Origin: Anaerolineae bacterium
GTDB lineage: Bacteria > Chloroflexota > Anaerolineae > Aggregatilineales > Phototrophicaceae
Length of the DNA: 37,472 nt
Reading direction: 5' to 3'
Assembly: GCA_013360465.1 (NCBI GenBank)
Contig: JABWBO010000078.1
Location: 1 to 37,472, forward strand
Position 1 is the first letter of the stretch, and each line of letters starts with the position of its first letter. The notes under the pieces were generated by a model, which searched no databases, was not told where the DNA came from, and saw only the letters and a list, made by a program, of their open reading frames with translations. Below are positions 1 to 37,472 of the stretch, in pieces. A program made the translations under genes and the position numbers.

Positions 1-575
1 CTCATCCTACGGGGTGTGTTCGCGCGAAAAATGTTCCTTTTTTCCCTCATCCCCCCTTCCAAAAAGATGTGGGTAATGCATAGCCAATTGGAGAGGGGCA
101 GTTGAGCGCAGCGAAACGGGGTGAGGTGAGCAGTTTGCAAACAGTCTCTGAAACAGCTTATCCTGCCTTTCTGTTTTCAGCTATCCATGTGCAAAGTCGA
201 ACTAAGTCGTCGGGAATCCCTACAGCAGCTTCTGGGGACCTGGCATCTTCCTTGTACATGCTCTTTGCCCTCCAAGCGTCGCGCCACTGTCGGAAGGGGC
301 AGCCCAGAAATCGTCTCTGTCTGAAGCGTCAGCGTTTGAGTAGACGGTTATCGCCCAGAAAACAAAATGGCGCTTCCCGCCGCTATGCGGAGCGCCATTA
401 AGGTCAATTCAGTCTCGACCATCGGCTACGCACAACAGCGCAGCTTTTATTAATGAGTCGTAGGGTGGGGTGCCGGAGAGGCTGTAGTGTCAAATGTCAC
501 GTCTTCGATCTGAATATGCCAGAATCGTGAAAATGCATATAATCGAATCCAATATCTCATAGTTTCTGGCAAAAA
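1..575. other. Non-coding left margin
   Basis: No convincing gene is seen here. The one open frame of about 100 codons (102-401) runs through a dispersed repeat and has no recognisable composition or domain. The stretch holds repeat copy A (84-151), a 17-mer (187-203) that recurs at 26941-26957, and a stem-loop with arms ATGGCGCT (367-374) and AGCGCCAT (391-398) plus an inner CCGC/GCGG stem. Read on the minus strand that stem is followed by a T-rich run, so it could be a minus-strand terminator, but no minus-strand gene lies to its right to need one. A TATAAT (538-543) lies 32 bp before the CAP gene start, without a good -35. Confidence 0.6.
84..151 (+). repeat. Dispersed repeat copy A (half element)
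   Basis: This segment matches the reverse complement of 26749-26816 with a single visible mismatch (a at 100 versus g). It starts at the CCAATTGG centre of the palindrome that is complete in the other two copies and runs outward through TTGAGCGCAGCG and GGTGAGGTGAG to CAGTCTCTGA. The left half of the palindrome and the GGAAACC hairpin arm are missing, so this is a half copy. It has no coding capacity. Confidence 0.85.
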
Positions 576-1931
576 ATGATCACGCTGTCGATGCGCCGTT
601 CGAGCGTCCTGTCGATACTTTTGGGCTTACTTGCTGCGCTCACCCTGCTCAGTATGCCGGCGGATGCGTCGGTTGGTGCGCAGGATTTCGCCAGCCAGAA
701 CGACCTTCAGAATGCGGCGGACCTGCTGGCGGCGCTGAACGCCTGGCGGGTGAGCGAAAACCAGGTCCCCCTGTATCCCAACCCGACCCTGGAACGCATG
801 GCGGTAGATCAGGCGGCGTACATACGCGGGCTGATGGCGGCGGGGCGCAGGATCGACAATTTCCACATCGACTCCGGCGGGCTTGACCCGCAGCAGCGCG
901 CCTACAGCCAGTACGGCTGGCAGACCTATGGCACATCGGCGCAGATCGAGATCAGCGAGAATGCGGCGGTGGGCAGTGTGCGCTTCGCCATCAACTACTG
1001 GCGCAATTCGGACATCCACCGGCGCGCCGTGCTGAGCGCCACCTACCGCGAAGTCGGCGTGGCTGCCATCCCGACGACCGGCGATGATACGCTGTTCATC
1101 GTCGTCTTCGGCGCGCGTCCCGGCGTCCTGCCGGTGCTGGTCGATGCCGGGCGCACGACGCTCTACCTCAGCCGCGAGAATTCGCGCTACAGCAGCACGC
1201 GCGGTGTCGAACCGCAGATCCGCCTGTTCAATGAGAGCGGACAGCCGATCACTCGGACGCTGCCCTGGAGCCTCACCCTGGCGATCCCCGCTGCGGCGGC
1301 GCAGCGGCTGCTCGTCTTGTACACGATGGGCGATGTCCAGGCGATCACCAGCGTCGATTTGCAGCGCGATATCGCCCCGCTGACGGCAGGAGTCCTACCG
1401 CCGACCGCTCCGCCTGCCGTCATCCCCAACACGACGCAGACGCGCGCCGCTGTCGTTCCGACGGCGACCCTTGCCCCGACGCGCCCCGGTCGGACGGCGA
1501 CCAACATGCCCATTCCGACGGCAGTTTTCACGCCATCGCTCCCGCCGACCGTCGCGCCGACGGATATGCCCGATCCTGATCTGATCATCACCTATGACCG
1601 GAACAGCCTGGTCATCCGGGCGGTCAGTACCCGTCGTCCCAATCTGACCGGGCTGCGGCTGATCAACGGCGCGGGCAACATCACCACGGCGCGCTGGCTG
1701 GCGATTGCGACCTTCCCGGCGGACGCTTTCCCGCAGAATCAATGCCTCGTCCTGTATCGCGCCGGGACGAATCTTCCGCAGCCGACGGGCTGCGCGTTCG
1801 TGCGCAGCGCCATTCAGGTCGATGGCGACCGCATCTTCTGGATGGCTGGACCGTTCGATGTGCAGTTCAACGAGGCGTTGAATCGAAGCTGCCCGCAGGG
1901 ACCGGGGCAGTGTCTTGTCAAGGTGGGATGA
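576..1931 (+). CDS. Secreted CAP (SCP/PR-1-like) domain protein
   Basis: A 451-residue protein with an N-terminal signal peptide (basic MRRSS, hydrophobic core, cleavage near ADA-SV around residue 32). Residues about 45-180 look like a CAP/SCP domain: LNAWRV at the first helix, NFHID, an ISENAA strand, then NYWRNSDIHRRAVLSA with the usual late His, and a final EVGVAAI strand. A Pro/Thr-rich linker follows (about 273-335), then a C-terminal domain of about 110 residues with several cysteines that I do not recognise. Bacterial CAP proteins are extracellular and their function is mostly unknown, so none is assigned. ATG at 576 is used; ATG at 591 is also possible and neither has a clear ribosome binding site. 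The stop lies only 7 bp from the end of the convergent acetyltransferase gene. Confidence 0.85.
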   Translation: MITLSMRRSSVLSILLGLLAALTLLSMPADASVGAQDFASQNDLQNAADLLAALNAWRVSENQVPLYPNPTLERMAVDQAAYIRGLMAAGRRIDNFHIDSGGLDPQQRAYSQYGWQTYGTSAQIEISENAAVGSVRFAINYWRNSDIHRRAVLSATYREVGVAAIPTTGDDTLFIVVFGARPGVLPVLVDAGRTTLYLSRENSRYSSTRGVEPQIRLFNESGQPITRTLPWSLTLAIPAAAAQRLLVLYTMGDVQAITSVDLQRDIAPLTAGVLPPTAPPAVIPNTTQTRAAVVPTATLAPTRPGRTATNMPIPTAVFTPSLPPTVAPTDMPDPDLIITYDRNSLVIRAVSTRRPNLTGLRLINGAGNITTARWLAIATFPADAFPQNQCLVLYRAGTNLPQPTGCAFVRSAIQVDGDRIFWMAGPFDVQFNEALNRSCPQGPGQCLVKVG

Positions 1932-1938
1932 GCGCGCG

Positions 1939-2430
1939 TCAGGTTTTCGATGCAGGAAGCAGCCGCTTGACCATCGTCGCCGATCCGCCTTCCAGCGCGA
2001 CCGTCTCGAAGCCCAGCCGCTCATAGAGCCGGCGCGCCGGGTTGGTCCAGACCACGCTCAGGCTGACCTGCGCGGCGTCGGCGCTGAGTTCGCCCAGCAG
2101 GCGTTCCAGCAGCAGCGAGCCGATCCCCGCGCCGCGCCAGCCGGGCAGCAGGGCGATGCTCAGTTCCGGCGTGTCGTCATCGACATAGCCGTAGCCGCGC
2201 ATTCGCCGCGCCCAGGCAGCGCCGATCGGCTGGTCGCCGGCGGTGGCGATCACCCCCCGGTCGCCCGCCCGCCCGAAATCGGCGGCATACGGCGCGATGT
2301 CCGGCAGGTGGACGATCTCCGGCGGCAGCGGCGGATCGCCCGGCGCGACATAGATGGCGTGGTAGAGCGCCGTCCACAGAAATGCCTGATGCGCGGCGGT
2401 CAGCGGGCGAAGGACGACGTTTGCGGGCAC
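1939..2430 (-). CDS. GNAT-family N-acetyltransferase
   Basis: A 163-residue single-domain GNAT protein. The acetyl-CoA pyrophosphate loop is visible as PGWRGAGIGSLLLERLL (motif A, R-G-A-G-I-G), followed by LSVVWTNPARRLYERLGFE, the usual motif B with the final Tyr/Gly-Phe turn. The substrate cannot be told; small-molecule amines or protein N-termini are typical. The start is GTG at 2430, three bases after the stop of the RNA methyltransferase homologue, so the two are almost certainly cotranscribed and perhaps translationally coupled. It is the last gene of a three-gene minus-strand operon and ends 7 bp from the convergent CAP gene, with no room for a long terminator. Confidence 0.85.
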   Translation of the reverse strand: MPANVVLRPLTAAHQAFLWTALYHAIYVAPGDPPLPPEIVHLPDIAPYAADFGRAGDRGVIATAGDQPIGAAWARRMRGYGYVDDDTPELSIALLPGWRGAGIGSLLLERLLGELSADAAQVSLSVVWTNPARRLYERLGFETVALEGGSATMVKRLLPASKT

Positions 2431-2433
2431 GAA

Positions 2434-3687
2434 CTAATCCCGTTTTCGCTCGAAGCGGGCGACGGTATCGACATAGGCAGTCTGCGGGGCAAGATCGACG
2501 GGCTGCGCGGCGCTCAGGTGGTAGCCTGCGCGCTTCAGCCGTTTGGCGTCGCGCGCCAGCGACGCCGGATCGCTGCTGACGTAGACGATGCGCTCCGGCG
2601 CGTGTTCCGCCAGCAGACTCACCCCCTCGTCGCCCAGCCCCGACGACGGCGGATCGACGGCGGCGGCGGCGTAGTACTCTTCCAGCGCCGGCAGCACCGC
2701 CTCGACCACGCCCTCGATCACCTCGACGTGATCGAATTCGGCGAGGTTCTCATCGGCGTCGGTGGCGGCGGGCGGGTAGCTTTCGACGACGGTGACGAAG
2801 GCGGCGGTTTCGGCAGCGAACGCCCCGAACACCCCGACTCCCGCGTAGAGGTCGAGTACCGCCTCGCCCGGTCGGATGGCGAGCAGGGTTCCCACCGTCC
2901 GCGCCAGCACATCGACGCCCTGGACGTTGGGGCGGAAGGCGCTCCCGGCGGTGGCGCGGAACCAGCGATCCCCGACCCGGTAGCGGGTGTGCGAATCGCC
3001 GATCAGGTTCATCGGCTCGTTATCGGGCAGGATGATGTTGACGCTGGCGGGGAAATCGGCTTCCAGTTCCGGCGCATCCCCTTCAGTCTTCAGCCAGAGG
3101 ATGATCATGCACGCGCCGTCGCCGCCCATCTCCAGCCGCACCCGCTTGATGCCGGTCAGATCGAGGTCGAGCTGCTCGCTCAGCGCCAGCAGATCGGGAT
3201 GCGTGACCGGACATTCGCTCACCGGCACGATCCGCCCCTCGTCGCTGGATGGCAGACCGAGGCGCAGGTCGTCGGTGACGGTGTAGGTGATGTGATAGTT
3301 ATAACCCCACGCTTCCGGCGCGGGCAGAGGCAGGAGCAGGGCGCGCCCGATCTCCGCGTCGGTCAGCCCGCCGAGGCGCGAAAGTTGGTCGGCGAGGATG
3401 TCGTGCTTGAGCGCCCGCTGCGCCTCATAGGCGATATGCTGCCACTGACAGCGCCCGCAGCGGCGCGGTCCGAAGTGCCCGCAGACGGGATAGACGCGAT
3501 CTGCCGACGCTTCGAGCAGCGCGACACCCTCGGCGACTGCGCCCCGGTCGCCGGTCGAGATCAAACGCGCCCGCACCCGTTCGCCGGGGATAGTAAACGG
3601 GACGAAGACCGGCTTTCCTTTGTGGAACGCCAGCCCCCGCCCCCCGGCGGCGATATCCTCGATGGTAAGTTCGACTAGTTCCGGCAA
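2434..3687 (-). CDS. TrmA/RlmD-type RNA m5U methyltransferase homologue with altered catalytic residues
   Basis: About 417 residues with the domain order of 23S rRNA uracil-C5 methyltransferases: an N-terminal TRAM domain (VELTIEDIAAGGRGLAF), iron-sulfur cluster cysteines C69, C77, C80 and C159, and a C-terminal Rossmann fold with the SAM loop LDLYAGVGVFGAFAA and a DPPSSGLG motif. The family's nucleophilic Cys sits in VSCxPxxLARD; here the codons read V-S-S-D-P-A-S-L-A-R-D (Ser372). The general-base Glu of the QTxHVE motif is replaced in QTAYVD (Asp406, with His changed to Tyr). The frame is intact, so this is a substituted protein and not a decayed gene. TTG at 3687 is chosen because GAGG lies a few bases upstream; GTG at 3714 would add nine residues but overlaps the upstream gene and lacks a ribosome site. 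Methyltransferase activity is doubtful; RNA binding by TRAM is still plausible. Confidence 0.85.
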   Translation of the reverse strand: MPELVELTIEDIAAGGRGLAFHKGKPVFVPFTIPGERVRARLISTGDRGAVAEGVALLEASADRVYPVCGHFGPRRCGRCQWQHIAYEAQRALKHDILADQLSRLGGLTDAEIGRALLLPLPAPEAWGYNYHITYTVTDDLRLGLPSSDEGRIVPVSECPVTHPDLLALSEQLDLDLTGIKRVRLEMGGDGACMIILWLKTEGDAPELEADFPASVNIILPDNEPMNLIGDSHTRYRVGDRWFRATAGSAFRPNVQGVDVLARTVGTLLAIRPGEAVLDLYAGVGVFGAFAAETAAFVTVVESYPPAATDADENLAEFDHVEVIEGVVEAVLPALEEYYAAAAVDPPSSGLGDEGVSLLAEHAPERIVYVSSDPASLARDAKRLKRAGYHLSAAQPVDLAPQTAYVDTVARFERKRD

Positions 3688-3688
3688 A

Positions 3689-4315
3689 TTAGCCCTCGAC
3701 CGGAATTTCCACACCGGCGGGGTTGCGCAGCAGACCGCGCTCCGCCCACACCCAGCCCTGAACGGCGCGCCCGGCGCAGGTCGCCCGCACCTTGATCCAG
3801 GTGGCGTCAGACTGGTTCAGCGCCAGCACCAGGTAGAAACGGTCGCCGGTGATGTCGCACAGCACCTCGCCCTCGCCGGTGAGTTCGTCGTAGAGCGGGG
3901 CGGCATAGCCGATATACAGCGCCGGCGAGAGCAGCGTCCCATCCGAATCGACGATCGGCGTCCCACGCAGATCACCGCGCACGATCACGAATTCGTCCTT
4001 GACCCACCCCTCATAGCCGCCGACCTCGACGTACCACCAGGCGAGACCGTCCTCGCGCCCGTTGGAGCCGCGCACGATCAGGTGGGTTCCGCCGTCGAGG
4101 ATGGCGACCGGCGTGGTGCGGGCGGAGTCGCCGCTGCGCAGGAAGAGGTTGTCGGTGTTGACGATCAGGTATCCGGGCAGCGCCTTCACCGTGTTGATGT
4201 TGTTGACGGGACGGGGTAGTTCGGCGTTCGGGTCATACTGGGCGACGGCGGCAGACGCCAGCGCCAGGCAGAGCGCGGTCAGAAGGATCAGCAAAAAAGG
4301 ACGGGGCATACGCAT
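3689..4315 (-). CDS. Secreted SH3-like (bacterial SH3) domain protein
   Basis: The chosen start is ATG at 4315, with AGGAG eight bases upstream; the open frame extends 21 codons further back without support. The product has 208 residues: a signal peptide (MPRPFLLILLTALCLALASA, cleavage near AVAQ), then a bacterial SH3-like module recognisable by LIVNTDNLFLRSGDS, GTHLIVRGSNGR, WWYVEVGGYEGWVKDEFV. A second, weaker module follows, ending in TWIKVRATCAGRAVQGWVWAERGLL. Such modules usually bind cell-surface polymers; the ligand is unknown. It is the first gene of the operon and its stop abuts the start of the RNA methyltransferase homologue. Confidence 0.75.
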   Translation of the reverse strand: MRMPRPFLLILLTALCLALASAAVAQYDPNAELPRPVNNINTVKALPGYLIVNTDNLFLRSGDSARTTPVAILDGGTHLIVRGSNGREDGLAWWYVEVGGYEGWVKDEFVIVRGDLRGTPIVDSDGTLLSPALYIGYAAPLYDELTGEGEVLCDITGDRFYLVLALNQSDATWIKVRATCAGRAVQGWVWAERGLLRNPAGVEIPVEG

Positions 4316-4540
4316 GGCGTTCACTCCTGTGGCAGTTCTTGACGCTTCATTGTGACGCAATTTGCCGTCTCGTGCCAACGGCGCTGCGTCCCGCGTCGTG
4401 TTCCGGCTTCATGCGGCTTAACCGAGGCGTAGGGTAATCGTTGCACAGCCGGTTGGTTTACGGTTTTCATACCGTGATATACTGTGGGTTGTGTCTGAGG
4501 CGATATCCCCCACATCAAATCGGACCAGGCTTCCCCGAAA

Positions 4541-4576
4541 CCAAACGCCCCTCCCCCCGGGGCGTTTGGGTTATTT
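4541..4576 (-). terminator. Intrinsic terminator after the alpha/beta hydrolase operon
   Basis: Perfect 11-bp arms CCAAACGCCCC (4541-4551) and GGGGCGTTTGG (4559-4569) with a seven-base loop. Read on the minus strand it lies about 25 bases after the hydrolase stop and is followed by TTTC. T-rich sequence also follows on the plus strand (GTTATTTGG), so it may work in both directions. Confidence 0.6.
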
Positions 4577-4594
4577 GGAGGGGGATCGCTGCCG

Positions 4595-5344
4595 TCAGCC
4601 GGCGGCGCGCAGGAAGTCGCCCAGGACCTGTTTGAATTGATCCGGCGCTTCGTCATGACAGCCGTGCCCCGTCTGGAACAGGACCAGCCGCCCGCGCAGC
4701 GCGGCGTCCACGAAACGCTGACCGTACTCCGCCGGGTTGAGTCGATCTTCGACGCCGAGCATGAGCAGCACCGGGCAGATGATCTTCGGCGCCAGGCTCA
4801 GGCTGACATCCCCCCCCTTGTCGATCATGAATTTGAGCGCCTGCACCCACTGCAAGACGATGGGATTCGGATCGTCGATGCCGTTGAGCGCCCGGGTCTC
4901 GTCGTCCATCCAGTCGGCGGGATAGTTGCGCTGCACCCAGGGGCGCATGTCGGGTCCGAAATAGCCGACCGCGCCCCACACCGCTGCCGAAGCGAAGCGC
5001 TCTGGCGCTAATCCCGCCGCCACCAGCGCCGTCTCGCCGCCATCGCTGTAACCGATCAGGTGGGCGCGCTGAATGCCCAGAGCATCCATGAACGCCAGCA
5101 CGTCGCGGGCGTCGCGGTGGTAGAAGTCGAGCGGGTAGTCGCGCGGCTTCGGCGTGGACTGCCCATAGCCGCGCAGGGAAGGACCCAGCACCCGGTAGGA
5201 CGGTGAAAGCCAGTCGATGAGCGCCGAAAGATCGGCGCGCGCCGTGCCGAAGCGCCCATGCAGGGCGATCAGCGGCGGGGCAGAAGCGTCGCCCTCGTCT
5301 TCGTAATGCAGATGCGCGCCGGTAGCGATGTCGATGAAGGGCAT
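4595..5344 (-). CDS. Alpha/beta-fold hydrolase
   Basis: 249 residues, a typical length for a single-domain alpha/beta hydrolase. The oxyanion-hole region is LIALHGRFG (residues 25-33). The nucleophile elbow is GYSDGG with Ser100, the acid is Asp200 in GVEDRLNPAEYG, and the His is His227 in QTGHGCHDEAPDQF. A cap of about 70 residues lies between the elbow and the acid. No signal peptide, so probably cytoplasmic. The substrate is unknown; esterase, lactonase or C-C hydrolase are all possible. The ATG lies two bases after the stop of the flippase gene, so it is the last member of that operon. Confidence 0.88.
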   Translation of the reverse strand: MPFIDIATGAHLHYEDEGDASAPPLIALHGRFGTARADLSALIDWLSPSYRVLGPSLRGYGQSTPKPRDYPLDFYHRDARDVLAFMDALGIQRAHLIGYSDGGETALVAAGLAPERFASAAVWGAVGYFGPDMRPWVQRNYPADWMDDETRALNGIDDPNPIVLQWVQALKFMIDKGGDVSLSLAPKIICPVLLMLGVEDRLNPAEYGQRFVDAALRGRLVLFQTGHGCHDEAPDQFKQVLGDFLRAAG

Positions 5345-5346
5345 GA

Positions 5347-6348
5347 TTAGGATTCCTTTGGCGAAGCGGCGCGCCGCGCGCCGGTGAATTCGCGGAGCGT
5401 GACTCCGATGCTGATCAAACCGACGACGCCCAGGATGGCGTAGGCGACGATGGAGACCCCGTGAAACAGAAAGCCGAGCGTCGTCGAATGCAGCGCCGAC
5501 ATGCCGATCGTCTCTCCGGCGACGCGCACCGCCCCCTGAAACGGTCCAATCGAGGCGACGCTGACCGGGATGGCGATGCTGAACGACGCCAGCGCCACCG
5601 CCAGCAGCGCCCCGGTGAACAGATCGACATCGACCACGCCGACCGCCCGTTCCAGCGCGTAGAAGGTCACCAGCGAGATCCCCCAGCCGACCGCCGTCCA
5701 GAACAGCGAGAGGATGGCGCGGCGCGGCTGTGAAAGGGGGCGTAAGCCGTCCAGAATCTCATCGACGCGGCGGGTCAGATGCAGGCGGTGGGCGAAGGGC
5801 AGGCGGGGTTCCAGCCAGATCAGCAGGCGGTGGGCGACCTTCGGATAGCGTGCCAGCCCGACCAGCACGACAAACGCGGCGACCGCCGCCGCGCCGAATG
5901 CCCCGGAGACCTGCGCGATGATCGGCGGCGCGTTGGGGACGCGAGCGACGGCGACCGCCAGCATCAGGACGCAGACCACCACGTCGATCAGCCGTTCGAC
6001 GACGATGCTGGTGGCGGCGGTGACGAACGGCACCCCTTGACGCGCCGCCAGCACGCTGCGCGCCACTTCGCCCGCTCGCAGGGGAAGCTGATTCAGGAGC
6101 ATACCGATGTTGAGGATATGCGAGGCTTTCACCGGCGTTACGCGGCGATCCAGCAGCCCCCAGCTCCAGCGCAGCGCCCGCGCCCACATGCCGAGGATGA
6201 CGGTCAGTATGGCGAAGAGCGTCCACGCCGGGTCCGCCTGCCCGATGCTGGTGACGACTTCGTCAAGCGGCACGCCGCGCAGCGCCAGCCACAGGAAGAT
6301 GCCGCTGACCAGGACGCTGGCGAGGAAGAGGAGCAGGCGTCGATTCAT
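5347..6348 (-). CDS. UPF0104 / lysylphosphatidylglycerol-synthase-like flippase domain membrane protein
   Basis: 333 residues with about eight hydrophobic segments spread over the whole length. It starts MNRRLLLFLASVLVSGIFLWLALRGV and carries the family features WARALRWSWGLL, LNIGMLLNQLPLRAGEVARSVL (the conserved GE-R signature) and VASIGPFQGAVRVAGETIG. This is the membrane flippase part of the LPG synthase (MprF) family without the soluble aminoacyltransferase half; related proteins occur beside glycosyltransferases in polyprenol or glycolipid pathways. Here the neighbours are an alpha/beta hydrolase and two STAS-like proteins, so the lipid is unknown. It sits 19 bases after the upstream stop and shares that operon. 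Confidence 0.82.
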   Translation of the reverse strand: MNRRLLLFLASVLVSGIFLWLALRGVPLDEVVTSIGQADPAWTLFAILTVILGMWARALRWSWGLLDRRVTPVKASHILNIGMLLNQLPLRAGEVARSVLAARQGVPFVTAATSIVVERLIDVVVCVLMLAVAVARVPNAPPIIAQVSGAFGAAAVAAFVVLVGLARYPKVAHRLLIWLEPRLPFAHRLHLTRRVDEILDGLRPLSQPRRAILSLFWTAVGWGISLVTFYALERAVGVVDVDLFTGALLAVALASFSIAIPVSVASIGPFQGAVRVAGETIGMSALHSTTLGFLFHGVSIVAYAILGVVGLISIGVTLREFTGARRAASPKES

Positions 6349-6367
6349 GCTAAAGCGTCGCTTTCTG

Positions 6368-6763
6368 TCAGTGCTTGGTGTCGAGGAGCCATTCGACGGC
6401 GCGCTCCTGGTTGTCGAAGACGCGGCGCTGCCGCCGGGTTTCGGTCGAAAGGCTGCGCAGGATGCCGTTGGTCAGGTGCGCGGCGACCGACGACGCGACG
6501 ACAATTGCCGTCTTGCCGGGGAGTTCGGGACGCAGATGGCTGAGCTGTCGACCGCGCATGAATGCCGCCGAACTGATGATCCTGCCGCCCATACGGATGT
6601 CGATCAGCATCAGCCAGCGCCGATCGGCGTTCCAGGAGGCGATCTCGCTTTTCACATCCTGAAACCAGATGTCGGCGGTTTCACGCGAACCGTCCTGAAA
6701 AATGTAGGTCAGAATCTGCCCGCTGCCGAGCCAGGTCTTGGTGTACAGCGCATCAGGGTCCAT
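6368..6763 (-). CDS. SpoIIAA/STAS-like protein, paralogue 1
   Basis: 131 residues with the alternating strand/helix pattern of SpoIIAA-like (SEC14/STAS fold) proteins: a first hairpin GQILTYIFQDG, helix ADIWFQDV, strand WLMLIDIR, helix AAFMRGRQLSHLRPEL, strand GKTAIVVAS, and the closing VFDNQERAVEWLLD. It aligns along its whole length with the upstream gene (shared LMLID-R, MR-RQ-S-LR-EL-GKTAI, VFD...AVEWLL), so the two arose by tandem duplication. There is no catalytic motif; these folds usually act as binding or regulatory modules. It lies 30 bases after its paralogue, in the flippase operon. Confidence 0.7.
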   Translation of the reverse strand: MDPDALYTKTWLGSGQILTYIFQDGSRETADIWFQDVKSEIASWNADRRWLMLIDIRMGGRIISSAAFMRGRQLSHLRPELPGKTAIVVASSVAAHLTNGILRSLSTETRRQRRVFDNQERAVEWLLDTKH

Positions 6764-6793
6764 GAGTCCTGCCCTCCGCAGGTGAACATAGGG

Positions 6794-7180
6794 CTACTCA
6801 GGCTTCAGCAGCCATTCGACCGCCGCCGCCTCGCTGTCGAAAACCTCGCGCGCGCGGGTTGATTGCAGCGCTTTGTCGGTGAACAGGATCAGGTTCTCCG
6901 CCGATTCCGTCTTGTCGATCAAGATGGCGGTCTTGCCTGTTAGCTCCCGGCGCAGCCCTGAAACCTGGCGGGCGCGCATCATCGCTTCGGCGCTCAGGAA
7001 GTTATCTGCGCCGCGCACGTCGATCAGCATCAGGAACGGCTTGCCATCGGTCCAGTCATAGAAGGACTGCGTCACGTCCGTGAACCACTCTTCGGCAGCC
7101 TGTGTGCCCAGGGTGTCGAAACGGTAACAGACGATCTGTCCGTCGGCAAGCATTTCGCGGCGTACAATCTGCGTCCCCAC
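6794..7180 (-). CDS. SpoIIAA/STAS-like protein, paralogue 2
   Basis: 128 residues, first gene of the operon. The start is GTG at 7180, supported by AGGAAGG about eight bases upstream (an internal ATG nine codons later has no ribosome site). The sequence runs GQIVCYRF, AAEEWFTDV, FLMLIDVRGADNFL, AMMRARQVSGLRREL, GKTAILIDKT and VFDSEAAAVEWLL, matching paralogue 1 block by block. The N-terminal strand and the region after GKTAI differ most, which would be the place for different partners. Function unknown; a regulatory pair is an inference only. Confidence 0.7.
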   Translation of the reverse strand: MGTQIVRREMLADGQIVCYRFDTLGTQAAEEWFTDVTQSFYDWTDGKPFLMLIDVRGADNFLSAEAMMRARQVSGLRRELTGKTAILIDKTESAENLILFTDKALQSTRAREVFDSEAAAVEWLLKPE

Positions 7181-7233
7181 GATGGTTTTCCTTCCTCTTC
7201 ATCCTGTCGGTCCTGTACCGTGCAGCGGTTCTT

Positions 7234-7328
7234 AGAGACTGTTTGAAAAGCCGGTTTTCACACAACCTCACCCCGGAAACCTGACGGTTTCCTGCCCCTC
7301 TCCAATTGGAGAGGGGCGGTTGAGCGCA
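7234..7328. repeat. Dispersed repeat copy B (core inverted relative to copy C)
   Basis: The segment 7272-7328 is identical as read to the reverse complement of 26790-26846 (57 bp). It includes a perfect 22-bp palindrome centred on CCAATTGG and a hairpin with arms GGAAACC and GGTTTCC. The flank at 7234-7245 (AGAGACTGTTTG) and CCTCACCCC at 7266-7274 match copy C (26751-26762 and 26774-26782) in the same plus orientation, so the core is flipped relative to the flank. The gap between the spoIIAA-like operon and the TlpA gene consists mostly of this repeat. Confidence 0.8.
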
Positions 7329-7348
7329 TCTTAGAACAATGTTATAGC
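7320..7348 (+). promoter_or_regulatory. Candidate promoter of the tlpA-ccdA operon
   Basis: TTGAGC (7320-7325), 17-bp spacer, TATAGC (7343-7348). The -35 hexamer lies inside the end of repeat copy B (GGTTGAGCGCA), so the repeat would donate half of the promoter. The 5' untranslated region would be about 125 bases. No better hexamer pair is seen closer to 7479. Confidence 0.4.
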
Positions 7349-7478
7349 AGAAATGGCGCGCTCGCACTCATGCACGTCTCGTGAAGATGTTAGCTTTCTG
7401 TAAGTTTTGCCGGGCATCCTCTGGTGCGTATCGACGCGCCAGCCGCGCCATTCGCTCGGATAATTCAGGAATCGCACT

Positions 7479-8081
7479 ATGGCAAAATCCCAGATTGTGT
7501 TCGTTCTCGCCGCTGTCCTGATGGCGGCGTGTTCACCCACCGCCGCACCGCCTGCGCCGACCGCCGTGCCGCCCAGCGCCGCCCCCCTTGAACCGACCGC
7601 TGCCGTCGATAACCCGCCGGAAGCGGAGATCGCCGGGCGTCCGGCATGGCAGACCCTCGCGCTGACCAATGCCCGCACCGGCGAGACGTTCACCCTCGCC
7701 GATTTCGCCGGCAAGACGGTCTACATCGAGCCGATGGCGACCTGGTGTACCAACTGCCGGGCGCAGCAGAACATCGTCCGCGATGTGCGCAATCAGTTGG
7801 GCGACGCGCAGCACGTCTATCTGTCGCTGAGCGTCGAGACCAATATCACGGGCAGCGATCTGGCAGCCTATGCCGAACGTGAGAACTACGGATGGACCTT
7901 CGCCGTCGCCACACCCGATCTGCTCAACGCCCTGGTTGCTCAGTTCGGACGTACGATCACCAACCCCCCTTCGACCCCGCACTTCATCATCTACCCTGAC
8001 GGCGCTTTCTCAGGACTGGAGTCGGGACGCCGTCACTCTGCCGAGGAGCTGGTCGCGGCGCTGACGATGGCGGGGGCATAG
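7479..8081 (+). CDS. TlpA-like thioredoxin-fold lipoprotein
   Basis: 200 residues. A short signal peptide ends in the lipobox LMAAC (Cys18), so it is a membrane-anchored extracytoplasmic lipoprotein. A Pro/Ala-rich tether (20-50) leads to a thioredoxin fold with the redox motif WCTNC (Cys90, Cys93), FTLADFAGKTVYIEPMATWC before it, and the cis-Pro region STPHFIIYPDG near residue 166. Proteins of this type exchange disulfides on the outer face of the membrane. AGGA lies eight bases before the ATG. The next gene is CcdA one base away, which fits electron supply from the cytoplasm through CcdA to this protein. Final acceptors could be apocytochromes, given the Ccm operon at the right end. Confidence 0.88.
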   Translation: MAKSQIVFVLAAVLMAACSPTAAPPAPTAVPPSAAPLEPTAAVDNPPEAEIAGRPAWQTLALTNARTGETFTLADFAGKTVYIEPMATWCTNCRAQQNIVRDVRNQLGDAQHVYLSLSVETNITGSDLAAYAERENYGWTFAVATPDLLNALVAQFGRTITNPPSTPHFIIYPDGAFSGLESGRRHSAEELVAALTMAGA

Positions 8082-8082
8082 C

Positions 8083-8868
8083 GTGTCGCAGCTCCTGGAA
8101 GCCTTCGGTCTGGGGACGGCGGCGATTCTGACCAATGCCTGCATGCTTCCCCTCTATCCCGGTCTGCTGGCGTTCCTGGCGGGGAACGCCGCCGAGGGTC
8201 GCGCCCGCCGCGCTATGCCGCTCTTTGGCGTGCTGGTGCTGGCGGGAATCCTGACTATGATGCTGGTCATCGGCTTGATCCTGTTTCTGCTCCAGCAGTC
8301 GTTCGGAGCGGCGCTGCAAATCGTGCTGCCGGCGATCTATGCGATGGTCATCGCTATGGGCGTCCTGCTGCTGCTGGATCGCAATCCGTTCGCGCGTCTG
8401 GCGTTCGGCGGCGCGCCGCTCGTCGGAAACCCTTACGCAGCAGCGTATCTGTATGGGCTGCTGTTCGGACCTATGACGCTGCCCTGCACCGGACCGATCA
8501 TCACCAGCGCCTTCGTGCTGGGGGCAGGTGATGCCGGTGCGCTCGCCGACGGGCTGCTGTACTTCCTCGCTTTCGGGCTGGGCTTTGGCTGGCCCCTGGC
8601 GCTCCTGCCGCTGGCGGCGATCCCCCTTCAGCGCCGGCTGATCGGCTGGCTGACGGGGCATCACCGCCTGCTCAACCAGGCGTCCGGGCTGCTGCTGATC
8701 GCCGTCGGCGTCTTCGGCATCCTGACCGAACTCGTACCCAACTATGTCGCCGGCTTCGAGATCGCCCCGGAGGGCTGGGCATTCTACTGGGGCGCGGCGG
8801 CGCTGCTGATCGCGGCGCTGGCAGCCTTCAGCCTGCGCGGGCGCAAGGCTCAGCGCAGCACCGAGTAG
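8083..8868 (+). CDS. ccdA: CcdA-type thiol-disulfide transporter (DsbD transmembrane family)
   Basis: 261 residues with six or more hydrophobic segments. The two redox cysteines of the family are in place: Cys20 in TNACMLPLYPG and Cys135 in GPMTLPCTGPI, each with the Pro-rich surround typical of CcdA. It moves reducing equivalents from cytoplasmic thioredoxin to an extracytoplasmic partner, most likely the lipoprotein encoded one base upstream. The start is GTG at 8083. The 3' end overlaps the convergent nucleoside hydrolase gene by 19 bases, so there is no intergenic terminator. Confidence 0.88.
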   Translation: MSQLLEAFGLGTAAILTNACMLPLYPGLLAFLAGNAAEGRARRAMPLFGVLVLAGILTMMLVIGLILFLLQQSFGAALQIVLPAIYAMVIAMGVLLLLDRNPFARLAFGGAPLVGNPYAAAYLYGLLFGPMTLPCTGPIITSAFVLGAGDAGALADGLLYFLAFGLGFGWPLALLPLAAIPLQRRLIGWLTGHHRLLNQASGLLLIAVGVFGILTELVPNYVAGFEIAPEGWAFYWGAAALLIAALAAFSLRGRKAQRSTE

Positions 8869-9833
8869 AGCGCCTCTTTCCAGCGGGCAATGTCGATCTG
8901 CCAGCAGACGCGGGTCTTCGGCTCACCCTGCCCCGCCTGCGGTCCCCGGAGGTATGGTTCCCAGATTGCCGCATTGCGCACGTCCGGGGCGACGCCGAAG
9001 CGGTCCACGATGGTCATGCCGCGCGTGTACACGCCGGCGGTTTCGACGGCGATATGGTGCGCGCTGCTGGCAGTGCAGATGCTTGGATCGAGGGCAATGG
9101 ACATCGCTACCGGGTCCGGCAGTCCCAGACCGGGATCGCCGGACTGCTCCTGAGTCGCCTGGTGGGCGCGGCGGTTGCAGTCCATCGAGAAGACCGCCAG
9201 ATCCGTGCCGAAACCCCGGATCAGCGCTATCTCTTCCGGCAGGAGGTTCGCCTGTCCCCGACACAGCTCCCAGCCCACCATTTCGATGGGCAGCCCAGAG
9301 CGAAATACGATGTCGGCGGCTTCCGGGTCGCACCAGATGTTGTATTCCGCCGCCGGGGTGACATTGCCGCTGGTGCAGGCAGCGCCGCCCATGATGACGC
9401 AGCGGCTGACGTTGGCGGCGATGTCCGGCGCTTTGCCGAGCGCCAGCGCCACATTAGTCAGCGGTCCCAGTGTGACCAGGACGATGCCGGGGTTCGCCCG
9501 AATCGTGTCGATCATGCCGTCGACGGCGTGCTTTACTTCCGGTTGGCGCGTCGGCGGCGGGTAGCCGATGTCGCCCAGCCCATCCTTGCCGTGAAACCAC
9601 TCGGCGTGGGCGGTGGGGCGCAGCAGCGGCTTAGGCGCGCCCTTATAGACGGGGGTTGCCTTGCCGCACAGATCGGTGACGTACAGCGCGTTGCGCGTCG
9701 CCTGATCGACGGTGACGTTGCCGCTGACGACGGTGATCGCTTCGACCTCTACATCTACCCAGCGCAGCGCCATGATCAGGGCGACGGCGTCGTCGGAGGC
9801 GGTATCCGTGTCGATGATGAACTTGCGAACCAT
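8850..9833 (-). CDS. Inosine/uridine-preferring nucleoside hydrolase family protein
   Basis: 327 residues, the normal length for the family. The N-terminal metal site is FIIDTDTASDDAVALIMAL, a variant of the DTDPGxDD motif that keeps all Ca-binding aspartates but has T-A-S where P-G-x is usual. Other family blocks are LVTLGPLTNVALAL, VIMGGAACTSGNVTPAAEYNIWCDPEAA (the Asn/Glu/Asn substrate ribose contacts) and LPDPVAM with the late Asp. It would hydrolyse the N-glycosidic bond of ribonucleosides in salvage; base preference is not evident. AAAGGAAC lies eight bases before the ATG. It appears monocistronic and converges with ccdA. Confidence 0.9.
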   Translation of the reverse strand: MVRKFIIDTDTASDDAVALIMALRWVDVEVEAITVVSGNVTVDQATRNALYVTDLCGKATPVYKGAPKPLLRPTAHAEWFHGKDGLGDIGYPPPTRQPEVKHAVDGMIDTIRANPGIVLVTLGPLTNVALALGKAPDIAANVSRCVIMGGAACTSGNVTPAAEYNIWCDPEAADIVFRSGLPIEMVGWELCRGQANLLPEEIALIRGFGTDLAVFSMDCNRRAHQATQEQSGDPGLGLPDPVAMSIALDPSICTASSAHHIAVETAGVYTRGMTIVDRFGVAPDVRNAAIWEPYLRGPQAGQGEPKTRVCWQIDIARWKEALYSVLR

Positions 9834-9933
9834 GAGGCGCGTTCCTTTGCTTGGAAATGACGTGATCTCAGATTAAGAAACCTGCACACAAGTCTTAACA
9901 CCCGCACTCTATTTTTATGGTGCAGCTTTTCAC

Positions 9934-9951
9934 GGCACAGACCTCTGTGCC
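9934..9951. promoter_or_regulatory. Perfect dyad upstream of the cyclic-nucleotide-binding gene
   Basis: GGCACAGA (9934-9941), CC, TCTGTGCC (9944-9951): eight-base perfect arms with a two-base centre, 36 bases before the ATG at 9988. It could be an operator or a leader hairpin; no T run follows, so it is not a terminator. Confidence 0.4.
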
Positions 9952-9987
9952 CACCCGGCGTCACCAGATCAAAGGATTTCTTTCGTC

Positions 9988-10365
9988 ATGGCGAAGACCA
10001 ATCTTTTCCGACATGCCAGCAAGACCGTTAGCTACAAGGCTGGCGAGACGATCTTCAAGGAAGGCGACGGCGGCGACGTTATGTACGTCGTCGTCTCAGG
10101 AACTGTCGATATTTTCCTGCGGGGACGGCATATGATCAAGCTCGACGAAGGCGAAATTTTCGGCGAGATGGCGCTGATCGAACAGGATCATCTGCGCAGC
10201 GCGACGGCGGTCACCGAGACCGATGTCGTCCTCGCCAATCTGAACCGCGAGCGCTTCACCTTCCTGGTACACGAGTCGCCGTTCTTCGCCCTGGACGTGA
10301 TGCGCACCCTCGCTGAACGGCTGCGGCTGGCGAATAAGATCCTCTCTCACGATGTTGATGCGTAA
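9988..10365 (+). CDS. Stand-alone cyclic nucleotide-binding domain protein
   Basis: 125 residues made almost only of one CNB domain: AGETIFKEGDGGDVMYVVVSGTVDIFLRG forms the first strands, and the phosphate-binding cassette is GEIFGEMALIEQDHLRSATAVTETD, with the conserved Glu and Arg that contact the ribose and phosphate of cAMP/cGMP. A C-terminal helix follows (FFALDVMRTLAERLRLANKIL). There is no helix-turn-helix, kinase or channel part, so it is not a Crp/Fnr regulator. It could be a soluble sensor acting through a partner protein. AAAGGA lies upstream of the ATG. A strong bidirectional terminator follows directly. Confidence 0.88.
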   Translation: MAKTNLFRHASKTVSYKAGETIFKEGDGGDVMYVVVSGTVDIFLRGRHMIKLDEGEIFGEMALIEQDHLRSATAVTETDVVLANLNRERFTFLVHESPFFALDVMRTLAERLRLANKILSHDVDA

Positions 10366-10373
10366 GCCGGGAC

Positions 10374-10416
10374 AACAAAAAAGGTGAGGCGCATTGCGCG
10401 CCTCACCTTTTTTGTT
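10374..10416. terminator. Bidirectional intrinsic terminator
   Basis: A perfect 19-bp inverted repeat: arm one at 10374-10392 (AACAAAAAAGGTGAGGCGC), five-base loop, arm two at 10398-10416, with an A6 tract on the left and a T6 tract on the right. It serves both the plus-strand CNB gene (stop at 10365) and the minus-strand secreted-protein gene (stop at 10430). Confidence 0.93.
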
Positions 10417-10429
10417 CACCTGCACCCGT

Positions 10430-11134
10430 TTAGAAGCTGTCCACCAGTTCGGGCAGCGATTCGCCGTTCCAGGGTCCGTCGTAGGTCGCGGTAGAACTCA
10501 TCCATTCCGCCGGAACCCAGAGGTACTGGCAGGCGAGGATGATCTGATTCCAGACTTGACCTGCGCTGTCAACGTAGACCTTCGTCACCCAGTAGGTGCC
10601 GGGGTTGAGGGTGACGTTCGGGGTGATCTTGCCCGGCGCCCAGTAGGCGCGCCCGCCGAACGGCAGATCGGCGACGACCGCGCCGCGCGGGATGGCGGCG
10701 GTCGAAGAACACTGTCCATCAACGATGATCGCCAAACACTGCTGTCCCGTCGTATAAACGAGCAGATCGACCCAGGAACGCAGAACAGGAGCGTCTGGTC
10801 CCCAGACCATGATCAGGATGCCGACGGGGTTGTCTCCAGGAGGCGCGGTGATTGGAAAAGTCGCAATGAACTGCCCCGCACCGCCCTGTACATAGGATTG
10901 ATTGAAGACGATCGAGGCGTCGTCGTAGACCTGCACATAGTACGTCCCACCGAGCGCCACATCGATGGTGATATCCAGATTGCAGCTCGCCTCATTGATG
11001 GCGGTGATCTCTGCAACCCCACTGCCATCTGTATAGACGCCGCCGCCAATAGCCGCAGCGAAGGCTGGTGCCGCGAGGATCAGCAGCAGGAACGCGACTG
11101 CAACGACCAGCAGTCCTCCACGTTGTTTGATCAC
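10430..11134 (-). CDS. Secreted protein of unknown function
   Basis: The start is GTG at 11134 because AGGAGGA lies seven bases upstream; the open frame runs 13 codons further back without a ribosome site. The product has 234 residues with a clear signal peptide (MIKQRGG, then LLVVAVAFLLLILAA, cleavage after AFA). The mature part is rich in Gly, Thr, Tyr and Asp and has strand-like segments such as NLDITIDVALGGTYYVQVYDDASIVFN and TLNPGTYWVTKVYVDSAGQVWNQ, suggesting two beta-sandwich repeats. Few cysteines are present. I do not recognise a family. It is monocistronic between the CNB gene terminator and the TMEM175-like gene. Confidence 0.75.
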   Translation of the reverse strand: MIKQRGGLLVVAVAFLLLILAAPAFAAAIGGGVYTDGSGVAEITAINEASCNLDITIDVALGGTYYVQVYDDASIVFNQSYVQGGAGQFIATFPITAPPGDNPVGILIMVWGPDAPVLRSWVDLLVYTTGQQCLAIIVDGQCSSTAAIPRGAVVADLPFGGRAYWAPGKITPNVTLNPGTYWVTKVYVDSAGQVWNQIILACQYLWVPAEWMSSTATYDGPWNGESLPELVDSF

Positions 11135-11242
11135 TGAACTTCCTCCTATAGGTATTTCGTCATAGCTCAGCAATGATTGCGTAGCGCATTGGTACTATGT
11201 TCAAGTATACATGCGAATCAAAATTAGAAAAACACAACTGTG

Positions 11243-11911
11243 TCAGATGCGCCGAAAAATCGCATCCACTCTGTTCGGGAAAATATACAAGAGCGGCACC
11301 ACCACATTGATCAGGATGGCGATGTCGATGCTCAGCAGACTGACCAGCGCTGCCGTGAAGTAGAGGATCGGCGGAATCAGGATGCGCACGACGACCAGCC
11401 GACGGACGCGCGGCTCGACCTCCTGGTTGAGCAGGTGATTATCGCGCGTGGCATACCACCAGTGGAAGAAGAGCAGCACTCCGCCGATGATCAGGTTGAC
11501 ATCGTAGGCGATCAGCGCCAGGCGATCTTCCCGTCCATAGCGCGCCAGGAGACCGGCGGAAAAGGGCAGCAGGGCGATTGCCATCAGGAAGATGATGTTG
11601 ATCCACAGCAGCGTTCGGTCGGCGCGTTTGATGTAGAAGAACTGGTTGTGATGTCCCACCCACAGCACGCCGAGGATCAGAAAGCTGAGGATGTAGCTGA
11701 GCAGGTTGGGGATGACGCTGGTGAGCGCGCTGGCCAACCCCTGAGCGGCGACCGCGTCCGCCCCTGGCACACGAATATCGAAGACCAGCAGCGTCATGAC
11801 GATGGCGAAGACGCCGTCGGCAAGCGTCTCGATGCGGGCGGTGGTGATGGCGGAGAACCGGCGGCGGCGCGCCTCGTCGCTTTGTGAGGAGTCTACGATC
11901 GGTTCATTCAT
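11243..11911 (-). CDS. TMEM175-family (DUF1211) potassium channel-like membrane protein
   Basis: 222 residues with six hydrophobic segments. The family signature is present in the first helix: RIETLADGVFAIVMTLLVFDI, the (R)xxxFxDGVFAI filter-helix motif, with Leu in place of the usual Phe before A-D-G. Other family points are LGVLWVGHHNQFFYIKRADRTLLWINIIFLMAIALLPFSAGLLARYG. Bacterial members have a single six-helix repeat and assemble as tetrameric K+ channels. The start is ATG at 11911 with AGGA upstream; ATG at 11929 lacks a site. It lies 30 bases after the prmA stop, so the two may be cotranscribed, though a functional link is not obvious. Confidence 0.87.
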   Translation of the reverse strand: MNEPIVDSSQSDEARRRRFSAITTARIETLADGVFAIVMTLLVFDIRVPGADAVAAQGLASALTSVIPNLLSYILSFLILGVLWVGHHNQFFYIKRADRTLLWINIIFLMAIALLPFSAGLLARYGREDRLALIAYDVNLIIGGVLLFFHWWYATRDNHLLNQEVEPRVRRLVVVRILIPPILYFTAALVSLLSIDIAILINVVVPLLYIFPNRVDAIFRRI

Positions 11912-11941
11912 GGAGTCCTGTGCTTTCATGTTCGACAGCCA

Positions 11942-12859
11942 TTATTCGCTGGGGCGGCGCGCTTCGATGACCACCCAGTCGCCCTGCTGGCGGCGGTTGA
12001 ACGGCAGAAGCCCGACCCTGCGCAGCGCGGTTTCGACTTCGTCGGACTGTTCGACCAGGATGCCGCTGAAGATGCCGACGCCGCCCGGACGCAGCACATC
12101 GCCGAGCGGCTGATCGCACATGCCGATGATGACCCGCGCCAGGATGTTCGCCAGCAGCAGGTCGAAGCGACGCGGCGAGTGCAGGACCGTCTCCAGGCTG
12201 CCCTGCTGCACGACGATCCGCTCGGTGGTCCCATTCTGCGCCACGTTAGCAGCGCCGACTTCGACGGCGACGGAGTCGATGTCCACCGCCAGTACATCGT
12301 GAGCGCCGAGCTTCGCCGCCGCAATCGCCAGGATGCCCGACCCGGTCCCCAGGTCGAAGACCTTGATCCCCGGTTTGACGTGATCTTCCAGCGCCTCCAG
12401 GCAGAGCTGGGTGGTCGGGTGAGTGCCGGTTCCGAACGCCATGCCGGGATCGAGCGCGATCACCACGTCGTCCGGATGGGTTTCGACCTCCACCCAGATC
12501 GGGCGGATGAGGATGCGCCGTCCCAGGCGAATTGGGTGATAATGCGCCTTCCAGGCTTCCGCCCAGTCCGTTTCTTCGACGATGCGAAAGGTTGGTTCGG
12601 GGAACGGATACATCATGCGCATGTAGGTCAGCGCTTCAGCGAACTGCCGCTGTGCTTCCGGGGCGGCGGCGTCGTCCGGCAGGTAGGCGCGCACCGCCAG
12701 GGTGGTCGCCGGCGGCACCTGATCTTCGTCGAGCTTGTCCGGGGGGATGCCTTCATGTTCGACGGCGACGCCCTGGTAGCCGTAGCGGTTCAGCAGTTCG
12801 GCAGCGGCTTCGGCGGCTTCGCCGTCGACGCGCAGGGTGATTTCAATCCATCGGGTCAT
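11942..12859 (-). CDS. prmA: Ribosomal protein L11 methyltransferase
   Basis: 305 residues from ATG at 12859 (MTRWIEITLRVDGEAAEAAAELL), where the family's N-terminal L11-binding domain normally begins; the frame is open for 20 further codons with other starts at 12889 and 12919. The C-terminal Rossmann domain has IALDPGMAFGTGTHPTTQLCLEALE, VFDLGTGSGILAIAAAKLGA (SAM loop), VLAVDID and LLANILARVI. PrmA trimethylates several amino groups of ribosomal protein L11. The gene is followed at 30 bases by the TMEM175-like gene. The whole family pattern is present with no odd residues. Confidence 0.9.
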   Translation of the reverse strand: MTRWIEITLRVDGEAAEAAAELLNRYGYQGVAVEHEGIPPDKLDEDQVPPATTLAVRAYLPDDAAAPEAQRQFAEALTYMRMMYPFPEPTFRIVEETDWAEAWKAHYHPIRLGRRILIRPIWVEVETHPDDVVIALDPGMAFGTGTHPTTQLCLEALEDHVKPGIKVFDLGTGSGILAIAAAKLGAHDVLAVDIDSVAVEVGAANVAQNGTTERIVVQQGSLETVLHSPRRFDLLLANILARVIIGMCDQPLGDVLRPGGVGIFSGILVEQSDEVETALRRVGLLPFNRRQQGDWVVIEARRPSE

Positions 12860-12965
12860 GGGGTGTGGGTGCGTCTCGCTAGTGGGCATCAATAAACCGC
12901 TGCTATTGTAGCGCGCCACCGCCCTCGCCGGTAGACGCGCACATAATTGTCCTCGCCCAGCAGGA

Positions 12966-14033
12966 TCACTTTCCGCGTTCCATCGCCAGCAGGTGTTTCT
13001 TGCGTTCCGATCCCCAGCGGTAGTGCCCGATCACGCCATCGCCGCGCACCACCCGGTGGCAGGGGATGATCAGCGCGGCTTGATTTTCGGCGCAGGCGTT
13101 GCCGACCGCGCGGGCGGCTTTGGGCGCGTCGATGGCGCGGGCGATTTCGGCATAGGTGCGCGTCTCGCCATAAGGAATCTGGCGCAGCGCCTCCCATACG
13201 CGGCGCTGAAACGCCGTCGCGCGGATGTCCAGCGGCAAGTCGAGATGGGGCGTCTCGCCGTTCAGGTAGCGGTTGATCGCCGTCAGCATCGGGTGTAGCG
13301 CCGCGTCATCCTGGCGAATCACCGCCGCCGGGAATTCGCGTGCCAGGTCTTCGAGCAGCGCCGCGCCTGTGTCGCCCAGTTTGACGGCGCAGACGCCGCG
13401 CGCCGTCATGCCGACCAGCAGCACCCCCAGCGGGCAGCGGGCGGCGGCGAAGGCGATCTCCACCGGCGCGCCTTCACGGTAGACGGTGGGCGTCATGCCC
13501 AGATGATCGTCGGCGCGGGCGTAGACCTGGCTGTTGGAAGAATAGCCGGCGGCGTAGATGGCGTCGGCGACGCTGCCGGCGCTCTTGAGTTCCTGTTTGA
13601 ACGCCCGCATGCGCGCCGCATCGACGTAGGCTGCCGGGGTGACGCCGATGATGCGTTTGAAGGTGCGGTGCAGGTGGAAGGGGCTGATGTGAAACGCCGC
13701 CGCCAGATCGTCCAGGGTGATCCGCTCGTCGCGCGCGTGGGCGTCGATGTAGCGGCAGACTTCGGCGGCAAGCTGCGCGTGAGGGTCGATGTCATCAGGG
13801 CGGCAGCGCTTGCAGGCGCGAAAACCCGCCGCGCGGGCGGCATCGGCGTCACGATAGAACGTGACGTTTTCGCGCCGGGGGGTGCGCGCCTTGCAGGAAG
13901 GACGGCAGTAAATGCCGGTGGTCTTGACCGCCACGAAGAACGCCCCGTCATAGCGGGCGTCATCGTCGAGGACGGCTTGCCACATGCGGTTTTCGTCGAG
14001 CGGGTCGCGGGGGGCGTCTTGGGGAGTCATCAT
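12966..14033 (-). CDS. ada: Bifunctional DNA alkylation-repair protein and regulator Ada
   Basis: 355 residues with the full Ada architecture. The N-terminal zinc domain has Cys43, Cys47 (GIYCRPSCKART) and Cys74, Cys77 (ACKRCRPDD); one of these accepts methyl groups from phosphotriesters. An AraC-type helix-turn-helix follows (about 95-185: LDDLAAAFHISPFHLHRTFKRIIGVTP). The C-terminal O6-methylguanine methyltransferase domain has IPYGETRTYAEIARAI and the active-site PCHRV with Cys325. After methylation of the N-terminal Cys the protein activates its own and other repair genes. AGGATGAG precedes a doubled ATG at 14033/14030. It appears monocistronic; prmA starts 106 bases downstream. Confidence 0.93.
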   Translation of the reverse strand: MMTPQDAPRDPLDENRMWQAVLDDDARYDGAFFVAVKTTGIYCRPSCKARTPRRENVTFYRDADAARAAGFRACKRCRPDDIDPHAQLAAEVCRYIDAHARDERITLDDLAAAFHISPFHLHRTFKRIIGVTPAAYVDAARMRAFKQELKSAGSVADAIYAAGYSSNSQVYARADDHLGMTPTVYREGAPVEIAFAAARCPLGVLLVGMTARGVCAVKLGDTGAALLEDLAREFPAAVIRQDDAALHPMLTAINRYLNGETPHLDLPLDIRATAFQRRVWEALRQIPYGETRTYAEIARAIDAPKAARAVGNACAENQAALIIPCHRVVRGDGVIGHYRWGSERKKHLLAMERGK

Positions 14034-14149
14034 CTCATCCTGTCTGCTCTGTTCGATGATGATCCTAAGCTTTTTCGCCTGGCAACGCGCGCCTGATCTT
14101 GCTCAGTAATTCCAGCATCGAGAGAGGAGTCCCTGCCAGAAAGCGGGGT

Positions 14150-14494
14150 TTATTCTTCGTCAGACGCGGGTAGCAATGTGGATAAATGCGCTGCCAGCGC
14201 AGGAATATCATTCTGAATGACATCCCAGACGATATCTACATCGATGTTGAAATACTCATGAATGACTCGATTACGCATTCCAGCCATCGCCGCCCAGTCT
14301 ACGGCGCTGTGGTTCTCTTTGGCTTGGCTCGACAATAGACGGCTTGCCTCACCGATTACCTGGATTTCGCGGATGACAGCACTCTTCGTTTTCTCGTCGT
14401 GTTCGAAAGCAGCAAAATCTAGCTTCCCGACGAACTCCAGGATACGCCGCGCTGCTATCAGCACATCAAGCAGCAGAACCTCATCATTCCTCAT
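14150..14494 (-). CDS. hepT: HepT-like HEPN-domain RNase toxin
   Basis: 114 residues, all helical, of the DUF86/HepT type. The HEPN active motif RX4HXY is exact: Arg74, His79, Tyr81 in RNRVIHEYFNID. The N-terminal helix LLLDVLIAARRILEFVGKLDF and EIQVIGEASRLLS are standard for the family. HepT cleaves RNA and is neutralised by AMP transfer from its MntA partner to the motif Tyr. The gene overlaps the MntA gene by 11 bases and follows it, so it is translated together with the antitoxin. Confidence 0.9.
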   Translation of the reverse strand: MRNDEVLLLDVLIAARRILEFVGKLDFAAFEHDEKTKSAVIREIQVIGEASRLLSSQAKENHSAVDWAAMAGMRNRVIHEYFNIDVDIVWDVIQNDIPALAAHLSTLLPASDEE

Positions 14495-14807
14495 AGATCA
14501 CCTGCGCGGAGTCGAGAATCATCCGGCGGCGCAAATAGTTTGGGCTGTCTTCGATACTGCGACGCGTCATGACATCGACTTCACGACCGAGCCATGCCTG
14601 CAACTCATCTCCAAGCGCGATCCATTCGGCAAGATGGATGGTTGTTCCGGCACGAAAAGTCACCAGAACGTCAACGTCGCTGCCGTCATGAAAGTCGTCG
14701 CGCAGTACCGATCCAAAAAGGGCAAACTGCACGATATTCCATCGCCGACAGAATGCACGGAGTTCATCTGGGTGAATGTCAATCTGTATCGAAATCGAGG
14801 CTGTCAT
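14484..14807 (-). CDS. mntA: MntA-like nucleotidyltransferase antitoxin
   Basis: 107 residues, a minimal nucleotidyltransferase. The catalytic motif GSX10DXD is exact: Gly32-Ser33, ten residues, Asp44-Val45-Asp46 (FGSVLRDDFHDGSDVDVLV). A further acidic position lies in REVDVMTRRSIED, as in the family. It would silence the adjacent HepT by AMPylating its active-site Tyr. It is the first gene of the pair, 27 bases from the dnaJ end on the other side of its start. Such modules are often acquired by transfer; the pair has slightly lower GC than its neighbours by eye. Confidence 0.9.
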   Translation of the reverse strand: MTASISIQIDIHPDELRAFCRRWNIVQFALFGSVLRDDFHDGSDVDVLVTFRAGTTIHLAEWIALGDELQAWLGREVDVMTRRSIEDSPNYLRRRMILDSAQVIYEE

Positions 14808-14834
14808 AACCGCTCTTGCCCCTCGCAGCGCTGA

Positions 14835-15992
14835 TCAGTTCGGGGCGTTCTCGCCGGACAGGAAATCCATCACCCGGTCGAAGAAACCTTTGCCGCGCGC
14901 CTGCGGTTCGACCTCGCTGCCCATCGTCTTGGCGAGCTTCTCGAACAGCCCTCGCTGCTCGTCGGTCAGCTTGGTGGGCACTTCGACGTTGACGTAGACC
15001 AGTTGATCGCCGCGTCCATAGCTGCTGCCGTCACTGCGCAGACGTGGCATACCCTTGCCCCTCAGCCGGAAGACCTTGCCGGTCTGTGTGCCGGCAGGAA
15101 TCCCCAGTTCGACATCGCCATCGACGGTTGGCACGTGAATCTTGTCGCCCAGCGCCGCCTGCGCCACGTTGACCGAGATGTCCAGGATGATGTCGCTGTC
15201 CCGGCGCTTGAAGTATTCGTGTTCCTGCACCCGCACCACGACGTACAGGCTGCCCATGGACGCGCCCTTCTCGCCCGTGTCGCCTTCGCCGCGCACCTGA
15301 ATTTGCAGCCCGTCGGCGACTCCGCCGGGGATCTGCACGTCCAGGCTCACTTTACGGCGCAGCCGACCGCTGCCCTTGCAGGCTGCACAGGGGGTGGGGA
15401 TGGTCTCGCCGCGCCCATTACAGCGCGGACAGGTCGCGACCTGCACCATCGACCCCAGGAAGGTCTGCTGCACCTGACGGACTTCGCCGGTCCCTGCGCA
15501 CTGGACGCATTTGATCGGCTGCGTGCCGGGCTGCGCGCCATTGCCGCCGCAGGTGTCGCACACTTCCATGCGCTCGAATTCGACCGTCTTGTTGACGCCG
15601 AAGACCGCCTCTTCGAAGGTGATGGTGACCTCGATCCGGCGGTCCTGCCCAGGACGTGGACCACGCCGCCGCCCCTGTCGGGCTGCGCCGCCGAAGTTGT
15701 TGAAGAATTCCTCGAAAATCTCTTCGAAACCGCCGAATCCTGCCCCGGCTCCGCCGAAGCCGCCCGCGCCGTTGTTGACGCCGGCGTGTCCGAAGCGATC
15801 ATAGCGCGCACGTTTGTCGTCGTCGGAGAGTACCTCGTAAGCTTCGTTGATCTCTTTGAACTGATCTTCCGCTTCGGGGTTCTTGTTCACATCGGGGTGA
15901 AATTCGCGCGCCAGCTTGCGATAAGCCCGCTTGATGCTTTCCTTATCCGCGCCGCGCTGTACACCCAGTACTTCGTAGTAATCTCGCGCCAT
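14835..15992 (-). CDS. dnaJ: Chaperone protein DnaJ
   Basis: 385 residues, type I (class A) Hsp40. The J domain has His-Pro-Asp at 32-34 (REFHPDVN), followed by a Gly/Phe-rich linker ([25 protein letters not shown]). The zinc-finger region has four CxxCxGxG repeats ([32 protein letters not shown]), then two beta-sandwich substrate domains. It stimulates the DnaK ATPase and delivers unfolded clients. A GC-rich hairpin separates it from dnaK by 148 bases, which may lower its expression relative to dnaK. Confidence 0.96.
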
Positions 15993-16036
15993 ACCCCGCC
16001 TCGGTCATTTCTGTGCCACGCTGACGAATGGACAAA

Positions 16037-16069
16037 CGCCGAAAGGGGATGATCCCCCTTCGGCGCGCT
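16037..16069 (-). terminator. Intercistronic hairpin between dnaK and dnaJ
   Basis: Arms CGCCGAA (16037-16043) and TTCGGCG (16059-16065) continue after a one-base bulge into GGGG/CCCC with a six-base loop. Read on the minus strand it is followed by TTTGTCC, a weak T run. It could be a leaky terminator or an RNA processing/stability element. Confidence 0.45.
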
Positions 16070-16140
16070 TCTGAATCTCACCGCCGCGCCCGCCCTCGAT
16101 GTCGGGTCCGCCTGCACGGAGGACGGGCGCAGAGCGAGTT

Positions 16141-18036
<1,896 letters not shown>

Positions 18037-18069
18037 GCTCTTCACACTCCCATGCGATTGTGTTCAAGG

Positions 18070-18669
18070 TTACTGCGCGACCCGCACCAGCGCGGGACGC
18101 AAGACGCGATCTCCGACCAGGTAGCCTTTTTGCAGCGTGACGGTGACGGTCCCGGTTTCGAATTCGGGGTTGTCGTCCGTCCCAATCGCCTCGTGCCTGG
18201 ATGGGTCGAAGGGCTGTCCGGTCGGGTCGAGGATGGTGACGCTGTTGTTTTCCAGCACTCTGTAGAATTTGCGCAGGATCATGGCGACGCCGTTGACCCA
18301 GGCGTTCTCCGCCAGGTCTGTCGGCACGGTCCCCATCGCGCGTTCGAAGTCGTCCAGGACCGGCAGGACGGCTTTGAAGGCGTCCCCCGTCGCGTTATCG
18401 CGGCTGGCTTTCATGTCGCGTTCGATCCGCCGCTGATAGTTGGCGAATTCGGCGCGCTCCCGCTGCCATCCTTCGCGGTACTGATCCGCCTGCTCCTGGA
18501 GCTTCTGGTAGGCTTCCAGCGTCACTGTTTCCCCCTCTGCCTTCTGGACGGGCGCGTCTGATGCAGGGGCAGCGTCCTGGGTTGGGGTCCGCTCGGCGCT
18601 GTCTGCGCCGGAAGTATCGGTCTGGGCGACTTCCGCGTCATCACGGGTTTGCGTTTCGGAATTCGTCAC
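18070..18669 (-). CDS. grpE: Nucleotide exchange factor GrpE
   Basis: 199 residues. The acidic, low-complexity N-terminus (about 1-45) is followed by the long dimerising coiled coil (LEAYQKLQEQADQYREGWQRERAEFANYQRRIERD) and the beta domain (VLDDFERAMG, ILRKFYRVLENNSVTILDPTGQPFDPSRHEAIG, VTVTLQKGYLVGDRVLRPALVRVAQ). The start is GTG at 18669 with AGGAG seven bases upstream. It releases ADP from DnaK. It leads the grpE-dnaK-dnaJ operon. No CIRCE element is seen in front of it, but a different dyad is present. Confidence 0.95.
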   Translation of the reverse strand: MTNSETQTRDDAEVAQTDTSGADSAERTPTQDAAPASDAPVQKAEGETVTLEAYQKLQEQADQYREGWQRERAEFANYQRRIERDMKASRDNATGDAFKAVLPVLDDFERAMGTVPTDLAENAWVNGVAMILRKFYRVLENNSVTILDPTGQPFDPSRHEAIGTDDNPEFETGTVTVTLQKGYLVGDRVLRPALVRVAQ

Positions 18670-18716
18670 ACTGCGGCTCCTTCTCCTGCGGTCTGCATCT
18701 GCGATTCAAGACCAGG

Positions 18717-18750
18717 ATGTCCCGAACAATCTATAGCGAAGACGGGACAT
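18717..18750 (-). promoter_or_regulatory. Dyad around a -10-like element upstream of grpE
   Basis: Perfect eight-base arms ATGTCCCG (18717-18724) and CGGGACAT (18743-18750) separated by 18 bases. On the minus strand the spacer contains CTATAGAT, a -10-like hexamer (TATAGA); no good -35 is found. The dyad ends about 48 bases before the grpE start. It could be the operator of the chaperone operon. Confidence 0.4.
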
Positions 18751-18999
18751 GCCCCGCCCTCGACCGTGCAATCTTGTGACAGTCTAGCAGGGGAATCATA
18801 GAATTCCGTTAACGGCGCGCAAGAAGGACGCCAACAACCGCGCCCGCGCCGTGACAGCGGGAATTGGCTGAGCGCGATCTTGACGCCAGAACGCTATAAT
18901 AGAATGAGGTGGGCGGCGCTTCGCGCGCGACTTCGACGTGCAGGCGCTGCCTGACGACACCGGAATGCCGACAGGAACAGTTCAGACCGAGGTGCGCAG
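18751..18999. other. Intergenic region between grpE and the Uma2 remnant
   Basis: Divergent gap. It holds a perfect ten-base palindrome CCGTTAACGG (18806-18815) and a consensus TATAAT on the plus strand (18895-18900) about 100 bases before the Uma2 start; the only TTGACG nearby is spaced nine bases, too close for a -35. No CIRCE-type TTAGCACTC/GAGTGCTAA is present. No gene is seen. Confidence 0.5.
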
Positions 19000-19449
19000 A
19001 TGACGCTGGCAGTGTCTATCCCGATGGCGGAGGAAGCTTTCGACCGCTTCGTCGAGCTGCCGGAAAACCGGGACCGGCTGTTCGAATTCATTGGCGGGGA
19101 GATCCTTGAAGTACCGTCGAATCCTACTTCTTCGAATATTGGCTCAACGATCCTTGGCGAACTATACGTCTATCTCAAACAGAACGACATCGGCTATGTG
19201 ACCGGGGAGGCGGGCGGCTATCGCGTCTCTGGCGAACGCTACGCGCCAGATGTCGCTTTCATCCGCTACGAAAAGGGACCGCTCGCCACCAGCGGCTATC
19301 ACCCTCTGCCGCCCGATCTGGCGGTCGAGGTCGATTTTCCCTCGACGGCTATTCCTTCGCCGCCGCGCCGGACGATCCTTCGTCCGCTGCCGCGCCGCTG
19401 GGCAGGGTGGAATAGACCTGCCGCAGCAGATCGGTCATCAACCCGCTGA
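19000..19449 (+). pseudogene. Truncated Uma2-family (DUF820) nuclease-like gene
   Basis: Residues 1 to about 113 follow the Uma2 family: MAEEAFDRFVELPENRDRLFEFIGGEILEV, a central strand region YVTGEAGGYRVSGERYAPDVAFIR, and PLPPDLAVEV, the last being the acid strand of the PD-(D/E)xK-like core. From about 19340 the frame runs antisense through the 3' end of hrcA and encodes an Arg/Pro-rich tail unlike the family, so the conserved C-terminal Lys/Tyr helix and final strands are missing. Usual length is about 185-200 residues. A GAGGTG ribosome site precedes the ATG, so it could still be expressed, but I regard it as a broken gene. Confidence 0.7.
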
Positions 19450-20458
19450 CGTAGCCGACCACGCCAATCGCCCGCTCGTAATTGATATTGGTCGGTCCCA
19501 GTACGCCGACCGCGCCGCTGACCTGTCCTTCGATGCCGTAGCGGCTCAGCACCATGCTCAAGCGGCTGAGTTCTTCCCACTGCCCGTTCCCGGCGATCAC
19601 CACCTGCACCCGGTTGAGCATCGGCGTCAGTACGTCGTCCAGGATCATGTTCAGGATGGCGCGCTCTTCGATTACCCGAATTGCCTGCTGCGCGCCTTCG
19701 CTGCCGGGGAACAGCGTGACCACCTCTGAGAGTCCGTCGCCGAAGACCTGTCCTGACTGACGCGCGTCGCTCTGCTGCATGGCGTCGGCGACGAGATCGG
19801 CGATGTCGCGTTCCAGTAGGGTCATGCTGGCGCTGCGCACCCGCGCCTCGTTCACCGTCAGATTGCTCAGCAGCGTGTTCAGACGGTCGGCGGTCTCGCT
19901 CAGACGGGCTTGACCGACCGGTTCGGCGAGGGTGAGCATCTGCTGATGCACCATGCCCCCTCGCAGGACCAGCACCATCAGCACCAGCCGCCCATGAATG
20001 GCGATCAGCTCTAGATGCTTGAAGCGGTAGGTGGCGGCGCGCGGCGAGGTGACCAGTGCCGCCGTCTGCGCCACCCGCGCCAGGACGTTCGCCGCCTGCG
20101 CCATCTGCTGTTCGGAAGCCAGAGGCGCCTGCTTGACGCGGTCGTCGATCCAGCGCTGATCGCTGCTGTCCAGTGCATCGCTGTCGCGCTCCTGCACCAG
20201 ATGCATGACGAAATAGCGGTAGCCGGTCGCCGTCGGCACACGCCCGGCGGAGGTGTGCGGCTGCTGGATATAGCCCAATTCTTCCAGGCGCATCATTTCA
20301 TTGCGGATGGTCGCCGAGCTGAACGGCAGGTTGAAGCGATCCACCAGATATTTGGAGCTGACCGGTTCCGGTGAGTGAGTATATGCCTTCACGATGGAGG
20401 ACAGGATCGCTTCTTGCCGCTGGGTAAGTTCTGGGAGAACTGAGTCGTCAGGAGTCAT
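19349..20458 (-). CDS. hrcA: Heat-inducible transcription repressor HrcA
   Basis: 369 residues from ATG at 20458 (MTPDDSVLPELTQRQEAILSSIVKAY); the open frame upstream is not family-like. The N-terminal winged helix is clear: EPVSSKYLVDRFNLPFSSATIRNEMMRLEELGYIQQPHTSAGRVPTATGYRYFV. A GAF-like dimer domain follows with the family's late block YGIEGQVSGAVGVLGPTNINYERAIGVVGYVSGLMTDLL. HrcA represses chaperone operons by binding CIRCE. No Shine-Dalgarno is seen before the ATG. Its 3' end overlaps the Uma2 remnant. It is on the same strand as grpE-dnaK-dnaJ but about 680 bases away from it, not in the usual contiguous operon. Confidence 0.93.
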   Translation of the reverse strand: MTPDDSVLPELTQRQEAILSSIVKAYTHSPEPVSSKYLVDRFNLPFSSATIRNEMMRLEELGYIQQPHTSAGRVPTATGYRYFVMHLVQERDSDALDSSDQRWIDDRVKQAPLASEQQMAQAANVLARVAQTAALVTSPRAATYRFKHLELIAIHGRLVLMVLVLRGGMVHQQMLTLAEPVGQARLSETADRLNTLLSNLTVNEARVRSASMTLLERDIADLVADAMQQSDARQSGQVFGDGLSEVVTLFPGSEGAQQAIRVIEERAILNMILDDVLTPMLNRVQVVIAGNGQWEELSRLSMVLSRYGIEGQVSGAVGVLGPTNINYERAIGVVGYVSGLMTDLLRQVYSTLPSGAAADEGSSGAAAKE

Positions 20459-20504
20459 GCAGTTGTCAAAACATATCTCATCATCGGTGGACTGGCTGTA
20501 TCTC

Positions 20505-20533
20505 ATGGTAGCATAGGGCATACCGGTGGTCAA
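20505..20533 (-). promoter_or_regulatory. Candidate hrcA promoter
   Basis: On the minus strand TTGACC (20528-20533), 17-base spacer, TACCAT (20505-20510). This lies 47 bases before the hrcA ATG and inside the 103-base divergent gap shared with trxA. Confidence 0.45.
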
Positions 20534-20561
20534 AACGGTCATCGAAGGAGTATAGAGGTCA

Positions 20562-20885
20562 ATGGGCAGCAAGACGTTTGAAGTGAACCAGTTCGACGAA
20601 CAGGTCCTGAAGTCTGAAAAGCCGGTGCTGGTGGATTTCTGGGCGGAATGGTGCGGTCCCTGTCGGATGATCGCCCCGGTCGTCGATCAGATTGCGACGG
20701 AATATGGCGAGCAGCTCAAGGTTGGCAAGCTGGACGCCGACCAGTACCCGGAAGTGCTTCAATCCTACGGCATCATGGGCATTCCGACGCTGATCCTCTT
20801 CAAGGGCGGCAAGCCGGTCGTGCGCATCACCGGATTCCAGAACAAAGAGCGGATCACCGCGCAGCTCAAGCCGCATCTGAGCTGA
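20562..20885 (+). CDS. trxA: Thioredoxin
   Basis: 107 residues, a complete single-domain thioredoxin: VLVDFWAEWCGPCRMIAPVVDQIA with the WCGPC active site, KLDADQYPEVLQSYGIMGIPTLILFKGGKPV with the cis-Pro, and a C-terminal amphipathic helix. GAAGGAG lies upstream of ATG 20562. It is the general cytoplasmic dithiol reductant and the likely electron donor to CcdA. It is divergent from hrcA and ends at a clear terminator. Confidence 0.96.
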   Translation: MGSKTFEVNQFDEQVLKSEKPVLVDFWAEWCGPCRMIAPVVDQIATEYGEQLKVGKLDADQYPEVLQSYGIMGIPTLILFKGGKPVVRITGFQNKERITAQLKPHLS

Positions 20886-20909
20886 AGCAGGACGCCTGAG
20901 GCGAGTCAC

Positions 20910-20943
20910 AGGGCGAGGGGGAGCGATCCTCCTCGCCCTTTTG
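20910..20943 (+). terminator. Intrinsic terminator after trxA
   Basis: Arms AGGGCGAGGGGGA (20910-20922) and TCCTCCTCGCCCT (20927-20939), 13 pairs with one G-T wobble, closed by a GCGA tetraloop and followed by TTT. It lies 25 bases after the trxA stop and just before the end of the convergent oxidoreductase gene. Confidence 0.85.
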
Positions 20944-20951
20944 ATTCCGGC

Positions 20952-21941
20952 TCAGGCGGCGGCGCGCGGCGGCGCGCCCGCCACCATGAGGATGACGCTG
21001 CCCTTCTTGCGCCCGGTCTCGACATAGCGATGCGCTTCGGCTGCCTGTTCCAGTGGATAGCGCCGGTCGATCACCGCGCGCAGCCTGCCCGCCGTGAACA
21101 GGTCGGCGAGGAAGGTGAGGTTCTGCTTGTTCTGCTGGAGTCCCGCCGCCGTGAACTTCGCTTTGCGTCCTCCAAACAAGGAGGTGCGCAGCATGTCGAA
21201 GACGATGGACAGGCTGGGGATCGTCGAGAGGTAGACCCCGTGCCGGGTCAGCGCGCCTTTGCAGCGCGAAAAGCTGCTCTTGCCGACGGCATCGAAGATG
21301 ATGTCGTAGGTTTGACCGGTGCGGGTGTAGTCGGTGCGGGTGTAGTCGATCACCACATCCGCGCCCAGCGCCTTCACCAGTTCGATGTTGGCGGCGCTGC
21401 ATACCCCGGTGACCTGTGCGCCGAACAGCTTGGCAAGCTGGACGGCGTAAGCGCCGACCGCGCCGGATGCGCCGTTGATCAGCACGCGCGCGCCGGGCTG
21501 AAGTTTCGCCGTGTCCCTCAGAAAGGTCAGCGCGGTGGGCGCGCCATCGCACACGCCGACGGCTTCTTCGTAGGTCATGCCAGCGGGTTTGACGACGACC
21601 GGCTTGTCCTCCGGCAGGCACAGGTAGTCGGCATGTGCCCCAAAACGATCAGGACTCATGCCAAAGACCTGATCTCCCGGCTTGAACAGCGTCACCGCCG
21701 CCCCGACAGCTTCGACCTCTCCGGCGAATTCGACCCCCAGGGTCGAAAGACGGGGTTTTCTCAGCCCGTAAAGGAGCCGGACGATGAACGGGTTGCCCTG
21801 GCGGAAGGCGGTGTCTGATGGTCCCACGACCGCCGCATGGACCCGGATCAGGACCTCTTTGTCTTTCGGGGTCGGCTTGGCGACTTCCTGAAGTTCCAGG
21901 ACGTCCGGCGAACCGTAGCGCATGGAAATAACTGCCTGCAT
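20952..21941 (-). CDS. Zinc-independent MDR-family NAD(P)-dependent oxidoreductase (quinone reductase-like)
   Basis: 329 residues. The N-terminal GroES-like domain (MQAVISMRYGSPDVLELQEVAKPTPKDKEVLIRVHAAVVGPSDTAFR) and LGVEFAGEVEAVG are typical; none of the catalytic zinc cysteine/histidine pattern is present. The nucleotide fold has VLINGASGAVGAYAVQLAKLFGAQVTGVCS, the AxGxxG loop of NADPH quinone oxidoreductases. Substrate unknown. AGGAGGA sits five bases before ATG 21941. The sequence VIDYTRTDYTRTGQTYD holds a five-residue tandem duplication in the region after the Rossmann beta-alpha-beta unit. Confidence 0.88.
   Translation of the reverse strand: MQAVISMRYGSPDVLELQEVAKPTPKDKEVLIRVHAAVVGPSDTAFRQGNPFIVRLLYGLRKPRLSTLGVEFAGEVEAVGAAVTLFKPGDQVFGMSPDRFGAHADYLCLPEDKPVVVKPAGMTYEEAVGVCDGAPTALTFLRDTAKLQPGARVLINGASGAVGAYAVQLAKLFGAQVTGVCSAANIELVKALGADVVIDYTRTDYTRTGQTYDIIFDAVGKSSFSRCKGALTRHGVYLSTIPSLSIVFDMLRTSLFGGRKAKFTAAGLQQNKQNLTFLADLFTAGRLRAVIDRRYPLEQAAEAHRYVETGRKKGSVILMVAGAPPRAAA
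21318..21347. repeat. 15-bp perfect tandem duplication within the oxidoreductase gene
   Basis: Two identical copies of GGTGCGGGTGTAGTC (21318-21332 and 21333-21347) add five residues (DYTRT) in frame. The exactness suggests a recent slippage or duplication event. Confidence 0.9.
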
Positions 21942-22090
21942 GATATTCCTCCTGTTTCAGCGGGTTTCCGCTGGTGATGAAGCTGAGCGAAAAGTCGTGC
22001 ATAGAACCGGGCGACATGCTGCTTGCGCATGGGCTTTCTGGGTACAAACTCGATTGTGTGCTGGCTGGCAGGGGAGGTCAGACCTTCAGG

Positions 22091-22309
22091 TCAGGGCGCA
22101 TCTTCCAGGTAGAAAACCTCCTCCAGGGGCAGGTTGAAGACGATGGCGATGCGGAATGCCAGTTCCAGCGAAGGCGTGTACTGTTCTTTTTCGATGGCGA
22201 CGATGGTCTGCCGCGTCACGCCGACCTGTTCCGCAAGCTGCTGCTGAGTCATTTCATCGTGATTGAAGCGCAGCCTGCGGACATTGTTGTGAATGACGAT
22301 CTGGCGCAA
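22091..22309 (-). CDS. XRE-family small transcriptional regulator
   Basis: 72 residues, nearly all one helix-turn-helix domain: NVRRLRFNHDEMTQQQLAEQVGVTRQTIVAIEKEQYTPSLELAFRIAIVFNLPLEEVFYLED. The recognition helix VTRQTIVAIEK and the closing LEEVF(Y) are those of the YozG-like minimal XRE regulators. The start is TTG at 22309, one base after the stop of the membrane-protein gene, with a G-rich stretch six bases upstream, so coupling is likely. It would act as a dimer on a short palindrome; one lies in the operon promoter. Confidence 0.9.
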   Translation of the reverse strand: MRQIVIHNNVRRLRFNHDEMTQQQLAEQVGVTRQTIVAIEKEQYTPSLELAFRIAIVFNLPLEEVFYLEDAP

Positions 22310-22310
22310 T

Positions 22311-22757
22311 TCAGACCCCCCGTCGATAGAAATACAGCTCCGACAGCTCCGAAACCATCTCGGAAACGACGCCGGAGATGAAGAACACGATGAACATGGC
22401 GACGGGCGGGATATCGAACGCCAGCGTCGTCATGCCCAGGGCGAAGCCGACGATGAATACCAGGGTCGAATTGCGCGTGGCTTTCAAGCTGATCAGCCTG
22501 TCGCGTTCGTCGGTGAACTCCGGCTCTTCGACGCGCGTGGCGATGGTGTTAAGGATGCTGAAAAGCACAATGATGAGGATGCGCGCCACGATGGTCACCG
22601 GGATGAGGATCGCGAAGACTGTCCCCCAGTACTTGAAGACTTCCGGCGAATAGGCATTCCCCTCCGGGTAGCGCTGAAGCATGTACGAGAAGTACAGCCC
22701 CCAGATGACTGCCGTGCTGAGAACGGAGACGATGGCGCGTCTTTCCTGATACGACAT
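22311..22757 (-). CDS. Small multi-pass membrane protein paired with an XRE regulator
   Basis: 148 residues with four hydrophobic helices: IVSVLSTAVIWGLYFSYML, YWGTVFAILIPVTIVARILIIVLFSIL, TLVFIVGFALGMTTLAF and PPVAMFIVFFISGVVSEMVSELSEL, with a charged loop EEPEFTDERDRLISLKA between helices two and three. The order membrane protein then YozG-like regulator recurs in many bacteria and archaea; the membrane partner is usually uncharacterised. GGAAG lies about nine bases before the ATG. Function unknown; sensing of membrane state and control of the regulator is only a guess. Confidence 0.75.
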   Translation of the reverse strand: MSYQERRAIVSVLSTAVIWGLYFSYMLQRYPEGNAYSPEVFKYWGTVFAILIPVTIVARILIIVLFSILNTIATRVEEPEFTDERDRLISLKATRNSTLVFIVGFALGMTTLAFDIPPVAMFIVFFISGVVSEMVSELSELYFYRRGV

Positions 22758-22819
22758 GGGTGCATTCTTCCTTTCTGACTATCTGCGCTGGCTGCCTGCC
22801 AGTGCGTCGTGTTAGCTTT

Positions 22820-22857
22820 ACTTTACATAAAGTATCATTGAACGTACATTGTGTCAA
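22820..22857 (-). promoter_or_regulatory. Promoter and operator of the membrane protein/XRE operon
   Basis: On the minus strand TTGACA (22852-22857), 17-base spacer, TACTTT (22829-22834). A perfect dyad ACTTTA-CA-TAAAGT (22820-22833) overlaps the -10 and the likely start point, the classic place for repression by a small XRE dimer. The open frame begins about 63 bases downstream. Confidence 0.6.
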
Positions 22858-22972
22858 GTATACCAGACACTCTTTGGGAAAACTGACCAATAGAAACCCG
22901 CAAAGATGTCTCTTGACCTCTGTTTGGCTCTGGACTAACCTTATGGGTCGCGCTCGCCAATACGATCACCCA

Positions 22973-23001
22973 TTGCATTAGAACCAAAGTTCTAGTATAC
23001 T
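22973..23001 (+). promoter_or_regulatory. Promoter of the ABC exporter operon with an embedded dyad
   Basis: TTGCAT (22973-22978), 17-base spacer, TATACT (22996-23001). The spacer contains the perfect dyad TAGAAC-CAAA-GTTCTA (22979-22994), filling the space between the two hexamers. A protein bound there would block polymerase, so drug-responsive repression is likely. AAGGAGGG follows at 23026-23033 before the ATG. Confidence 0.65.
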
Positions 23002-23037
23002 GATAGGTCTGCACATGCATCCTGCAAGGAGGGACTG

Positions 23038-24816
23038 ATGGCTCACCGCAGTGAGTTCACGGTGGCGTCTGCCTACCCCTACAACCGCCGCAGCGCGGTC
23101 CGCTGGATACTGTCTCACGTTGGACGGTATAAACTGCTCCTCATTGGCATCGCAGTCTTCTATCTGATCGCCTGGTCCGCCTACTCTTATGGGCGCGTAC
23201 TGATCGGCGCCGCCGCCGGGGAAATCCTGAACCCGACGGACGGCGGCTTAGCCCGCGTCGCCCTGACGATCCTGCTGGTCCTGATGATCGACAGCATCTC
23301 GGCGTTGATCGCTTCGCTGTCGCTGCAAACCGTCGGTCAGCGGCTGGAACGGGACTCGCGCGAGGAGCTGTACACCAGCCTGCTCGGCAAGAGCCAGACC
23401 TTCCACGACCGTCAGCGGGTGGGCGACATCATGGCGCGGGCGACCGACGACGTGCAGATGATGAACGGCATGATCAATCCCGGCGTCCTGTTCATCTTCG
23501 AGACGGTCCTGGGCATCGTCGTGCCCCTCTTCTGGATCGCCACCGTGCGGGTCGAACTGCTGCTGGTCCCGCTGATCTTCGTCGGTACATACATCGTCAC
23601 CGTGCGGGCATACTCGCGGCGGCTCAACCCGGTCGTCGGCAACCAGCGCATGGCGTTCGGCATGATGAACGCCGGGCTGGAAGAGACCATCTCTGGCATC
23701 GAAGTCGTGAAGGCGAGCGCGCAGGAGATGTTCGAGCGGCGCAAGTTCCGCGACAACGCCAAGCGCTTCCGCGACTACTTCGCGCAGCAGGGGCGCATCG
23801 AAGCAGGCTACCTGCCGACTCTCTTCTACGCCTTCGCCATGGGGCTGGGCTTCCTGCACTGCATGGTGCTGTACGGTCAGGGGACGCTGACCCTGCCGGA
23901 CGTGATCGCCGTGACCGGGCTGCTGGCGACCCTGCGCTTCCCCATCTTCATCTCGATCTTCTCGTTCTCGCTGGTGCAGCTGGGCATCGCCAGCGCCGAG
24001 CGCGTGCTGAAGATCATCAACGACGAAGCCGACCTGGACGAGAACGCCGGCGGCTATCACGAGACGATGCGCGGCGAAATCGTCTTCGAGAACGTCAGCT
24101 TCGGCTATGAGGATGGCATGGTCCTGGAAGATGTCTCGTTCCACGTCAAGCCGGGCGAGACCATCGCCATCGTCGGTCAGACCGGATCGGGCAAGAGTAC
24201 GCTGACCGACCTGATCAACCGGACGTACGACGTGACGGCGGGGCGCATCCTGATCGACGGTATGGATGTGCGCGAGTGGGGCATGGCGGCGCTGCGTTCG
24301 CAGATCTCCAAGATCGAGCAGGACGTGTTCCTGTTCTCGCGCACCCTCGCCGAAAATATCGCCTTCGGCGCGCCCGACACGCCGCAGGCGGAGATCGAAC
24401 GGGCGGCGCACGAGGCGCAGGCGCATGACTTCATCACGTCCTTCAAGGACGGCTATCAGACGATGGTCGGCGAGCGCGGCGTAACCCTTTCCGGCGGGCA
24501 GCGGCAGCGCATCGCCCTGGCGCGGGCGTTCCTGACCAACCCGCGCATCCTCATCCTCGACGACTCGACCAGCGCCATCGACAGCGCGACCGAAGACGAG
24601 ATCCAGAAGGCGATCCGGCGGGCGCAGCAGGGGCGAACGACGCTCTTGATCACCCACCGCCTGTCGCAGATCCGCTGGGCAGATCACATCCTGCTGCTGG
24701 AGGATGGGCGCGTCACCGCCTATGGCAATCACGAGTCTCTGCTGCGGAAGTCGGCGCAGTATCGGCGCATCTTCGCCCGTTACGATGTGGAACTACCGCC
24801 GCTCGAAGCGGCATAA
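23038..24816 (+). CDS. Heterodimeric ABC exporter subunit with degenerate Walker B
   Basis: 592 residues: six transmembrane helices (about 1-330) fused to one nucleotide-binding domain. Walker A is GQTGSGKST (about 379-387), the signature LSGGQRQRIALARA is canonical (about 484), and Walker B is ILILDDSTSAID with Asp509 where the catalytic Glu normally stands; the H-loop is ITHRLS. This matches the degenerate-site subunit of exporters like TM287/288, LmrCD or BmrCD. With the next gene it forms a full exporter with one inert and one active ATP site. Drugs or lipids are likely substrates. Its ribosome site AAGGAGGG is strong. Confidence 0.9.
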   Translation: MAHRSEFTVASAYPYNRRSAVRWILSHVGRYKLLLIGIAVFYLIAWSAYSYGRVLIGAAAGEILNPTDGGLARVALTILLVLMIDSISALIASLSLQTVGQRLERDSREELYTSLLGKSQTFHDRQRVGDIMARATDDVQMMNGMINPGVLFIFETVLGIVVPLFWIATVRVELLLVPLIFVGTYIVTVRAYSRRLNPVVGNQRMAFGMMNAGLEETISGIEVVKASAQEMFERRKFRDNAKRFRDYFAQQGRIEAGYLPTLFYAFAMGLGFLHCMVLYGQGTLTLPDVIAVTGLLATLRFPIFISIFSFSLVQLGIASAERVLKIINDEADLDENAGGYHETMRGEIVFENVSFGYEDGMVLEDVSFHVKPGETIAIVGQTGSGKSTLTDLINRTYDVTAGRILIDGMDVREWGMAALRSQISKIEQDVFLFSRTLAENIAFGAPDTPQAEIERAAHEAQAHDFITSFKDGYQTMVGERGVTLSGGQRQRIALARAFLTNPRILILDDSTSAIDSATEDEIQKAIRRAQQGRTTLLITHRLSQIRWADHILLLEDGRVTAYGNHESLLRKSAQYRRIFARYDVELPPLEAA

Positions 24817-24828
24817 GGAGCGAAGCGC

Positions 24829-26673
24829 ATGGGCTTCCTGATGGATGGACTCGACGCCGAGTCCTACGACCGCAGTTACAGCGACCGCACCCTGGTGCGG
24901 CGCATCCTGAGCTACTTCCGCCCCCAGGCTCCGCGCATGGCGGCGGTGTCGCTGGCGATCTTCCTGACCTCGATGCTCAACACCGGGCTGCCGGTGGTCA
25001 TCTCGCAGGGGCTGGACAGCCTGCAAGAGGACCCGACGACGCAGACGCTGCTGACCATCACCGCTCTGCTGATCGTCCTGGGCGTGCTGGGATGGGTGTT
25101 CAACGCCGTGCGGCAGCGGCTCTCCGCCGCCGCCATCGGCAACGTCACGCTTCAGCTGCGCGAGGACGCCTTCGACGCGGTGATGAAGCGCGACCTGTCG
25201 TTCTATGACACCATCCCGTCGGGTAAGGTGGTCAGCCGTGTGACCTCCGACACGCAGTCGTTCTCGCAGGTGGTGGGGCTGGCGACCGACCTGATGAGCC
25301 AGATTCTGCTGGTCTTCTTCCTGATCGGCTATCTGTTCACGGTCAACGTGCAGCTCACGCTGATCACGCTGGCGCTCACCCCGTTCATCGTCATCACGGC
25401 GCTGCTCTTCCGCCGGATCGCCCGTCAGACGATGACCGCCTCGCGGCGCATCAACGCCATCGTCAACGCCCACATCCAGGAGACGATCAGCGGCATCTCG
25501 GTCGCCAAGACCTTCCGCCAGGAACAGACGATCTACGACGAATTCCTGGACGTGAACGGCAGGTCCTACAGCGTCAACCTGCGGACCGGCTACGTCTTCA
25601 GCAGCATCTTCCCCATCCTTAACCTGCTGGCGGGCATCGGCACGGCGGCGCTGGTCTACTTCGGCATCCTCAACACCCAGGCGGGCGCGCTGAGCGCCGG
25701 CGAGTGGTATCTTTTCATCCAGGGGCTGGCGCTCTTCTGGTTCCCGCTGACCAGCATCGCCTCGTTCTGGAGCCAGTTCCAGTTAGGGCTGGCGGCGGGC
25801 GAGCGCGTGTTCGCGCTGATCGACGCCGAGCCGAAGGTCGTTCAGACCGACAGCCGCAAGCTGGCGGAGGTGCGCGGCGAGATCCGTTTCGAGCGCGTCA
25901 GCTTCCGTTACAACCCGGAAGAACCGGTGCTGACCGACTTCTCGCTGACCATCCGCGCCGGCGAGACAGTCGCCCTGGTCGGGCACACCGGTTCGGGCAA
26001 GTCGAGCATCGGCAAGCTGGTGGCGCGCTTCTACGAGTTCCAGGAAGGTAGGCTGCTGATCGATGGGCAGGACATCCGCACCTTCGATCTGGCGGATTAC
26101 CGGTCGCGCCTGGGCATCGTGACGCAGTCGCCGTTCCTGTTCGACGGCACGGTGCGCGAGAACATCCGCTATGGCAAGCCGGACGCCAGCGATGAAGAGG
26201 TCGAGCGCGCTGCCAACCTGGTCGCTCAGGGCGATTGGATCAAGACCCTGCCGGATGGGCTGAACTCGCCGGTGGGCGAGCGCGGCAGCAGCCTGTCGAT
26301 GGGGCAGCGGCAGCTGGTCAGCCTGGCGCGGGTGATCCTGCAGAAGCCGTCGATCTTCATCCTGGACGAGGCGACGGCGAGCGTCGATCCGCTGACGGAG
26401 ACGCTGATCCAGGAGGGGCTGGAGGTCGTGCTGAAAGACCGCACTTCCATCGTCATCGCCCACCGCCTTTCGACCATCCGCGAGGCGGACCGGATCATCG
26501 TGCTGCGCAAGGGCGAGATCATCGAAGAGGGCGATCACGAGTCGCTGCTGGCGCAGCGCGGTCACTACGCGGAACTGTACAACACCTACTTCCGCCACCA
26601 GTCGCTCAGCTACATCGAGAACGCGCCGAAGCTGGGGACACAGGAACTGGCGGCGCTGGGGCTGGTGTCCTGA
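24829..26673 (+). CDS. Heterodimeric ABC exporter subunit with active Walker B
   Basis: 614 residues, same TMD-NBD layout. Walker A is GHTGSGKSS (about 385), Walker B is IFILDEATASVD with the catalytic Glu514, and the H-loop is IAHRLS. The signature is LSMGQRQLVSLARVI, with Met replacing the second signature Gly. In the heterodimer this altered signature faces the Asp-type Walker B of the first subunit, so both defects fall in the same ATP site and the other site is intact. It starts 12 bases after its partner, with AAGGAG overlapping the partner's stop. A GC-rich hairpin follows. Confidence 0.9.
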   Translation: MGFLMDGLDAESYDRSYSDRTLVRRILSYFRPQAPRMAAVSLAIFLTSMLNTGLPVVISQGLDSLQEDPTTQTLLTITALLIVLGVLGWVFNAVRQRLSAAAIGNVTLQLREDAFDAVMKRDLSFYDTIPSGKVVSRVTSDTQSFSQVVGLATDLMSQILLVFFLIGYLFTVNVQLTLITLALTPFIVITALLFRRIARQTMTASRRINAIVNAHIQETISGISVAKTFRQEQTIYDEFLDVNGRSYSVNLRTGYVFSSIFPILNLLAGIGTAALVYFGILNTQAGALSAGEWYLFIQGLALFWFPLTSIASFWSQFQLGLAAGERVFALIDAEPKVVQTDSRKLAEVRGEIRFERVSFRYNPEEPVLTDFSLTIRAGETVALVGHTGSGKSSIGKLVARFYEFQEGRLLIDGQDIRTFDLADYRSRLGIVTQSPFLFDGTVRENIRYGKPDASDEEVERAANLVAQGDWIKTLPDGLNSPVGERGSSLSMGQRQLVSLARVILQKPSIFILDEATASVDPLTETLIQEGLEVVLKDRTSIVIAHRLSTIREADRIIVLRKGEIIEEGDHESLLAQRGHYAELYNTYFRHQSLSYIENAPKLGTQELAALGLVS

Positions 26674-26685
26674 CGGGTGAACCTC

Positions 26686-26716
26686 GGGGATGGACCGACG
26701 AGTCCGTCCCCTTCAC
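26686..26716 (+). terminator. Hairpin after the ABC exporter operon
   Basis: Arms GGGGATGGAC (26686-26695) and GTCCGTCCCC (26702-26711) pair over ten positions with one T-G wobble around a six-base loop, followed by TTCAC. The stem is strong but the T run is short, so termination may be partial. Confidence 0.5.
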
Positions 26717-26748
26717 AGCTACGTAAGCTGTACGGGACGACACACCTC

Positions 26749-26846
26749 TCAGAGACTGTTTGCAAACTGCTCACCTCACCCCGTTTCGCTGCGCTCAACC
26801 GCCCCTCTCCAATTGGAGAGGGGCAGGAAACCGTCAGGTTTCCGGG
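26749..26846 (-). repeat. Dispersed repeat copy C (complete)
   Basis: The most complete copy. It joins the left half shared with copy A (26749-26816), the full palindrome of 22 bp centred on CCAATTGG (26802-26823), and the 57-bp segment identical to copy B (26790-26846), ending in arms GGAAACC/GGTTTCC. No open frame of interest and no transposase. It behaves like a small non-autonomous repeat of the genome. Confidence 0.85.
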
Positions 26847-27002
26847 AAAAGCTATCAGGGTTTTCGAACATCGTCCTTTCACAACGATCCGCGAAAACTC
26901 AACGCAAGGGTCTTACCCAGGCGGACAGCGTCGAATGAAGATGTGCAAAGTCGAACTCAGGGTGTAATCGCTTTTTTGGGGGGGCGATCATCCTGGTCGA
27001 TG

Positions 27003-27167
27003 CGCCGCCGGAGAATAGAATTCTCCGGCTATCCCCAAAAGCGCATGAAACCGACTCAAAGTCGGTTCCGCAGGGGGGAGAGTCGCCAGAAGCAGCACGA
27101 GCGCCGCCGGCGAAACCCTCTTCCAGAGGGTTTTTCAGGTCCTTGGGGATTTTAATGTCCGGCGGCG
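27003..27167. repeat. 165-bp element with terminal inverted repeats and three internal hairpins
   Basis: Terminal inverted repeats CGCCGCCGGA (27003-27012) and TCCGGCGGCG (27158-27167). Inside lie three perfect stem-loops with three-base loops: GCCGGAGAAT/ATTCTCCGGC (27007-27029), AACCGACT/AGTCGGTT (27049-27067) and AAACCCTCT/AGAGGGTTT (27113-27133, followed by TT). A further CGCCGCCGG lies at 27102-27110. This looks like a palindromic repeat or MITE-like element. The last hairpin could also act as a plus-strand terminator. Confidence 0.55.
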
Positions 27168-27284
27168 GACCACCACGTGCTTCTGCCCCCATTTCCGAAC
27201 GCACCTCCACTTCTCACCCAATTTCCGATTCCCCCGCCGTGTGCTATCCTCAACCCGTTGACCTGAGCATCAGGAGGCGGCGGT

Positions 27285-27746
27285 ATGTTCAATCTGGGCG
27301 GAGGACGACGCGGTACACCGCGCATTCAGAATCACGTGCAGGTCGTCGAGCAAATCCTGCTGGAGATCGGCGTCGATCCGGCGCAGGCGCGCATGAACAC
27401 GGCGGATGGCTTCGGCTGGCGCTTCCAGCGCGGCTCGGCTGCCATCGAAATCTACGTGACGCAGCAGGAAGACGCGGGCTTCTTACAGGTCCTCGCGCCC
27501 ATCCTTCACCTGCCGATGACCAACCTGCTCCCCCTCTACCGCCATCTGCTGGAACTGAACCTGCAGCTCACCTCGGCATCGTTGGGCGTCTATCTGGATG
27601 TGGTCTACGTCTTCAGCGAGCGCCCGCTGGAAGGGCTGGATGCCGTCGAGGCGAACAGCCTGATCAGCCTGGTGGCGGAATATGCCGACGAACTGGACGA
27701 CAAGCTGGTCAACGAGTTCGGCGGGCGGCTGTACGGGCGCATCTGA
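27285..27746 (+). CDS. YbjN / secretion-chaperone-like domain protein
   Basis: 153 residues. The fold pattern is that of YbjN and type III secretion chaperone-like proteins: VEQILLEIGVDPAQARMNTADGFGWRFQRGSAAIEIYVTQQEDAGFLQVLAPIL, followed by LPLYRHLLELNLQLTSASLGVYLDVVYVFSERPLEGLDAVEANSLISLVAEYADELDDKLVNEFGG. These are cytoplasmic alpha/beta sandwich proteins with no known catalysis. AGGAGG precedes the ATG. It stands alone in front of the S1 leader; no partner suggests a role. Confidence 0.75.
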   Translation: MFNLGGGRRGTPRIQNHVQVVEQILLEIGVDPAQARMNTADGFGWRFQRGSAAIEIYVTQQEDAGFLQVLAPILHLPMTNLLPLYRHLLELNLQLTSASLGVYLDVVYVFSERPLEGLDAVEANSLISLVAEYADELDDKLVNEFGGRLYGRI

Positions 27747-27846
27747 CCGTCTGGTCTGTGTGTCCCCGCCCGATGCTCGTTCGCCGCGCACTGCGGGTCC
27801 TGAAAGCTGCTGCCTGACATCGCGTTCGCGATTCGCGAAGTTCAGG

Positions 27847-27876
27847 TTGACAGCGATAATTACAGCACCTTATAAT
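27847..27876 (+). promoter_or_regulatory. Consensus sigma-70-type promoter upstream of S1
   Basis: TTGACA (27847-27852), 18-base spacer, TATAAT (27871-27876). Both hexamers match the consensus exactly. Transcription would begin near 27883, about 180 bases before the S1 start codon, in front of the terminator at 27972-28019. Confidence 0.85.
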
Positions 27877-27924
27877 TTCCCCGACTTTTCAGGAAAGGGG
27901 AAGCGTCGCCGGGCACGCCGCCGG

Positions 27925-27972
27925 ATGACGCAAGTCCGTGCAGTGCCGTTCGCACCATCACTCGCAAAATGA
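27925..27972 (+). CDS. Candidate 15-residue leader peptide ahead of S1
   Basis: ATG at 27925 opens a frame MTQVRAVPFAPSLAK ending in TGA at 27970-27972. The last base of the stop codon is the first base of the terminator stem, so a ribosome stopped there would cover the 5' arm. There is no convincing Shine-Dalgarno before the ATG, which is the main argument against translation. Confidence 0.25.
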   Translation: MTQVRAVPFAPSLAK

Positions 27973-28019
27973 ACTCGGTTAACCCGCCCATCAGGGACGG
28001 GTGAGCCGAGTTTTTTTTT
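27972..28019 (+). terminator. Intrinsic terminator / attenuator upstream of S1
   Basis: AACTCGG (27972-27978) pairs with CCGAGTT (28006-28012), continued inward by ACCCG/CGGGT with one mismatch and CCC/GGG near the loop, followed by nine T residues (28011-28019). It lies downstream of a consensus promoter and upstream of the S1 start, so it would act as an attenuator unless it only ends the YbjN transcript. Confidence 0.85.
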
Positions 28020-28061
28020 GCCGCGTCCAGAAGGGTCAAAATTCATTTATCAGGGGGCATC

Positions 28062-29330
<1,269 letters not shown>

Positions 29331-29401
29331 CAATACGCAATCCACCGGCAAGTTGTCACGCCGCGCTGAAATTCTGATCAGGGAGGGGGTGAGAGCGACA
29401 C

Positions 29402-29602
29402 ATGGCGCATGTCACGTTGAAACCGGGCGAATCGCAGGAATCGCTGCTGCGACGCTTTCGTAAGAAGGTCACGAACGCCGGCGTTCTGAGTACGGTCCGC
29501 CGCAAGCGCTGGCACATTTCCAAGAGCGAACTGCGCCGGATCGAGAAGAAGAAGGCGATCCGTCGTTCACGCCGCCGTCAGCGCAAGGCGATGACCCGCT
29601 GA
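29402..29602 (+). CDS. rpsU: 30S ribosomal protein bS21
   Basis: 66 residues, typical size and composition: VTLKPGESQESLLRRFRKKVTNAGVLSTVRRKRWHISKSELRRIEKKKAIRRSRRRQRK, with the LLRRFRKK block and a very basic tail. It lies near the anti-Shine-Dalgarno region of the 30S subunit. A GGGAGGGGG stretch sits 10-20 bases before the ATG. No promoter is seen in the 71-base gap after S1, so it is probably cotranscribed with it. Confidence 0.92.
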   Translation: MAHVTLKPGESQESLLRRFRKKVTNAGVLSTVRRKRWHISKSELRRIEKKKAIRRSRRRQRKAMTR

Positions 29603-29655
29603 TATCGGCAGAGATTGGACAGGACCGTCCAGCCTCTTTGGCGGTCCTGCGCGGG

Positions 29656-29688
29656 TAGGGGCGGGTCACAACCCGCCCCTATGTGTTT
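29656..29688. terminator. Hairpin between rpsU and infA
   Basis: Perfect 11-base arms TAGGGGCGGGT (29656-29666) and ACCCGCCCCTA (29671-29681) with loop CACA, followed by TGTGTTT. It could end the S1-S21 transcript. The G-rich sequence may also be a dispersed repeat unit, since it lies apart from any coding signal. Confidence 0.6.
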
Positions 29689-29727
29689 ACAAAGCACGTT
29701 CGCTGTCCTATCATTGAACGGACAGCG
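29686..29727 (+). promoter_or_regulatory. infA promoter with a dyad over the -10
   Basis: TTTACA (29686-29691), 17-base spacer, TATCAT (29709-29714). The perfect dyad CGCTGTCC (29701-29708) and GGACAGCG (29720-29727), 11 bases apart, brackets the -10 and the start point. The infA ATG is at 29769 with AGGA just upstream. Confidence 0.55.
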
Positions 29728-29768
29728 GCGAACCGCAGCACTTTCGGGGGAGTCACAACAGGACCTAT

Positions 29769-30023
29769 ATGGCAAAAAAAGAAGATAAGATCGAAGTTGA
29801 AGGGGTAGTGGTCGAAGCGCTGCCCAACACGCAGTTCCTGGTCGAGCTGGATAACAAGCATCGTATCCTCGCCTACCTTTCCGGCAAAATGCGCAAGTAC
29901 TACATCCGCATTCTGCTTGGCGACCGGGTGCGCGTTGAAATGAGCATGTACGATCCCTCGCGCGGACGCATCACCTATCGCTTCCGCGACGGCTATCGCC
30001 CTGGCGAAGAAGCGACAGAGTAA
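29769..30023 (+). CDS. infA: Translation initiation factor IF-1
   Basis: 84 residues forming one S1-like OB fold: [64 protein letters not shown]. It keeps the family blocks GxVxExLPNxxFxV and LGDRVxVEMSxYDxxxGRIxYR, and is about ten residues longer than usual at the C-terminus ([11 protein letters not shown]). IF-1 blocks the ribosomal A site at initiation. It stands outside the usual ribosomal-protein operon, next to S21. Confidence 0.95.
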
Positions 30024-30157
30024 AACAGCGCCTCGCTCTGTCCTCGCGCCGGATACCCGGCATCGGACCATACCCTGTGCTGCGAACCTCAGCCTTCTCT
30101 GCGCGCGCCGCCGGTCGAGCGTCGCCGGTGGTATCGTGCCGGCTGAAGACTCTCTGA

Positions 30158-30868
30158 TTAACGCCCCGGCTTTTCGCCCCAGTGTACCGCCATCGTCCCG
30201 AACATGAAGGTTTTATAAGTTACGTTGGCGAACCCCGCCGCCTGCATCAGCGCCTTGAGTTCGTCCGGCGTCTTGAACGCCTGGGTCGATTCCGGCAGAT
30301 ACTCGTAGGCGTCGGCGTTGCCGCTGATCAGCCGTCCCAGCGTGGGGATGACGGTCTTCAGGTGGAAGAGGACGAAGGGGCGCAGCAGATTGTTCGGCGG
30401 CGGCGAGGTGTCGAGCGTGACGATGCGCCCGCCCGGCTTGAGGACGCGCTTCTGTTCGGCGAGCGCGCGCGGGATGTCGATGACGTTGCGCAGCAGATAG
30501 CCGGAGACGACCGCGTCGAAGATGCCATCAGGATAGGGCAGGTTGAGGGCATCCGCACCGTTCCATAACACCTGGTCGCCGAGCGGCAGTCCCCGCCCGA
30601 CCTGCATCATGCCGATGGAGAAGTCGCCGCCCACCGCCTGAATGCCCGGCGTCTGGCGCAGCCCCTCGAAGGCGATGTCGCCAGTCCCGGTGGCGAGGTC
30701 GAGCAGGCGGTCGCCGGGTTTCAGCGCGGCGCGGGCGATGACGAAGCGCCGCCAGCGCATATCCTGCCCGAAGGTCATGAGCCGGTTCATGAGGTTGTAG
30801 CGCCCGGCGATGCGGTCGAACATGCCCTGAACGTAGGCGGCGCGTTCATTTCCTTGCAGCGTTGCCAT
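30158..30868 (-). CDS. ubiE: Demethylmenaquinone methyltransferase (UbiE/MenG)
   Basis: 236 residues. It begins YVQGMFDRIAGRYNLMNRLMTFGQDMRWRR, the N-terminal UbiE signature, then has the SAM motif LLDLATGTGDIAFE, FDAVVSGYLLRNVIDIPRALAEQKRVLKPGGRIVTLD, and a C-terminal block ending FMFGTMAVHWGEKP. It adds the last methyl group in menaquinone synthesis. That a menaquinone is made fits the cytochrome c genes at the right end. The gene stands alone between infA and the MFS leader; its start ATG at 30868 has only a weak ribosome site. Confidence 0.93.
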   Translation of the reverse strand: MATLQGNERAAYVQGMFDRIAGRYNLMNRLMTFGQDMRWRRFVIARAALKPGDRLLDLATGTGDIAFEGLRQTPGIQAVGGDFSIGMMQVGRGLPLGDQVLWNGADALNLPYPDGIFDAVVSGYLLRNVIDIPRALAEQKRVLKPGGRIVTLDTSPPPNNLLRPFVLFHLKTVIPTLGRLISGNADAYEYLPESTQAFKTPDELKALMQAAGFANVTYKTFMFGTMAVHWGEKPGR

Positions 30869-30992
30869 GAGAGTCTCGATTCGGTTGACGGAATAGCGGC
30901 AAGTTTAGCCCAGCACGATGAGCCGGGGATGAGTCCAAGTATTGCCAGACGCCGACATCGCGTATAGCATGAGCGGGGAGAGGATGCCAACC

Positions 30993-31082
30993 ATGTATTT
31001 CCGCTGCAACACTGTCGTGATCACCATCATGTCCTTCGCCTCCAGACTGCCGAAGCGGCTTAACACATCCTCGCTTCATTAA
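30993..31082 (+). CDS. Candidate 29-residue leader peptide ahead of the MFS exporter
   Basis: GGGGAGAGG (30975-30983) lies nine bases before ATG 30993; the frame MYFRCNTVVITIM then SFASRLPKRLNTSSLH ends at TAA 31080-31082. An ATG in the same frame at 30984 is too close to that site. The stop lies two bases before the first leader hairpin. Peptides of this kind can couple translation to read-through of a downstream terminator. No homologue is known to me. Confidence 0.3.
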   Translation: MYFRCNTVVITIMSFASRLPKRLNTSSLH

Positions 31083-31084
31083 CA

Positions 31085-31144
31085 CTTCTGTCATAGTTTA
31101 TTTCTGAGAAACTACAGAAGACGGGCGCGGATGCGCTCGTTTTT
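31085..31144 (+). terminator. Two-hairpin attenuator-like structure
   Basis: Hairpin one: CTTCTGT (31085-31091) with ACAGAAG (31114-31120) and AGTTT with AAACT inside, a three-base bulge between. Hairpin two: CGGGCGC (31122-31128) with GCGCTCG (31133-31139), one G-T pair, loop GGAT, followed by TTTTT (31140-31144). The second is a good intrinsic terminator 63 bases before the MFS start, although no full-size plus-strand gene ends here. Confidence 0.55.
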
Positions 31145-31207
31145 GATTCCAGGCGTCCTTCTCTTCGCTTACAGTCAGGATCGCACCTCAGCGAAAGGCA
31201 GACTCAA

Positions 31208-32596
31208 TTGAACAGGCGCGGCGGCATCCGTACTTTTCTCACCATCTGGCTGGGACAGATCGTCTCGGTCACGGGCAGCGGCATGACCCGCTTCGCCCTG
31301 CTCATCTGGGCATACGATCAGACCCAGACGGCGACATCCGTCGCCCTGCTCGGCTTCGCCGCTTTCTTCTTCTTCGTCCTGCTCAGCCCCTTCGCCGGCG
31401 TCCTGGTGGACCGCTGGGACCGGCGGGTGGTCATGCTGGCTGCCGACGGCGTCGCCGGCATCGGCACGGCGCTGATCCTGCTGCTCTTCGCCGGTGGGGC
31501 GCTCCAGTTCTGGCACGTCTTCGTTTACGAAGCCATCACCGGCGCGATGGAAGCGTTTCAACTGCCGGCATTCGCGTCGATCATCAGCGTCCTGACGCCG
31601 GCTGCCCGGCGCGGGCGGATCAACGGGCTGCGCACGCTGGGATACTCCGTCACCCGCATCCTCGCTCCGGCGCTCGGAGCGCTGGTGCTGGGCGCGGCGG
31701 ATCTGCGCGCCGTCCTGCTGATCGACCTGGCGACGTTCGCGGCAGCCTACGGTACGCTGCTGTGGGTGCGCGTGCCGCCCCCGGCGCACAGCGCCGCCGG
31801 GCAGCATGGGCGCGGCAGCGTGATCGGCGAGCTGCGCGCCGGTCTGCGCTATCTGCGGACGCATCGCGGGCTGCTCTACCTGATTCTGCTGTTCACCGGC
31901 ATCAACTTCATCGCCTCGCTCACCTACATGAGCATCATGCCGACCATGATCCTGGCGCGCACCGGCGGCGACGAGGCGACCCTGGCGACCGTCCAGGGGA
32001 TGATCGGGCTGTCGGCGCTGGTCGGCGCGGTCGGCGTGACGCTGCTGATCGGACGCGGGCGGCTGATCCGCTGGATCGTGGTGGGCGGGGTGCTGTCGTT
32101 CATCTTCGGCGATCTGCTGATGGGCATGTCGCAGGCGCTCGCGGGGTGGCTGGCGGCGGCATTTGTGACCGAGTTCTTCGTGCCCTTCATCTTCAACGCC
32201 CAGCGCACCATCCTGCAGAACAAGGTTCCGCCGGACCTGCAGGGGCGCGTCTTCGCGCTCGATGGCGCGCTGCGCGATCTGATCGTCCCGTTCGGCTATC
32301 TGATCGCCGGACCCCTGGCAGACCGCGTCTTCGAGCCGGCGATGGCGCGCGACGGAGCGCTGGCGGGGGCGCTTGGCGGGCTGTGGGGGACGGGTCCCGG
32401 CGCGGGGATGGGCGTGATGTACCTGTTCACGGCGGTCCTCGGCGCATCCCTGTGCACCCTCGCCTGGGTCATCCCGTCCATACGCAATGTCGAGACCGAC
32501 ATCCCCGACTACCAGGAAGAGGCGGCGGGGATGCCGGCTGCGCCATCGCAACCTTCCGGGATCAAAGCTTCATCAGCCGCGCCATCCGCGCCTTGA
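31208..32596 (+). CDS. MFS exporter of the MefA/EntS-like (DHA3) type
   Basis: 462 residues with 12 hydrophobic helices. The start is TTG at 31208 (MNRRGGIRTFLTIWLGQIVSVTGSGMTRFALLIW), with AAAGG upstream. Family marks are the loop LVDRWDRRVVMLAADG after helix two, and AFQLPAFASIISVLTPAARRGRINGLRTLGYSVTRILAPALGALVL. This group exports macrolides, siderophores and other small molecules by proton antiport. Substrate unknown. Its 3' end overlaps the convergent cytochrome gene by 35 bases. Confidence 0.88.
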   Translation: MNRRGGIRTFLTIWLGQIVSVTGSGMTRFALLIWAYDQTQTATSVALLGFAAFFFFVLLSPFAGVLVDRWDRRVVMLAADGVAGIGTALILLLFAGGALQFWHVFVYEAITGAMEAFQLPAFASIISVLTPAARRGRINGLRTLGYSVTRILAPALGALVLGAADLRAVLLIDLATFAAAYGTLLWVRVPPPAHSAAGQHGRGSVIGELRAGLRYLRTHRGLLYLILLFTGINFIASLTYMSIMPTMILARTGGDEATLATVQGMIGLSALVGAVGVTLLIGRGRLIRWIVVGGVLSFIFGDLLMGMSQALAGWLAAAFVTEFFVPFIFNAQRTILQNKVPPDLQGRVFALDGALRDLIVPFGYLIAGPLADRVFEPAMARDGALAGALGGLWGTGPGAGMGVMYLFTAVLGASLCTLAWVIPSIRNVETDIPDYQEEAAGMPAAPSQPSGIKASSAAPSAP

Positions 32597-34475
32597 GCGC
32601 CGCCCGCTGGGTCTGGTAATCGGCTTCGGCGACCCGCCCTGCCTGAAACTCGGCGTCGAGGTCGGCAACTGCCGCTGCCAGAACATCGATCTGGCGCTGA
32701 GGGTCATCGGAGTCGGATGCTCGGTTGCGCGCGCTGATCAGGGTGATCGCCCCGCCGATCAAGCCGACGACGACCAGGAACCCGCCGATGACCAGGGGCA
32801 GGTTGTTGGCGGAGACCGCCGCGCCGGAACCGCGATCGACCGTCTCGGTCTGCGCCGCCGCGCCGCTGATCTCGTAGCGCAGCACCGCGCCGGCGTCGAG
32901 CGTCAGCGTGCCGCCATAGGCGGCGAATGCCGCGTCGCCGATGGTTTCGCTGCCGAGCGGTGGGAACTGCTCGCCGGTGATGGCGAGATCGGTCGGGCGG
33001 ACGAGCAGGCGCGCCGCGCCGTTGAAGGGATAGTTGATCTCCTGCTCGATGATCGCGCCGCCGCCGTACTGGACCAGGTAGATGACGTTGATGATGTGTT
33101 CGTCGCCGGGCAGTACCACCGCCGTATCGATCAGCGCCGGGCTGTCCTGCGCCACCAGGTAGCGGTTTTCCCCGCCCATCAGGCTGACCACCAGCGCACC
33201 GGGCGGCAGCGGGATGACCAGCGAGACCGGACGACCATCTTCGGAAAGCTGGCTGGAAGTGAAGGCGCGGTCGGACGTATTGCGAATGCTGAAGACCTGC
33301 GCCACTTCCATGCTGTCGCCGGCGACCGTCACCTGCGAGACCATGCCGCTGATGCTGATCACGCCGGGGTCGTCGGTCAGCTCGTAGACCGTCAGCGACA
33401 GATCGAGGACGCCGGTCGCCGCTTCATCCGCCAATGCCTGCCCGCGCCGCAGGTCGGAGGTGAAGACGCGGTCACGGTAGTTGACGGTCATGATGTAGGA
33501 ACTGCCGGGCGCATAGGCGATGTCGTCGAAGATGAACGCGCCATCCGCCGCGCTGATCGAGTCGACCTGCGTCTGGTTGAACTGCGGATCGAAGGCGAAC
33601 AGGGTGACCGGAATTCCGGCGGGCAGGTCGCCGCTCGCCGTGCCGTTGGTGATTCTGCCGGTGATGCTGATGACATCGGGAACTGTCGTTTCCGTCGAGG
33701 CTTCGGCTGTGGCGGCGTCCACCTCTTCAGTGGCGATGGGGTCCGTCTGGGCGGCGCGGACGCTTCCGGCATGGGCGACCGACAGGCTGCGGATGTAGCC
33801 GACCATCGCCAGGATGTCGTCTTCGCCCCAGTCACCGCCGAAATCGACGCCCTGGGCGGGCATGATGTCGCCGATTCCCTCGCGGATGCTGACCGCCAGC
33901 GCCGAATCGCTGATGTAGGTCATGCCGGCAAAGTCGCTGAGGTCGCCAGGGGTATCGCTGAATTCAGCGGTGCGCGGTCCGTCGCCCCTGCCCGTCTCGC
34001 CGTGACACTCGACGCAGGTGACTTCGAACAGGGCGCGTCCGCGTTCCATCTGTTCCGGCGTATAGTGCAGGCTATAGGTGTACAGCGCCACCGCCCAGCG
34101 CTCCTCGAAAGAGAGCGTCCCCCGCCAGGGCGGCATCAGCTTGTCCACGCGCCCGTTGGTGATGGTCAGGAACCAGTCTTTCGGCTCCTGTTCGAACGAA
34201 GTCGCCGGGTCCTGAAAGCTGGCGACGTTCTGCACCTGCCCGCTGACGGCGAATTCGCCATCGCCTGCGCCGGTCAGCCCGTGACAGCGGGTGCAGTTGG
34301 CGGCGTAGACCGCCGCGCCGAGCGCCAGATCAGGGAGGACTTCCGGGTGAGAGGGTTCGGTCGGGGCGGGCGTCGGCGGGATGACCGTCGCGATGATTTG
34401 CGGTTCTCCGGCAAGCCCGGAACAGGCGGTAAGGAACAGGAGGGCTGCCATCAACAGGCGGGTGGGTCGGATCAT
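32562..34475 (-). CDS. Membrane-anchored di-haem c-type cytochrome lipoprotein
   Basis: 637 residues. A lipoprotein signal ends at LTAC (Cys18). Two cytochrome c domains follow: haem sites Cys61-x-x-Cys64-His65 (CTRCH) and Cys154-x-x-Cys157-His158 (CVECH), each with a downstream Met candidate (KLMPPW, about 114, and IMPAQG, about 203). Then come a carboxypeptidase-regulatory-like beta domain (DVISITGRITNGTASGDLPAGIPVTLFAFD), a larger beta region, one transmembrane helix (about 575-597) and a short charged cytoplasmic tail. Both ends are thus membrane-bound. The ATG overlaps the stop of the ccmI-like gene (ATGA), so the cytochrome is coupled to its own maturation genes. The electron partner is unknown. 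Confidence 0.9.
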   Translation of the reverse strand: MIRPTRLLMAALLFLTACSGLAGEPQIIATVIPPTPAPTEPSHPEVLPDLALGAAVYAANCTRCHGLTGAGDGEFAVSGQVQNVASFQDPATSFEQEPKDWFLTITNGRVDKLMPPWRGTLSFEERWAVALYTYSLHYTPEQMERGRALFEVTCVECHGETGRGDGPRTAEFSDTPGDLSDFAGMTYISDSALAVSIREGIGDIMPAQGVDFGGDWGEDDILAMVGYIRSLSVAHAGSVRAAQTDPIATEEVDAATAEASTETTVPDVISITGRITNGTASGDLPAGIPVTLFAFDPQFNQTQVDSISAADGAFIFDDIAYAPGSSYIMTVNYRDRVFTSDLRRGQALADEAATGVLDLSLTVYELTDDPGVISISGMVSQVTVAGDSMEVAQVFSIRNTSDRAFTSSQLSEDGRPVSLVIPLPPGALVVSLMGGENRYLVAQDSPALIDTAVVLPGDEHIINVIYLVQYGGGAIIEQEINYPFNGAARLLVRPTDLAITGEQFPPLGSETIGDAAFAAYGGTLTLDAGAVLRYEISGAAAQTETVDRGSGAAVSANNLPLVIGGFLVVVGLIGGAITLISARNRASDSDDPQRQIDVLAAAVADLDAEFQAGRVAEADYQTQRAALKARMARLMKL

Positions 34476-34873
34476 GCTTCGCTCGATGGGTTTAGTTTTG
34501 CACGCTGAGCGGCTTTGACCGCTGCCTCGATAGCCTGATCCAGATCGGCGTCGCCGCTCGAACCGCCGCCAGCGCCGTGCAGGTTCGCCAATAGGTCCAG
34601 CGCCTTGAGCGCCTGCACGCCCCGTTCGACCCAGACTGCGCGATCCTGCTCGTAGAGCGCCGGTTCGATCTTGCCGAGGGCGAAATCTTCGTCCAGGTCG
34701 CGCAGATTGCTCAGGGCGCGGTCGTAATAGGTTTGAAGCCGCTCACGCTGAAGATCGCCGGGGGCGCTCCCCGGCGCGTCCTGCTCGCGCCGGCGGATCA
34801 GCAGCGGGGCGGCGATGATGAACAGCACCGCCGCCGCCAGGATGAGGGTGAACAGCAGTCCCTCCAGGCTCAT
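34472..34873 (-). CDS. CcmI-like (short) cytochrome c biogenesis protein
   Basis: The start is ATG at 34873, which overlaps the stop of ccmG by ATGA; a longer open frame to 35185 is only antisense noise. The product has 133 residues: an N-terminal membrane helix (LEGLLFTLILAAAVLFIIAAPLLIRRREQ) and then the pattern RLQTYYDRALSNLRDLDEDFALGKIEPALYEQDRAVWVERGVQALKALD, which is that of the CcmI N-terminal segment. The TPR part of full CcmI is absent, as in many Gram-positive and Chloroflexota versions. It would help present apocytochrome. Its stop overlaps the cytochrome start by ATGA. Confidence 0.7.
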   Translation of the reverse strand: MSLEGLLFTLILAAAVLFIIAAPLLIRRREQDAPGSAPGDLQRERLQTYYDRALSNLRDLDEDFALGKIEPALYEQDRAVWVERGVQALKALDLLANLHGAGGGSSGDADLDQAIEAAVKAAQRAKLNPSSEA

Positions 34874-35448
34874 GCCGCTTCCTCCAACAGACCGTCGAGC
34901 AGGGCGATCATCTCGTCTTCCTGCACCGCCGAGAAGAGGAATTGGACCACCTGCCCGTCCTGATCGATCACGAAAGTCTCTGGCACGCCGGTGATGCGGT
35001 AGAGGCGCTTGGTCACGTCGTCGCGTGGGTCTTCGGCGTTGGGATAGGTGATGTCGTAGCGCTCGACGAACGCCAGCGAGTCGTCCGGCTCGTCGGCATG
35101 GGTGATTCCGATGAAGAGGACCCGCCCCTCGTAGCGTTCCCACAAGCGCTGAAGCGTCGGCGCTTCGTCGTGGCAGGGTCCGCACCAGCTCGCCCAGAAG
35201 TTGATGACGACGGGTTTGCCGCGCTGTTCAGACAGGCGGAAGGGCTGCCCGTCGAAGGTGGTGATGGTGAAGTCGGGGGCTGCGCCGCTGGTCGGCTGTC
35301 CCTGAGTCTGCCGGGCGAGGGCGACGCCGACGACGGCGACCACCACCACCACCGCCGCCAGGATCATGATCGCCCCTGCGCCCAGTCCTTTGCGTTCCAG
35401 GTTGGGCGTTTCATTTTCGATCTGCTGAAACAGGTCAGTTTCACTCAT
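34870..35448 (-). CDS. ccmG: Membrane-anchored thiol-disulfide oxidoreductase of the CcmG/ResA/TlpA type
   Basis: 192 residues. A single N-terminal helix ([23 protein letters not shown]) anchors a periplasm-side thioredoxin fold: [44 protein letters not shown] with Cys89 and Cys92, then [58 protein letters not shown] with the GVPET cis-Pro motif. It keeps the CXXCH cysteines of apocytochromes reduced for haem ligation. It lies 15 bases after the membrane protein gene and overlaps the ccmI-like gene. Confidence 0.9.
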
Positions 35449-35463
35449 GGGCGCGGTTTTCCG

Positions 35464-36189
35464 TTAATCGGTCCAGTTGTCCAGAAGTTCCTGGCGCAGG
35501 CGATCGTATTCGCTGCTGGTGATCAAGCCGGCGTCACGCGCCTCCTGAAGCTGCTTGAGCCGCCCCACGAGGTCGTTCGCCGTCGTGCCTATCTGCCCCG
35601 CCTGCTGCACGAAGGTCTCGACCTGTCCCTGCTTGAGGGCGTTCAGGTCGATCTCCATGCCGCCGACGCGCAGGATGCTGCCCGTCATGTCGATGCCCAC
35701 GCCTTCGACCGGCGAGGTTGCGCTGCTCTGGTGGACGACCATCACCCCCTGCCCCCTGGCGGTCGATCCGCTGATCGGACTGGCGGCGCTGACGGTGGCG
35801 CTGCTCAGCCCGGCGATGGGCAGCCCGGCGAGTGGGTCCTGGAAGGCGCGCCGCGCCCGCCGGACGATGCCGCCGATGAATAACAGCAGCCCGACCACGA
35901 AGGGGACGACGAAGCCGATGAGTCCATACATGATCCACTTGTCGGTTACGTTCTCGCGATCCTTGTCCGTCTCGCAGTAGACATCCATCGTGTAGGATGT
36001 CCCGTCGCTGTCGCGCATCGAGTACTGATCGCGGACGATGGTGCTGCCGGTCGGGCAGAGCAGCGGTTCCAGATAATTATCGATTGCCGGCTCTTCCGCC
36101 AGCGGCGGCAGTACCGGGATGACGACGATCCCGATCAATAGGACCATCGAGAGGATGAGCAGCAGACAGCCAAACCCCGCTGTGCGCAT
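35464..36189 (-). CDS. Membrane protein of unknown function with a SHOCT-like C-terminus
   Basis: The start is ATG at 36189 with AGGAG ten bases upstream; the open frame to 36231 lacks support. 241 residues: helix one (FGCLLLILSMVLLIGIVVIPVL), an extracytoplasmic loop of about 70 residues with two Cys (LLCPTGSTIV, DVYCETDKD), helix two (WIMYGLIGFVVPFVVGLLLFIGGIV), then a cytoplasmic region ending in LKQLQEARDAGLITSSEYDRLRQELLDNW, a SHOCT-like short coiled hairpin. Its position inside the ccm operon, between ccmH and ccmG, suggests a role near cytochrome maturation or its substrate; this is inference. I do not recognise a family for the middle part. Confidence 0.65.
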   Translation of the reverse strand: MRTAGFGCLLLILSMVLLIGIVVIPVLPPLAEEPAIDNYLEPLLCPTGSTIVRDQYSMRDSDGTSYTMDVYCETDKDRENVTDKWIMYGLIGFVVPFVVGLLLFIGGIVRRARRAFQDPLAGLPIAGLSSATVSAASPISGSTARGQGVMVVHQSSATSPVEGVGIDMTGSILRVGGMEIDLNALKQGQVETFVQQAGQIGTTANDLVGRLKQLQEARDAGLITSSEYDRLRQELLDNWTD

Positions 36190-36261
36190 GAATTCACAAC
36201 TCCTATTATGATCGAAGCCTCGCCCTGGCACGACTGTCGTGCCAGAACGCGGCGTATAAGC

Positions 36262-36753
36262 TCACTTGCCTAGATCGCGCTCCAACCGGGCGCGGTAGCC
36301 GTCGTCCGACCCTGCTGAGCCGGATGGCGACGGCGCGGCAGGGATTGCGACCCGCGAACGGCGCGACCAGCGCAGCAGCGTGTACGTCCCGACGATCAGC
36401 GCCAGCCCGCCGAGCAGGTACGGAGTCATCACCGACAGCGCGCGCAGCCCTGGGTCCTGGGGGATGGCGACCACCCGTTCGCCGTAGCGCCGCACGAACG
36501 CATCGATCACCTGCTGTTCGGTCTGACCCTCCGCCAGCTGCTCGGCGATCTCCGCGCGCCACTGGGCGCACGCCTGGGTCTGGCAGTCTTCGAGCGTCTC
36601 GTTGGGGCAGACCGGACAGTAAAGCTTCTCGGCGACGGCGTTCACCTGATCGAAGGTCACGCCGTCCTCCTGGGCGCAGACCTGACCGGGCAGGGTCAGC
36701 GCCGGCAGGAAGAGGAGCAGGAAGATCAGGGGCAGGAGGCTGTACGTTTTCAT
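36262..36753 (-). CDS. ccmH: Cytochrome c-type biogenesis protein CcmH
   Basis: 163 residues with a signal peptide (MKTYSLLPLIFLLLFLPALTLPG), the catalytic pair Cys46 and Cys49 in the LxCxxC motif (AEKLYCPVCPNETLEDC), a helical bundle (AQWRAEIAEQLAEGQTEQQVIDAFVRRYGERV) and a C-terminal transmembrane helix. It takes part in thiol handling at the apocytochrome before haem ligation. It overlaps the ccmF stop by ATGA, a strong coupling sign. Its last 25 residues are charged and variable. Confidence 0.92.
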   Translation of the reverse strand: MKTYSLLPLIFLLLFLPALTLPGQVCAQEDGVTFDQVNAVAEKLYCPVCPNETLEDCQTQACAQWRAEIAEQLAEGQTEQQVIDAFVRRYGERVVAIPQDPGLRALSVMTPYLLGGLALIVGTYTLLRWSRRSRVAIPAAPSPSGSAGSDDGYRARLERDLGK

Positions 36754-37472
36754 GCCGCCGCTCCTGCCCGGCGCGTCCGGTTGTCTTCGGCGGTCTGGGC
36801 GGCACTGCGCCGCTCCATCGGAGCGACCGAAAGGAGCGTGCCCAGGATGAGGATGATGCCGCCGTACCAGACCAGGTTGATCAGCGGGTTGATGTATATC
36901 TTGAAGGTCGCCGACCCGCCGACCACGCCATCGACCGTCTGAAAGCCGGAGATCAGGACATAGATGTCGTTTTCCAGTGTGCTGTACGCCCCGGCGATGA
37001 TCTGCGAGTTCATGCCAGTCGCTTCGGGGTAATAGTCGTAGCGCGGGCGCACCAGCGCCAGCTCGCCGCCGCCGCGCAGCACGCGCACATCGGCGATCTC
37101 CATGATTCGCCCATCCTCGGCGATCTGCCCGGTGTGGACCTGATCGTAGACCAGCGTATAGCCGCCGAAGTCCATCGCTTCGCCCAGGCGCAGGGTGCGC
37201 TGCGTCTCCTGCTGAAAGACCGTGCTGCCGATCACCCCGATGCCGATCACCGTGATGCCCAGGTGGACGATGAAACCGCCATAGCGGCGGCGGTTGCGCG
37301 TGAGGATGGCGAGCAGGGCGGCGGGGAAAGACTCGCCGGCGATGCGCCGCCGCGCCGCCGCGCCCCGATACGTCTCGTAGAGGGCGACGAAACCCGCCAG
37401 CAGCACCACGCCGTAGCCGAACAGCGCCCCGGCGCTGCCCGTGCCGAGCAGGAACGCCGCCGCCAGCGCAGC
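36750..37472 (-). CDS. ccmF: Haem lyase CcmF, partial (5' end beyond window)
   Basis: The frame is open to the right edge of the window, so only the C-terminal 240 or so residues are seen. They contain the last hydrophobic helices and the family block RNRRRYGGFIVHLGITVIGIGVIGSTVFQQE with its conserved His, an extracytoplasmic beta-rich domain (TLRLGEAMDFGGYTLVYDQV), and a final helix INPLINLVWYGGIILILGTLLSV. CcmF joins haem to the apocytochrome cysteines. It overlaps ccmH by four bases. The WWD haem-handling motif lies in the part not seen. Confidence 0.93.
   Translation of the reverse strand, partial: AALAAAFLLGTGSAGALFGYGVVLLAGFVALYETYRGAAARRRIAGESFPAALLAILTRNRRRYGGFIVHLGITVIGIGVIGSTVFQQETQRTLRLGEAMDFGGYTLVYDQVHTGQIAEDGRIMEIADVRVLRGGGELALVRPRYDYYPEATGMNSQIIAGAYSTLENDIYVLISGFQTVDGVVGGSATFKIYINPLINLVWYGGIILILGTLLSVAPMERRSAAQTAEDNRTRRAGAAA

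Follow-up and report, generated by a model that had tools for sequence, protein, structure and literature searches.

The window analysed here is a stretch of 37,472 nucleotides from an Anaerolineae bacterium (contig JABWBO010000078.1), and its minus strand holds, at 2434-3714, an open frame that the ORF list gives as 426 amino acids with a GTG start and that contains 0 internal stops. A TTG at 3687, 1 base from the stop codon of an upstream SH3-like gene, is an equally plausible alternative start and would yield 417 amino acids. Against the NCBIfam model TIGR00479 (the RlmD equivalog) the protein scores 188.4 bits, above the cut-off of 183.55, so that profile annotation would name the gene RlmD; 21 of the 32 A1 members pass E ≤ 6e-54, an approximate translation of that cut-off, and the Pfam PF05958 score of the window protein is 19.8, below the cut-off of 23. 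In the features below, counts come from a residue survey of 67 rows of the window's clade against 32 canonical rows, canonical meaning that the Cys is present.

2434..3714, minus strand: gene for a putative RlmD-like pseudoenzyme (ORF; TIGR00479; AlphaFold2 model)
3511..3678, minus strand: TRAM/OB-fold beta-barrel, about residues 13-68 (PF01938, 20 bits, gathering score 21; strands in the model)
3448..3483, minus strand: first three Fe-S cluster Cys, C78, C86 and C89 (kept in 67/67, 67/67 and 65/67 clade rows)
3211..3213, minus strand: fourth cluster Cys, C168 (67/67 clade rows)
3298..3300, minus strand: N139 for a conserved Arg, RlmCD R127, an RNA contact (Arg in 32/32 canonical and 4/67 clade rows)
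2932..2934, minus strand: R261 for the uracil-binding Gln, RlmCD Q283 (Arg in 65/67 clade rows)
2827..2859, minus strand: SAM-binding motif I, VLDLYAGVGVF (D288 in 64, Y290 in 67, G292 in 66, G294 in 67 and F296 in 55 of 67 clade rows)
2644..2655, minus strand: motif IV, DPPS, with D354 kept and the ribose-binding Arg changed to S357 (Asp in 64/67 clade rows; Arg in 5/67 against 32/32 canonical)
2572..2574, minus strand: S381 (AGC), nucleophile position (Cys in 0/67 clade rows and, by group definition, 32/32 canonical)
2488..2490, minus strand: A409 for the Phe of MFPQT (Phe in 0/67 clade and 32/32 canonical rows)
2467..2475, minus strand: Y414 and D416 for the phosphate-binding His and general-base Glu (His 4/67, Glu 4/67; canonical 32/32 each)
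3689..4378, minus strand: upstream SH3-like gene (PF08239, 26.6 bits, gathering score 27), sharing 26 bases with the RlmD-like gene when that gene begins at the GTG
1939..2430, minus strand: downstream GNAT acetyltransferase (PF13508, 43.6 bits), three bases after the RlmD-like gene

The TIGR00479 score, the fold and the four Fe-S Cys all place the window protein with RlmD/RumA; the catalytic Cys, the Glu base, the uracil-binding Gln and the ribose-binding Arg of that family are all absent from it. Its nucleophile region reads VYVSSDP (codons AGC AGC, 2572-2577), its late motif TAYVDT (D416, GAT, 2467-2469) and its equivalent of FxQVN AFRPN, with Gln replaced by Arg at R261, while DPPR has become DPPS (S357), MFPQT LAPQT (A409), the His a Tyr (Y414) and YR YN (N139, after Tyr138). 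The original prediction, made from the letters alone, had described a full-length, intact reading frame, and this was confirmed on the minus strand, its noted end at 3687 being the TTG start. The TRAM domain (its Pfam score slightly below the cut-off), four cluster Cys and SAM loop that it listed were likewise seen, and the Ser in place of the VSCxP nucleophile (S381, AGC) and YVD for the late HVE (D416, GAT) were borne out. It was wrong in assigning FRATAG to the FxQVN region, which reads FRPN; FRATAG belongs to an ordinary segment immediately before it, which most normal relatives have as FRVTAG. A sequencing error, which it had named as grounds for refutation, is unlikely: separately assembled genomes carry the same residues, including G006 with a protein 95% identical, and Cys is found in 0/67 clade rows. 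Judged by its sequence, the window gene is an intact homologue of RlmD/RumA in which Ser takes the nucleophile position and Asp that of the base.

An AlphaFold2 model (418 residues, with A1; no ligand in the model) reached a pLDDT of 92.8 and a pTM of 0.91. The top Foldseek match was RlmCD (5zq0; TM 0.89 by query length), RumA-RNA (2bh2) gave 0.86, and the VIA Z was 43.8 for 5zq0 and 43.7 for 2bh2_A (rmsd 2.5, 396 residues), a shared fold that is no proof of function.

Across the clade, the nucleophile position is Ser in 28 rows, Gly in 26, Asp in 7, Ala in 5 and Pro in 1, and Cys in none of 67. This mixture suggests that position 381 is not a new nucleophile; as far as the alignment goes, it has given up its function and not simply exchanged Cys for Ser. 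The base position 416 is Asp in 48/67 and Glu in 4/67 rows, with T, S, H and G also found (L124 was scored G there though its gene end looks frame-shifted). Whether Ser and Asp are clade-wide, the check proposed at the outset, thus received a divided answer: Cys is missing throughout (67/67) and Asp is in the majority (48/67), whereas Ser occupies only 28/67. Gln is found at position 261 in 0/67 clade rows (Arg 65) and in 31/32 canonical rows, the remaining one having Arg; Phe259 is kept in 17/67 clade rows, and E311 is Glu in 60/67 and Asp in 6/67. Of 118 canonical columns conserved at 90% or more, 78 are kept at 80% or more in the clade, and among columns assigned to catalysis or the target base 8/9 are not kept, versus 32/109 of the others (Fisher p 0.0007, a descriptive value because the nine columns were picked after the table was seen, Phe409 being assigned by position only). 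Published passages on the RlmCD complexes describe F281, Q283, D381 and E443 as holding the uracil, R384 the ribose and E333 the SAM ribose, H441 and R127 as contacting the RNA backbone, and D381 (equivalent to D354) as lying near the methyl group, with D381A barely altering SAM binding (PMC6235398, PMC5614603); R127A is described as weakening RNA binding (PMC6235398). Set against the clade's losses, these roles suggest that most of the uridine pocket is gone and the SAM pocket is not. Not all losses go together among the loci aligned: Cys stays in L075, where Arg replaces Gln, and in L287, where Pro does, and Gln stays in L068 and L249, which lack Cys.

The host genome, G000 (5.9 Mb, 256 contigs, 97% complete), has a second clear homologue at C51:170202-171398, 40% identical and with FFQVN, DPPRAG, VSCDP and HIE intact, and through this normal copy the host can probably make m5U1939, as far as the motifs tell. 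We searched 61 genomes, comprising the host, 36 more of its family (f1) and 24 of the same order, and 59 gave a match at E ≤ 1e-10. A clade member is carried by 34/37 f1 genomes, with S, G, D, A or P at the nucleophile position in 33 of these 34 and a gene cut before the site in G034. Five carriers (G000, G006, G013, G016 and G035) have a normal RlmD beside the odd gene, and 29/34 have the odd gene only, a normal copy not being found; as 35/37 f1 drafts are at least 85% complete, assembly gaps alone are unlikely to explain these 29 absences. G002 carries only a normal, long-branched RlmD (L092), and in two further f1 genomes, G014 (78% complete) and G025 (94% complete), no RlmD homologue was found. 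The named loci used below are the best 80 of 423 confirmed, 67 non-Cys and 13 Cys, a set biased towards the query; their records are titled Anaerolineae, Aggregatilineales, Phototrophicales, Ardenticatenia, Chloroflexi bacterium and so on, and the class name rests on these titles.

That the intact gene reflects selection, as had been suggested, is supported by this retention in 34/37 f1 genomes and by an NG86 dN/dS of 0.144 between the window gene and its G006 counterpart; the normal copies of the same two genomes give 0.17. Fifteen non-Cys pairs range from 0.026 to 0.268 and five canonical pairs from 0.059 to 0.17, and YN00 roughly agrees (highest non-Cys value 0.315; one pair without a YN00 value). 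In family f8, whose copies have Gln or Leu at the nucleophile site, the non-Cys genes (0.026-0.038) are under tighter constraint than the canonical copies of the same genomes (0.062-0.075).

With the four motif regions blanked, and rows of fewer than 330 residues and duplicates left out, a 109-row tree recovered the 67-row clade without Cys at an SH-aLRT of 99. A 235-row tree (class-wide outgroups, LG+G4; four re-fetched loci left out, and rows that kept fewer than 250 residues once blanked) and a 178-row tree under a mixture model, thinned from it by 57 rows, both needed ten changes between Cys and non-Cys within the class. Parsimony gives these changes no direction; the surrounding rows are canonical, however, and the ten therefore read naturally as ten losses. 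The f8 copies were sister to the window's clade with support of 98 (235 rows) and 97 (178 rows), a placement that was ambiguous in the 109-row tree, which lacks outgroups. The other non-Cys groups in the 235-row tree were three AHPQ rows (one titled Thermoflexus), L068 of G052, L081 of G060, f42 with eight rows, f22 with four, f24 with two, and f35, f32 and f38 with one each, every single-row case resting on one draft genome.

Several of these groups deserve mention in their own right. The three AHPQ rows (L122, L136 and L147, genes of metagenome-assembled genomes) have Ala at the nucleophile position, His for Gln and Gln for Glu, and keep the RNA-binding Arg; by their residues, they are a separate loss within a canonical group. 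At the nucleophile position the f22 proteins (L308, L312, L313 and L315) have His (VAHNP); their Gln is replaced by Pro and their motif-IV Asp by Thr, the cluster Cys being kept, apparently a separate and stronger inactivation. The eight divergent f42 proteins (L249, L290, L294, L297, L302, L317, L318 and L322) form one clade; two of them keep the motif-IV Asp, four have N there and two R, and one cluster Cys is missing from L322. Besides f22 and these 6/8 f42 rows, f24 and f35 and f38 have also lost the motif-IV Asp.

As a control, a search of the class matched 172/199 genomes, and of the 130 loci read 18 were non-Cys, one of them a known f1 gene; matches not re-read were weaker or split, and most f1 and f8 genes were already in hand. 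A search of the phylum matched 109/151 genomes and gave 69 loci read, the unread matches being the weaker ones: all 54 loci of other classes keep Cys, Gln, Arg and Glu, and 1/15 of those from the window's class is non-Cys (in f42, already known). The proportions of 18/130 in the class and 0/54 in the other classes differ with a Fisher p of 0.0019, kinship being ignored. Within another class, the f69 homologues (L366, L367, L369 and L371) have four normal catalytic positions and no cluster Cys in the added alignment, and by sequence are the mirror image of the window's case.

A conserved operon around the window gene itself was rejected: in tblastn at E ≤ 1e-6, the sister locus in G006 (L034/L102) is the only one of the 80 named loci to share its SH3, GNAT and abhydrolase neighbours, and L114 the only one to share its CAP-domain neighbour. 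A related gene (cluster 12) lies upstream of the RlmD-like gene in L104, L107, L112, L129, L131 and L172; in L104 this gene gives a match to the bacterial SH3 domain, as does the window's neighbour, and tblastn gave no link between the two. In one subclade, rsgA (17), prmC (20), prfA (18) and a DsbA-like gene (21) lie near members of the 67 named non-Cys loci, and none was found near the 13 Cys loci, which belong to other lineages and are no real control; this proximity reflects a single gene order inherited within the subclade and is hence weak evidence. An inositol-monophosphatase gene flanks 16/67 non-Cys and 4/13 Cys named loci, and a bacterial PH-domain gene 12/67 and 7/13. The f8 non-Cys copies are flanked by inositol-monophosphatase, PH-domain and glycosyltransferase genes, as are the canonical f4 loci L132 and L158, and thus appear to occupy the old rlmD locus. 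Elsewhere in the window, the minus strand at 11942-20572 holds a heat-shock cluster of HrcA, GrpE, DnaK and DnaJ and, after it, Ada and the ribosomal L11 methyltransferase PrmA, and a plus-strand ORF at 16483-18561 scores 528 bits to Pfam PF10712 (NAD-GH) antisense to HSP70/DnaK (16141-18045, minus strand, 859 bits), a match that looks like an antisense artefact.

With respect to the target and ALTERNATIVES, all 11 genomes that gave a match (of 61) have an identical 33-nt stretch around U1939, seven of them in f1 and six of those seven with the non-Cys gene only, so that a changed rRNA target was rejected for the matching genomes. The other 50/61 genomes, G000 included, had no match within 3 mismatches, presumably for the most part because drafts are missing 23S genes. 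In mollicutes, m5U1939 is made by RlmFO. TrmFO exceeded its cut-off in 51/61 genomes and never occurred twice in one genome, so that no RlmFO-like duplicate was seen and a TrmFO paralogue taking over m5U1939 was rejected; a dual-function TrmFO may make it.

On balance, we think it probable that the window gene encodes a pseudoenzyme derived from RlmD and retained for a role at RNA or the ribosome that does not depend on catalysis. By sequence, the nucleophile, the base and most uridine contacts have been replaced, while the SAM motif, the Asp of motif IV, the Fe-S ligands and the fold remain. In m5U synthesis the Cys attacks uracil C6 and the Glu acts as general base. Given this mechanism, the Cys-C6 adduct could not form and no m5U1939 would result, which supports the expectation that m5U formation should fail and leads us to infer that the window protein lacks this activity. 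Purifying selection acts on the gene, and the protein may bind 23S rRNA around U1939, or another structured RNA, through its TRAM and central domains and act as a chaperone or late assembly factor, SAM being a structural or regulatory ligand. For this reading speak the mixed residues at position 381, the concentration of losses in catalytic and target columns, the low dN/dS, the ten changes against 54/54 Cys loci in other classes, the RlmCD/RumA-like model, the nearby rsgA, prmC and prfA and the neighbours common to f8 copies and canonical f4 rlmD. Against it, the window's clade retains its SAM pocket and D354, which seems more than a pure scaffold needs, R261 is nearly invariant and looks like part of a working site, and the equivalent of RlmCD R127 is lost in 63/67 clade rows. 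E. coli knockouts of rRNA methyltransferases, rlmD included, are described as giving no assembly intermediates save in a few named cases (PMC7056703), which counts against a chaperone or assembly role, and with the motif-IV Asp lost in other lineages a single function for all non-Cys groups is not certain.

The features that fit a scaffold poorly make a new methyl chemistry the main rival, although we judge it unlikely: the SAM site would pass its methyl to an atom that needs no Cys adduct (a ring N, an exocyclic N or an O), with R261, D354 and D416 as the new site. Conservation of D288, Y290, G292 and G294 (64-67/67), Glu or Asp at 311 (66/67), D354 (64), R261 (65) and Asp416 (48) agrees with this, as does the reported place of RlmCD D381 near the methyl group, with SAM binding barely altered in D381A. 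Position 416, however, is also T, S, E, H or G in the clade, and the equivalent of D354 was lost in parallel lineages. Amino-methyltransferases have an aromatic residue at the fourth position of their DPPx motif, and the clade does not. It is rather doubtful that the clade has acquired a novel specificity as an RNA methyltransferase, with Arg261, Asp354 and in most cases Asp416 forming an active site that would use the inherited SAM pocket to methylate a different atom or base, leaving an undescribed rRNA modification across a whole Chloroflexota family.

A function away from the ribosome, in which an Fe-S protein would serve tRNA, mRNA, a small molecule or redox chemistry, strikes us as improbable. 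It would suit a protein that keeps its Fe-S ligands and fold and not the target-base pocket, in a window where the SH3 and GNAT neighbours give no hint of ribosomes; the TRAM and central RNA-binding domains are kept in the model, however, and one subclade has ribosome-related neighbours. We give very little credence to a gene in decay covered by a normal paralogue. Such a paralogue together with decay in relatives had been named as the mark of a dying gene; the paralogue is there in the host (C51:170202-171398) and in four other f1 carriers of the gene, and decay was not seen. L124 looks frame-shifted near its end and five clade rows (G004, G024, G026, G029 and G030) have one stop within the match, their frames nevertheless spanning 419-464 amino acids. 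Against decay stand the absence of a detected normal copy in most f1 carriers, dN/dS well below 1 and cluster Cys kept in 65-67/67 rows; for the window gene itself, a frame without internal stop and an NG86 value of 0.144 against G006 likewise disfavour it. That m5U is still made, with Ser, Asp or water in place of the Cys, is hardly credible, for although the U1939 region is unaltered in the 11 matching genomes, six of them f1 genomes with the non-Cys gene only, the clade also has Gly, Ala or Pro at the nucleophile position and f8 has Gln or Leu, and the residues corresponding to Q283, R384, H441 and E443 have been lost as a set.

The pseudoenzyme reading has relatives among known systems. 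E. coli RlmD/RumA (1UWV, 2BH2) shares the fold, TRAM domain, four cluster Cys and SAM motif with the window protein, which differs in lacking the Cys nucleophile, Glu base, uracil-binding Gln and ribose Arg. S. pneumoniae RlmCD (5ZQ0) shares the fold (Z 43.8) but is active and, in the sequence aligned, has no cluster Cys, whereas the window protein keeps them and has lost the catalytic residues. TrmA, which has no TRAM domain, differs in retaining catalysis. It belongs to the same superfamily, folds RNA independently of catalysis and is called a tRNA chaperone in a review (PMC11301382). Bovine TRMT2B, also of the superfamily, has Cys changed to Tyr, is otherwise conserved and has been proposed to be a chaperone (PMC7237155); it is a mitochondrial m5U enzyme, and the loss is mostly confined to one mammalian subfamily, whereas here a bacterial RlmD is affected in a whole family, at many residues and in about ten events. 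For METTL15, catalysis is described as dispensable (PMC11197891), and we count TrmA, TRMT2B and METTL15 as precedents in favour of a pseudoenzyme. Mycoplasma TrmFO-like proteins, paralogues of an m5U enzyme with the catalytic Cys replaced, are described as of unknown function (PMC7226160) and differ in belonging to a separate flavin/folate-dependent family. An inactive m5U-superfamily protein under selection is thus of a kind already known from TRMT2B; for a clade-wide, recurrent inactive bacterial RlmD we found no earlier description in the open-access literature searched, and one elsewhere is possible.

These proteins also carry a warning for annotation, since naming them RlmD by profile score credits them with an m5U1939 activity of which they are most likely incapable. 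About ten separate inactivations within one class suggest that RlmD in Anaerolineae had a catalysis-independent role sufficient to retain the protein. In this large bacterial group, a protein that normally methylates ribosomal RNA has repeatedly lost the parts required for its chemistry and stayed under selection, which suggests a further function that has nothing to do with the methyl mark. Are rRNA methyltransferases retained for the modification they leave or for the act of binding? The question is an old one, and engineered mutants have been the usual way to ask it. In this class the catalytic mutant seems to have arisen in nature some ten times with the protein retained, and the question thereby becomes open to direct test.
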